Below, piece by piece: positions 1 to 47,038 of a DNA stretch of 47,038 bases. The stretch covers positions 1-47,038 of the forward strand of contig CADCTD010000133.1 of assembly GCA_902805545.1 (NCBI GenBank), read 5' to 3'. The DNA comes from an uncultured Craurococcus sp. (lineage in GTDB: Bacteria; Pseudomonadota; Alphaproteobacteria; Acetobacterales; Acetobacteraceae). How positions within the stretch are numbered: the first letter of the stretch is position 1; every line of letters starts with the position of its first letter. A program made the translations under genes and the position numbers. The notes below the pieces were generated by a model. The model was not told the DNA's origin. It made no database searches and was given only the letters and a program-made list of their open reading frames with translations.

Positions 1-129
1 GCGCGGCGGGTCGCTGAGGGCGTGGCCGCGGAACTGGCCGGGCGCGACGAGGCGGAGATGCTCCGCCAGCGCGACGCGCTGCTGCTCGACCTGCTGCGGC
101 GGAAGGCGGGGGCAGTGGAGTTGCCCTAA
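1..129 (+). CDS. C-terminal end of an unidentified protein (5' truncated)
   Basis: Frame 1 is open from the window edge to a TAA at 127-129 and gives the last 42 residues of a protein. The stretch is rich in Ala, Arg, Glu and Leu and would form a charged amphipathic helix. No domain can be recognised from so short a tail. It converges with the GH3 gene, and the two stop codons overlap by a few bases. The frame might be a chance opening in GC-rich DNA, but the tight convergent packing favours a real gene end. Confidence 0.5.
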   Translation, partial: ARRVAEGVAAELAGRDEAEMLRQRDALLLDLLRRKAGAVELP

Positions 130-1688
130 CCCCCTCGCAGCCCCGCTTCGGCGGCCGCGAACCGCTCGGGGTCCGCCAGCACTCGCGGCACCTTGTGCTG
201 CCCGCCGAGCTTCCCCTGCGCCCGCATCCAGCCGGCGAAGGCGCCTGGCGGCAGCAGCACCAGCTCCGGCGCTGCCATCTGCCCGCCCTGGCGATGTGCG
301 GCATAATCCTCGTTCGCCGCGATCAGCGCCGCATCCACCGCCTGGGCCAGCCGCTCCGTCAGGCCGGGCGCGGCCGCCGCCTCCGGCTCCACCAGCCAGC
401 GATGCGTCCCCTGCGCGCCGAGGAAGACCGGCCCCACCGTGTAGTCGGCGACCGTCACGCCGAGCGCCTGCGCGGCGCCGAGCAGGGCCGCCTCAATTTC
501 CTCCCCGGTCAGGTGCTCGCCGAAGGCCGAGAGGCTGTAGGAGGTGCGGCCTGTGACCAGCAGCCGCGGCGGTGCGCGCTCGACGAAGCGCACCGTGTCG
601 CCCAGCACATAGGACCACAGCCCGGCGCAGGAGGTGACGATGACGGCATAGTCGATCCCCGTCTCGACATCGGCGACCCAGTGCCGGGTCGGGCTCAGCC
701 GGTCCAGCTCCCCCAGCGGCACGAATTCCCAGAAGACGCCGGCATCGAGGGTGAGGCGCATGCCCTCGCCATCGCCCCGGTCGGCCAGCGCGACGAAACC
801 CTCGCTCGCCGGATACACCTCCCGCGTCGCGCAGCCAGGCGGCAGGAAGGGTCGCAGCCGGTCGCGATAGGGCGCCCACGCGACGCCGCCATGGACCAGC
901 AGCTCCAGCCCCGGCAGCGGCGGGGCACCATGCCGCTCGGCCAGGCGCCCCAGCAGCACCAGCAGCCAGCTCGGCGTGCCGGAGAGGACGCGGATGGCCG
1001 CCGCCGGCGTCGCCTCGGCCAGCGCCGCCAGCTTGCGGTCCCAGTCGGGGAGCAGGGCGATCTCCGCCGGCGGGAAGCTCCAGGCGCGCAGCAAGGCCGG
1101 CACCTCCGCCGCGGCGATGCCGGAGAGGTCGCCCTGCCGCACGCCGGGCGCCACCCGCTCCAGCGCCGTCGAGCCGCCGAGCATGAAGGACGGTCCGCCG
1201 AAGATCGCGCTCCGCGGATGGTGGTGCAGGTGCCAGGCCAGCACGTCGAGCGCCGCCCGCCGGTTGCCGCGCATCATCGGCGCGGTGACGGGGATGTACT
1301 TCGTCGTCCCCGAGGTGGTGCCGGAGGAGAGCGCGAAATAGGGCACCCGCCCCGGCCAGGTGACGTCGACCAGCACCGGGTATGCGGCCTGCCACCAGTC
1401 GCGCCAGAAATCCTCGTAGCGCCGCAGCGGCACCCGTGCCTGGTAGTCCGCGACGCCGCGTATGCCGGCGAAGCCATGCGACTTGCCGAAGCGCGTTCCT
1501 GCCGCCCGGTGCAGCAGGCGCGCCAGGAGCCTTGCCTGCGTGGCGACGGGGTCCATCCGCCGCACCCGCGCGATGCGCAGCGCCGAGGCCGCCCGCAGCA
1601 GCGGCGTCGCATCGAAGGGCGGCAAGGTGGGGCGCGGCCGCGTCAGGCCGCCGCGCCCTGCGGCGCCTGGGCCATCGGCCGCGCTCAC
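126..1688 (-). CDS. GH3-family acyl-acid adenylate-forming enzyme
   Basis: This 520-residue protein has the features of the GH3 family, the ANL-superfamily branch best known in plants, where it conjugates auxin or jasmonate to amino acids. The Ser/Thr-rich phosphate-binding motif SSGTTSGTTK lies at about residues 121-130. The adenine-site motif YPASEG is at about 292-297, and the hinge-region signature ending in LGDTVRF at about 361-368. The start is a GTG overlapping the stop of the upstream acylase gene (GTGA), which implies translational coupling. Bacterial GH3 proteins are widespread, but substrates are known for few. By family the likely reaction is ATP-dependent acyl adenylation followed by amide or thioester formation. 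The substrate cannot be read from sequence. It is the last gene of a leftward set that begins with an ethylene-receptor-like kinase. Confidence 0.88.
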   Translation of the reverse strand: MSAADGPGAAGRGGLTRPRPTLPPFDATPLLRAASALRIARVRRMDPVATQARLLARLLHRAAGTRFGKSHGFAGIRGVADYQARVPLRRYEDFWRDWWQAAYPVLVDVTWPGRVPYFALSSGTTSGTTKYIPVTAPMMRGNRRAALDVLAWHLHHHPRSAIFGGPSFMLGGSTALERVAPGVRQGDLSGIAAAEVPALLRAWSFPPAEIALLPDWDRKLAALAEATPAAAIRVLSGTPSWLLVLLGRLAERHGAPPLPGLELLVHGGVAWAPYRDRLRPFLPPGCATREVYPASEGFVALADRGDGEGMRLTLDAGVFWEFVPLGELDRLSPTRHWVADVETGIDYAVIVTSCAGLWSYVLGDTVRFVERAPPRLLVTGRTSYSLSAFGEHLTGEEIEAALLGAAQALGVTVADYTVGPVFLGAQGTHRWLVEPEAAAAPGLTERLAQAVDAALIAANEDYAAHRQGGQMAAPELVLLPPGAFAGWMRAQGKLGGQHKVPRVLADPERFAAAEAGLRGG

Positions 1689-3943
1689 GGCCGCAGCACC
1701 GTCACGCGCGGGAACTCGGCGGCGACCGTCTCCGGCCTGAGCGGCAGGCGGATGCTGCGCCCCTCGCGCCAGAGCGGGATCTGGTCGGCGAAGGCGGCGC
1801 TGCCGAGCCAGCCATCCTGCCCGCCGAACAGAGTGAACCAGTTGGAGTCGAGGTCGGCGAGGTCCGAGACGTAGCGCGCCATGGAGCCGAAGCTCACCTC
1901 ATGCGGGCCGCCGACCAGGCCGTGCCCGGTCTTCATCGGCGTCTCGCGCGAGCCGCCGACCGGGATCTCCTGTAGCACGAAGGCACGGCCGAGCACCGGC
2001 AGGTTCACCAGCCAATGCGCCGCCCGCAGCTGGTGGATATCGCCCCAGACGCGGTAGCGCGCGGCAAGCGGCGCCGCCTCCGCCGCTGCCTGGCGCAGCA
2101 GCGCGGCGCGGCGCGGCTCCGGCAGCCTGTCGAGGTCGCGGAGCATGAAGGTGGTGATGAAATTCCACCCCGTCTCCAGCCCGCGCCCGCTGCTGCCCTC
2201 CGGCAGCAATCCCGGCAGCAGCCGCCCGAGCAGCAGCTCGAAGACCAGGGCGGCGCGGCTCCCGGCGGCATAGTCGCCATCCCAGCCGCGCAGCGGGGCG
2301 AGGAAGTCCGGCGCCCCGCCCGGCAGCGCATCGAACCGCGCCAGTAGCCCGGCCGCGAGCACTGCCGCCTTCGGGGCGAGGGTGTCGCGCTGCGAGGCGG
2401 CGAGGTCCTCCGGCGTCAGCCTCGGCCGTGCCATCAGCAGGGCGCGCAGCCGCGCCACGCGGTCCCCATCGCTGAAGAAATAGCCGATCGGCGGCGCGTC
2501 CCGCGTCCAGGTCGCCGGGTTCTCGTTGGCCGAGGCGAGGACGCCCTCCGGCGGGTTCTCGAGCGCCGGCAGGTCCCCGGCATGCAGCAGGTGCGACCAC
2601 GGCCCGGTCGCCGCCGGATCGGCCCCGTCCAGCACCGGGTCCTGGGCCGGGAAGCCGGGCCGGGCGGGCAAGATGGCCGCCGTCAGCCGCCCGATGGTCC
2701 CGGCCCGGTCGGCGTAGAGGAAGTTCTGCGGCGAGACGGCGAAGCTCTCGAAGCTCGCCCGGAATTCCGCGCCGCTCCGGGCGCGGGCGGCGCGCAGCAG
2801 GCTGGTGATCTCATCCGCCGGCTCCTGCCCGGCCCAGCGCAGCGCGATAGCGTCGCCCGGCCGGCTTGGCACCACGCTCGCATCCGTCAGCACCGGCCCG
2901 AGCGGCGAGACCCGCACCCGCCGCGTCGCGTCGAACCAGAAGCGCTGGCGGATGCTGGTCTCCGCCTCGGTGAAAGCCTCCGGCGGCAGGCGGGAGACGT
3001 CGAAGAGGTCGGAGGACGCGGCGCGCAGGTTGGTCCCGCCCCAGGCCAGGTCCGGGTTGCGCCCGAGGCCGATGATCGGCACCCCGGGCACCATCATCCC
3101 GACCGCGTGGAAGCTGGGCGAGCGCATCCCGACCAGCAGCCAGAGATTGGGGAGCGACAGGCCGAGATGCGGGTCGGAGGCCAGCATCGCCGCCCCGGAG
3201 GCGCTGCGCGAGGGCGCGACCGCCACCGCATTGCTGCCCGCGCGCGACAGCCCGGCCAGCAGCCCCGGCAGGTTCGCCTCCCGCGGCGCGGGCGGGGTGA
3301 GGTTGGCGCCGGCCTCCAGCGTCCGCCGCCAGGCCGCGGCGAAGCCCGGCTTCCCCCGCTCGGCCAGCAGGGAGAAGTAGGAGAACCAGTTCACATCCGT
3401 CCCCGCCAGCCGGCCGATCGCCAGCAGGTCGGTGGTGGTGAAGGCCTCCCGACGCAGGCCGAGCAGGCCGAATTCGGGCGGCCGCGGCCCCTCCAGCGCC
3501 GCCTTGTTCAGCCCGGCGAGGAAGGCCGCCATGAAGGCCCGGGTCTCAGGGGGCCAGCGCCGCTCGATCTCCGGCGCCGCCCGGTCGAAGCCGAGGATGC
3601 GGATCGCATGGTCGTAGTCCCGCGCCAGCGGCCCCGCCATCTCGGAGAGCCGCCCGCGCGCCACCATCCGCAGCAGGGCGATCTGCCCGCCGCGCAGGTG
3701 CCCGTGCACCAGGCCGAGCGCATAGGCGAGGTCGGCATCCGACCCGGCCTCGATCCAGGGAACCAGATGCTCGTTCCAGCGGATGGTGACCGGCCCGGCG
3801 AGGCCGAGCCCCTCCCGCGGCAGGGCGGCCAGCCGCTGCTCGATCCCGGTCGGCCGCGGCGCCAGCGCGCCGCAGCCCGGCAGCAGGGCGAGCAGCGCGA
3901 GCGCCAGGGCCGCGCCCGGCCGTTTCCCCTTCGATCCCGCCAC
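1685..3943 (-). CDS. Penicillin acylase family Ntn-hydrolase, predicted lipoprotein
   Basis: From the GTG at 3943 the protein has 752 residues. This start is preferred over a TTG at 3997 because GGGGGAG precedes it at good spacing and because it places a basic n-region directly before a hydrophobic stretch. That stretch ends in the lipobox LLPGC (Cys24), so a periplasm-facing lipoprotein is predicted. The nucleophile motif GSN occurs at about 236-238, giving Ser237 as the new N-terminus after autoproteolysis. It is followed by the conserved SDPHL segment, typical of acylases that split one chain into alpha and beta subunits. Members hydrolyse amides such as beta-lactam side chains or acyl-homoserine lactones. 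The substrate here is unknown. The stop overlaps the GH3 start; 77 bp separate it from the response regulator upstream, so it may share that transcript. Confidence 0.88.
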   Translation of the reverse strand: MAGSKGKRPGAALALALLALLPGCGALAPRPTGIEQRLAALPREGLGLAGPVTIRWNEHLVPWIEAGSDADLAYALGLVHGHLRGGQIALLRMVARGRLSEMAGPLARDYDHAIRILGFDRAAPEIERRWPPETRAFMAAFLAGLNKAALEGPRPPEFGLLGLRREAFTTTDLLAIGRLAGTDVNWFSYFSLLAERGKPGFAAAWRRTLEAGANLTPPAPREANLPGLLAGLSRAGSNAVAVAPSRSASGAAMLASDPHLGLSLPNLWLLVGMRSPSFHAVGMMVPGVPIIGLGRNPDLAWGGTNLRAASSDLFDVSRLPPEAFTEAETSIRQRFWFDATRRVRVSPLGPVLTDASVVPSRPGDAIALRWAGQEPADEITSLLRAARARSGAEFRASFESFAVSPQNFLYADRAGTIGRLTAAILPARPGFPAQDPVLDGADPAATGPWSHLLHAGDLPALENPPEGVLASANENPATWTRDAPPIGYFFSDGDRVARLRALLMARPRLTPEDLAASQRDTLAPKAAVLAAGLLARFDALPGGAPDFLAPLRGWDGDYAAGSRAALVFELLLGRLLPGLLPEGSSGRGLETGWNFITTFMLRDLDRLPEPRRAALLRQAAAEAAPLAARYRVWGDIHQLRAAHWLVNLPVLGRAFVLQEIPVGGSRETPMKTGHGLVGGPHEVSFGSMARYVSDLADLDSNWFTLFGGQDGWLGSAAFADQIPLWREGRSIRLPLRPETVAAEFPRVTVLRP

Positions 3944-4020
3944 CCCGTTCTCCCCCAGGCATCCCCGGGGAGATTGGCCGCAGGACCGATGAGGCAAGCT
4001 GTTGAAACGAAACCGGACAT

Positions 4021-4401
4021 TCAGCCGTGATTGGCAACCTGGCGGATGGCGTCGACCAGCCGCGCCAGCTCGATCGGCTTGGTCAGCAATTCGAGCGGGG
4101 CGGAGCCGTCATGCAGCTCGCCCTTGCCGCCATCGGGCGGATAGCCGGTCATCACCACCACCGGCAGTTCCGGCCGGCCGGCGCGCAGCCGGGCGATCAG
4201 CTCCCGCCCGTCGAGCCGCGGCATGCGGAGGTCGGTCAGCAGCACGTCGAAGCGGGCGCCGGCGCTGGCCAGTTCCAGCGCCGCCTCGCCATCCGGCGCG
4301 GCCAGAACCTCGAAGCCGGCGTCGAGCAAGCCCTCCTCCAGCACCTCGGCGGCGAGTTGCTCGTCCTCGGCCATCAGCACCCGGAGCGGCGCGGCCATCA
4401 T
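4021..4401 (-). CDS. Single-domain response regulator (CheY-like receiver)
   Basis: The protein has 126 residues and consists of one receiver domain. The acidic pair is Glu12-Asp13, the phospho-acceptor is Asp57 in LLTDLRMP, the switch Thr is Thr85 in VVMTGYP, and the conserved Lys is Lys108 in LTKP. There is no output domain, so it must act by protein contact or as a phosphate relay or sink. Its ATG overlaps the stop of the upstream histidine kinase (ATGA), which makes the pair translationally coupled and a likely cognate couple. The next leftward gene, a penicillin acylase homologue, starts 77 bp further on. Confidence 0.9.
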   Translation of the reverse strand: MMAAPLRVLMAEDEQLAAEVLEEGLLDAGFEVLAAPDGEAALELASAGARFDVLLTDLRMPRLDGRELIARLRAGRPELPVVVMTGYPPDGGKGELHDGSAPLELLTKPIELARLVDAIRQVANHG

Positions 4402-5936
4402 GCGGGATGCTCCTGTGCCAGCGGCAGGGCCACCTGGAACACCGCGCCGGCGCCCTGGTTCAGCCAGCCCAGCCGCCCGCCCATGCTGCGCAGGATGCCC
4501 GCGGCGATGGGCAGGCCGAGGCCGGTGCCCTCGCCCGGCTCCTTGCTGGTGACGAAGGGCTCGAGGATGCGCGGGCCGATCGCCGCCGCGACGCCGCCGC
4601 CGGTATCCTGCACGGCGAGGGTGACGCGCCCCGGCTGCGGCCCGGGGCGGAGGGTGACCTGGATCTGCCCCGGCGCATCCGGCTCCTGCCGCCGGCGGCG
4701 CAGCACGGCGTCGCGCGCATTCTCCAGCAGGTGGAGCAGGGCCTGCTCGAATTGCGCGGCGCGGCCGAGCACGGGGGCCGGCTCCGGCGCGTCGAGGGTC
4801 ACCTCGACGCGGTCGAGCGCCCAGGAGCGGCGGGCGACCTCGACGGCGGCGGCGGCGGCCTCGGCGGCGTCGAAGGTCTCGGCCTCGCCCGGCGTGTCGC
4901 GGGCGAGCTCCCGCATCCGCTCGAGCAGGGCACCGAGCCGGCGGGTCTGGCCGAGGATCACCTCGAGCGCCCGGCGCGAGGCCGGGGCGGCATCGAGCGC
5001 GGCGCGGGCGCGGTCGGCCCAGAGGCTGATGATGTTGACCGGCTGGCTCATCTCATGCGCGACGCCGGCGCACATGGCGCCGATGGTGGCCCGCCGCGCC
5101 GCCTCCACCAGGTCGGCCTGCAGGCGGCGCACCTCGGTCACGTCCCGCAGGCTGCCGAGCAGCCGGCGCGGCTGGCCGTCCAGCACCGGCAGCGGGGCCA
5201 GCACGGTATGCCAGTGCCGCGTGCCCTCGGCGCCGGCGATGGCGCTTTCCCAGTCGCGCGGCGCGCCGCTGTCGAGGCAGGCGGTGAAGGCGTGGCCCAG
5301 CTCGGCGGCTGCGGCGGCCTCGAGCAGCGCGGCGGGGCCGCTGCCCTCCACCGTCTCGCGCGGCCGGTCGAAGAGGCGGCAGAAGCTTGGATTCACCGTC
5401 TCGAAGATGAAGCCGCCGCGGTCCGCCCGCACCACGAAGAGCGCGTCCGACATGTGCTCGAAGAAGCCGGCGAAGCGCGCCTCGCTCTGCCGCGCGCGTA
5501 TTTCCGCCTCGCGCCGCTCCGCGACCTCGCGCGACAGCGCCGCGTTCGCCTCGGCGAGCTCCTGGGCGGAGGGCAGGGCCAGCACCCGCGGCAGCAGCGG
5601 CCAGAGCGCGATGGCGGTCAGCACCGAGACCAGCGTCGTCGCCGCCTTGACCACGCCCTGCAGCGCGTAATCCGGGTGCCAGAGCGTCCAGACCGACATG
5701 AAATGCGTCGCGCCGCAGGCCAGGATGAACACCGCGAAGAGCTCGAAGGCCCAGGGGAAGACGAGGTCCCGCCGCCGCAGCGCGATGACGATGAGGACGA
5801 CCGGGATGGACCAGTAGGCAAGGCCGGTCAGCACATCGGAGGTGACATGCAGCCAGAGCAGCTCCGGCCGCCAGAGCAGGCAGACACCGTGCGGCGCGAG
5901 AGCATCTGTATCGAAGAATGCGGCCAGGTTGGGCAT
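4398..5936 (-). CDS. Ethylene-receptor-like membrane PAS histidine kinase
   Basis: The 512-residue protein has three membrane helices at about 35-53, 59-84 and 92-115, then a PAS domain (about 150-270), HisKA (His294 in VAHEMSQP) and HATPase (Asn406, DTGGG at 444-448, GTGLG at 470-474). The membrane domain matches the ethylene-binding domain of plant ETR1. The ETR1 residues Asp25, Tyr32, Pro36, Phe58, Ile62, Cys65 and His69 correspond to Asp34, Tyr41, Pro45, Phe67, Ile71, Cys74 and His78, all at a constant offset of nine. Cys and His of the ACGATH segment are the Cu(I) ligands in ETR1. Similar receptors are known in Synechocystis and Azospirillum. Autophosphorylation and transfer to the adjacent receiver protein is the expected output. 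Binding of ethylene is inferred from residue conservation. Confidence 0.9.
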   Translation of the reverse strand: MPNLAAFFDTDALAPHGVCLLWRPELLWLHVTSDVLTGLAYWSIPVVLIVIALRRRDLVFPWAFELFAVFILACGATHFMSVWTLWHPDYALQGVVKAATTLVSVLTAIALWPLLPRVLALPSAQELAEANAALSREVAERREAEIRARQSEARFAGFFEHMSDALFVVRADRGGFIFETVNPSFCRLFDRPRETVEGSGPAALLEAAAAAELGHAFTACLDSGAPRDWESAIAGAEGTRHWHTVLAPLPVLDGQPRRLLGSLRDVTEVRRLQADLVEAARRATIGAMCAGVAHEMSQPVNIISLWADRARAALDAAPASRRALEVILGQTRRLGALLERMRELARDTPGEAETFDAAEAAAAAVEVARRSWALDRVEVTLDAPEPAPVLGRAAQFEQALLHLLENARDAVLRRRRQEPDAPGQIQVTLRPGPQPGRVTLAVQDTGGGVAAAIGPRILEPFVTSKEPGEGTGLGLPIAAGILRSMGGRLGWLNQGAGAVFQVALPLAQEHPA

Positions 5937-6045
5937 CTAGGTTGGACCATCGTTCGATACGGGACTGCCGCGCATCGCAACATGCGCGAACTCGGGAACT
6001 GGATACAACTTCAACGTGTAAACAAGGGCAAGACGAGGAGAAAAT

Positions 6046-6061
6046 CGTCGATTAATCGACG
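6046..6061. promoter_or_regulatory. 16-bp perfect palindrome upstream of the ethylene-receptor-like kinase gene
   Basis: CGTCGATTAATCGACG is a perfect 16-bp inverted repeat with an AT-rich centre. It lies about 110 bp upstream of the kinase start, within the 220-bp gap 5937-6156, which is visibly richer in A and T than its surroundings. The gap should hold the promoter of the kinase operon, since the next gene ends at 6157 on the same strand. The palindrome could be an operator. No regulator is assigned. Confidence 0.4.
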
Positions 6062-6156
6062 CGTGATCATCCTCTGATCGTTGGGGTTGAATGGTGGAAA
6101 CCATGCTATCGGTCCACGCGTCAACACATCCGGTAGACATATATCGCGAGCGTTGC

Positions 6157-7809
6157 CTATTGGCGGCGCGACGCCCGGGTGAGCGCCAGTACCGGAAGCA
6201 AGCCAGCCAGGACAATGAGCAGGGCCGAGGTGCTGGCCTCCGCCAGCCGCTCGTCGGCCGCGAGGTTGTGGACGCGGACCGCGAGGGTATCGAAGTCGAA
6301 GGGCCGGATGATGAGCGTCGCCGGCAGCTCCTTCATCGTATCGACGAACACCAAGAGCCCGGCGGTCAGCAGGCTGCCCCGGGCGAGCGGCAATTCCACC
6401 CGCAGCACCGCCCCCGCCGGCCCGGCGCCGAGGCTGCGCGCCGCCTCCCGCAGGCTCGGCCGCAGCCGCGCCAGCCCCGCCTCCACCGCCGAGAGCGCGA
6501 CGGCCAGGAAGCGCACGAGATAGGCGAAGACCAGCGCCGCGATCCCGCCCGAGAGCAGCAGCCCGGTCGAGATGCCGAAGCGCGCCCGCATCCAGCCATC
6601 GAGCGCATTGTCGAAGAGGCCGAGCGGCACCAGCGTGCCGACGGCGATGACCGAGCCGGGCAGCGCATAGCCGAGCCCCGCGATGCGCAGCGCCGCCCGC
6701 TGGCTGGCCCTCGGATGCAGCCGCGCCGCCCAGCCGAGCAGCGCCGCGAGCAGCACCGCGAGCAGCGCCGCCAGCGCGGCGAGGGTCATGCTGTTGCGGG
6801 CGAAGGGCAGGAAGCGCTCGGGCGAGAGCGGGTCGCCGACCTGCAGCATCAGCACCAGCAGCGTCCCCGCCGGCACCAGGAAGCCGAGCGCCACCGGCAG
6901 CGCGCAGGCGAGGAAGGCGGCCGCTGCCCGCCACCCGCGCAGCGGCGCCGGCCGCAGCGGCGCCTCCCGCGCGGTCGTCGGGTGGAAGCGCCGGCCGCCG
7001 CGGCTCGCCCGCTCGAAGACCAGCAGCAGCGCCGCCAGCCCCATCAGGCAGGCGGCGAGCTGGCTGGCCGCGCCGCGGTCGCCCAGGCTGAACCAGGCCT
7101 CGTAGACGCCGGTGGTGAAGGTGCGGATGCCGAAATGCTGCACCGTGCCGAAATCCGCCAGCGTCTCCATCAGCGCCAGCGCCACGCCGCCGGCGATGGC
7201 CGGCCGCGCCATCGGCAGGGCGAGGCGGAAGAAGCAGCCGGCAAGCGAATGGCCGAGCATCCGCGCCGCCTCGACGAGGCCGAGGCTTTGCTGCGTGAAG
7301 GCGGTGCGGCAGAGCAGGTAGACGTAAGGGTAGAGGACGAGGCCGAGCATCAGCGCCGCGCCGGGCAGGCTGCGGATCTCGGGGAACCAGTACTGGCCCC
7401 AGCGCAGCCCGGTCGCGTCCCGGAGGGCGGTCTGCACCGGCCCCGCGACATCGAGCAGCCAGGTATAGGCATAGCCGCAGACATAGGCCGGCATCGCCAT
7501 GGGCAGCAGCAGCGCCACCTCCAGCACGCGGCGGCCGGGGAAGCGGCAGGCGGTGACGAGCCAGGCCGTGAGCGTCCCGAGCGCGGCGGTGATCGCGCCC
7601 ACGCCGAGCGCCAGCAGGGCGGAGTTGCCCAGCATCTCCGGCAGGGTGGTGCCTGCGATGTAGCGCGAGGCGGCGCCCACCGGCCCTGCCGCCGCGGCGA
7701 GCACGGCCAGCAGCGGCGCGGCGACCAGGGCGGCCAGCGGCAGGGCGAGCAGGGCCCAGGCCGGGGCGCGGCCCGTCCTCGGGCGGCCTGTCCTCAAGCG
7801 AAGGGGCAT
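6157..7809 (-). CDS. Fused two-module ABC transporter permease, iron(III)/FbpB type
   Basis: This 550-residue membrane protein contains two binding-protein-dependent permease modules in tandem, as in the FbpB/AfuB class for ferric iron and related thiamine permeases. Each half has about six hydrophobic segments and one EAA loop that contacts the ATPase: [12 protein letters not shown] in the first half (around residue 180) and [12 protein letters not shown] in the second (around 450). The start is ATG at 7809, six bases after the stop of the flavin-reductase-like gene, so the two are probably co-transcribed. No periplasmic binding protein or ATPase gene lies next to it in this window, which is unusual because these systems normally form a three-gene operon. 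The substrate is unproven. Confidence 0.85.
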
Positions 7810-7815
7810 CGGCGC

Positions 7816-8454
7816 CTATTCGGCGGCCTTCTTCGCCTCCCATTCGGCGACGGTCATGCGCGGCACCTCGATCCGGTCCGTGGTGCGGGCGTACCAGCCG
7901 CGGCCATGCATGCGGCCGAGCAGGTTCAGCCGCGGCGTGTCGACGTAGAACCTCGCCGGATCCAGCACGCAATCGTCCTGGATGTGCACGGCGACGACGC
8001 GGCCGAGCACGATCGTATGCGCCCCGGCCGGCACGAGCTGGTAGGTGACGCATTCCAGCGCCACCGGGCTCTCCGCGATGCGCGGCGGCTTCACCTTGGC
8101 GGAGGCGAGGCGGGTGAGGCCGGCCTCGGCGATCTCGTCCACCCCGGCGGGGAAGTCGACCGCCGTGGCATTCATCTGGTGGACCGCCTGCTCCGGCACC
8201 AGGCAGACGACGAATTCGCCGGTCTCCCTGATGTTGACGCAGGTGTCCTTCAGCGCGCCCGGCGCCTTCGGCCCGCAGCCGATGCCGACCACCACCGGGT
8301 CGGAGGAGAAGGCGTTGAAGAAGGAGTAGGGCGCCGCATTCGTCACCCCCGCGGCATCCTGGGTGACGACCCAGGCGATCGGGCGCGGCACGACCGAGGA
8401 GACGATCAGCTTGTAGCAATCCTGCGGGGCCAGGCTTTCGAAGTCGAACAGCAT
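7816..8454 (-). CDS. Flavin reductase-like FMN-binding split-barrel protein
   Basis: The 212-residue protein has the flavin-reductase-domain pattern. An N-terminal VPRPIAWV segment and the [13 protein letters not shown] stretch form the flavin pocket in this family. Members of this split-barrel group bind FMN and reduce flavin with NAD(P)H for partner monooxygenases, or have other flavin-dependent roles. No partner oxygenase lies beside it. Downstream, six bases away, is a ferric-type permease; flavin reductases can also act as ferric reductases, so a role in iron handling is possible but inferred. The start ATG at 8454 faces the divergent chemotaxis receptor gene across 123 bp. Confidence 0.82.
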
Positions 8455-8577
8455 CGGGGGCGCATCCTTGGTCGCGGCGAGGCGCGGAAAGTGGCGCCCG
8501 GCGGCGGGCCTGTCGAGTCGGGCGTTTGCCGGTTGTTAAAGCCTCGCGGGTCATGCTCCGCCGACAAGGAGATGCCC

Positions 8578-10881
8578 ATGCGCCTGTTCCGCGACCTGTC
8601 GGTTGGCCGCAAATTCGCCGCCAGCGCCATCCTCGCCGTCCTGCTCCTGCTGGGAATGGTGGGGCTGGTCCGGCGCGACCTCGCCCTCGCCCATGACCAG
8701 AGGGAGGCGGAGCATGCCGCCGGCACGGCGGCCCGGGCGGCGCAGCAGGCGGCGATCCACGTCGCCCGCATCGCCGCCGCCGCCCGCGGGGTGATGACGG
8801 CGCAGAAGCCCGAGGCGCTCGAGGCCGAGCTCGCCCTCATGGACGCCGAGGCGAAGCTCGCCCGGGATGCGCTGGAGGCCGCCGGCAGCGCCGCGGCCGC
8901 GCGTGCCACGCTGGCGGAGGCGGCCGCGGCGCTGCGGGACTACCAGGCCGTGCTCGCCGAGCAGGCCGGGCATCGCCGGCAGATGATCGCCGAGCGCGAC
9001 GGCCCGCTCGCCCATACCAGCGCCGACTACGACCAGGCCTATGAGGCGGTCAGCTCCTCCATCGATTTCGACGTCCCCGACGCCCTCCGGGAGGAGGCGC
9101 GCCAGCGCCTCGGCACCCTGCACGCGGCGGTGAACGAGGTTCGCCTCGGCATCCAGCGCTTCCTGGCGACCCAGGATGAGGGCCAGGCCCGGCGCGTCCG
9201 CCGCGCCGCGGCCCAGCTCGGGGTGCACCAGCGGGCGCTCTCCGCCCTGCTGCCCTCCGGCGGCGCCCAGGCCGGCTTCGAGCGCCTCGCCGTCGTCGCC
9301 CAGGCGACGAGCCGCTCCTCGCTCGAGATCATCCGGCTGGCCGAGGCGATCGCCAGCCTCCGCACCCAGCGCAGCATCCCGATCCGCGAGACGCTGGAGG
9401 CGCGCATGCTCGCCGCCGAGGAGCGGCTGGCGGCGGAGGCGGCGGAGCGCAGCGAGGCCAGCGCGGCGGCCTCTGCCCGGCTGGAGCGCAACGTGCTCTG
9501 GATCGGCGCCGCGGTGGCGCTGCTGCTGGCCCTCTCGGGCTGGGCGAGCGCCCGGGTGATCGGCGCCCCGCTGCGCCGGCTGGCCGTGGCGATGCGGGCG
9601 ATCGCGGCCGGCGATGCGGCGATCCTGGTGCCGGATCGTGGCCGGCGCGACGAGATCGGCGGCATCGCCATCGCGCTCGAGGAGCTGCGCGGCACGGTGC
9701 AGCGCGCCTTCGCCCAGCAGCAGATGCTGGAGCAGCTGCCGATGGCGGTGATGACCGCCGACCCGCGCGACGGGTTCCGCATCGGCACCATGAACCCGGC
9801 GGCCCATGCGCTGCTCGGCCGCATCGCCCATCTCCTGCCCTGCCGCGTGGAGGAGATGCCGGGCCAGAGCCTCGACATCCTGAAGCTGGAGCAGGAGCGC
9901 GCACTGCTCGAAGACCCGGGCCGGCTGCCGCACAAGGCCCGCATTCGCATGGGCGAGGAGGTGCTCGACCTCAGCCTCAGCGCGATCCGCGATGCCGAGG
10001 GCCACTACGTCAACGCCATGCTGGTCTGGTCGCTGGTGACGGCGCAGGCGCAGCTCGCCGACCGGTTCGAGGCGGAGATCGGCGGCGTGGTCGGCGCGGT
10101 CTCGGCCGCGGCGGCGCAGATGCAGGCGGCGGCCCGGGCGCTGACCGGCGCCTCCGAGACCAGCGGGCGGGAGGCGGAGGCGGTGGCCGAGGCCGGGCAG
10201 CGCGCCGGCGCCGATGTCCAGGCCGTCGCCGCCAGCGCGGAGGAGCTGGCCGCGAGCGTCGCCGAGATCAGCCGCCAGGTGGCCGATGGCGCCGCCGTCG
10301 CCGGCGACGCGGCGGCCGAGGCCCGGGCCACGGACGAGACGGTGCAGGGCCTCGCCCATGCGGCGCAGCGCATCGGCGACGTGGTGCGGCTGATCGGCGA
10401 CATCGCCGGCCAGACCAACCTGCTGGCGCTGAACGCGACGATCGAGGCGGCGCGGGCCGGCGATGCGGGCAAGGGCTTCGCCGTGGTGGCGAGCGAGGTG
10501 AAGCAGCTCGCCGGCCAGACGGCCAAGGCGACGGAGGAGATCGCCAGCCAGGTCGGCGGCATCCAGGCGGCGACGGAGAAGGCCGTAGGGGCGCTGCGCT
10601 CCATCGGCGCCATCATCGAGCGGATCAACGAGGTGACGGCGGCCATCGCCGCGGCCGTCGAGGAGCAGGGCAGCGCCACGCAGGAGATCGCCCGCAGCGC
10701 CGGCCAGGTTGCGGCCGGCACGGCCGATGTCGCCCGGCGCATCCAGGACGTGCAGCGCGCGGCGCGCGAGACGGGTGAGGCCTCGGCCGGGCTGCTCGGC
10801 GCGGCGGATGGGCTGAGCGGCGATGCCGGCACGCTCCGCGCCCGCGCCGGCGAGTTCCTCGAGGGGATCCGCCGGGCATAG
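8578..10881 (+). CDS. Methyl-accepting chemotaxis protein with PAS-like insert
   Basis: The 767-residue receptor starts at the ATG at 8578; AGGAG at 8567-8571 fits this start better than the in-frame ATG at 8572. Transmembrane helix 1 spans about residues 13-31. A long Ala/Glu-rich helical sensor region follows to about 300, then transmembrane helix 2 at about 304-325 and a HAMP domain. A PAS-like segment begins near 382 ([14 protein letters not shown]). The signalling domain occupies about 490-767, with the conserved hairpin tip around [18 protein letters not shown]. By family it controls CheA through CheW at the inner membrane. The ligand is unknown. No che genes accompany it, so it is an orphan receptor. 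Confidence 0.93.
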
Positions 10882-10937
10882 CGCCCGGCCCTGGCCAGCG
10901 ATAGCCTGCGCCTCAAGTCCACGGAGGAGCGCAGGCC

Positions 10938-11807
10938 ATGCAGCCGATCGACCAGGTTCCGGCGGTCTATCACCGCCGGGTCGGCGACATCACCGTGACC
11001 GCCATCGGCGACGGGCATCTCGATGGCTCCATGGCCGTCATCCGGAACATCGCGCCGGAGGAGGCCGCGGGGATGTTGCGAGAAGCCTTCCGCCCGGTGC
11101 CGCGGCGGACGGCGGTGAACACCTTCCTCATCCGCTCCGGCGGGCGGACGGCGCTGGTCGATACGGGCTGCGGCACGGCCATGGCGGCGAGTGCGGGCAA
11201 GCTCTTCCGCAACCTGGCGGCGGCGGGGGTGGATCCGGGCGAGGTCGACACGGTCCTCCTCACCCATATGCATCCCGACCACTCGAACGGGCTTTCGGCG
11301 AATGGCCTGCCGCTCTTCCCCCGGGCGGAGCTCGCCATGCATGAGGCGGAGCACCGCTTCTGGCATGACGATGCGCATATGGCGCAGGCCGACGAGGCCA
11401 GCCGCGAGCGCAACTTCCAGGCCTGCCGCGACCAGTCGGCGCCCTACCGCGACCGGCTGAGGCTGTTCAGCGGGGGCGAGGTCTTCCCCGGCGTCACCGC
11501 CATGCCCTTCCCCGGCCATACGCCGGGGCACAGCGGCTACCTGCTGGCCTCGGGCGGGGAGAGCCTGCTGATCTGGGGCGACATCATCCATGTGCCGGAG
11601 ATCCAGGTGCCGCGGCCCGAGGTCACCATGGCCTTCGACATCGACCCGGCGCAGGCCGAGGCGACGCGGCGCCGCGTCTTCGAGATGGTGGCGAGCGAAG
11701 GGCTGGCGGCGGCGGGCATGCACATGCACTTCCCCGGCCTGCTGCACCTCGCCCGGCGCGGCACGGGCTATGCGCTGGTCCCGGAGGCCTGGGCGACCGC
11801 CCTCTAG
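10938..11807 (+). CDS. Metallo-beta-lactamase-fold hydrolase
   Basis: The 289-residue protein carries the metal motif HMHPDH at 110-115 and later the GHTPGH and WGD segments that supply further ligands. This is the arrangement of dinuclear-metal hydrolases of the MBL superfamily, including quorum-quenching lactonases, glyoxalase II and others. A clear GGAGG precedes the ATG at 10938. The overall pattern (VDTGCG near 75-79, N-terminal IGDGHLDGS) resembles the lactonase/AidB-like branch often annotated only as MBL-fold metallohydrolase. It lies 45 bp upstream of the DUF35/thiolase pair on the same strand and may be in one transcript with them. Confidence 0.88.
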   Translation: MQPIDQVPAVYHRRVGDITVTAIGDGHLDGSMAVIRNIAPEEAAGMLREAFRPVPRRTAVNTFLIRSGGRTALVDTGCGTAMAASAGKLFRNLAAAGVDPGEVDTVLLTHMHPDHSNGLSANGLPLFPRAELAMHEAEHRFWHDDAHMAQADEASRERNFQACRDQSAPYRDRLRLFSGGEVFPGVTAMPFPGHTPGHSGYLLASGGESLLIWGDIIHVPEIQVPRPEVTMAFDIDPAQAEATRRRVFEMVASEGLAAAGMHMHFPGLLHLARRGTGYALVPEAWATAL

Positions 11808-11852
11808 CATGGCAGGGTGCGCCGCCACCATCGACAAGGGGAGGAATGGCGC

Positions 11853-12269
11853 ATGCTCGCACCGGGTCGGCCGAAGCCGAAACCAACACCGGAAACCCAG
11901 CATTTCTGGGATGGCTGCAAGCAGGGCAAGCTTCTGCTGCAGCGCTGCGGCGATACCGGCCGCGCCTATTTCCCCCCGCGGCCATTCAGCCCCTACACCG
12001 GCACGCGCAATGTCGAGGTCTTCGAGGCCTCGGGCCGCGCCAAGCTCCACAGCTACGTCATCCACCACCGCCCCGTCCCCGGCTTCACCCCGCCCTATGC
12101 GATCGCGGTGGTGGAGCTCGAGGAAGGCCCGCGGATGATGACCAACATCATCGACTGCGAGCAGACGCCGGAGGCGCTCCAGCTCGACATGACGATGGAG
12201 GTCGCCTTCACCCCCCTCGACGAGGAGGTCACGCTGCCCCTCTTCCGCCCCGCGAAGGAGTCCAAGTGA
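11853..12269 (+). CDS. DUF35 OB-fold protein with degenerate zinc ribbon, thiolase partner
   Basis: From the ATG at 11853, preceded by GGGGAGG, the protein has 138 residues. It follows the DUF35 plan: an N-terminal helix (TQHFWDG), a zinc-ribbon position and a C-terminal OB fold. DUF35 proteins form complexes with thiolase-like enzymes and help acyl transfer or retro-aldol chemistry. Of the four zinc cysteines expected in the ribbon only Cys32 remains: the second position of the first pair is Thr35, and the second pair reads PFSP. Zinc is therefore probably not bound. The stop overlaps the thiolase start by one base (TGATG), which supports a stable two-subunit complex. Confidence 0.85.
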   Translation: MLAPGRPKPKPTPETQHFWDGCKQGKLLLQRCGDTGRAYFPPRPFSPYTGTRNVEVFEASGRAKLHSYVIHHRPVPGFTPPYAIAVVELEEGPRMMTNIIDCEQTPEALQLDMTMEVAFTPLDEEVTLPLFRPAKESK

Positions 12270-13417
12270 TGATCCGTCCGGGAGAGATCGCCGTCGTCGG
12301 CGCCGCCGAATCAACCAAGATCGGCGCCGTGCCGGGCATGTCGCAGATCATGCTGCATGCCGATGCCGCGCTGAACGCGATGGAGGAGACGGGGCTGAAG
12401 CCCTCCGACATCGACGGCGTCGCCTGCGTCGGTCCGATGATGCCGCAGCAGATCGCGCACTACCTCGGCATCACGCCGAAATGGGTCGACGGCACCGGCG
12501 TCGGCGGCTGCTCCTTCATGCTGCATGTCCGCCACGCAGCGGCCGCGATCCATGCCGGCTATGCCAGGACCATCCTCATCACCCATGGCGAGAGCGGCAA
12601 GTCCCGCATCAACGCCACGCCGCGGCCGCCGGAGCCCGAGGGCCTGAACGGCCAGTTCGAGGTGCCCTACGGCCCCTTCGGCCCGCCGACGCTCTTCCCG
12701 ATCCCCGTCCTCCGCTACATGAAGGAGCGCGGCGTCAGCCACGAGGACCTGGCGATGGTCGCCGTGGTGCAGCGGGAATGGGCGGGCCGGAACCCACGCG
12801 CCATGTTCCGCGACCCGATCACGGTCGATGACGTGCTCAACAGCCGGATGATCGCCTACCCCTTCCGCATCCTGCAATGCTGCCTGGTCACGGATGGGGG
12901 CGGCGCGCTGATCCTGACCAGCGCGGACCGGGCGAAGGATTTCCCGACCAAGCCGGTCTACATCCTCGGCACCGGCGAGTCGGTCGAAACCAACATGGTC
13001 TCGCAGATGGAGGACTTCACCTCGTCGCGCGCCTTCCGCGTGGCCGGGCCGACGGCGATCGAGGCGGCGGGCATCGACCGCTCGGCGGTGGATCACATGA
13101 TGATCTACGACGCCTTCGCCCATCTGCCGCTCTACGGGCTTGAGGATCTCGGCTTCTGCAAGCCGGGCGAGGCCGCGGGCTTCATCCGCGAGGGCAACAC
13201 GCGCCCGGGCGGCAAGCTGCCGCTCAACACCAATGGCGGCGGCCTGTCCTACACCCATACCGGCATGTACGGCATGTTCGCCCTGCAGGAGAGCATCCGG
13301 CAGATGCGCGGCACGGCGCCGGCCCAGGTGCCGAACGCGAAGATCTCCGTCTGCCATGGCGTGGGCGGCATGTTCAGCGCCAGCGGCACGGTCGTCTTCT
13401 CCAACGAGAAGCCATGA
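12269..13417 (+). CDS. Thiolase-superfamily protein (SCP-x / lipid-transfer type)
   Basis: This 382-residue protein has the nonclassical thiolase layout of lipid-transfer/SCP-x thiolases: an N-terminal VVGAAES segment, a candidate nucleophile Cys81 in VGGCSF, an NTNGGG loop near 325 and a C-terminal SVCHGVGG loop. Classical biosynthetic thiolases end with a CxGGG motif and a GHP histidine loop; both are altered here, so the activity may be acyl-CoA cleavage, retro-aldol or another condensation chemistry. It is translationally coupled to the DUF35 protein. Starts at ATG 12269 and GTG 12266 are both possible. A strong hairpin follows the stop. Confidence 0.88.
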   Translation: MIRPGEIAVVGAAESTKIGAVPGMSQIMLHADAALNAMEETGLKPSDIDGVACVGPMMPQQIAHYLGITPKWVDGTGVGGCSFMLHVRHAAAAIHAGYARTILITHGESGKSRINATPRPPEPEGLNGQFEVPYGPFGPPTLFPIPVLRYMKERGVSHEDLAMVAVVQREWAGRNPRAMFRDPITVDDVLNSRMIAYPFRILQCCLVTDGGGALILTSADRAKDFPTKPVYILGTGESVETNMVSQMEDFTSSRAFRVAGPTAIEAAGIDRSAVDHMMIYDAFAHLPLYGLEDLGFCKPGEAAGFIREGNTRPGGKLPLNTNGGGLSYTHTGMYGMFALQESIRQMRGTAPAQVPNAKISVCHGVGGMFSASGTVVFSNEKP

Positions 13418-13423
13418 CGGAGC

Positions 13424-13447
13424 GGGGCGGTGCCGCGGCGCCGCCCC
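13424..13447 (+). terminator. GC hairpin after the thiolase gene
   Basis: GGGGCGGTG and CGCCGCCCC (13424-13432 and 13439-13447) form a nine-pair stem with one G-U pair and a six-base loop, seven bases after the thiolase stop. There is no T run directly after it, so it may block RNase or act as a weak terminator. Confidence 0.5.
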
Positions 13448-13478
13448 ATCCAACCCATTGATTTCAAAAGAGGAGGCA

Positions 13479-13553
<75 letters not shown>

Positions 13554-13653
13554 ATGCCTGCGGAGCGGCTATCTAGCGTGGCATCGCCGTCACGGCAAGC
13601 CATCCCGCAGCCGGTGATGACACTTCTCCGCAGCTATGGCTTGATCGGCGGTG

Positions 13654-14538
13654 ATGGACCTCCCACTGACCCCGGATGCCGCGCCGCCGCTCCAGCATGA
13701 GCCGCGACCCTATTGCCTGCTGCGCCCCGAGGCGCATCGCGTGCCGGTCATCTTCGCCTCGCCGCATTCCGGCCGGGCCTACCCTGCGGATTTCATCGCC
13801 GCCGCGCGGCTGGACCCGGTGGCGCTGCGGAAGTCGGAGGACGGCTTCGTCGATGAGCTTTTCGGCGCCGCGCCGGCCGAGGGCATGCCGCTGCTGGCCG
13901 CGATCTTCCCCCGCGTCTTCTGCGACGTGAACCGCGAGCCCTGGGAGCTTGACCCCGGCATGTTCGACGGGCCGCTCCCCCCTTGGGTGAACACCGCCTC
14001 GCCCCGCGTCGGCGCCGGGCTCGGCACCATCGCCCGGGTGGTGGCGACGGGGGAGGCGGTCTATCGCCGGAAGTTGAGCTTCGCCGAGGCGGAGGACCGC
14101 ATCCGCCGCTTCTGGCAGCCCTATCACGCGGCGCTGGCGGCGCTGATCGCCGAGACCCGGGCCGAGTTCGGCACCTGTCTGCTGATCGATTGCCACTCCA
14201 TGCCAACCCACCCGGCCCAGGCGGCGAACCCGCCCGACTTCGTCCTCGGCGACGCGCATGGAACTGCCTGCGCCCCGCGCGCGACCCGGCTGGTGGAAGA
14301 GGCGCTGGCCGGCATGGGCTACCGGGTGCGGCGCAACGACCCCTATGCCGGCGGCTACGTCACCCGCCATTACGGCCGCCCACGGGAGGGCGTGCACGCC
14401 CTCCAGATCGAGGTCGCCCGGCCGCTCTACATGGATGAGGCGCGGATCGAGCGCCTGCCCCGCATGGCAGGGCTCCAGGCCGACATCACCCGGCTGATCG
14501 CGGGCCTTGCCACGACCGACTGGCGCTTCCTGAGCTGA
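13654..14538 (+). CDS. N-formylglutamate amidohydrolase family protein
   Basis: The 294-residue protein shows the FGase pattern: the ASPHSGRAYP segment near residue 32 with a metal-binding His, and the later DCHSMP motif. Family members hydrolyse N-formyl-L-glutamate to glutamate and formate, the last step of one histidine-degradation route, or act on related N-formyl amino acids. No other hut gene is present, so the substrate is unproven. The ATG at 13654 directly follows an in-frame GTG at 13651; neither has a strong ribosome site. It is transcribed alone, away from the tRNA and toward the minus-strand sRNA. Confidence 0.88.
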   Translation: MDLPLTPDAAPPLQHEPRPYCLLRPEAHRVPVIFASPHSGRAYPADFIAAARLDPVALRKSEDGFVDELFGAAPAEGMPLLAAIFPRVFCDVNREPWELDPGMFDGPLPPWVNTASPRVGAGLGTIARVVATGEAVYRRKLSFAEAEDRIRRFWQPYHAALAALIAETRAEFGTCLLIDCHSMPTHPAQAANPPDFVLGDAHGTACAPRATRLVEEALAGMGYRVRRNDPYAGGYVTRHYGRPREGVHALQIEVARPLYMDEARIERLPRMAGLQADITRLIAGLATTDWRFLS

Positions 14539-14556
14539 ACCCGCGGGGCTGCAGGC

Positions 14557-14586
14557 AAAAAAAGGGCGGTGGCTTGCGCCACCGCC
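14557..14586 (-). terminator. Intrinsic terminator of the sRNA / CoA-transferase operon
   Basis: GGCGGTGGC and GCCACCGCC (14565-14573, 14578-14586) form a nine-pair stem with a TTGC loop; on the minus strand it is followed by seven Ts. It would end the MmgR-like RNA and any read-through from the operon ending at 14722. Confidence 0.88.
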
Positions 14587-14636
14587 GAGTTTAGGGAGGA
14601 AACGTCCAAGAAAGACAACAACCCGGCAACGCCGTG
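14557..14636 (-). ncRNA. mmgR: MmgR-like (alpha-r8, formerly suhB) small RNA
   Basis: On the minus strand a stretch of about 80 nt carries TTTCTTGGACG followed by TTTCCTCCCTAAACT, then a terminator hairpin and seven Ts. This order matches what I recall of the conserved core of the alphaproteobacterial MmgR/alpha-r8 family: a single-stranded CCUCCC anti-Shine-Dalgarno loop before an intrinsic terminator. In Sinorhizobium MmgR is an Hfq-associated RNA that limits polyhydroxybutyrate storage. Just upstream (14637-14652) is a TGC-rich imperfect dyad, TTGTGCATCGCAGCAA, in the position of a promoter or operator. The 5' end is estimated from the family length of about 78 nt. It sits between convergent genes, free of coding constraint. 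Confidence 0.7.
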
Positions 14637-14721
14637 TTGCTGCGATGCACAATCTAGGTCCGGCGCGGCCGGGCTGCAAGCGCTTTTTCGCAGTGCAGCA
14701 TCGCAATGGAAGCATGGCTCC

Positions 14722-15852
14722 TCATCCGCCGAACTCTGCCCGGATGGCCGCGCTGTGCTGGCCGAGCGCGGGCACCGGGCCGAGGCTCCGCGCCCCGTCC
14801 GAGAGCCGGGCCGGCGGCGCGCCGATGGCAACCGGCCCCGCCTCCGTCTCCACGCTGACGCGGCGGAAGGCCGGATGGGTCCTCAACCCCTCGCAGTCAT
14901 TGACGAAGCCGAAGGCGATGTTCGCGCGCTTCAGCTTCTCCGCGCAGGCGGTGCGGTCGAGCGAGGCGAAGGCCCGCGCGATGTGCGCATCCACCATCGG
15001 CCGGTGCGCCACCCGCTCGTTGTTGCTGCGGAAGCCCTCGCGCTGCGGCAGTTCCGGCTCTTCCAGGAAGTGGGCGCAGAAGCTCGCCCATTCCCGCTCG
15101 TTCTGGATGGAGATGAGCACCGGCTGCCCGCCCGCGGTCTCGAAGGCGCCATACGGGCAGATCGAGGGATGGGCGAGGCCGATCCGCGGCGGGTTGCGCC
15201 CCGTTCCCTCGTATTGCAGCAGCGGCACCGTCATCCAGTCCGCCATGCCGTCGAAGAGCGAGACGGCGATGCCCTTGCCGCGGCCGGTGATGCCGCGCTC
15301 GATCAGCGCCTCGAGCACCGCCGCATGGGCGTTCATCCCGCAGGCGATGTCGCAGGCCGAGACGCCGACGCGCCCCGGCCCCTCGGCACGGCCGGTGATG
15401 CTGGCGAGGCCCGATTCGGCCTGCACCAGCAGGTCATAGGCCTTCATCGCGGCGTACTCGCCCTCCTCCCCATAGCCGGAGATGTCGACGGTGATGAGCC
15501 GCGGATGCCGCTCCCGCAGCGCCGCCGAGCCGAAGCCGGCGCGTGCCATCGCCCCCGGCGCCAGGTTTTGGATGAAGACATCCGCCCGCGCCACCAGCCG
15601 CTCCAGCAGCGCCTTGTCCTGCGGCGCCTTGATGTCGAGGCAGAGGCTCTCCTTCCCCCGGTTCAGCCAGACGAAGTAGCTCGACAGCCCCCGGGCGGTC
15701 GCGTCATAGGCGCGGGCGAAGTCGCCCTCGGGGCGCTCGATCTTGATCACCCGCGCCCCGGCATCGGCGAGGCGCGAGGCGCAATAGGGCGCGGCTACGG
15801 CCTGTTCCATCGAGACGACGAGAAGGCCTTCGAGCGGTTTCGATCCTGCCAT
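14722..15852 (-). CDS. CaiB/BaiF family (class III) CoA-transferase
   Basis: The 376-residue protein begins at ATG 15852, one base after the stop of the preceding gene. The family's N-terminal Rossmann segment is seen (GLLVVSMEQAVAAPYC, then ADAGARVIKIERPEGDFAR), followed by FVWLNRGKES. The catalytic aspartate, Asp169 in formyl-CoA transferase, corresponds to Asp168 in GVSACD. Class III enzymes move CoA between carboxylic acids through a mixed anhydride and aspartyl-CoA thioester. It is the third gene of an operon with an acyl-CoA dehydrogenase, so it probably activates an organic acid that the dehydrogenase then oxidises. Longer upstream frames are not supported by a ribosome site. The substrate is unknown. 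Confidence 0.92.
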   Translation of the reverse strand: MAGSKPLEGLLVVSMEQAVAAPYCASRLADAGARVIKIERPEGDFARAYDATARGLSSYFVWLNRGKESLCLDIKAPQDKALLERLVARADVFIQNLAPGAMARAGFGSAALRERHPRLITVDISGYGEEGEYAAMKAYDLLVQAESGLASITGRAEGPGRVGVSACDIACGMNAHAAVLEALIERGITGRGKGIAVSLFDGMADWMTVPLLQYEGTGRNPPRIGLAHPSICPYGAFETAGGQPVLISIQNEREWASFCAHFLEEPELPQREGFRSNNERVAHRPMVDAHIARAFASLDRTACAEKLKRANIAFGFVNDCEGLRTHPAFRRVSVETEAGPVAIGAPPARLSDGARSLGPVPALGQHSAAIRAEFGG

Positions 15853-15853
15853 G

Positions 15854-16426
15854 TCAGTTCCCCATCGTCTGCGCGCGCTTCGGATCGAGCCAGAAGCCCG
15901 CGCCGCCGCCACGAAAGACCCGCCCATCCGGGATGTCGGCCGCCACGACGAACTGCTTGGCGACCGTGAGCCGCCATTGCGGGATGCCGCTGCCGGGCGG
16001 GTAGTGGCGCCAGGCCTCGCTCGCCGGGATGGTCGGATCCTCGCCGGAGCACGGCAGGATCTTGGCGATGCGGTCCGGGCCGCTGCTGGCCATGCTGGCC
16101 GCGATCTCGTCCTGCTTCTTCCGGAAGCCGGAGGGTGTCAGCCTGCCACGCAGCGACGCCTCGACCGTCTCGCGGCCATCGCCCTCGCGCGGATGGCCGC
16201 TCCGCCCGCCGGAGGAGTTCGAGTAGCCGAAGAACTCGAACTCCCCGGCCTGCACGCTGTCCATCAGCAGCAGCAGCCACCAGCCGCCGTTCAGCCTGCC
16301 GGCGGAATAGCCGATCCGCCGCTCGATCTCGTCGGATGGCTGGTTGATGACGGAGCGCAGCCTGGTGATGCAGCCATCGGCCGTGACCATGTTGCCGAGC
16401 GCCGGCGGCCAGGGATTGACCGGCAT
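15854..16426 (-). CDS. Unrecognised conserved-looking protein within a CoA catabolic operon
   Basis: The 190-residue protein starts at ATG 16426, one base after the dehydrogenase stop, and ends one base before the CoA-transferase start, so it is almost certainly translated with both. I do not recognise a domain. It has no signal peptide; one short hydrophobic stretch (GGWWLLLLM near residue 50) is probably core rather than membrane. A Gly/Ser-rich middle precedes a C-terminal part with PQWRLTVAKQFVVAADIPDG and FRGGGAGFW. The closely spaced position suggests a function on the same substrate, perhaps as hydratase or small accessory subunit, but there is no motif to show this. Confidence 0.8.
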   Translation of the reverse strand: MPVNPWPPALGNMVTADGCITRLRSVINQPSDEIERRIGYSAGRLNGGWWLLLLMDSVQAGEFEFFGYSNSSGGRSGHPREGDGRETVEASLRGRLTPSGFRKKQDEIAASMASSGPDRIAKILPCSGEDPTIPASEAWRHYPPGSGIPQWRLTVAKQFVVAADIPDGRVFRGGGAGFWLDPKRAQTMGN

Positions 16427-16427
16427 C

Positions 16428-17597
16428 TCAGTAGCTCCGCGGCATCCCGAGCACATGCTCGCCGACATAGCTGAGCACGAGGTTGGTGCTGATCGGCGCC
16501 ACCTGGTAGAGCCGCGCCTCGCGGTACTTCCGCTCGACATCGTACTCCTCGGCGAAGCCGAAGCCGCCATGCGTCTGGATGCAGGCCTCGCCCGCGGCCC
16601 AGGCGGCGTCGGCGGCAAGCATCTTGCCCATGTTGGCCTCCTCGCCGCAGGGCTCCCCACGCTCGAATTTGGCGAGGCCCTGGCGCAGCAGCGCCTCGGC
16701 AGCCCGCATCTGGGCGTAAGCCTTGGCGATCGGGAACTGGACGCCCTGGTTCTGCCCGATCGGCCGGCCGAACAGCACGCGCTCCTTGCTGTACTCGACG
16801 GCCTTGTGGATGAACCACTTGGCATCGCCGATGCTCTCGGAGGCGATCAGCAGCCGCTCCGCATTCATCCCGTCGAGGATGTAGCGGAAGCCGCGGCCCT
16901 CGGTGCCGACCAGGTTCTCCGCCGGCACCACCATGTTGTCGAAGAAGACCTCGGTGCTGTTGTGGTTCATCATCGTGCGGATCGGGCGGATGGTGAGCCC
17001 GTTGCCCAGCGCCGCCTTCATGTCGACGATGAAGGTGGAGAGGCCGTCGGTCTTCTTCGCCACCTCGCCGCGCGGCGTGGTGCGGGCCAGGAGCAGCATG
17101 AGGTCCGAATGCTCGGCCCGGCTGGTCCAGATCTTCTGGCCGTTGACGACGTAGTTGTCGCCCTCCCGCCTGGCGAAGGTGCGGAGCGCCGTGGTGTCCG
17201 TCCCGCTCGTCGGCTCGGTCACGCCGAAGGCCTGCAGCCGCAGCTCGCCGGAGGCGATGCCCGGCAGGTAGCGCTGCTTCTGCTCCGGGCTGCCATGCTT
17301 CAGGATGGTGCCCATGATGTACATCTGGGCGTGGCAGGCGCCGGCATTGCCGCCCGAGCGGTGGATCTCCTCGAGGATCGCCGCCGCCGCCGAGAGCGGC
17401 AGCCCCGCCCCGCCGTACTCCTCCGGGATCAGCGCGCCGAGATAGCCGGCCTCGGTGAGCGCGCGGACGAATTCGGTCGGGTAGGCGCGCTCGCGGTCGA
17501 CCTCGCGCCAGTACTCGCCCGGGAACCGGGCGCAGAGCTTCGCCACCTCCTCGCGGATCTCGGCATGCGGGTCGGCGATCGGCTGCGACTGGTCCAT
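16428..17597 (-). CDS. Acyl-CoA dehydrogenase
   Basis: This 389-residue flavoprotein follows the acyl-CoA dehydrogenase fold: an N-terminal helical domain, the FAD/substrate segment GVTEPTSGTD at about 125-134, KIWTSRAEHSD near 155, and the C-terminal QTHGGFGFAEEYDVER. The catalytic glutamate of medium-chain enzymes (in IYEGT) is replaced: this position reads LYQVA (Gln365). A glutamate is present in the helix-G position used by isovaleryl- and long-chain-type enzymes (NAERLL, Glu247), so the base has probably moved there. It is the first gene of a leftward operon with an unknown protein and a CoA-transferase; a LysR regulator starts 136 bp away on the other strand. Confidence 0.92.
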   Translation of the reverse strand: MDQSQPIADPHAEIREEVAKLCARFPGEYWREVDRERAYPTEFVRALTEAGYLGALIPEEYGGAGLPLSAAAAILEEIHRSGGNAGACHAQMYIMGTILKHGSPEQKQRYLPGIASGELRLQAFGVTEPTSGTDTTALRTFARREGDNYVVNGQKIWTSRAEHSDLMLLLARTTPRGEVAKKTDGLSTFIVDMKAALGNGLTIRPIRTMMNHNSTEVFFDNMVVPAENLVGTEGRGFRYILDGMNAERLLIASESIGDAKWFIHKAVEYSKERVLFGRPIGQNQGVQFPIAKAYAQMRAAEALLRQGLAKFERGEPCGEEANMGKMLAADAAWAAGEACIQTHGGFGFAEEYDVERKYREARLYQVAPISTNLVLSYVGEHVLGMPRSY

Positions 17598-17733
17598 GGC
17601 GTGTTCCTCCGGGCTTCGGGATTAGGGCGCGCTCCGGGCCCTTGGCAAGCAGGCCGAGGATGGGCCTCCGCGAGGCTTCACGGAATTCGAAATCAGCGAT
17701 GGCACCCATAACCGCGCGCTATAGGCTGCGGCG
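17598..17733. promoter_or_regulatory. Divergent promoter region, acyl-CoA dehydrogenase operon / LysR
   Basis: This 136-bp gap between divergent starts must hold both promoters. An A/T-richer stretch at 17677-17694 contains TTCACGGAATTCGAA, with a GAATTC dyad and TTC/GAA half-sites, the type of sequence a LysR protein could bind. LysR proteins commonly control the divergent neighbouring operon. The site is a suggestion only. Confidence 0.35.
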
Positions 17734-18813
17734 ATGGACCTGAAGCAGCTCCGCACCTTCCGCGAGGTCGCCGATTCCGGCTCGCTCAGCCGCGCCGCGG
17801 ACCGGCTGCACCTCGCCCAGCCGGCGCTGTCCCGCCAGATCCGCCTGCTGGAGGCGGAGATCGGCCTGCCGCTCTTCGCCCGGCACGGGCGGGGGATGCA
17901 GCTCACCGAGGCGGGCATGGCGCTGCTCGAGCGCATCGACGGCCCGGTGCGCCAGCTGGAGCGCGCCATCGACGAGGTCCGCAGCCTCGCCGGCGCCGTC
18001 GCCGGGCAGGTGGCGCTCGGGATGATGCCGACCATCGCCACCGTCCTCGCCGGGCCGCTCGCGCGGCGGGTGGCGCTCGAGCATCCCGGCCTCTCGCTCC
18101 GCATCGTCGAGGGCTATACCGGCCATCTCGTCGAATGGGTCCAGCGCGGCGTCACCGATGCGACCCTGCTCTACGGCCCGGCGCCGGCGCTCCATCTCCG
18201 CGTCACGCCGCTGCTGACCGAGGAGATGGTGCTCGCCGGCGCCGCCGGCAGCGGCATCGGGCCGGAGCCGGTGCCCTTCGCCAGCCTCGCCGGCCGGCGG
18301 CTGGTGATGCCGAGCCGCCAGCATGGCCTCCGCCGCATCGTCGAGGCGGCAGCGGGGCGGGCGCGGATCACCCTCAACGTCGCCTTCGAGGCGGACAGCT
18401 TCGGCGTGCTGAAGGAGCTGGTGATGAGCGGCATCGGCGAGGCGGTGCTGCCCCGCTCCGCCATCCGCGAGGAGGAGGCGGCCGGCCGCCTCCGCTCCGC
18501 CCCGCTGGTGCGGCCGGTGCCGCGCCGCCAGGTGGTGCTGGCCTTGCCGACCGACCGGGCTCCCTCCCGCGCCACGGCGCTCGTGCTCGCCCTGCTGGCC
18601 GAGGAGGTCGCCGCCCGCGAGGCCGCCGGCGACTGGCACCGGATGGAGGGGGCTACCGCCGGGGCAGAATCGCCTCCAGCGAGGTCCGCACCATCACCGC
18701 CGAGGGCCCTGGCGCCCGCAGCGCCGCCTCCAGCGCCGGCAGGTCGCCCTGGCCCTCCACCACCGTCACCGGCACCCGGAAGGCGGCGCACCAGGCGGCG
18801 AAATCCGGATTGA
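17734..18813 (+). CDS. LysR-family transcriptional regulator with C-terminal extension
   Basis: The 359-residue protein has a winged helix-turn-helix at residues 1-60 (LKQLRTFREVADSGSLSRAA, then LAQPALSRQIR) and a periplasmic-binding-fold effector domain to about residue 305. Family members are about 300 residues long. Here the frame runs on for about 50 Pro/Ala/Arg-rich residues that are antisense to the 3' end of the TPP-enzyme gene, overlapping it by 161 bp. This tail looks like read-through rather than a domain. It is divergent from the acyl-CoA dehydrogenase/CoA-transferase operon and is its probable regulator, with an organic acid or CoA ester as co-inducer by analogy. Confidence 0.9.
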   Translation: MDLKQLRTFREVADSGSLSRAADRLHLAQPALSRQIRLLEAEIGLPLFARHGRGMQLTEAGMALLERIDGPVRQLERAIDEVRSLAGAVAGQVALGMMPTIATVLAGPLARRVALEHPGLSLRIVEGYTGHLVEWVQRGVTDATLLYGPAPALHLRVTPLLTEEMVLAGAAGSGIGPEPVPFASLAGRRLVMPSRQHGLRRIVEAAAGRARITLNVAFEADSFGVLKELVMSGIGEAVLPRSAIREEEAAGRLRSAPLVRPVPRRQVVLALPTDRAPSRATALVLALLAEEVAAREAAGDWHRMEGATAGAESPPARSAPSPPRALAPAAPPPAPAGRPGPPPPSPAPGRRRTRRRNPD

Positions 18814-20266
18814 CCAGATCGGTCCCCGAGACCCGGCCGGGATGCGTCCTCTCCTGATGGATGCGGATGCTGGCATAGCTGCCGTTGTCGGAGAGGATCA
18901 GCGTCATCGGCGCCCCCCGCGCCACGGCGACGGCGAACTCGCCCCCCGTCATCAGCGCGCCGCCATCGCCGACGAGGCCGATCACCCGCCGCTCCGGATG
19001 GCGCAGCGAAGCGGCAACGGCGGCCGGCACGCCGAAGCCCATCGCGCCGGAGACGGGCGCCAGCAGTCGTTGCGGCGGCGTCCAGCCGGTCTTGCGGTAG
19101 AAGGGTGCGCCGAAGGTGCCGGCATCGAGCGTGACGATGGCATCCGCCGGCGCCACCCGCTCGATGAGCTTCGCCACCTCGGCGAAGGCGACGCCATCCG
19201 GCCAGGCGCGCGGCGCCACCTGGCAGTCGGAGAGATGCAGGTCGTGCAGCCGCGCCGCCCAGGCCTCGCGCCCGGCCGGCGCGCCCGGCGCCTCCCCCGC
19301 CAGCGCCGCGATGGTCGCCCGCGCATCGGCCGCGACCGCCAGCTCCGCCGGGAAGAGCCAGCCGAGGAAGCGCGGGTCGGCGCAGACATGGACCAGCCGC
19401 TGCCCCGGCGCCGGCCAGGACCAGCCCTGTGTCGTGATGTCGGTCAGCCGCGTCCCCAGCGCCAGCACGAGATCCGCCTCGGCGAAGGCCGCCCGCTGCG
19501 CATCCGGGTTCCGCAGGCCGAGATCGCCCGCATAGAGCGGATGCCGGTTGGGGAAGAGGTCCTGCCGCCGGAAGGAAACGGCGACCGGCACCTGCCAGGC
19601 CTCGGCGAAGGCGCGGAGCGCCTCCCGCCCCCCTTCGGCCTCGAAGCCATGGCCGGCAAGCAGGATCGGCCGCTCCGCTGCCCGCAGCATCGCGGCCAGA
19701 CGGCCAGCCTCGGCCGGGGAGGGGCGCAGGGGGCTCGGCAAGGTCGCCGGCAGGGCAGGGGCGGCGCACTCGGTCGCCAGCACATCCTCCGGCAGGGCGA
19801 GCACCACCGGCCCCGGCACGCCGCCGCAGGCCTGCGCATAGGCCCGGGCGATCAGCTCCGGCACCTGCTCCGCATCCGTCGCCTCGCCCACCCATTTGGC
19901 GATGCCGCGGAACATGTTCGCGTAATCGATCTCCTGGAAGGCGTTCCGCCGGAGGTCCCGCCGCTCCACCTGGCCGACCAGCAGGATCAGCGGCACCGCA
20001 TCCTGCTCCGCCGTATGCACGGCGATGGAGGCGTTGCAGGCCCCTGGGCCTCGCGAGACCAGCACCACCCCCGGCCGCCCCGTCAGCTTGGCATCGGCAA
20101 CCGCCATGAAGCCCGCCCCGCCCTCGCTCCGGCAGGTGACGAGGTCGATGGCCGATCCATGCAGCGCATCGAGCAGGGCGATGTAGCTCTCGCCGGGGAC
20201 GCAGAAGGCGCGGTCGATGCCCTGCCCGCCTAGGAATTCGACGATGCGCTCCGCCGCCGTGGCCAT
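18653..20266 (-). CDS. Thiamine pyrophosphate-dependent enzyme, acetolactate synthase-like
   Basis: The 537-residue protein has the three-domain plan of the acetolactate synthase/benzoylformate decarboxylase superfamily. The N-terminal domain has FCVPGESY and the activating Glu in CRSEGGAGFMA near residue 48. The C-terminal TPP motif begins GDGGALM and ends with SDNGSY. It lacks a neighbouring small regulatory subunit gene, so it is more likely a catabolic 2-oxo-acid decarboxylase or ligase than the biosynthetic acetolactate synthase. It is the last gene of a leftward set behind a membrane protein and a D-aminoacylase. A GGGAG site precedes ATG 20266. Its 3' end overlaps the extended LysR frame. 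Confidence 0.9.
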   Translation of the reverse strand: MATAAERIVEFLGGQGIDRAFCVPGESYIALLDALHGSAIDLVTCRSEGGAGFMAVADAKLTGRPGVVLVSRGPGACNASIAVHTAEQDAVPLILLVGQVERRDLRRNAFQEIDYANMFRGIAKWVGEATDAEQVPELIARAYAQACGGVPGPVVLALPEDVLATECAAPALPATLPSPLRPSPAEAGRLAAMLRAAERPILLAGHGFEAEGGREALRAFAEAWQVPVAVSFRRQDLFPNRHPLYAGDLGLRNPDAQRAAFAEADLVLALGTRLTDITTQGWSWPAPGQRLVHVCADPRFLGWLFPAELAVAADARATIAALAGEAPGAPAGREAWAARLHDLHLSDCQVAPRAWPDGVAFAEVAKLIERVAPADAIVTLDAGTFGAPFYRKTGWTPPQRLLAPVSGAMGFGVPAAVAASLRHPERRVIGLVGDGGALMTGGEFAVAVARGAPMTLILSDNGSYASIRIHQERTHPGRVSGTDLVNPDFAAWCAAFRVPVTVVEGQGDLPALEAALRAPGPSAVMVRTSLEAILPRR

Positions 20267-20276
20267 GCCCTGCTCC

Positions 20277-20696
20277 CTAGTTGCGGCTCTCCGCCGCCGT
20301 CTCGATGCCGAGGATGCGGTCGCCGGCGACCGCGATGCTGGCGCGCAGCAGCACGCTCCGCTGCCCTTCCGTGCGGAAGGCGAGGCCGCAATCCCACCCC
20401 GCCCGCTCTGCCGTCGGCGGATTGCAGGCGAGGCCGAGCCCCTGCAGCCGCTGCAGCAGCGGCGTCACCGGCGTGCCGGGCGGGAAGTTCTGCGCCAGCT
20501 CCGCCTTCAGCGCCGCAGCCGCCCCCGCCGGCCCGAGTCGTTGGAAGCGCTCGAGCGGCGAGGCCACCTCCTCCCGCTCGCCGAGCCATGCCCCGGCCGC
20601 CACGACGGCGAGGATCGCCCCGCCGAGCAGCCCCGCCCGCAGCATGGTGCCGCGCTGCACGGGAAGCCCGCCCGCGCTTGCCTCCGCCTCGGTCAT
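20277..20696 (-). CDS. Single-pass membrane protein of unknown function
   Basis: The 139-residue protein has a short cytoplasmic start, one hydrophobic helix at about 19-37 (AGLLGGAILAVVAAGAW), and a soluble remainder of about 100 residues with two cysteines (in LACNPP and WDCGLAF) that could pair outside the membrane. No family is recognised. Its ATG overlaps the stop of the D-aminoacylase gene (ATGA), and the TPP-enzyme gene starts ten bases after its stop, so the three are one operon. The link to the flanking enzymes is positional only. Confidence 0.75.
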   Translation of the reverse strand: MTEAEASAGGLPVQRGTMLRAGLLGGAILAVVAAGAWLGEREEVASPLERFQRLGPAGAAAALKAELAQNFPPGTPVTPLLQRLQGLGLACNPPTAERAGWDCGLAFRTEGQRSVLLRASIAVAGDRILGIETAAESRN

Positions 20697-22150
20697 GCCG
20701 CGCGGTGGCGGCGGATCAGCCGGCCGGGCGTCTCGCCTGTCAGGCCAGTGCCTGCACGGAAGGTCGGGACGCCGTTGGTCCAGACCTCCTCGATCCCCTC
20801 CGATTCCTGCTTCGGCTCCTCGAAGGTCGCGCGGTCGATGACCCGGTGCGGGTCGAACAGCACGAGGTCGGCATAGGCCCCCGGCTTCAGCACGCCACGG
20901 TCCACCATGCCGAAGAGCGAGGCGGTGCGGCCCGTCATCTTGTGGATGGCCGTCTCCATGTCGAGCAGCCCGAGCTGGCGCGAGTAGAAGCCGAGCACGC
21001 GGGGGAAGGTGCCCCAGAGCCGCGGATGCGGATGCGCGTCATGCGGGATGCCGTCCGAGCCGATGACCGACATCGGGTGCGCCATGATCCGGCGGACATC
21101 CTCCTCGTCCATCTGGAAGGTGATGGCGCCGGCCGGGCTCAGCTTCTCGGCCGCGGCGCGCTGGTCCATGTTCCAGTTGCGCGCCACCTCGGCGAGGTCC
21201 TTGCCGGCGAATTCCGGATGCGGCACCGACCAGGTGATGATCACCCGCACGTCCTCGCGCAGCCGGTCGGGCATCAGCACGGTGGAGCCGGCCGGGTAGG
21301 GGTACATGTCGTAGGCGACTTCCTGCAGCGAGGCGCTGGCTTCCAGCAGCGCCAGGGTCTGCACGCTGCGGCCGTAATTCTCCGGCATCGAGCATTTGTG
21401 GTGGCTGATCCAGACCGGCACGCCGACCTTCTTGCCGATCTTCAGCGTCTCCTCGATCGAGGCGCAGACCCGGTCCGCCTCGTCCCGCATATGGGTGAAG
21501 TACATGCCCCCCGCGGCGCGCAGCGGCTCGGCGACGGCGATCACCTCCTCCGTCGTCGCATGCATGTTGGGCTTGTACCAGAGGCCGGTGGAGAAGCCGG
21601 AGGCGCCCTCGGCCAGCGCCTCGGCCACCATCTGCCGCATCCTGGCGATCTCGGCGTCGCGCGCCGGGCGGTAGAGATCCTCGCCCATCACCCGGTAGCG
21701 CAGCGTCTGGTGGCCGACGAGGGCGTAGGTGTTGACCGCTGCCGGCGTCTTCTTCAGCGCCTGCGCATACTCGCCGAAGCTGTCGAAGGCGAGGCCGCTG
21801 TCGCCGACCAGGTCGAGCGGCGGCGGCGGCCTGTCGCCGGTGATGCGCAGCGGGGCGAGCGAGACGCCGCAATTGCCGACGACGACGGTGGTGACGCCCT
21901 GGCTCGACTTGCAGTGCAGGCAGGCCGGGCCGCAGAGCACGGCGCGGTCGTCATGGGTATGCGCATCGATGAAGCCCGGCGCGAGGGCCCGGCCGGTGGC
22001 GACCACCTCCCGGTCTGCGCTGGCGCCGCCAAGGTCGCCGACCGCCACGATCCGCTCGCCGGTGACGCCCACATCGCCGACCATCCGCGGCCCGCCGGTG
22101 CCGTCGAAGAGGGTGGCGTCGCGGATGATGAGGTCGCAGCGGAGGGCCAT
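20693..22150 (-). CDS. N-acyl-D-amino-acid deacylase (D-aminoacylase family amidohydrolase)
   Basis: The 485-residue protein belongs to the amidohydrolase superfamily. The metal motif HTHDD is at 64-68 after GFIDA, a conserved metal-bridging Cys is Cys94 in VGNCG, a later histidine lies in ISHHK, and the catalytic Asp is in IGSDGIPH. The C-terminal KPGAYADLVLFDP closes the small beta domain. D-aminoacylases hydrolyse N-acyl-D-amino acids to D-amino acid and carboxylate; some relatives act on dihydropyrimidine-like amides. It opens a leftward operon with a membrane protein and a TPP enzyme, and is divergent from a solute-binding-protein gene (138-bp gap), which may supply its substrate. Confidence 0.92.
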   Translation of the reverse strand: MALRCDLIIRDATLFDGTGGPRMVGDVGVTGERIVAVGDLGGASADREVVATGRALAPGFIDAHTHDDRAVLCGPACLHCKSSQGVTTVVVGNCGVSLAPLRITGDRPPPPLDLVGDSGLAFDSFGEYAQALKKTPAAVNTYALVGHQTLRYRVMGEDLYRPARDAEIARMRQMVAEALAEGASGFSTGLWYKPNMHATTEEVIAVAEPLRAAGGMYFTHMRDEADRVCASIEETLKIGKKVGVPVWISHHKCSMPENYGRSVQTLALLEASASLQEVAYDMYPYPAGSTVLMPDRLREDVRVIITWSVPHPEFAGKDLAEVARNWNMDQRAAAEKLSPAGAITFQMDEEDVRRIMAHPMSVIGSDGIPHDAHPHPRLWGTFPRVLGFYSRQLGLLDMETAIHKMTGRTASLFGMVDRGVLKPGAYADLVLFDPHRVIDRATFEEPKQESEGIEEVWTNGVPTFRAGTGLTGETPGRLIRRHRAA

Positions 22151-22288
22151 CGGAGCGTTTCTCCCGTGTCGGTTTCCTGTACTCCAGGGTTACCCCTCCG
22201 CCGCCCCGGGGGGAAGGCCATGCCGGGGCTGCGATTGCCATTCCGCAGGCCACACGGCAGGCTCCCGCCGAAAGACGGGGGAAAGACC

Positions 22289-23515
22289 ATGACGGAACTC
22301 GACCGCCGGCACCTGCTGGCCGGCCTCGGCGCCACGCTGGCCTGGCCGGGCGGGGCCCGGGCGCAGGGCAATGCCATCCGCATCGGCGTGCTGGCCGATT
22401 TCTCCGGCCCCTACCGCGACACCTCCGGCCCCACCTCCCTCGCCTGCGCCCAGCAGGCGGTGGAGGATATGGGCCTCGCCGCCCGCGGCATCCCGGTGGA
22501 GGTGATCCAGGGCGACCACCAGAACAAGCCCGATGTCGCCATGGCCCTCGCCCGGCAATGGATCGACCAGCGCGGCGTCGACATGATCTGCGAGGTCAAC
22601 AACTCCGCCATCGCGCTCGCCCTGGCAGGCCTCGTACAGGAGAAGAACAAGGTCCAGGTCAACAGCGGCGCCCTCAGCGCCGTAATCACCGGCGAGCGCT
22701 GCTCCGCCAACACCATCCACTGGACGGCCGATACCTGGATGCTGGCCAACTCGGTCGGCCAGGCGACGGTCAGGAACGGCGGCGACAGCTGGTACTTCAT
22801 CACCGCCGACTACGCCTTCGGCCACCAGATGGAGCGGGACCTGACGCGCTTCATCGGCATCGCCGGCGGGCAGGTGCTGGGCGCGGCGCGCTTCCCCTTC
22901 CCGGGCACCTCGGATTTCTCCTCCTTCCTCGTCCAGGCCCAGGCGAGCCGCGCCAAGGTGGTCGGGCTGCTGATGGCCGGCGCGGACATGGTCAACTGCA
23001 TCAAGCAGGCGCGGGAATTCGGCATCAACCGCCGGGCACGGCTGGTTGGCACGCCGATGTTCGTCACCGACATCCACGGCATGGGCCTCGAGGTGGCGCA
23101 GGGGCTGACGGTCTGCGAGGCCTTCTACTGGGACCTCAACGACCGCACCCGCGCCTTCCTCAACCGCGTGAAGCCGAAGACGCCGACCAACACCCCGAAC
23201 CAGGAACATGCCGGCACCTATTCCGGCGTCCTGCACTACCTGAAGGCGGTGGCCGATCTCGGCCTGGAGCGCGCCAAGGCAAGCGGCCTCGAGGTGGTGC
23301 AGCGCATGAAGGCGATGCCGGCCGACGACGACTGCTTCGGCCCCGGCCGGGTGCGCGAGGACGGACGGAAGATCCACCCGGCCTATCTCTTCGAGGTGAA
23401 GGCGCCCGGCGAGAGCAAGGGCGCCTGGGACTACTACAAGCTCATCGGCACCGTCGCGGCCGAGGAGGCCTTCCGCCCGCTGAGCGAGGGCGGCTGCCCG
23501 CTGGTCCGCACCTGA
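22289..23515 (+). CDS. ABC transporter substrate-binding protein, branched-chain amino acid type
   Basis: From ATG 22289 the protein has 408 residues. The N-terminus DRRHLLAGLG and the following hydrophobic stretch ending GARAQG form a twin-arginine-like signal peptide. The mature part begins with IRIGVLADFSGPYRDTSG, typical of LivJ-type (Peripla_BP_6) receptors, and keeps the two-lobe pattern to the end. Such receptors bring amino acids, amides or aromatic acids to LivHMGF permeases; none of these partners is adjacent, so it is an orphan receptor that must borrow a transporter or serve a sensing role. It is divergent from the D-aminoacylase operon and convergent with the oxoprolinase operon. 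Confidence 0.9.
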   Translation: MTELDRRHLLAGLGATLAWPGGARAQGNAIRIGVLADFSGPYRDTSGPTSLACAQQAVEDMGLAARGIPVEVIQGDHQNKPDVAMALARQWIDQRGVDMICEVNNSAIALALAGLVQEKNKVQVNSGALSAVITGERCSANTIHWTADTWMLANSVGQATVRNGGDSWYFITADYAFGHQMERDLTRFIGIAGGQVLGAARFPFPGTSDFSSFLVQAQASRAKVVGLLMAGADMVNCIKQAREFGINRRARLVGTPMFVTDIHGMGLEVAQGLTVCEAFYWDLNDRTRAFLNRVKPKTPTNTPNQEHAGTYSGVLHYLKAVADLGLERAKASGLEVVQRMKAMPADDDCFGPGRVREDGRKIHPAYLFEVKAPGESKGAWDYYKLIGTVAAEEAFRPLSEGGCPLVRT

Positions 23516-23522
23516 CCCCGGG

Positions 23523-23549
23523 CTACGGCGTCAAACCTCGACGCCGTAG
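23523..23549. terminator. Perfect 10-bp hairpin at a convergent gene junction
   Basis: CTACGGCGTC (23523-23532) and GACGCCGTAG (23540-23549) pair perfectly around a seven-base loop. The element lies eight bases after the solute-binding-protein stop and overlaps the last codons of hyuB on the other strand, so it could act on both transcripts. No T run follows on either strand. Confidence 0.5.
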
Positions 23550-25195
23550 ATCTCCCGCGCAGCCTGGCGGGTGATGAGCCCATCCGCCACGTCGCGCTTC
23601 ACCAGCGCCGGGTCGCGCTGCTTCGGGTCGCCCATGCCGCCGCCGCCCGGCAGCAACAGCCGCAGCCGCCGTCCCTTGGGGATCACCTGGAAGCCCTTGG
23701 TGCGCAGCGGCGTGCCGTTGGCATCGTTCAGCCCGACCCAGCCGCCCGCGCCCTCGCCGCCGCCCTCGCGCCCCTTCGGCGGGTTGGCGACGCGGTCGAA
23801 GATGGCATTCACCGCAAACTCGGCATCGCCCTTGGCGCCGATCTCCATCACCTGGCCGAAGCCGCCACGGGTCCGCCCGGCGCCCGCGCTGTCCGGCCGC
23901 AGCTCCTTCCGCCAGAAGATCACCGGCGCGACATTCTCCGTCGCCTCCACCGGCATGGTCCGCACGCCGGAGGGGAAGGCGATGCCGTCCAGCCCGTCCT
24001 TCGCCGGCCGCGCGCCCGTCCCGCCGGAGTTGAAGGTGATGATCTCGAAATCCTCGACCTCCGCCGCCTGGCCGGAAACCTGGCTGCCGCCTCGGAGCGG
24101 CGGGTTCCACAGCGCCGAGGAGCCCTCCGCATTCACCCGATCCGGCACCGCCTGATGGAGGCACCCCATCATCAGGTCCGGCAGCAGTTGGCCGACCACA
24201 TGGCGGACCGAGACCGGATAGGGCCGCGGCGCATTGAGGATGCAGCCCTCCGGGATCACCATGTGGAAGGGGCTGAGCGAGGCCCAGTTGTTCGGGATCT
24301 CCGGCGCCACGACGCATTTGATGCCGAAGCAGGAATAGGCCCGGCAATAGGCCGGGGGGACGTTGATGCCGCGCGTCGAGAGGCCGGAGGTGCCGGCGTA
24401 GTCGACGGTGATGCGATCCTCGCCGATCGTCATCGCCGCCTGGAGCGTGACCTCGAACTCATAGCCGTCGGACTTGATCTGTCCGCCAAAACTCCCCTTC
24501 GGCAGCTTCCTGATCTCGTCCAAGGTCGCCTGCAGCGAACTCGCAAAAATGTACTCGGCGAGCGGGTCGATGCTCTCCATGCCGAACTCGTCCATCATCT
24601 CGACGAGCCGCTTGGCACCCGCGTCGTTGCAGGCGCAGAGGGAGTAGACATCGCCCTCCAGCTCCACCGGCGTGCGGCTGCCGGCGCGGAGGAAGTCGAA
24701 GAAGGTCTCGTTCGGCCGCCCCCGGTCGAAGCACTTCACGATCGGGATGTAGAGCCCTTCCTCGAAGACGCTCCGCCCCTCTGGCCCCATGCCGAGCCCG
24801 CCGATATCGATGATATGCGCGGTATTGGCGAAGAGCCCGACGATGCGCCCGTTGCGGAAGGCCGGCGTGACCACGGTGAGGTCATGCAGGTGCCCGGTGC
24901 CGAGCCAGGGGTCGTTGGTGATGTAGTGGTCGCCCGGCTGCATCATGCGGGCGGGGAATTTCGCCAGGAAATGCCCGACCGATTCCATCATGGAGTTGAC
25001 GTGGCCCGGCGTGCCCGTCACCGCCTGGGCCAGCATGCGGCCCTGCAGGTCGAAGATGCCGGCCGACAGGTCCCCCGCCTCGCGCACCGTGGTGCTGAAG
25101 GCGGTGCGGATCATGGTCTGCGCCTGCTCTTCGACCACCGCGATGAGGCGGTTCCACTGGATCTGGCGCTGGATGGTGGCCAGGGCATCGCTCAT
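23531..25195 (-). CDS. hyuB: Hydantoinase B / oxoprolinase family subunit
   Basis: The 554-residue protein matches the HyuB family, the partner subunit of ATP-dependent N-methylhydantoinase, 5-oxoprolinase and acetone-carboxylase-like enzymes. Recognisable segments include AGDLSAGIFDLQGRMLAQA near residue 40, GHVNSM, DHYITNDPWLGTGHLHD and the Gly-rich C-terminus LLPGGGGMGDP. The start ATG overlaps the stop of the small protein gene upstream (ATGA). The complex opens cyclic amides with ATP hydrolysis carried by HyuA; whether the substrate is a hydantoin, 5-oxoproline or another lactam cannot be read from sequence. Confidence 0.92.
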   Translation of the reverse strand: MSDALATIQRQIQWNRLIAVVEEQAQTMIRTAFSTTVREAGDLSAGIFDLQGRMLAQAVTGTPGHVNSMMESVGHFLAKFPARMMQPGDHYITNDPWLGTGHLHDLTVVTPAFRNGRIVGLFANTAHIIDIGGLGMGPEGRSVFEEGLYIPIVKCFDRGRPNETFFDFLRAGSRTPVELEGDVYSLCACNDAGAKRLVEMMDEFGMESIDPLAEYIFASSLQATLDEIRKLPKGSFGGQIKSDGYEFEVTLQAAMTIGEDRITVDYAGTSGLSTRGINVPPAYCRAYSCFGIKCVVAPEIPNNWASLSPFHMVIPEGCILNAPRPYPVSVRHVVGQLLPDLMMGCLHQAVPDRVNAEGSSALWNPPLRGGSQVSGQAAEVEDFEIITFNSGGTGARPAKDGLDGIAFPSGVRTMPVEATENVAPVIFWRKELRPDSAGAGRTRGGFGQVMEIGAKGDAEFAVNAIFDRVANPPKGREGGGEGAGGWVGLNDANGTPLRTKGFQVIPKGRRLRLLLPGGGGMGDPKQRDPALVKRDVADGLITRQAAREIYGVEV

Positions 25196-25536
25196 GCCGC
25201 ACCTCCCGTCTGGCCATGGCTATGGCGGAGTTGCAGGATCTGGATTTCACGCGGCAGCTCGATCAAGAACTCCGGATCGCGCGGCAGGTGATGGATGGCG
25301 CTGGGGTCGGCGCCGGTAAAGGCTGCCATCGCCGCCACGCTCTCCCAATAGGAGATGGTCATGAACTCGGTGTACTCCGAGCGGTCCTCGCGGAGCGTCT
25401 GCACGCCCAGCGCCTTCTCGATCAACGGCTTGATGCCGACTTCATAGTTGTAGGCCTCGTACTCATCGGCCCGGCCGGGGCGCGTGCGGCCGCGCCAGAT
25501 GCGGGCGATGGTCGGGTGCTTGACGCCGTCGGTCAT
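25192..25536 (-). CDS. Small ABM-like (dimeric alpha/beta barrel) protein
   Basis: From ATG 25536 the protein has 114 residues; this start overlaps the hyuA stop (ATGA), while a longer upstream frame would run into hyuA. The pattern (ARIWRGRTRPGRADEYEAY at the start, then a central TEFMTISYWESVAAMAAF) resembles the ferredoxin-like fold of antibiotic-biosynthesis-monooxygenase/EthD-type proteins, which form dimeric barrels. Some are heme- or quinone-active oxygenases, others accessory or storage proteins. Four-base overlaps at both ends place it between HyuA and HyuB in translation, an uncommon position that suggests an accessory role for this hydrolase. Confidence 0.85.
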   Translation of the reverse strand: MTDGVKHPTIARIWRGRTRPGRADEYEAYNYEVGIKPLIEKALGVQTLREDRSEYTEFMTISYWESVAAMAAFTGADPSAIHHLPRDPEFLIELPREIQILQLRHSHGQTGGAA

Positions 25537-27614
25537 GCCTCTACCCCTCGCAGGTCGTGAAGGTCGAGATAGCCGAGCCCATCCATCCTGCATGTCCAGC
25601 CGTGGCCAACGAGGGTGCTCGTCTCCGCCTCCGCCACGATGCAGGGGCCGCGCACCGTGGCCCCGGGCGCCATGGCCTCGCGGTCATAGACCGCCCAATC
25701 CTCAACCTCGCCCGTCGCCGTGTCGCGCACCGCCTGATGGCGGATCGGCGCCGGCGCCGGCGCATCGGCGACCTCCGCCACCGGCTCCACCGGCTCGGCG
25801 ATGGTGGCGACGGTGACGGCGAAGCTCATGATCTCGACATCGCTGCCGGGCACCGGCCGGTCGTAGAAGCGGGAATACTCCGTGTCATAGAGCGCACGGA
25901 TCTCCTGCACGTCCTCGGCCCTCAGGTCGCGCGCAGGCAGCGTCACCGCGATCTCATGCCCCTGGCCGACATAGCGCATATAGGCGATGCGCCCCTCGGT
26001 CGTCGGCGCGCCGAAGCTGCCCTCCGCCACCACCCGCGCCGCCTCGGCCGACATGCCGGCGAGCAGCGCATTCACCGCCGCCACGTCGAAGCTGGCGAAG
26101 CGCTGGTAGAGGCTCTTCACCACCTCATAGGCGACCGGCGCGCGGAGGAAGCCGATGGCGCTGCCGACGCCGGCGCCGCTCGGCACCAGCAGCCGCTTCA
26201 CCCCGATCTTCTCGGCGACGCGGTAGCCATGCACCGGCCCGCCGCCGCCGAAGGCGATGACGGTCCGTCCGCCGAAGCCCTTGCCGCTCTCGATCGCATG
26301 CACGCGCGCCGCGTTCGACATGTTCTCGTCGACCATCTCGACGACGCCGAGCGCCGCCATCTCGGCCGAGAGGCCGAGCCGCCCGCCGACGGCGGCCGCC
26401 AGCGCATCCCGCGCCGGCTCCGGGTGCAAACGGAGGTTGCCGCCGGCGAACAGCGCCGGGTCGTAGCGCCCGAGGGTGAGGTTGGCATCCGTCACCGCGG
26501 GCTTCGCCCCGCCGCGGCCGTAGCAGGCCGGGCCCGGATCGGCGCCCGCGCTTTCCGGCCCGACGGTGATCCGCCCCATGCTGTCGACGGCCGCGATGGA
26601 GCCGCCGCCGGCGCCGATCTCCACCATCTCGATCACCGGGATGCGCAGCGGCAGGCCGGAGCCCTTCTTGAACCGCCCGACCCGCGCCACCTCGAAGGTC
26701 CGGCTCGCCTGGGGCTGGTAGGAATCGATCAGGCAGACCTTGGCCGTGGTGCCGCCCATGTCGAAGGACAGCACCTCCGTCAGGCCCCGCTGCTTCGCCA
26801 CATGGGCGGAGAAGATGGCGCCGCCCGCCGGCCCGCTCTCCACCAGCCGGATCGGGAAGCGCGCCGCCGTCTCGAGCGAGGTGAGCCCGCCGCCCGAGAG
26901 CATCATGAAGAGCGGGCAGGCAAGCCCCGCCTCGCGCAGCCCGACCTCCAGCCGGTGCAGGTAGCTCGCCATCAGCGGCTGGACATAGGCATTGGCGACG
27001 GTGGTGGAGAAGCGCTCCCACTCCCGCATCTCCGGCGAGACCTCGGAGGAGAGCGAGACCCGCACCTCCGGCCAGAGCCGCCCAACGATCTCGGCCGCCT
27101 GCCGCTCATGCACCGGGTTGACGAAGGCATGGAGGAAGCCGATGGCCAGCGCCTCGATTCCCTCCTCCCGCATGAAGGCGACATGCCGCTCGACCGCGGC
27201 CGCATCGAGCGGGACCAGGACCTTGCCGGTATTATCCAGCCGCTCCGCGACCGGCAGGCGCCAGCGGCGTGGCACCAGCGGCTGCGGCAGCTCGATGTTC
27301 AGGTCGTACTGGTCGTAGCGGCTCTCGTTGCCCAGCGCGAGGACGTCGCGGAATCCCTCCGTCGTCAGCAGCGCCGTCCTCGCCCCCTTGCGCTCGATGA
27401 CGGCATTGGTGGCGAGCGTCGTGCCATGGATGACGAGGGCGATGTCGGCGGCGGCGAGGCCCGCCTTCTCCAGCACCAGCCGCACGCCCTCCAGCACGCC
27501 GCGCTCCGGCGCCGCCGGCGTGGTCAGCACCTTGGCGGTCCAGCGCTGCTCGTCATCCTCGATGGCGAGGTCGGTGAAGGTGCCGCCGATATCGACGGCC
27601 AGCTTTGCGCTCAA
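25533..27614 (-). CDS. hyuA: Hydantoinase A / oxoprolinase family subunit
   Basis: The 693-residue protein has the ASKHA ATPase signature DIGGTFTD at residues 7-14 and HGTTLATNAVIERKG near 70. Further family segments are LSFDMGGTTAK and the glycine-rich GGGGPVHGY. The start is taken as TTG 27614, because it overlaps the hyuC-like stop as TTGA and has GGAG eight bases upstream; a longer frame from 27653 would cover the preceding gene. HyuA supplies ATP hydrolysis for ring opening with HyuB. The order amidohydrolase, HyuA, small protein, HyuB is joined by overlaps, so the subunits are made from one transcript. Confidence 0.92.
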   Translation of the reverse strand: MSAKLAVDIGGTFTDLAIEDDEQRWTAKVLTTPAAPERGVLEGVRLVLEKAGLAAADIALVIHGTTLATNAVIERKGARTALLTTEGFRDVLALGNESRYDQYDLNIELPQPLVPRRWRLPVAERLDNTGKVLVPLDAAAVERHVAFMREEGIEALAIGFLHAFVNPVHERQAAEIVGRLWPEVRVSLSSEVSPEMREWERFSTTVANAYVQPLMASYLHRLEVGLREAGLACPLFMMLSGGGLTSLETAARFPIRLVESGPAGGAIFSAHVAKQRGLTEVLSFDMGGTTAKVCLIDSYQPQASRTFEVARVGRFKKGSGLPLRIPVIEMVEIGAGGGSIAAVDSMGRITVGPESAGADPGPACYGRGGAKPAVTDANLTLGRYDPALFAGGNLRLHPEPARDALAAAVGGRLGLSAEMAALGVVEMVDENMSNAARVHAIESGKGFGGRTVIAFGGGGPVHGYRVAEKIGVKRLLVPSGAGVGSAIGFLRAPVAYEVVKSLYQRFASFDVAAVNALLAGMSAEAARVVAEGSFGAPTTEGRIAYMRYVGQGHEIAVTLPARDLRAEDVQEIRALYDTEYSRFYDRPVPGSDVEIMSFAVTVATIAEPVEPVAEVADAPAPAPIRHQAVRDTATGEVEDWAVYDREAMAPGATVRGPCIVAEAETSTLVGHGWTCRMDGLGYLDLHDLRGVEA

Positions 27615-28876
27615 GACCCGTACTCCGCTGCGAAGCGCTGCGTGACCGCACACGCCTTCTCGAAATCCTCCATCCGCATCGCCTCATGCGGATTGTGGCT
27701 GCCATTCTGGTTGCGGACGAAGAGCATCCCCGCCGGGATGCCGGCATTGGCGAAGGCGCCCGCATCATGCCCGCCGCCCGAGGCCATCACCCTGGACGGG
27801 ATGCCGAGCGCCCCGGCCGCCCGGCGCAGCCCCTCCTGCACGCCCGCATCCATCGGCGCCGGCCGGCTGCCGCCCTCGGCGCCGAGCTCGAAGCGCACGC
27901 CGCGCCGCGCCTCGATCTCCGCCACCTTGTTGTGCAGCACCTCGAAGAGCCGGTCGCAGTTCCGCAGGTCGAGGCTCCGCACATCCAGCATGAAGCCCGC
28001 CTCGCCGGCGATCTTGGTGAAGCCCGCCTCCGCCGTCGTCGCCAGGGTGCAGAAGGTGCAGACCATCGCTCTGCCCTCGGCATCCATCCGGCACCAGGCC
28101 TCGTCGAGGGCGACCGCCAGCTCGGCCAGCGCGATGGCCGCGTCCCGCCGGTACTTCCGCGGCGTGCCGCCGGAGTGGTTGTACTCGCCGAGGACGCGGG
28201 CCGCCCGCAGCCGCCGGCTGCCGGGGATGCCGGTGACGATGCCGAGCGGGATCTCCTCCGCATCCAGCACCGGCCCCTGCTCGATATGCACCTCGAGATA
28301 GGCGGCGACGTTGTCCGGCCCCAGCACCCGCTCGCCGCGCTCGACGAAGCCGGGGTCGAATCCCTCCTCCCGCATGTGCTCGGCGAGCGAGCGGCCGTTG
28401 TCCATCCGCTTCACCGCGAGCTCGGCGGGCGCCAGCATCCCGAGCGCGCCGCGGCTGCCCGGATAGCTGGTCGGGAACCAGGCCCCCGCCTCCTCCGCCC
28501 GGATCGCCATGACGGTGACGTCCCGCGCCGGGACGAAGCCCGCCCGCCTCATCCCGGCGACGGCGGCAAGCCCGGCCAGCACCCCCGCCGCGCCGTCGTA
28601 ATTGCCGCCCTGCGGCACGCTATCCAGATGGCTGCCGAGAATGACCCGCTTCGCCCCCCGGTCCGCCCCCGCCAGCGTCATGTAGAGATTGCCGACCGGG
28701 TCGGTCCGCGTCTCCAGCCCCAGCGCCTCTGCCGCTTCCCTGATCAACGCATGCGCCATCCGCTCGCCTGGCCCATAGGCCTCGCGGGTGACGCCGACCC
28801 CGTCGAAGCTCCGCGCCCGCAATTCGGCGAAGAGCCTGTCGGCAAGCTCCACATCCGCGGTCAGGTTCGGCAGCAT
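27611..28876 (-). CDS. M20-type amidase, N-carbamoyl-L-amino-acid hydrolase family
   Basis: The 421-residue zinc hydrolase has the M20 metal ligands: His83 in GSHLDSVPQGG, Asp94 in YDGAAG, the Glu pair 128-129 in IRAEEAGAW, and a later His in EVHIEQGP, with GGGHDAGAF toward the C-terminus. Members split N-carbamoyl amino acids, ureidoglycolate, allantoate and similar linear amides. Being first in an operon with HyuA and HyuB, it probably hydrolyses the product of ring opening, giving a full cyclic-amide to amino acid route. It starts 55 bp after the end of the SDR gene on the same strand. Confidence 0.92.
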   Translation of the reverse strand: MLPNLTADVELADRLFAELRARSFDGVGVTREAYGPGERMAHALIREAAEALGLETRTDPVGNLYMTLAGADRGAKRVILGSHLDSVPQGGNYDGAAGVLAGLAAVAGMRRAGFVPARDVTVMAIRAEEAGAWFPTSYPGSRGALGMLAPAELAVKRMDNGRSLAEHMREEGFDPGFVERGERVLGPDNVAAYLEVHIEQGPVLDAEEIPLGIVTGIPGSRRLRAARVLGEYNHSGGTPRKYRRDAAIALAELAVALDEAWCRMDAEGRAMVCTFCTLATTAEAGFTKIAGEAGFMLDVRSLDLRNCDRLFEVLHNKVAEIEARRGVRFELGAEGGSRPAPMDAGVQEGLRRAAGALGIPSRVMASGGGHDAGAFANAGIPAGMLFVRNQNGSHNPHEAMRMEDFEKACAVTQRFAAEYGS

Positions 28877-28931
28877 CCGCGCACTCCTTCACGTGACGCG
28901 GGGTGCGAGCCCCGCGCCGCACCGCCTCGGC

Positions 28932-29729
28932 TCAGACCATCCCCCGCACCCGGCCGCCATCCACCCGGATCATGCTGCCGGTGATGTAGGCCCCGCGCTC
29001 GCTGGCGAGGAAGGCGCCCATCGGCCCGTAATCCGCCGGCATCCCGAGCCGCCCGGCCGGGATCTCGGCGGCGGCCTCGGCCAGCGCCTCCTCGAGGGAG
29101 ATGTTCTTCTGCTTCGCCCGCGCCGTGCTGGTCTGGGTCACGCGGTCGGTCTGGATGGTGCCCGGGGCGAGGACGTTCATCGTCACCCCATCCTTCGCCA
29201 CCTCGCCCGAGAGCGTCTTCAGCCAGCCCCAGATCGAGGCGCGCAGCGTGTTGGACAGCGCCAGCGTCGGGATCGGATGCTGCATCCCCGTGCTGCCGAC
29301 GACGATGACGCGCCCCCAGCCCCGCTCCCGCATCGCCGGCAGCAGCCGGTTGGTGATGCGGATCGGCGAGACGACGATGTGCTGGAACCATTCCAGCAGC
29401 GCCTCCTCGGTGATCTGGCTGGCGGTGCAGGGCGGCGGCCCGCCATGGTTCAGCACCAGGATGTCGACGCCGCCCATGGCCGCCACCGCGCCATCCGCCA
29501 ACCGGTCCATATCGGCCGAGGAGGCGACATCGGCGACGATCCCGCCCGCCGAGGCCGCACCTGCCGCCTTCAGCGCCGCCGCCGCCTCGTCGAGCCGCCC
29601 CTGGTCGCGCCCGCTGATGGTGACCGCGGCGCCTTCCGCCGCCAGCGCATCGGCGATGGAGCGGCCGAGGCCCTTGGTGCCGCCCATGACCAGGGCCCGG
29701 CGGCCCTTCAACCCGAGATCCATGTCCAT
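28932..29729 (-). CDS. Atypical short-chain dehydrogenase/reductase lacking the Tyr-Lys pair
   Basis: From ATG 29729, preceded by GGGGAGAGG, the protein has 265 residues. The nucleotide motif is GGTKGLG (16-22) in place of TGxxxGxG, and NHGG replaces the usual NNAG. Catalytic Ser146 is present in VVGSTG, but the YxxxK motif is missing: the positions expected for Tyr and Lys are Ser159 and Arg163 (LALSNTLRAS). This pattern is known in a BKR-like SDR subgroup that lacks the catalytic tetrad. Reductase activity by the usual mechanism is therefore doubtful; ligand binding or another reaction is possible. It is divergent from a D-2-hydroxyacid dehydrogenase gene, with 97 bp between them. Confidence 0.9.
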   Translation of the reverse strand: MDMDLGLKGRRALVMGGTKGLGRSIADALAAEGAAVTISGRDQGRLDEAAAALKAAGAASAGGIVADVASSADMDRLADGAVAAMGGVDILVLNHGGPPPCTASQITEEALLEWFQHIVVSPIRITNRLLPAMRERGWGRVIVVGSTGMQHPIPTLALSNTLRASIWGWLKTLSGEVAKDGVTMNVLAPGTIQTDRVTQTSTARAKQKNISLEEALAEAAAEIPAGRLGMPADYGPMGAFLASERGAYITGSMIRVDGGRVRGMV

Positions 29730-29826
29730 CCTCTCCCCGTATCCGGCCCGACCCTGCCCCTGGCCGCAACGGCTGGCAAGACGCCGCCCGGGTGCTAAGA
29801 CGGGCCCAACCGAGGAGACGTCCCCC

Positions 29827-30804
29827 ATGCCGAAACCCGTCCTGCTGGTCACCCGCAAGCTGCCGGAAGCCATCGAGGCCCGCGCCGCCCGCGACTACGA
29901 CGCCCGGCTGAATCCGCAGGACGAGATGTGGGCCACCGACGGCGCCGAGATCGCCCGCCGGGCACGGGAGGCGGGCGCCGCCGGCATCCTCGGCGCCGCC
30001 GGCGATGCGCTGGGTGCCGCCTGCATCGACGCCCTGCCGGAGAGCGTGAAGGTCATCGCCACCTTCAGCGTCGGCACCGACCATATCGACCTCGCCGCCG
30101 CCCGCGCCCGCGGCATCACCGTGGTGAACACGCCCGAGGTGCTGAGCTTCGCCACGGCAGAGTGCGCCTTTACCCTGATGCTGATGGCCGCCCGCCGGGC
30201 AGGGGAGGGGGAGCGGATGGTCCGCGCCGGCCAGTGGCGGGGCTGGGCCCCGACCCAGCTCATGGGCGTGACGCTGGAGGGCAAGAAGCTCGGCATCCTC
30301 GGCTTCGGCCGCATCGGGCGGGAGCTGGCGGCGATGGCCCGCGGCTTCCGCATGGAGATCCACTACCGCGACATCCAGAAGCTGCCCCCCGAGCTGGAGC
30401 AGGGCGCCATCTACCACGACAGCGAGGACGGCTTCCTCGGCACCATCGACATCCTTTCGATGCATGTCCCGGGCGGCGAGGCGAACCGCCATTGGCTGAA
30501 TGCCGCCCGCATCGCCAAGATGAAGAAGGGCAGCCTCGTCGTGAACAGCGGGCGCGGCGTCTCCGTCCATGACGAGTCGCTGATCGCCGCGCTGCAGTCC
30601 GGCCATATCCGCGCCGCCGGCCTCGACGTCTATGACGGCGAGCCGCGCGTGAACCCCGGCTACCTCACCCTCGAGAATGTCGCCCTGCTGCCGCATCTCG
30701 GCAGCGCGACGATCGAGGTGCGCGACGCCATGGGCAACCGCGCGCTCGAGAATCTCGACGCCGTTCTGCTGAAGGGCACCGAGCCGCCGCACCGCGTCGC
30801 CTGA
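29827..30804 (+). CDS. D-isomer-specific 2-hydroxyacid dehydrogenase
   Basis: The 325-residue protein has the nucleotide-binding motif GFGRIG at 159-164 and the catalytic triad of the family: Arg243 in NSGRGV, Glu272 in DGEPRVNP and His290 in LLPHLGSAT. It reduces 2-oxoacids or oxidises D-2-hydroxyacids with NAD(P). The DVYDGEP segment is close to glyoxylate/hydroxypyruvate reductases, which would fit with the glycolate oxidase genes further along, but glycerate or other substrates are equally possible. The start is ATG 29827; longer in-frame openings upstream lie in the SDR promoter. It is transcribed alone toward the EAL gene. Confidence 0.9.
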   Translation: MPKPVLLVTRKLPEAIEARAARDYDARLNPQDEMWATDGAEIARRAREAGAAGILGAAGDALGAACIDALPESVKVIATFSVGTDHIDLAAARARGITVVNTPEVLSFATAECAFTLMLMAARRAGEGERMVRAGQWRGWAPTQLMGVTLEGKKLGILGFGRIGRELAAMARGFRMEIHYRDIQKLPPELEQGAIYHDSEDGFLGTIDILSMHVPGGEANRHWLNAARIAKMKKGSLVVNSGRGVSVHDESLIAALQSGHIRAAGLDVYDGEPRVNPGYLTLENVALLPHLGSATIEVRDAMGNRALENLDAVLLKGTEPPHRVA

Positions 30805-30820
30805 GCGGGGCTAGCCCCGC
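30805..30820. terminator. 16-bp palindrome at convergent gene ends
   Basis: GCGGGGCTAGCCCCGC is a perfect palindrome directly after the dehydrogenase stop and includes the EAL stop codon on the other strand. It may act as a shared terminator-like hairpin, though a T run is absent. Confidence 0.4.
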
Positions 30821-32358
30821 CCCGGCAGGGGCCCGGGCCGGCCGAAATGCCAGCCCTGGCCGCACTCGACGCCGAGGGTCCGCATCAGCCCGGCCTCCTC
30901 CTCCGTCTCGATATGCTCGGCGACCACCTGCGCGCCGAGCCCATGCGCCAGGTCGACCATGGCAGCGATGATCGCCCGGTCCTTCTCGCTGCGCCGCGCA
31001 TGGCGCACATAGGCGCCATCGATCTTCACGTAGTCGACGCGCAGCAGCCGCAGGTAGCGGAAGGAGGCGGCGCCGGCGCCGAAATCGTCGATGCAGAGCG
31101 GCAGGCCGCGGACGCGCAGCGCGGCGACGCTGCGGCTCGCTTCCGTCTCGTTCTCGATCTCCGAGGTCTCGGTGACCTCCAGCATCAGCCGCTCGACCAG
31201 CGCCGGCTCGGTGTCGAGCATGGCGATCAGCGCGCCGCGGAAGCCCGGGCTCTGCAGCGACTGGCCGGAGATGTTGGCGGCGATCCGGGTGTCGCGGGCG
31301 AGGCGCGCGGCGGCGCAGACGCTCCGCAGCACCGCCCAGTCGAGCTCGGCCGACAGCCCGAGCGCCTCCGCCAGCAGTACGAATTGCTGCGGGTCCTGCG
31401 GCGCCTCGCCGCTCGCCTCCGGCCGGATCAGCGCCTCGTAGTGATGCACCGCGCCGCTCCCGAGGTCGACGATGGGCTGGAAGACGAGGCGGAAGCGGCT
31501 CTCGGCGATCGCCTGGCGCAGCCCGGCGGCGCGGGTATAGGCATGGGCGACGAAGCCGCCGAGCCCCTGGCCGAACCCCGCCTCCGCCACCGCGGCCACG
31601 CCGCCGCGGTTGAAGGCCGAGAGGGCGTAGCGGAGCGCGCGCGTCGCCTGCATCGGGGTGAGGCCCGGCGCATCCAGCGGCAGGCTGGTGACATTGACGG
31701 ATGCCGCATGCCCGGCCCCCTGCAGCAGCCCCTCGAGCGTCCGGCCGAGCGCGCCGACCTCGACCCCGTCGCCGATCACGCCGTAGCGGCCTTCGCTCAG
31801 CACCCCGGCGCGGCTGCTCGCGGGCAGGGCTTCCGTCAGATGCTCGTCGATGATGGCGGCCGCCTCGGGCCTTGCCTCGATCTCGATCAGGCCGAGGCTG
31901 CCCGTCGCGCCGTCCGCCTCCAGGCTGCGGTGGAATTCGGCGGCACTGGCCAGCCCCGGCCGCGACTTCCATTGCGGCGTGGCGGCGATGCTGAGGCAGA
32001 TGGTGCGGTTCTCGGGCCGCGGCCGGCGCAGCCCGCCGATCGAGACGGGGGTGCCGGCGGCATCGTTCAGCCGGAAGCCGGTCGGCGGCATCCGGTCCCG
32101 GAGGAGGAGAAGGCTGAAATTCGCATCGAAGGCGTCGCGGTCGGCCAGCGCCACCAGCTCCCGCACCGGGCGGCCGAGCCAGGACTCGGGCGGCTGGCCG
32201 AGCCGGCTCTGGAAGGCGCCGGCGGCGAAGCCGATGCGGCCCTCCGGCGTGACCTCCACCAGCAGCTCGGCGGCGGCCAGGGCGAAGGTCAGGAAACGCT
32301 CCCGGTCCGCCGCCGCGCGGGGGGCGGCAGGGGCGATGGCGTCGGCGCCGTCAGGCAT
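30811..32358 (-). CDS. PAS-EAL protein, cyclic-di-GMP phosphodiesterase candidate
   Basis: The 515-residue protein has no membrane helix. A PAS-like domain covers about 20-130, a segment at about 150-265 looks like a worn GGDEF fold with no GGDEF motif, and the EAL domain covers about 275-505. The catalytic residues of active EAL enzymes appear present: Glu308 (EAL), Asn362, Glu394, Asp424-Asp425, Lys445, Glu481 and Gln501. Loop 6 reads DDFGAG in place of DDFGTG. It should therefore hydrolyse c-di-GMP, unless regulated off. Its leader carries a strong hairpin just before the ribosome site. It lies alone between convergent and unrelated genes. Confidence 0.92.
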   Translation of the reverse strand: MPDGADAIAPAAPRAAADRERFLTFALAAAELLVEVTPEGRIGFAAGAFQSRLGQPPESWLGRPVRELVALADRDAFDANFSLLLLRDRMPPTGFRLNDAAGTPVSIGGLRRPRPENRTICLSIAATPQWKSRPGLASAAEFHRSLEADGATGSLGLIEIEARPEAAAIIDEHLTEALPASSRAGVLSEGRYGVIGDGVEVGALGRTLEGLLQGAGHAASVNVTSLPLDAPGLTPMQATRALRYALSAFNRGGVAAVAEAGFGQGLGGFVAHAYTRAAGLRQAIAESRFRLVFQPIVDLGSGAVHHYEALIRPEASGEAPQDPQQFVLLAEALGLSAELDWAVLRSVCAAARLARDTRIAANISGQSLQSPGFRGALIAMLDTEPALVERLMLEVTETSEIENETEASRSVAALRVRGLPLCIDDFGAGAASFRYLRLLRVDYVKIDGAYVRHARRSEKDRAIIAAMVDLAHGLGAQVVAEHIETEEEAGLMRTLGVECGQGWHFGRPGPLPGRG

Positions 32359-32373
32359 GTCTCGGAGCGCTCC

Positions 32374-32400
32374 CCATCCTCAGTTCATGCCTGAGGATGG
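32374..32400 (-). promoter_or_regulatory. Hairpin in the 5' leader of the EAL gene
   Basis: CCATCCTCAG and CTGAGGATGG pair perfectly (ten pairs, seven-base loop) about 16 bases upstream of the EAL start. The next bases toward the gene, GGAGCGCTCC, are themselves palindromic and contain the GGAG ribosome site. The structure could control translation or be an operator. Confidence 0.5.
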
Positions 32401-32438
32401 ATGAGCGCGGTTAAGCCGCCGTGAATGACGCCATGGAA

Positions 32439-32969
32439 TCAGGCCGCCAGCGCGGCCTCGCCATCGAGGGTGGCGGCCGTCGCATGGACCACGGCGGCGA
32501 TGCGGACGGCGGCCTGGATGGTCTCCTTCGAGACGCCGTGCGTGAGCAGCGTCTTCTCATGGGCTTCCATGCACATGCCGCAGCCGTTGATGGCGGAGAC
32601 GGCGAGCGACCAGAGCTCGAAATCCACCTTCTCCACGCCCGGCTTCGCCATCACGTTCATCCGCAGCCGGGCCGGCATGGTGTTGTAGTCGCCGACGACC
32701 AGGTGGGTGAAGCGGTAGTAGATGTTGTTCATCCCCATGATCGAGGCCGCCGCCTTGGCGGCGGTCAGCGCCTCGGCGCTCAGCTTCGGGCCGAACTCGG
32801 CGAGGATGTCGCGGATCACGTCAGGGTTGCGGGACGCGAGCGCCGAGACGACGAAGGTGCCGGCGCGCTGCTGCTCGGTGAGCGCCGGCTCGGTCGAGAG
32901 GCTGCCGAGGTTGAGCTTCTGGTCCTTGGCGTAGTCGGGCAGGCGGTTGCGCAGGGCTTCCAGCGACAT
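32439..32969 (-). CDS. ahpD: AhpD alkylhydroperoxidase, AhpC reductase
   Basis: From ATG 32969 the protein has 176 residues, about the length of mycobacterial AhpD. All active-site residues known for the Mycobacterium tuberculosis enzyme occur at the same numbers: Glu118, Cys130, Cys133 and His137, in [11 protein letters not shown]. AhpD reduces AhpC, taking electrons from lipoamide-linked dehydrogenase components. It is downstream of ahpC on the same strand, with 181 bp between them that hold two hairpins, so its expression may be lower than that of ahpC. It belongs to the OxyR-linked peroxide defence unit. Confidence 0.95.
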
Positions 32970-33038
32970 GGCTTGGCTCCTTCCGGATTGCTTCTTGGGG
33001 TGGGCGGAGCGGACCGCAGCCGGTCCGTTCGGCGCACC

Positions 33039-33066
33039 CTCTCCCATGCCGGGAGGCACGGGAGAG
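33039..33066. repeat. Inverted repeat between ahpC and ahpD
   Basis: CTCTCCCATGC and GCACGGGAGAG pair over eleven positions with one mismatch around a six-base loop. There is no T run. Together with the hairpin at 33101-33144 it fills much of the ahpC-ahpD gap and could stabilise the ahpC message. Confidence 0.45.
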
Positions 33067-33100
33067 CGGGGGGCTTACGGGGGGCTGACTGTTCCCCGTT

Positions 33101-33144
33101 CGCGCCGGTGAGTAGGGTTGGTGTGGCGGCTACCCACCGGCGCG
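33101..33144 (-). terminator. Strong hairpin just after ahpC
   Basis: CGCGCCGGTGAGTAG (33101-33115) pairs with CTACCCACCGGCGCG (33130-33144) over 15 positions with a single mismatch, seven bases after the ahpC stop. No T run follows, so partial termination or protection of the ahpC transcript end is more likely than full termination; ahpD would then be read at a reduced level. Confidence 0.6.
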
Positions 33145-33150
33145 ACCCAT

Positions 33151-33726
33151 TTACGCCGCCTTGTTGAACAGCTTCTGGGCGTCGAGGGCCTCCTGGCCCT
33201 TCGTCCAGTTGCAGGGGCAGAGCTCGTCGGTCTGCAGCGCGTCGAGCACGCGGAGCACCTCCTGCGGGTTGCGGCCGACATTGAGGCCGTTCACCGAGGC
33301 CCACTGGATGGTGCCGTCCGGGTCGACGATGAAGGTCGCGCGCAGCGCAACGCCCTCGTCCTTGTGGAGGATGCCGAGCGCCTCGGAGAGCTCGCGCTTC
33401 ACATCGGCCAGCATCGGGATCTCGAGGTTCTTGATGTCCTCGTTATAGACGCGCCAGTTCAGGTGGACGAACTCGCTGTCGGTCGAGACTCCGTAGACGA
33501 CGGCGTCACGGTCGGCGAACTCGCCGGCCAGCTTGCCGAAGGCCGCGATCTCGGTCGGGCAGATGAAGGTGAAGTCCTTCGGCCAGAAGAAGACGATCTT
33601 CCACTTCCCGGCATCGGTCTCGGAGTTGATCTCGGTGAAGGACTGGCCGGGGCCGCCGAGGCCCTCGGGGCCGGCCTTCACGGCGGTCATGGCGAAGGAC
33701 GGAAACTTGTCGCCGACGGTCAGCAT
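33151..33726 (-). CDS. ahpC: AhpC peroxiredoxin
   Basis: The 191-residue protein is a two-cysteine peroxiredoxin. The peroxidatic residue is Cys56 in FTFICPTE. Near the C-terminus ELCPCNW supplies Cys170 and Cys172, the same double resolving-cysteine arrangement as in mycobacterial AhpC (Cys174/Cys176). It reduces hydrogen peroxide, organic peroxides and peroxynitrite and is re-reduced by AhpD, whose gene follows. oxyR is divergent 161 bp away, so control by OxyR is very likely. Confidence 0.96.
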   Translation of the reverse strand: MLTVGDKFPSFAMTAVKAGPEGLGGPGQSFTEINSETDAGKWKIVFFWPKDFTFICPTEIAAFGKLAGEFADRDAVVYGVSTDSEFVHLNWRVYNEDIKNLEIPMLADVKRELSEALGILHKDEGVALRATFIVDPDGTIQWASVNGLNVGRNPQEVLRVLDALQTDELCPCNWTKGQEALDAQKLFNKAA

Positions 33727-33848
33727 GCAGGAAATCCCTTAGAAATGTGGCCAGCGCCATAAACGAAGCCGAATGGGTGGCGCGTTTAGGCTCGGTTCCG
33801 CTTATGACGCAGCGCAGCATTTCGGTCTAATGAATAGTTTTCGGCGCT

Positions 33849-33865
33849 TCGATTGACGCAATCGA
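33849..33865. promoter_or_regulatory. oxyR: Candidate OxyR/LysR operator in the ahpC-oxyR gap
   Basis: TCGATTG-ACG-CAATCGA is a perfect dyad with seven-base arms and contains a T-N11-A spacing (33849 to 33861), the LysR-family signature. It sits 22 bp upstream of the oxyR start in the 161-bp divergent region, where an autoregulatory site is expected. The four-part ATAG consensus of E. coli OxyR is not clearly matched. Confidence 0.5.
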
Positions 33866-33887
33866 TCAGGTGGGCCATGTCCTGCCC

Positions 33888-34811
33888 ATGCTGTCCCTCC
33901 CCAGCCCCCAGCAGCTCCGCTATCTGCTCGCCCTGGCCGACCATGGCCATTTCGGCAGGGCAGCAACCTCCTGCGCGGTGACGCAATCGACCCTCTCGGC
34001 CGGCATCATCGCGCTCGAGCGGCAGCTGGACGCCCATCTGCTGGAGCGCGGCTCCGCCAAGCGCCCGGTCTTCACCCCGCTCGGGCTGGAAGTGGTCGGC
34101 CGCGCCCGCACCGCCCTCTCGGCGCTGGAGGCGGTGGCGGAGACGGTGGCCGCGGCGCGGGATCCGCTCTCCGGCCCCTTGCGCTTCGGCGTCATCCCGA
34201 CCGTCGGCCCGTTCCTGCTGCCGCGGCTGATGCCGGCCCTGCGCCAGGCCTTTCCCCGCCTCCGCCTCTGGCTGCGGGAGGACCAGACCGACCGCCTGGT
34301 GGCCCAGCTCGAAGCCGGGCGGCTCGACCTGCTGCTGCTCGCGCTCCCCTGCGCCTGCGGCGAGATGGAGACGCTGCCGATCGCGGCCGACCCCTTCGTC
34401 GCCGCGCTGCCCGCCGGCCATCGGCTCGCGGCGAAGCAGCGGGTGCCGGTCGCCGCCCTCGGCGCGGAGCGGCTGCTCCTGCTCGAGGACGGGCATTGCC
34501 TTCGCAACCATGCGCTCGATGCCTGCGGCCTGCCGCGCGGCGTGCTGCCGGCCGAGGACGGCATCGCCGCCACCTCTCTCCATACCCTGGTGCAGATGGT
34601 CGCCAATGGCCTCGGCGTGACCCTGCTGCCGCAACTTGCTTTGGAGGGCGGCGTGCTCGCCGGCGCCGCGGTCGAGATCCGCCTGCTGGAGCAGGAGGGC
34701 GGCGCCCCGCCGAGCCGCAGCCTGGCGCTGGCCTGGCGCCCGCGCAGCCCCCGCGCGGCGGAGTTCCGCAGCCTCGCCCCTGCCATTGCGGCGGCGCTGC
34801 AGGCGGCTTAA
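33888..34811 (+). CDS. oxyR: OxyR, peroxide-sensing LysR-family activator
   Basis: From ATG 33888 the protein has 307 residues; a GTG at 33870 in frame is an alternative. The N-terminal helix-turn-helix contains FGRAATSCAVTQSTLS. In the effector domain GHCLRNHALDAC places Cys204 and Cys213 nine residues apart, as Cys199 and Cys208 in E. coli OxyR, where peroxide forms the activating disulfide. It is divergent from ahpC-ahpD, the arrangement known from mycobacteria. The downstream acyl-CoA dehydrogenase homologue begins 32 bp after its stop and may be partly co-transcribed. Confidence 0.95.
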   Translation: MLSLPSPQQLRYLLALADHGHFGRAATSCAVTQSTLSAGIIALERQLDAHLLERGSAKRPVFTPLGLEVVGRARTALSALEAVAETVAAARDPLSGPLRFGVIPTVGPFLLPRLMPALRQAFPRLRLWLREDQTDRLVAQLEAGRLDLLLLALPCACGEMETLPIAADPFVAALPAGHRLAAKQRVPVAALGAERLLLLEDGHCLRNHALDACGLPRGVLPAEDGIAATSLHTLVQMVANGLGVTLLPQLALEGGVLAGAAVEIRLLEQEGGAPPSRSLALAWRPRSPRAAEFRSLAPAIAAALQAA

Positions 34812-34843
34812 CCATTTCACCAAAGAATTGGGGAGCGAACGGC

Positions 34844-36052
34844 ATGGACGGGCTCACCGCAGAACAGGCACGCCTCCGCGACCGTGCGCGGGAAGTGGCG
34901 CAGGAGGCGGCCGCCCAGGCCGCCGCCACCGACCGCACGGAGCAATATCCCTGGCCCATGGTCCGCCGCATGCAGGAGGCCGGGCTGATGGGCCTGACCA
35001 TCCCGCGCGAATGGGGCGGGCCCGGCCTTTCCTATTTCGATGCCGTGCTGGTGATCGAGGAGCTTTCGGCGGCCTGCGCCGTCTGCGGCCGCATCGCGGT
35101 CGAGAGCAACATGGGCGCGCTCGGCGCCGTCATGGCCTATGGCAGCCCGGAGCAGCGGCGCCTGGCCGCCGGGCTGGTGCTGGCGGGCGACAAGCCGGCC
35201 ATCTGCATCACCGAGCCCGAGGCCGGCTCCGCCGCGACGGAGATGACGACGCGGGCCGTCCGCCGCGACGATGCCTGGGTGATCGACGGGGTGAAGCACT
35301 GGATCACCGGCGGCGGCGTCTCCCGCCTGCACCTGATCTTCGCCCGCGCCTTCGAGGAGGGGCGGGACCTCGGCATCGGCGGCTTCCTCGTGGTGCGGGA
35401 GGGGGAGCGGGACCCGCCCGGCCTCGTCATCCATCGCCGCATTCCCTCGATGGGGCTTAAGGGCATGCCGGAGGCGGAGATCCGCTTCGAGGGCCTCGTC
35501 GTGCCGGATGCGATGGTGCTGCACCCGCCGGGCGGCTTCGCCCGCGGCTTCGGCCGGCTGATGGATGCCTATAACGGCCAGCGCGTGGGCGCGGCGACGG
35601 TCGCCCTCGGCATCGCCGCCGGGGCCTATCGCCAGGCGGTGGACTATGCCGGGCGGCGGCACCAGTTCGGCCGGCCGATCGCCGAATTTCAGGGTATCGG
35701 CTGGATGCTGGCCGACATGTCGATCAGGCTGGAGGCGGCCCGCGCCCTGGTGTGGCGCGCCGCCCGCAGCGCCGGGCCGGCGGGCTTCCCCGACCGGCTG
35801 GCCGCCGCCCAGGCCAAGGTGCTGGCGGCCGATACCGCCATCGAGGTCACCAATGCCGCGCTCCAGCTCTGGGGCGCCGCCGGCTACAGCCGGGAGAACC
35901 CGCTGGAGCGGATGGTGCGGGATGCGCGGATGTTCGCCATCGCCGGCGGCACCGCCCAGGTGCTGCGGACCCAGGTGGCGGAGCAGATCCTCGGCCGCAA
36001 GCTGCCGCAGACCCGCGACGGCTTCCTGCGCCAGGAGGGCGGTCGCGATTGA
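34844..36052 (+). CDS. Acyl-CoA dehydrogenase-like protein, probable 3-sulfinopropanoyl-CoA desulfinase
   Basis: The 402-residue protein has the acyl-CoA dehydrogenase fold but neither usual catalytic glutamate: the IYEGT position reads IAGGT, and the helix-G position is Gln246 in AYNGQRVGA. This combination is that of 3-sulfinopropanoyl-CoA desulfinase (Acd of Advenella mimigardefordensis), for which Arg84 and Gln246 are key. Here Arg83 lies in CGRIAVESN and the Gln has the same number. Further shared segments, as recalled, are AGDKPAICI, WITGGGVS, LIFAR, RDARMF and LPQTRDG. That enzyme releases sulfite from the sulfinate made during 3-mercaptopropionate or dithiodipropionate breakdown. A GGGGAG site precedes ATG 34844. 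No CoA-transferase or ligase for the substrate is adjacent. Function is inferred. Confidence 0.85.
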   Translation: MDGLTAEQARLRDRAREVAQEAAAQAAATDRTEQYPWPMVRRMQEAGLMGLTIPREWGGPGLSYFDAVLVIEELSAACAVCGRIAVESNMGALGAVMAYGSPEQRRLAAGLVLAGDKPAICITEPEAGSAATEMTTRAVRRDDAWVIDGVKHWITGGGVSRLHLIFARAFEEGRDLGIGGFLVVREGERDPPGLVIHRRIPSMGLKGMPEAEIRFEGLVVPDAMVLHPPGGFARGFGRLMDAYNGQRVGAATVALGIAAGAYRQAVDYAGRRHQFGRPIAEFQGIGWMLADMSIRLEAARALVWRAARSAGPAGFPDRLAAAQAKVLAADTAIEVTNAALQLWGAAGYSRENPLERMVRDARMFAIAGGTAQVLRTQVAEQILGRKLPQTRDGFLRQEGGRD

Positions 36053-36143
36053 CTCGGGCAGGGGCTTCGCTTATCCCCCGCCCTCCCCGGCGGTGGCGCG
36101 AGCCCTCGCCGCAACCCCTTCGCCTTGCCAGTGAGTCCGCGTC

Positions 36144-36269
36144 ATGAAGATCCGCAACAGCCTCAAGACCGCCAAGACGCGCGACAAGAACTGCGTGGTG
36201 GTGCGCCGCCGCGGCCGCCTCTACGTGCTGAACAAGAAGAACCCGCGCCTGAAGGCCCGCCAGGGCTAG
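36144..36269 (+). CDS. rpmJ: Ribosomal protein bL36, zinc-independent form
   Basis: This 41-residue protein begins [11 protein letters not shown] and ends [12 protein letters not shown], the alphaproteobacterial bL36 pattern. The four zinc ligands (three Cys, one His) of the C+ form are missing; a single Cys17 remains, so it is a C-minus form that needs no zinc. bL36 sits in the large ribosomal subunit near the stalk base and the peptidyl-transferase region. It is monocistronic, as often in this class, and is followed by a clear intrinsic terminator. Confidence 0.95.
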
Positions 36270-36304
36270 TCGACGGCCCAAAGGCCGTCCATCAGGGGTT
36301 CAAG

Positions 36305-36335
36305 CCCGCCGCCGGCAGCGCCGCGGCGGGTTTTT
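36305..36335 (+). terminator. Intrinsic terminator of rpmJ
   Basis: CCCGCCGC and GCGGCGGG form an eight-pair perfect stem (36305-36312, 36323-36330) followed by five Ts, 36 bases after the rpmJ stop. Confidence 0.92.
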
Positions 36336-36340
36336 CTGCG

Positions 36341-36697
36341 TCATTGCGGCTTGAGCGTCTCCGTCCCGAGCCCGCCGCCGGTGGTCCAGGTGCCGCGCAG
36401 GCTGCCATCCGGCTCGACCCCATAGATCGCCACGCCCGGCCGTCCGTCGATGACGAAGGAGATGGCCAGCATCCCGCTCTGGATCAGGCCGAGGCCGATG
36501 ATCTGCGCATTGCCGACCAGCCAGCGGGCAAGCCAGGCGCCGTTCGGCCCCTCCCGCAGCTCGAACTCGCCCTCGTAGGGGGTGCCGTCGGGGTTCTGTC
36601 CCTCCACGGCATAGCGGCCCTCGCGGAGCTGGGCGAAGGCGGCAGGGGCGAGGGCGATCAGGCCGAGGGCCAGCAGCAGGACGCGGCGGAGGGGCAA
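36341..36697 (-). CDS. Small secreted protein of unknown function
   Basis: From TTG 36697, with GGGAG six bases upstream, the protein has 118 residues. It opens with a typical signal peptide (PLRRVLLLALGLIALAPAAFAQ cut after about AFA), leaving a mature part of about 95 residues with repeated beta-strand-like segments (REGRYAVEG, YEGEFELREG, GSLRGTWTTGGG). This resembles small periplasmic lipocalin-like or fibronectin-binding-like proteins in style, but no family is recognised. A longer frame upstream lacks a signal-compatible start. It converges with the rpmJ terminator and is divergent from glcD. Confidence 0.75.
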   Translation of the reverse strand: MPLRRVLLLALGLIALAPAAFAQLREGRYAVEGQNPDGTPYEGEFELREGPNGAWLARWLVGNAQIIGLGLIQSGMLAISFVIDGRPGVAIYGVEPDGSLRGTWTTGGGLGTETLKPQ

Positions 36698-36817
36698 GGG
36701 AGGCTCCCGGGAGGAAAAGGCGGCGGAGAGTGACGCTGCGCCCCCGCCGGAGCAAGCCCGGCGCTTGCCCGATGCCACCCCGCCGCCCATTTTGCAGCCT
36801 CAGGAGGAGCCCGCGCC

Positions 36818-38263
36818 ATGATCGACCTGCCCGCCCCGAAGCCCGACGTCATGGCCCGCCGCGACGAGATCCTGGCCGGCCTCCAGGCCGTTCTGCCCGG
36901 CGATGGCATCATCGTCGAGCCGGCCCGCGTCAAGCCCTACGAGACGGACGGCCTCTCCGCCTATCGCCAGCCGCCGCTCGCCGTCGCCCTGCCGCGGACG
37001 ACGGAGGAAGTCGCGGCGATCCTCGCCTTCTGCCACCGCAACGGCGTCCGCGTCGTGCCGCGCGGGGCGGGCACGAGCCTTTCCGGCGGGGCGCTGCCGC
37101 TGGCCGATTCCGTGGTGCTCGGGCTGATGCGGATGAACCGGATCCTCGAGGTAGACTACGCCAACCGCCTCGCCGTGGTGGAGGCGGGCGTCACCAATCT
37201 CGGCATCACCAACCATGTGGCGGCAGACGGCTTCTTCTACGCGCCCGACCCCTCCTCGCAGCTCGCCTGCATGATCGGCGGCAACGTCAACATGAACTCG
37301 GGCGGGGCGCATTGCCTGAAGTATGGCGTCACCGCCAACAACCTGCTCGGCCTCAAGGGCGTCACCATCGAAGGCGAGGTCTTCGAGGTGGGGGGTCGGC
37401 ACCTGGATGCCGCGGGCTATGACTGGCTCGGGCTGCTCACCGGCTCCGAGGGGCAACTCGCCGTCATCACCGAGGTGACGGTGCGCATCCTCCATGCCGC
37501 CGAGGGGCAGCGCGCCATGCTCGCCGCCTTCCGCGCCAACGAGGTCGCCGGCCAGGCGGTCGATGCGATCATCGCCTCCGGCATCATCCCCGTGGCGCTG
37601 GAGTTCATGGACCGGCCGGCGATCCATGCCTGCGAGGCCTTCGCGGGGGCCGGCTACCCGCTCGATGCCGAGGCCATGCTGATCATCGAGGTCGAAGGGA
37701 GCACGGAGGAGCAGGACATGCTGCTCGGCCGGCTGAAGGAGATCTGCGAGCGGTTCGACCCGATCAGCCTCAAGGTGGCCGAGACGGCGGAGCAGTCGCT
37801 CGCCATCTGGAAGGGGCGGAAGGGGGCCTTCGGCGCGGTCGGGCGCATCTCGCCCGACTATCTCTGCATGGACGGCACCATCCCGACCGGGCAGCTGCCC
37901 TTCGTCCTCAAGCGCATCGGCGAGATGTCGGCGAGCTACGGGCTGCAGGTGGCGAACATCTTCCATGCCGGCGACGGCAACCTCCACCCGCTCATCATGT
38001 TCGACGCCAACGACCCCAAGAGCTTCCACGACGCCGAGCAATTCGGCGCCGACATCCTGACCCTCTGCGTCGAGGTCGGCGGCTGCCTGACCGGCGAGCA
38101 TGGCGTCGGCGTCGAGAAGCGGGACCTGATGACGGTGCAGTTCACGCCCTTCGAGCTCGACCAGATGCGGGCGCTGAAGACCGCCTTCGACCCGGAATGG
38201 CTGCTCAACCCGGCCAAGGTCTTCCCGCTCAAGGACAATCCCGGGCTGCGGCAGGCGGCATGA
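36818..38263 (+). CDS. glcD: Glycolate oxidase subunit GlcD (FAD-linked)
   Basis: The 481-residue flavoprotein has the VAO-type FAD-binding domain: VVPRGAGTSLSGGALPLADS near residue 80, IGGNVNMNSGGAHCLKYG near 155, then FHAGDGNLHP (His-containing active-site segment near 390) and GEHGVGVEKR near 430. GlcD is the catalytic flavin subunit that oxidises glycolate to glyoxylate at the membrane with GlcE and GlcF. AGGAGG lies ten bases before ATG 36818. The stop overlaps glcE (ATGA). glcF is not next but 4 kb downstream. Confidence 0.94.
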   Translation: MIDLPAPKPDVMARRDEILAGLQAVLPGDGIIVEPARVKPYETDGLSAYRQPPLAVALPRTTEEVAAILAFCHRNGVRVVPRGAGTSLSGGALPLADSVVLGLMRMNRILEVDYANRLAVVEAGVTNLGITNHVAADGFFYAPDPSSQLACMIGGNVNMNSGGAHCLKYGVTANNLLGLKGVTIEGEVFEVGGRHLDAAGYDWLGLLTGSEGQLAVITEVTVRILHAAEGQRAMLAAFRANEVAGQAVDAIIASGIIPVALEFMDRPAIHACEAFAGAGYPLDAEAMLIIEVEGSTEEQDMLLGRLKEICERFDPISLKVAETAEQSLAIWKGRKGAFGAVGRISPDYLCMDGTIPTGQLPFVLKRIGEMSASYGLQVANIFHAGDGNLHPLIMFDANDPKSFHDAEQFGADILTLCVEVGGCLTGEHGVGVEKRDLMTVQFTPFELDQMRALKTAFDPEWLLNPAKVFPLKDNPGLRQAA

Positions 38264-39423
38264 GCGAGACCCTGGCGCCCGCCGACGAGGCGGGGGTTTC
38301 GGCCGCCGTCGCCGCGGCCGCCGCGGCGGGCGAGCCGCTGGCGATCGAGGGGCGCGGCACCAAGCGCGGGCTGCTGCGGCCGGTGCAGGCGGCGCGCACC
38401 CTCTCCTTGCGCCGCCTCTCCGGCATCACCCTCTACCGGCCGCAGGAGCTGATCCTCTCGGCGCTCGCCGGCACGCCGGTGCCGGAGATCGAGGCGGCGC
38501 TCGCCGAGCGGGGGCAGCAGGTGATCGCCGAGCCGCCTGTCCTCGCCGCGATCTTCGGCGGCAGCGAGCCGCCGACGCTGGGCGGCCTCGTCGCCACCAA
38601 CCTCTCCGGACCGCGCCGCATCACCGCGGGCGCCATGCGCGACCACGTCATGGGCATCCGCGCGGTGAACGGGCTCGGCGAGGTTTTCCGCAGCGGCGGG
38701 CGCGTGCTGAAGAACGTCACCGGCCTCGATCTCTGCAAGCTGCTGACCGGGGCGCATGGCACGCTCGGCGTCATCACCGAGGTGACGCTGAAGGTGCTGC
38801 CGGCCGCCGAGCGCAGCGGCACGCTCGCCGTCACCGTGCCGGACCTGGCGACGGGGGTGCGGGCGCTCTCGGCCGGGCTCGGCAGCCCTTACGGGGTGAG
38901 CGGCGCGGCGCTCCTGCCGGGCGAGGCGCCGCGCGCCGTGCTGCGCATCGAGGAATTCGCCGAGTCCGTCGCCTATCGCCTGGGCCGCCTGCGCGAGGCG
39001 CTGGGGCGCTTCGGCGACGTGGCGCTGATCGAGGACGCAGGGAGCCGCGAGTTGTGGCGCGGCATCCGCGAGGCGGAGCCGCTCGGCGCCGACGCGGAGG
39101 ACGCGGTCTGGCGCGTCTCGGTCGAGCCGACGGCCGGGCCGGGCGTGGTCGCGGCGGCGGGGCTGCCGCGGGCGCTGCTGGACTGGGGCGGCGGGCTGGT
39201 CTGGCTGGCGGGGCCGGCGACGGCCGAGTCGCACCGGCGGGTGATGGCGGCGGCGCGGGCGGCGGGCGGCAGCTTCACCCTGTTCCGCGCGCCGGAGCCG
39301 CTGCGCGCTGCCCTGCCGGTGCTGCCGGAGGAAGGGCCGGTGCTCGCCGGCCTTCGCGATCGCATCCGCACGGTCATGGATCCGCGGGGAATTCTCAACC
39401 CGGGGCGGATGTACGCCGGATAG
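38260..39423 (+). CDS. glcE: Glycolate oxidase FAD-binding subunit GlcE
   Basis: The 387-residue protein keeps the shorter GlcE plan: an FAD_binding_4 domain with GGLVATNLSGPRR and LKNVTGLDLCKLLTGAHGT, and a C-terminal end DPRGILNPGRMY, which is typical of the family. ATGA overlaps the glcD stop, so the two are translationally coupled. GlcE is needed with GlcD and the iron-sulfur protein GlcF. The next 401 bp hold no gene; then come a leftward SGNH gene and the OpgC group before glcF. Confidence 0.93.
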   Translation: MSETLAPADEAGVSAAVAAAAAAGEPLAIEGRGTKRGLLRPVQAARTLSLRRLSGITLYRPQELILSALAGTPVPEIEAALAERGQQVIAEPPVLAAIFGGSEPPTLGGLVATNLSGPRRITAGAMRDHVMGIRAVNGLGEVFRSGGRVLKNVTGLDLCKLLTGAHGTLGVITEVTLKVLPAAERSGTLAVTVPDLATGVRALSAGLGSPYGVSGAALLPGEAPRAVLRIEEFAESVAYRLGRLREALGRFGDVALIEDAGSRELWRGIREAEPLGADAEDAVWRVSVEPTAGPGVVAAAGLPRALLDWGGGLVWLAGPATAESHRRVMAAARAAGGSFTLFRAPEPLRAALPVLPEEGPVLAGLRDRIRTVMDPRGILNPGRMYAG

Positions 39424-39824
39424 GGACCTGTCCCTGGCACCTGCCTGCCGACCGGCGCCGCGCTGTCGCTGCGGCCGAGGCCGCGCTCCTCCCCGCGCTG
39501 AAGCTGGCCTTCCAGGCCGAGCTTCCGCCGGATGGCTGCCACGCCGTGAGCCTCGGTTTTGCCCAGGCGGCCGGCGCCTGTGCGGCGGCGCATGATACGG
39601 CGACAGGACACCGGGATCCGTAGGCTGAGCGGGGCAGCCAGGCCTCGGGCCTCCAAGCGCTTGAAGCTCGGCGCGGTCAAGGGTTCGATTCGCCTCGGTT
39701 CCGGGCGAGACTTGAGGGATTTAAGGGGCTTCCGGCCTTGGGTCAGTGGCCGGGATGCGGGTCAGGATTTGGCCATGTTCCTGCACACCACCGAATGGGG
39801 TGCCGGGGCCGGGGCATCCTGCCC
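39424..39824. other. Gene-free 401-bp gap after glcE
   Basis: No credible coding frame is seen between the glcE stop and the stop of the SGNH gene. The sequence begins with the dyad GGGAC-CT-GTCCC (39423-39434) and includes CAAGCGCTTG at about 39656. A GGTTCGATTC stretch near 39683 resembles a tRNA T loop without the arms. The A/T content is slightly above that of the neighbours. A remnant of a lost insertion is possible but not shown. Confidence 0.6.
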
Positions 39825-40565
39825 TCAGCGGCCGGCGATGCGGCGGGGGCCGGCGGCGTCGACCATGGCATGGGTGAGGGCCTGGGCGAGGCAGGCATAG
39901 CCATGGTCGTTGTGGTGCAGCCCATCCGGGCCGATCATCGCGCTGGCCGGCGTGCCGGCGGCCGCCCAGGCCTCCATCAGCATGGCGCGGGAGAAGAGCG
40001 GGATGTGGAGGCGCGCGGCGGTGTCGCGGATCGCCCGGTCGAATTCGGGGAAGTTCGGGGCGTTCAGGATGCGGGGCGCGCGCTGGCTGTCCATCAGCAC
40101 GACATCGACGCCGAGGGCGCGGAGGCGCTCGATTCCGTCCTCGAGCAGGGCGATGAAGGCTTCGGGCGCCATGCCGCGCAGCACGGCATTGGCGCCGGCC
40201 TGCCAGATGACGAGGGTGGGGCGGGCCTCGATCACGTCCCGCTCCAGCCGGGCCATCATCTCGGTCACGTCCTCGCCGCCGCGGCCGCGGTTCAGCACGG
40301 TGAGGTGCGCCTCCGGCAGGGCGGCGTGGAGGCCGGCCTCGAGCAGGGCCGGGTAGGTCCGCTCCGGGCCGGTGGCGCCGGCGCCCTCGGTCGAGGAGGA
40401 GCCGAAGGCGATCACCGTCACCGGCCGGCCCTGCGACAGGGCGGCGCGGGTGGCAGGGAGGGAGAGGCGCTGGGCCGGGGCCGCAGGGCAGGGTTCCTCC
40501 GCCCGAAGCGGCGCGGGGAGCAGGAGCGCCAGGCCGAGCAGCAGGGCGAGGAGGGCGGCACGCAT
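39825..40565 (-). CDS. Secreted SGNH/GDSL hydrolase (catalytic residues present)
   Basis: From ATG 40565 the 246-residue protein has a signal peptide (ALLALLLGLALLLPAPLRA). The SGNH blocks are present: Ser57 in AFGSSSTEGAGATG (GSS in place of GDS), the block II Gly in NRGRGGED (95-97), Asn126 in WQAGAN, and Asp214/His217 in DGLHHND. Such enzymes remove or transfer acyl groups on glycans, lipids or peptidoglycan in the periplasm. It is divergent from the OpgC-like acyltransferase gene (99 bp), beyond which lies its inactive-looking paralogue. A role in glycan deacylation is inferred from this pairing. Confidence 0.9.
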   Translation of the reverse strand: MRAALLALLLGLALLLPAPLRAEEPCPAAPAQRLSLPATRAALSQGRPVTVIAFGSSSTEGAGATGPERTYPALLEAGLHAALPEAHLTVLNRGRGGEDVTEMMARLERDVIEARPTLVIWQAGANAVLRGMAPEAFIALLEDGIERLRALGVDVVLMDSQRAPRILNAPNFPEFDRAIRDTAARLHIPLFSRAMLMEAWAAAGTPASAMIGPDGLHHNDHGYACLAQALTHAMVDAAGPRRIAGR

Positions 40566-40664
40566 GGTTCCAGGCTGCCGCAAGCGGGGGCGGCGCGCCA
40601 GTCCTGAAACGCTCCCGCTTGCGTCCTGGACGCAGGGCAGCCATGTGTTCGCCCGGAGGTGGCG

Positions 40665-41876
40665 ATGCGGGGGCTGATCCGGGGCATGCAGCCGGTCGCG
40701 GGCAAGCCGGTCCGCGACCTCCGGGCCGATGCCTTCCGGGGCATCGCTCTCTGGTTCATCCTGATCGATCATATCCCGGGCAATTGGCTGGGCCGGCTGA
40801 CGCTGCGCAACGTCGCGCTGTGCGACGCGACCGAGGCCTTCGTCCTGCTCGCCGGCTACGCGGCGGGGCTCGCCTATGGGGCGGCGCTCGACCGGCGCGG
40901 CTGGGCCTTCGCCTCGGCGACGCTGCTGCGGCGCATCGGCACCCTCTATGTCGCGCATGTCTTCCTCTTCGTCGTCTTCACCGCCCAGGTCGGGTATTCC
41001 GCCGCGGCGCTCGAGAACACGACCTATCTGGACGAGACGCATCTCGATGTGTTCGGGGAGCAGCCCTACCTGGCGCTTCTCCAGGCCCTGCTGCTCCGCT
41101 TCCAGCCGGCCTTCCTCGACATCCTGCCCCTCTACATCGTGCTGCTGCTGCTGCTCGTGCCGGCGCTGCCGCTGCTGCGGCGGCCGCTGCTGCTGATGGG
41201 GCTGTCGGGCGCCGCCTATGTCGGGGTGCGCCTGCTCGAGATCAACCTGCCCAACTGGACGGGGGGCGGCTGGTTCTTCAACCCGCTGTCCTGGCAGGTG
41301 CTGCTGTTCACTGGAGCGTTGCTCGGCTATGCGCCGCGGCGGCGGGGGCCGGCGCCGGCGGTGCCCTTCCACCCGCTGCTGATCGGGGCGGCGGTCGGGG
41401 TGCTGCTGCTGGGGCTCGGCATCGTGCTGCTCGGCGACTACGGGCAGCAGTGGCTGGCCGCGCTGCCGCAGCCGCTGGCCGACCTGCTGACGACCATCGA
41501 CAAGACCGGGCTGCATCCCTTCCGCCTGCTCTCGATACTGGCGCTGGCCTATCTCGTCGGCCATGCGGTGCCGCGGGGCGCGCGGTGGCTGCGGAGCCGG
41601 CCGGCGGCGCCCTTCGTGCTGATGGGGCAGCATGGGCTGCCGGTCTTCTGCGCCGGGATCTTCCTCTCCTTCCTCGGGCGGCTGGCGCTCGAGCTGGATG
41701 ACCGCTGGGCGATGCAGGCAGCGGTCAACCTGGCCGGACTGGCGGCGCTGGTTCTGATCGGCGTGGTCGGCGCCTGGTACCGGATGCGGGAGCGGGGCGA
41801 GGTGCCGCATGCTGCAACGAATCCCGAACCTGTCGGCTTGCGGGCGCCGGCCGGCTCTTCTACGAGTGCAACATGA
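40665..41876 (+). CDS. OpgC-like membrane acyltransferase
   Basis: From ATG 40665, with GGAGG six bases before, the 403-residue protein has about ten membrane helices. The N-terminal signature RDLRADAFRGIALWFI, then IDHIPGNW, TLRNVAL and DATEAFVLLAGYAAGLAYG match OpgC, the transferase that succinylates osmoregulated periplasmic glucans. The arginine and histidine of this segment belong to the acyl-donor site of membrane acyltransferases. No opgG/opgH glucan synthesis gene is nearby, so the acceptor may be another glycan. ATGA at 41873 couples it to the degenerate SGNH protein gene. Confidence 0.88.
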   Translation: MRGLIRGMQPVAGKPVRDLRADAFRGIALWFILIDHIPGNWLGRLTLRNVALCDATEAFVLLAGYAAGLAYGAALDRRGWAFASATLLRRIGTLYVAHVFLFVVFTAQVGYSAAALENTTYLDETHLDVFGEQPYLALLQALLLRFQPAFLDILPLYIVLLLLLVPALPLLRRPLLLMGLSGAAYVGVRLLEINLPNWTGGGWFFNPLSWQVLLFTGALLGYAPRRRGPAPAVPFHPLLIGAAVGVLLLGLGIVLLGDYGQQWLAALPQPLADLLTTIDKTGLHPFRLLSILALAYLVGHAVPRGARWLRSRPAAPFVLMGQHGLPVFCAGIFLSFLGRLALELDDRWAMQAAVNLAGLAALVLIGVVGAWYRMRERGEVPHAATNPEPVGLRAPAGSSTSAT

Positions 41877-42637
41877 CCCTCGGCGCCGGCCGTGTCCTGC
41901 TGCTGCTCGGCCTGCTGCTGGCCTGCCCGCCCTGGGCGCGGGCCGGCGGCATGGCCTGCGACGCGCCGGCGGAACTGCTTGTTGCCAATGCGGCGCTGCC
42001 GGCGACGGCCCGGGCGGCGAGCGCGGGAAGCCTCCGGATCCTGATCGTCGGCAGCGCCTCCGTGCTCGGGCCGGGGACGAGCGGGCCGAGCGCTGCCTGG
42101 CCGGCGCGGCTGGAGACGCTGATCCGCGCCCGGGTGCCGCGGCTGCAGCTCGAGGTGGTGACGCGGGGGGCGCGCGGCCTCACCACGGCCGAGACCGGGG
42201 CGATCATCGCCGCCGAGCTGGCGCGGACGCCCTTCAACCTGGTGCTCTGGCAGACCGGCACGGCGGAGGCGGTCCGCGGCCTCGACCTCGATGAGATGGT
42301 GGAGCAGCTGAACGAGGGCCTCGCCCGGATCGTGGCGGCGGGGGCGGATGCGGTGCTGATGGACCAGCAATTCTCGCGCTTCGTCCGGGCCAATGCCAAT
42401 GTCGATGCCTATCGGGACGCGATGCTGCTGGCCGCGGCGGCGCATGGCGTGCCGGTGCTGCGCCGCTGGGAGCTGATGCAGGCCTGGGCGGATGCGGATA
42501 CCGTCGATGTCGAGCGCGCCGGGAAGCAGGAGCGGGTGGCGGCGACGGACAAGCTCAACGACTGCCTGGCGCAGGCGATGCATGCGCTGATCCGCGATGG
42601 CGTCGCGGAGGCTCAGGGGCGGCCGGGGCAACGCTAG
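41873..42637 (+). CDS. Secreted SGNH-fold protein with all catalytic residues replaced
   Basis: The 254-residue protein has a signal peptide (GRVLLLLGLLLACPPWARA) and is a paralogue of the protein at 39825-40565. Aligned blocks show loss of the active site: the nucleophile Ser is Ala62 in VGSASVLG, the oxyanion Asn of WQAGAN is Ala131 in WQTGTA, and the His of the Asp-x-x-His pair is Asn229 in TDKLND. The rest of the fold is well kept, so it is unlikely to be decaying DNA. It is coupled to the OpgC-like gene by ATGA. A non-catalytic role, such as binding the glycan acceptor or assisting the acyltransferase, is inferred. Confidence 0.85.
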   Translation: MTLGAGRVLLLLGLLLACPPWARAGGMACDAPAELLVANAALPATARAASAGSLRILIVGSASVLGPGTSGPSAAWPARLETLIRARVPRLQLEVVTRGARGLTTAETGAIIAAELARTPFNLVLWQTGTAEAVRGLDLDEMVEQLNEGLARIVAAGADAVLMDQQFSRFVRANANVDAYRDAMLLAAAAHGVPVLRRWELMQAWADADTVDVERAGKQERVAATDKLNDCLAQAMHALIRDGVAEAQGRPGQR

Positions 42638-42681
42638 AGCAAGCCCCGGACTGGATGATTTGCCCATCGAAACAACAGCTT

Positions 42682-42737
42682 GGGGCGCCGGCGACAGGCC
42701 GGCCCGGGCCTCCGATGGCCGGCCGGAGCGGCGCCCC
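42682..42737. repeat. Inverted repeat downstream of the pseudo-SGNH gene
   Basis: GGGGCGCCG (42682-42690) and CGGCGCCCC (42729-42737) pair over nine positions, and the enclosed DNA holds further GGCCGGCC self-complementary units. It is 45 bases after the SGNH stop and may end that transcript. No T run is seen. Confidence 0.5.
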
Positions 42738-42810
42738 GATGATGGCGCCCGCGTAACCTGCCCGCCCGGCCGAGCGAAGCGCCTTGATCCCAGGATACGA
42801 GGCCAGGCCG

Positions 42811-43305
42811 ATGGCGACGACGACCGACCGTGCAGGCACCGCTGCGATCCGGCCCGTGGTGAGGGGCGATCTGCCTGCGTTGGAATCGGTGATCGCCGCG
42901 GCCGGGCTTTTCCCGCCGGAGATGCTTGCCGGCATGCTCGAGGCCCATCTCCAGGGCGCGGCCGGCGAGGTGTGGCTGACCGCGCTCGAGGGGGCGGCGG
43001 TCGTCTATGCCGCGCCGGAGCGCATGACGGAGGGGACCTGGAACATGCTGCTGATCGCGGTCCATCCCGACCGGCAGCGGGCCGGGCTCGGCGCGGCGCT
43101 GGTCGCCGCGGCGGAGCGGGCGGTGGCGGCGCGGGGCGGGCGGCTGCTCCTGGTCGAGACCTCAAGCCTGCCGGATTTCGAGGGCGCCCGTGCCTTCTAC
43201 CGCGGCCAGGGCTACGAGCGGGAGGCGCTGATCCGCGACTTCTACCAGGCCGGCGAGGACAAGGTCGTGTTCCGGAAGACGCTCGCCCAGCCGGCCCCGG
43301 ACTGA
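42811..43305 (+). CDS. GNAT-family N-acetyltransferase
   Basis: From ATG 42811 the 164-residue protein has the GNAT fold: beta-strand IRPVVRGDLPALE, the acetyl-CoA motif A in AVHPDRQRAGLGAAL (RxxGxG/A type) and the C-terminal FYRGQGYERE. It transfers an acetyl group from acetyl-CoA to an amine; the substrate cannot be told. Upstream in-frame TTG and ATG codons (42784, 42787 region) have no better ribosome site. It lies between the OpgC/SGNH group and glcF. Confidence 0.88.
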   Translation: MATTTDRAGTAAIRPVVRGDLPALESVIAAAGLFPPEMLAGMLEAHLQGAAGEVWLTALEGAAVVYAAPERMTEGTWNMLLIAVHPDRQRAGLGAALVAAAERAVAARGGRLLLVETSSLPDFEGARAFYRGQGYEREALIRDFYQAGEDKVVFRKTLAQPAPD

Positions 43306-43456
43306 CGCCGGCGGGCCGGACGGTGCTGCTTCGCGCCCCAGCGAGCGGCGCACCGGCCCGGCGCTTCGCCAGCGCGCCCCGCACGGCACCGCGACGGGTG
43401 TCGGGCCGGGCCTCATGCCCTATTCGCCGGGGCTGGCGGCAGCCTATATTCGGGTG

Positions 43457-44767
43457 ATGCAAACCAATTTCTCGCCGGAGCAGTTGCGGGACCCGGATAC
43501 CCGGGAGAGCAACGGCATCCTCCGCACCTGCGTCCATTGCGGCTTCTGCACCGCCACCTGCCCGACCTTCCTGCTGCTGGGCGACGAGCTCGACAGCCCG
43601 CGGGGGCGCATCTACCTGATCAAGGACATGCTGGAGGGCGGCAAGCCGGCGACGGAGGAGGTGGTGCGGCATGTCGACCGCTGCCTCTCCTGCCTGTCCT
43701 GCATGACGACCTGCCCGTCCGGCGTGCACTACATGCACCTGGTCGACCATGCGCGGCGCTACATCGAGGAGACTTATGACCGGCCCTGGCATGAGCGGGC
43801 GCTGCGGCGGGTGCTCAGCGGGGTGCTGCCCTATCCAAAGCGGTTCCGGGCGGCGCTGACCGGGGCGCGGCTGGGGCGGGGCGTCGCGGGGCTGATCCCG
43901 GGGCGGCACGTGCTGGCGCAGCGGCTGCGGGCGATGCTGCGGCTGGCGCCGGGCGCGCTGCCGCCGCCGAGCCCGATGCAGGCGCCGCAGGTGCATCGCG
44001 CGGTCGGCGAGCGGCGCGGGCGCGTCGCGCTGCTGACGGGCTGCGCGCAGCAGGTGCTCGCCCCGTCCATCAACGAGGCGACGATCCGCCTGCTAACGCG
44101 GATGGGTATCGAGGTGGTCATCACCCGGGAGCAGGGCTGCTGCGGCGCGCTCGACCACCACATGGGCCAGCACGACCCGGCGATGCGGCTGGTGCGGGCC
44201 AATATCGCGGCCTGGGGCCGGGAGATCGACGGCGAGGGGCTGGACGGCATCGTCATCAACACCTCCGGCTGCGGGACGACGGTGAAGGACTACGGCTTCA
44301 TGTTCCGCGAGGAAAAGGAGGCGGAGCGGGCGGCGGAGGTCGCTGCGCTCGCCATGGATGTCTCCGAGGCGCTGGTGAAGTTCGGCTACGCGCCGAGCCG
44401 GGAGGCGCCTGGGCTGACCGTCGCCTATCACGCGGCCTGCTCGCTGCAGCATGGGCAGCGGGTGACGGCGGCGCCGAAGCAGCTGCTGGCGCGGGCGGGG
44501 TTCACGGTGCGCGAGCCCGCCGAGCCGCATATCTGCTGCGGCAGTGCGGGCACCTACAACCTGCTGCAGCCGGAGATCGCGGCGCAGCTCCGCGAGCGGA
44601 AGCTCGGCAATCTCGACCGGACGGGCGCGGACCTGATCGCGGCGGGGAATATCGGCTGCCTGACGCAGCTGGCCGGGGAGCGGATGCCGGTCGTCCATAC
44701 CGTCGAGCTGCTGGACTGGATGGCGGGCGGGCCGGCGCCGCCGGCGGTGGCACAGCGCGCCGCGTGA
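43457..44767 (+). CDS. glcF: Glycolate oxidase iron-sulfur subunit GlcF
   Basis: From ATG 43457 the 436-residue protein has two 4Fe-4S clusters in its N-terminal part: CVHCGFCTATCP (Cys25, 28, 31, 35) and CLSCLSCMTTCP. The C-terminal part has the paired CCG domains (GCCGALDHHMG, HAACSLQHGQ, ICCGSAGTYNLLQP). It carries electrons from GlcD/GlcE flavin to the quinone pool. The stop overlaps the next gene (GTGA). Its separation from glcDE by the OpgC/SGNH/GNAT genes is unusual, since glcDEF is normally one operon; it must have its own promoter in 43306-43456 or be read through. Confidence 0.94.
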   Translation: MQTNFSPEQLRDPDTRESNGILRTCVHCGFCTATCPTFLLLGDELDSPRGRIYLIKDMLEGGKPATEEVVRHVDRCLSCLSCMTTCPSGVHYMHLVDHARRYIEETYDRPWHERALRRVLSGVLPYPKRFRAALTGARLGRGVAGLIPGRHVLAQRLRAMLRLAPGALPPPSPMQAPQVHRAVGERRGRVALLTGCAQQVLAPSINEATIRLLTRMGIEVVITREQGCCGALDHHMGQHDPAMRLVRANIAAWGREIDGEGLDGIVINTSGCGTTVKDYGFMFREEKEAERAAEVAALAMDVSEALVKFGYAPSREAPGLTVAYHAACSLQHGQRVTAAPKQLLARAGFTVREPAEPHICCGSAGTYNLLQPEIAAQLRERKLGNLDRTGADLIAAGNIGCLTQLAGERMPVVHTVELLDWMAGGPAPPAVAQRAA

Positions 44768-44988
44768 TCCCGGCGCGCTACGGGCCGCTGCTCTTCCCGC
44801 TGGTCATGACATTCTTCATGGCCGGCGTGGTCTCGCTGCTGCTCACCGTCGTCAATCTCGGGCTGCCGCCGGGCTTCCTGCTGCTCTGGCTGGTGAACTG
44901 GGCGCTGGCCTGGTCCTTCGCCTTCCCCGCCGCCCTGCTGGCGATCCCCGCGGCGCGGCGGATCGTCGGCTGGCTGACGGCGGGGTGA
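44764..44988 (+). CDS. DUF2798 two-helix membrane protein
   Basis: The 74-residue protein starts at GTG 44764, which overlaps the glcF stop. Two hydrophobic helices (about 10-30 and 38-62) and the segments LVMTFFMAG and WALAWSFAFPAALL fit the DUF2798 family of small membrane proteins. Its function is unknown. The translational coupling to glcF suggests a minor role at the membrane next to glycolate oxidase, but genome-wide the family occurs in many settings. Confidence 0.85.
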   Translation: MIPARYGPLLFPLVMTFFMAGVVSLLLTVVNLGLPPGFLLLWLVNWALAWSFAFPAALLAIPAARRIVGWLTAG

Positions 44989-44991
44989 GCG

Positions 44992-46065
44992 TCAGGCGAC
45001 CGTGTCGGCCATCTTCGCGCCGCGCTCGCCGATCGGGCGCTCCGGGCCGCTCGTGGTGTCGCGGGCGGTCTGGTGCTCCATCTCCGCGTCCAGCTCGGCC
45101 CCCACCAGCACCACGGTGGAGGAGAGCCAGATCCAGGTCATGAAGCCGATCACCGCGCCGAGCGAGCCGTAGGTCTCGTTGTAGTTGCCGAAATTCGAGA
45201 CGTAGTAGGAGAAGCCGCTCGAGACGGCGACGAAGCCGATGGCGGCGGCGGCGCTCCCCCAGCTTACCCAGCGCCATTGGGCGCGGTCGCGGCTCGGCCC
45301 GAAGCGGTAGATGAAGGCGAGGAAGAGGCCGATCGTCGCCAGCAGCACCGGCCAGCGGCCGAGGCCGAGCAGCGTCGCCAGCGGGCCCTCGATGCCGAGG
45401 AAGCGCAGCGCCACCGGCAGCACGACGACGCTCGCCATCGCCAGCAGGATGAAGAGGATGCCGGTCAGGGTGAAGGCGAGCGTCACCGCGGTGCGCCGGA
45501 GGAAGCTGCGGCGCTCCTTCTCCGAGTAGACGACGTTCAGCGCGTCGACGAGCGCCTTCATCGCCTGGTTGGCCGACCAGAGCGAGGTGGCGAGGCCGAT
45601 CGCCGCGCCGATGCCGAGGCTGGCGCCGCCCTTGGAGACGATGCGGCGCACCTGCTCATCGATGATCTGCATGCCACCTTCGGGGACGATGCCGGCGACG
45701 TTGCGGAGGTGGCCGCCGATGGTCGCCGGGTCGGCGAAGAGGCCGTAGATCGAGATCATCGCGCCGATCGCGGGGAAGAGGGCGAGCAGGCTGAAGAAGG
45801 TGATGCCGGCGGCCTCGGTCAGTACGCGGTCCTCGGAGATCTGGGTGGCGGTGCGCTTCACGATGTCCCACCAGCCACGGGCGGGGATCTCGGTGGGGTG
45901 GGCGGCGAGGCGGCCGCGGTCATCGGCCGGGGCGGCGGGCGCACCGGGGCGGCGTGCACGCTCGGGCCGGCCCTGCTGGCGGCTGCCGGAGAAGAGCAGG
46001 GCGGCGCCGGCGGCCAGGGCGATGGCGGTGGCGAGGAGGGCGTTGGGTTGCGAGTCGGACCGCAT
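44992..46065 (-). CDS. YihY/virulence factor BrkB family membrane protein
   Basis: From ATG 46065 the 357-residue protein has an N-terminal hydrophobic segment, a Pro/Arg-rich linker, and the YihY core starting at GWWDIVKRTATQISED. Six membrane helices follow, with LTEAAGITFFSLLALFPAIGA, SKGGASLGIGAAIGLATSLWSAN and LGAVIGFMTWIWLSSTVVLVGAELDAE recognisable. The family is often annotated as putative RNase BN/BrkB, but its biochemical role is unsettled; transport or envelope functions are discussed. It converges closely with the DUF2798 gene (three bases between stops). Confidence 0.9.
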   Translation of the reverse strand: MRSDSQPNALLATAIALAAGAALLFSGSRQQGRPERARRPGAPAAPADDRGRLAAHPTEIPARGWWDIVKRTATQISEDRVLTEAAGITFFSLLALFPAIGAMISIYGLFADPATIGGHLRNVAGIVPEGGMQIIDEQVRRIVSKGGASLGIGAAIGLATSLWSANQAMKALVDALNVVYSEKERRSFLRRTAVTLAFTLTGILFILLAMASVVVLPVALRFLGIEGPLATLLGLGRWPVLLATIGLFLAFIYRFGPSRDRAQWRWVSWGSAAAAIGFVAVSSGFSYYVSNFGNYNETYGSLGAVIGFMTWIWLSSTVVLVGAELDAEMEHQTARDTTSGPERPIGERGAKMADTVA

Positions 46066-46206
46066 GCTCGGCTCTCCACTGAAACGGGATTCGCCTTCGC
46101 CAACGCACCGATGGCGCTCGGGTGCCCGCTTGGGAGCCCGGTGCATCGATAATTGCATCGAGGGCGAATCCGGCGCCTGCTGCGGGGACGGATCGGGAGG
46201 ACCCAC

Positions 46207-47038
46207 ATGATGCGACGCCGAGGGCTGCTGGCCGCGCCATGGCTCGCCGCGAAGCCGGCCGGGGCGCAGGGCGCCTGGCCGGAGCGGCCGGTCAGCCTGG
46301 TTGTGCCCTTCCTCGCCGGCGGCTCGACCGACATCGCGGCGCGGATCATGGCGGAGCGGATGGCGCCGCTGCTCGGGCCGGGGGCCCGAATCATCGTCGA
46401 GAACCGGGCGGGAGCGGGGGGCTCGGTCGGGGCGGAGTGGGTGCGGCATCGCGCGGCGGACGGCCATACGCTGCTGCTCGCCAGCGCCTCGGCGCTCGGG
46501 ACCAATCCGGCGGCGATGCCGGAGCAGACGCCCTATGACCCGGTCGAGGACTTCACCCCGGTCGCGCTGATCGGCGGCGGGCCGATGGTGCTGGTGGTGC
46601 CGGCCGCCTCGCCCTTCCGCGAGGTGCGGTCGCTGCTGGAGGCCGTGCGGGCGAGGCCGGGGCAGATGACCTGGGCGACCTCGGGGGCGGGGGGCATCGG
46701 CCACCTGACGGGGGAGTATCTCAAGCTCCGGGCCGGCGGGCTCCGGGCGGAGCATGTGCCCTATCGCGGCGGCTCGGCGGTGATGGAGGCGCTGGCGAAG
46801 GGGGAGGTCGACTATTCGCTCGAGGTGCTGGCCTCCGTGGCGGCGCATCTGCGCGACGGGCTCTCGCGCGGGCTGGCGGTGAGTTCGCTCGCGCGGCATC
46901 CGCTCTTCCCCGCCATCCCGACGCTCGACGAGAGCGGGCTGCCGGGCTACGAGATCACGACCTGGAACGTGCTGGTGGGGCCGCGCGGCCTGCCGGAGCC
47001 GGTCGTGGCGCGGCTTGCGGCAGCGGCGGGCGCGGTGC
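46207..47038 (+). CDS. Bug/TctC-family periplasmic receptor (3' truncated)
   Basis: The frame runs from ATG 46207 (GGGAGG upstream; a second ATG at 46210) to the window edge, giving the first 277 residues of a protein usually about 320 long. A signal peptide with MRRRGLL and GAQGAW is followed by the Bug pattern PERPVSLVVPFLAGGSTD, VENRAGAGGSVGA, the central VPYRGGSAVMEAL and the final IPTLDESGLPGYE. Bug receptors bind small carboxylates for tripartite tricarboxylate transporters; most are orphans in this family of bacteria. No TctAB gene is seen in the window. Confidence 0.93.
   Translation, partial: MMRRRGLLAAPWLAAKPAGAQGAWPERPVSLVVPFLAGGSTDIAARIMAERMAPLLGPGARIIVENRAGAGGSVGAEWVRHRAADGHTLLLASASALGTNPAAMPEQTPYDPVEDFTPVALIGGGPMVLVVPAASPFREVRSLLEAVRARPGQMTWATSGAGGIGHLTGEYLKLRAGGLRAEHVPYRGGSAVMEALAKGEVDYSLEVLASVAAHLRDGLSRGLAVSSLARHPLFPAIPTLDESGLPGYEITTWNVLVGPRGLPEPVVARLAAAAGAV

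Follow-up and report, generated by a model that had tools for sequence, protein, structure and literature searches.

A putative AzoEtr1-type ethylene receptor and its receiver-only partner in an uncultured Craurococcus, with repeated pocket loss among Acetobacteraceae orthologues

The locus described here raises the question of whether a bacterial histidine kinase that carries the binding pocket of the plant ethylene receptors is itself an ethylene receptor, and whether the regulatory system to which it belongs depends on that pocket. The window, meaning the whole stretch of DNA analysed (47,038 nucleotides of contig CADCTD010000133.1 from an uncultured Craurococcus sp.), contains at positions 4398-5936 of the minus strand a complete gene, with an ATG start and a TGA stop, for a protein of 512 amino acids that was identified as an ethylene-receptor-type histidine kinase by Pfam, residue alignment and reciprocal best matching with AzoEtr1 of Azospirillum brasilense. 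Its domain order was read directly as ETR1_N-PAS-HisKA-HATPase_c. The ETR1_N membrane domain (residues 25-121; 5574-5864, minus strand) was recognised by its Pfam match, by residue alignment and by hydropathy, the match to PF25487 (E = 6.7e-37; 126.1 bits against a cut-off of 27) covering the full profile (positions 1-97 of 97). It is followed by a PAS domain (residues 159-271; 5124-5462, minus strand; PAS_4, PF08448, E = 6.6e-11) and by a kinase core (residues 288-507; 4416-5075, minus strand) made up of HisKA (PF00512, residues 288-348) and HATPase_c (PF02518, residues 394-507), in which the catalytic residues H294, N406, D444, G446, G448, G470 and G472 are intact and His294 is likely the phosphoacceptor. 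The ETR1_N assignment is far beyond chance, because none of 14 control genomes gave a PF25487 match and this gene was the only one to do so in its own genome. Among solved structures, none matched the membrane-domain profile at E values up to 1, and all 31 matches to the whole kinase lay in the PAS or kinase part, none starting before query residue 134.

The kinase was aligned to Arabidopsis ETR1, which carries at each of the eight positions compared the residue expected there. All seven of the ETR1 residues taken to be the ethylene-binding set were found in the kinase (Asp34, Tyr41, Ile44, Pro45, Ile71, Cys74 and His78), and Lys97 of the third helix aligned with ETR1 Lys91 across a three-residue gap in the preceding loop. 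Asp34, Tyr41, Ile71, Cys74, His78 and Lys97 thus stand exactly where a preliminary description of this DNA had put them, and the loop that it had called three residues shorter is the gap seen in the alignment; its list of five pocket residues was correct but short, since the set is one of seven and Ile44 and Pro45 (ETR1 Ile35 and Pro36) had been left out. The Pfam domains and kinase residues also agree with its claim of a complete pocket joined to a PAS domain and an intact kinase core. Seven residues of ETR1 are reported to be required for ethylene binding (PMC11819568, PMC6586836). Hydropathy of the N-terminus showed three peaks, at about residues 40-55, 64-78 and 100-115, with a shallow first dip, Cys74 and His78 being placed within the second peak or at its margin. 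In the alignment both residues fall in helix 2 of ETR1, which speaks against the sequence-based objection that they might lie outside this helix.

Relatives were collected from two sources. A genome scan returned 75 loci, of which the 22 covering the membrane domain (L031-L052) were used and the 53 matching only in the PAS or kinase part were dropped. A family-wide search of 397 genomes gave 49 matches in 44 genomes at E values up to 1e-60 and yielded 30 loci, namely the window's own, 17 that repeat loci among L031-L052, 11 new ones that all belong to genus g95, and L134, which was left out; 19 weaker matches without loci lie outside the orthologue counts. L134 (genome G423) has an in-frame TAG in the membrane domain while its kinase and receiver gene are otherwise open, reflecting either decay or a sequencing error. 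The resulting orthologue set comprised 35 rows including AzoEtr1, and the nearest kinase with a species name was that of Belnapia moabensis (89% identity). Over the stretch compared, the kinases of seven genomes assigned to the window's genus match without difference those of Belnapia moabensis, B. arida, B. rosea, B. mucosa, strain F-4-1, a Belnapia MAG and Paeniroseomonas aquatica, which places the source of the window as a Belnapia-like member of the Acetobacteraceae. ETR1_N matches occurred in 29 of 120 sampled genomes of the family (28 over the cut-off) and in 20 of 289 sampled genomes of the class, the window's own genome being counted in both. In a wider survey, all seven pocket residues were present in 38 of 57 rows, which are not independent as genomes are shared between collections; these rows were the window protein, ETR1, 29 family loci, the 22 loci L031-L052, two Azospirillum sequences, Rhodovastum and Kovacikia, with L029 a doubtful match. 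Several variants were seen along the way: L051 and L052 have a full pocket and a receiver gene and no PAS domain, the membrane domain joining the kinase directly (390 and 394 amino acids from the match start); several related genomes give two or three matches to ETR1_N, the frames being of other lengths (845 amino acids in G036, by its kinase the genome of Belnapia mucosa; G036:C107:62485-62772); and elsewhere in the family the pocket Asp is changed to Asn (L012) or to Gly (L018). A further member of the family, Komagataeibacter xylinus, responds to ethylene, and no receptor is reported for it (PMC4686702). We found no open-access paper on an ethylene receptor in Roseomonas, none by title on a receptor among those listed for Belnapia and ethylene, and none that links histidine kinases carrying an ethylene-binding domain with bacterial genomes.

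The preliminary description, sound on the complete pocket and the intact PAS and kinase domains, had missed both the tested relative AzoEtr1 and a second gene that overlaps the kinase. This gene (4021-4401, minus strand) encodes a receiver-only response regulator of 126 amino acids (PF00072, E = 3.6e-19), and its start overlaps the kinase stop by 4 nucleotides (ATGA), an overlap that was exactly 4 nucleotides in 18 of the 24 rows examined, with start codons chosen mechanically. A receiver gene adjoins the kinase in all 22 loci L031-L052, in all 30 loci of the family-wide search and in all 35 orthologues. Judged by eye, the regulator's acidic residues and its phosphoacceptor Asp, Thr and Lys were kept throughout an alignment of 23 rows (the window and Azospirillum together with 21 of the 22 loci L031-L052, leaving out genus g95 and the split gene of L042), whether the neighbouring pocket was intact or eroded. 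The receiver gene is broken into two frames in L042 and in L129, which duplicates it, and in L042 the upstream permease gene is broken in the same way; these splits are perhaps sequencing errors in one genome.

Downstream of the pair, 23 nucleotides after the regulator, lies a gene for a penicillin-amidase-family hydrolase or acylase (1685-3997, minus strand; PF01804, E = 4.3e-137), which overlaps by 4 nucleotides a gene for a GH3-family protein (126-1688, minus strand) resembling the lyso-ornithine lipid synthetase OlsH (581 bits, below the cut-off of 620). These two genes are possible operon partners of the pair. Among the loci L031-L052, a same-strand acylase gene was found in 16/22 and a GH3 gene in 15/22, at distances from the pair that vary among loci, and the upstream permease and flavin reductase genes in 18/22 and 20/22, respectively; L037 and L047 lack the flavin reductase, and L047 also the GH3 gene, because their contigs end there. 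Since the permease and flavin reductase are kept too, retention of the acylase and GH3 genes may be plain synteny, and the frames after the pair differ in Azospirillum; we considered the two as the output of the system and keep them as a lead. The kinase-regulator pair is the constant part of the locus, and the remainder may be synteny only. The window also holds a methyl-accepting chemotaxis protein with HAMP, weak PAS and MCP signalling domains nearby (about 8600-10881, plus strand) and a BrkB-family membrane protein (PF03631; 44992-46899, minus strand).

Taken as an analogue of AzoEtr1, SynEtr1 and ETR1, from which the copper, the ethylene binding and the kinase inhibition are all borrowed, the window kinase is probably an AzoEtr1-type ethylene receptor working as follows. 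In the three-helix membrane domain, Cys74 and His78 of helix 2 would hold Cu(I) between them, and this copper would be the site at which ethylene binds. Binding would change the packing of the helices, steered by Asp34 and Lys97, and the change would pass through the PAS domain and linker and lower autophosphorylation of His294, so that less phosphate would reach the receiver-only regulator, the product of the overlapping gene. Having no output domain, the regulator must then act by binding a partner protein or by passing the phosphate on. A copper P-type ATPase above the family cut-off is encoded in the same genome, which is weak evidence for this mechanism because 13 of the 14 control genomes have one too. 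For ACC deaminase, the genome gave one match, at 272 bits against a cut-off of 392, and none that passes; we discarded it as evidence of ethylene metabolism, as it falls below the cut-off and 6 of the 14 control genomes also have matches, none over the cut-off.

An alternative explanation, which we consider unlikely, is that the pocket binds copper and the main signal sensed by the protein is copper, redox state or some other small ligand, ethylene binding being incidental. The Cys and His of ETR1 do form its copper site, but the same source also ties I35, P36 and I62 to ethylene binding (PMC6586836), and the window kinase keeps all seven residues, not the Cys and His alone. A second input could come from the PAS domain, and no evident ethylene gene was seen among the 16 frames scanned with Pfam, which cover part of the window and include four without a match; against this, A. 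brasilense responds to 100 ppb ethylene via AzoEtr1 (PMC11819568).

The ethylene-receptor reading can also be approached from the relatives in which the pocket has changed. Of the 35 orthologues, 26 have the complete set of seven, L041 (Siccirubricoccus deserti) carries Leu at the position of Pro45 with the other six intact, and eight are eroded, a class that was set after the residues had been seen. In L045 the Tyr and Cys are changed; in L046, L047, L048, L049, L050 and L145 the Cys is among the changes; and L144 keeps the Cys and His with four other pocket residues changed. The seven conserved kinase residues, H294 to G472, are kept in all 35, the eroded ones included. With eight of 35 orthologues eroded, ethylene sensing is dispensable for the pair. 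The change in L041 is that of the tomato Never-ripe receptor, ETR3 Pro36Leu (PMC6727826).

In a kinase tree rooted on AzoEtr1, eroded pockets appeared in the Caldovatus group, in the Roseicella pair, in the MAG04 lineage and in genus g95, the last with one or two events. A single origin of all eroded pockets was rejected both in the 35-row set, with eight rows eroded (AU p = 9.8e-61), and in a 24-row set with six (p = 0.010). The 35-row set also rejected Roseicella, MAG04 and Caldovatus as one clade (AU 4.7e-5) and genus g95 joined to Caldovatus (AU 9.9e-28), and the 24-row set rejected Roseicella joined to the Caldovatus group (0.018). Joining Roseicella and MAG04 was not firmly rejected (AU 0.004 and SH 0.43 in the 35-row set; AU 0.089 in the 24-row set), nor were the two eroded rows of genus g95 rejected as one clade (0.23). 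Overall, there is good support for three losses of the pocket, and the best tree shows four or five. That these were losses and not gains is judged from the pocket being common to AzoEtr1, a cyanobacterium and ETR1. In the open-access literature searched, we found no report of an ethylene site lost repeatedly in nature at a single conserved locus.

Constraint on the membrane domain was then compared between the two classes as its summed branch length relative to that of the kinase, with the kinase topology fixed. In the larger set, the membrane domain of pocket-intact lineages was seen directly to evolve at about the rate of the kinase (0.99), against 5.00 in eroded lineages, and the contrast remained when the eight pocket columns were removed (1.06 versus 4.80). 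The PAS domain, used as a control, showed no such rise (1.94 intact versus 1.70 eroded, 33 rows). In the 24-row set, the corresponding values were 0.80 versus 4.40 for the membrane domain and 2.24 versus 1.66 for the PAS domain, halves of the kinase gave 0.96-1.04 in intact and 0.92-1.06 in eroded lineages, and all 100 column bootstraps gave a ratio of ratios of 3.8 or more; the exact rate factor is uncertain because on two eroded branches there is more than one change per site. The relaxation is confined to the membrane domain and accompanies pocket loss. As the membrane domain sped up about fivefold in eroded lineages and the PAS domain did not, an intact pocket such as that of the window kinase is probably held by selection. 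That the membrane domain is a relic in the window's lineage, with the pocket unused and the kinase running constitutively or on PAS input, is highly improbable: eroded orthologues with intact kinase residues do indicate that the pair can work without the pocket, and the window's own membrane-domain branch (0.118, versus 0.060 for the kinase) lies above the mean of intact lineages, but none of the pocket residues is changed and the near-kinase rate of intact lineages against the fivefold rate of eroded ones, with or without pocket columns, speaks against it.

The element that is new is evolutionary, namely the repeated natural loss of an ethylene site at one conserved locus. Tentatively, and with a little less than even confidence, we suggest that one conserved sensor/regulator locus of the Acetobacteraceae repeatedly lost ethylene perception while the kinase and regulator were kept. 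The products would be natural counterparts of the ethylene-insensitive plant receptor mutants, including the Never-ripe-position Pro-to-Leu change in one lineage, and would now be always-on kinases or sensors of something else, while in lineages like that of the window selection appears to maintain the pocket. The bacterial ethylene receptors tested so far are few. The locus adds a second alphaproteobacterial lineage with the AzoEtr1 architecture, together with pocket-less relatives at the same place. Natural receptors that have the site can thus be set against others that lack it, each next to a regulator of its own, and this ready-made comparison opens to direct test what bacteria use ethylene for and what such a kinase does without it.

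Among known receptors, ETR1 has GAF and fused receiver domains: all seven ethylene residues and the helix-3 Lys are common to it and the window protein, and 30 of 97 membrane-domain residues are identical. Plant receptors are described as signalling mainly without kinase activity (PMC11819568). SynEtr1 (slr1212) of Synechocystis combines an ethylene-binding membrane domain with a histidine kinase and passes its signal to a response regulator (PMC11819568, PMC7700396). It also has a light-sensing GAF domain, and transcription is activated by its regulator slr1213, whereas the window protein has a PAS domain and a receiver-only regulator. The cyanobacterium Kovacikia (L114) has 55 of 97 membrane-domain residues in common with the window protein.

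The closest experimentally tested protein that we found is AzoEtr1, from a root bacterium. A search of a plasmid collection returned seven records with at least 80% query coverage, all from Azospirillum and at 44-46% identity, and when 510 residues of AzoEtr1 served as query in the window's genome, the kinase came first (E = 3.9e-136; next match 8.7e-46, outside the membrane domain), so that by sequence the two are reciprocal best matches, in the plasmid collection one way and in the window's genome the other. Both have the ETR1_N-PAS-kinase order (525 amino acids in AzoEtr1, 512 here), all eight pocket positions align, with AzoEtr1 numbering equal to that of the window protein plus one, and in both a receiver-only gene (AzoRR-etr1) overlaps the kinase stop in the same gene order. 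The copy in A. brasilense Sp7 (L106:7983-9560) was read as a 525-residue frame followed by an overlapping receiver gene of 135 amino acids, the regulator starting 7 nucleotides before the end of the kinase gene. Identity is highest in the membrane domain (64%, against 35% in the PAS domain and 39% in the kinase). The two differ in that identity over the whole length is 44-47%, the Azospirillum gene lies on plasmid ABSP7_p1, and the frames after its regulator, as translations read by eye, are neither acylase nor GH3. They differ also in that ethylene binding was measured for AzoEtr1, while the window protein is known from its sequence. Residues 1-130 of AzoEtr1 bind labelled ethylene, and the D35A and C75A variants, which correspond to Asp34 and Cys74 here, did not rescue biofilm formation, with the two-plasmid set-up as the authors' caveat; the same source predicts kinase inhibition by ethylene and calls AzoEtr1 the first proteobacterial ethylene receptor (PMC11819568). 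Since AzoEtr1 has the same domains, the same gene order and published ethylene binding, the window kinase is best filed as a new putative member of the AzoEtr1 type and not as the first of its kind.
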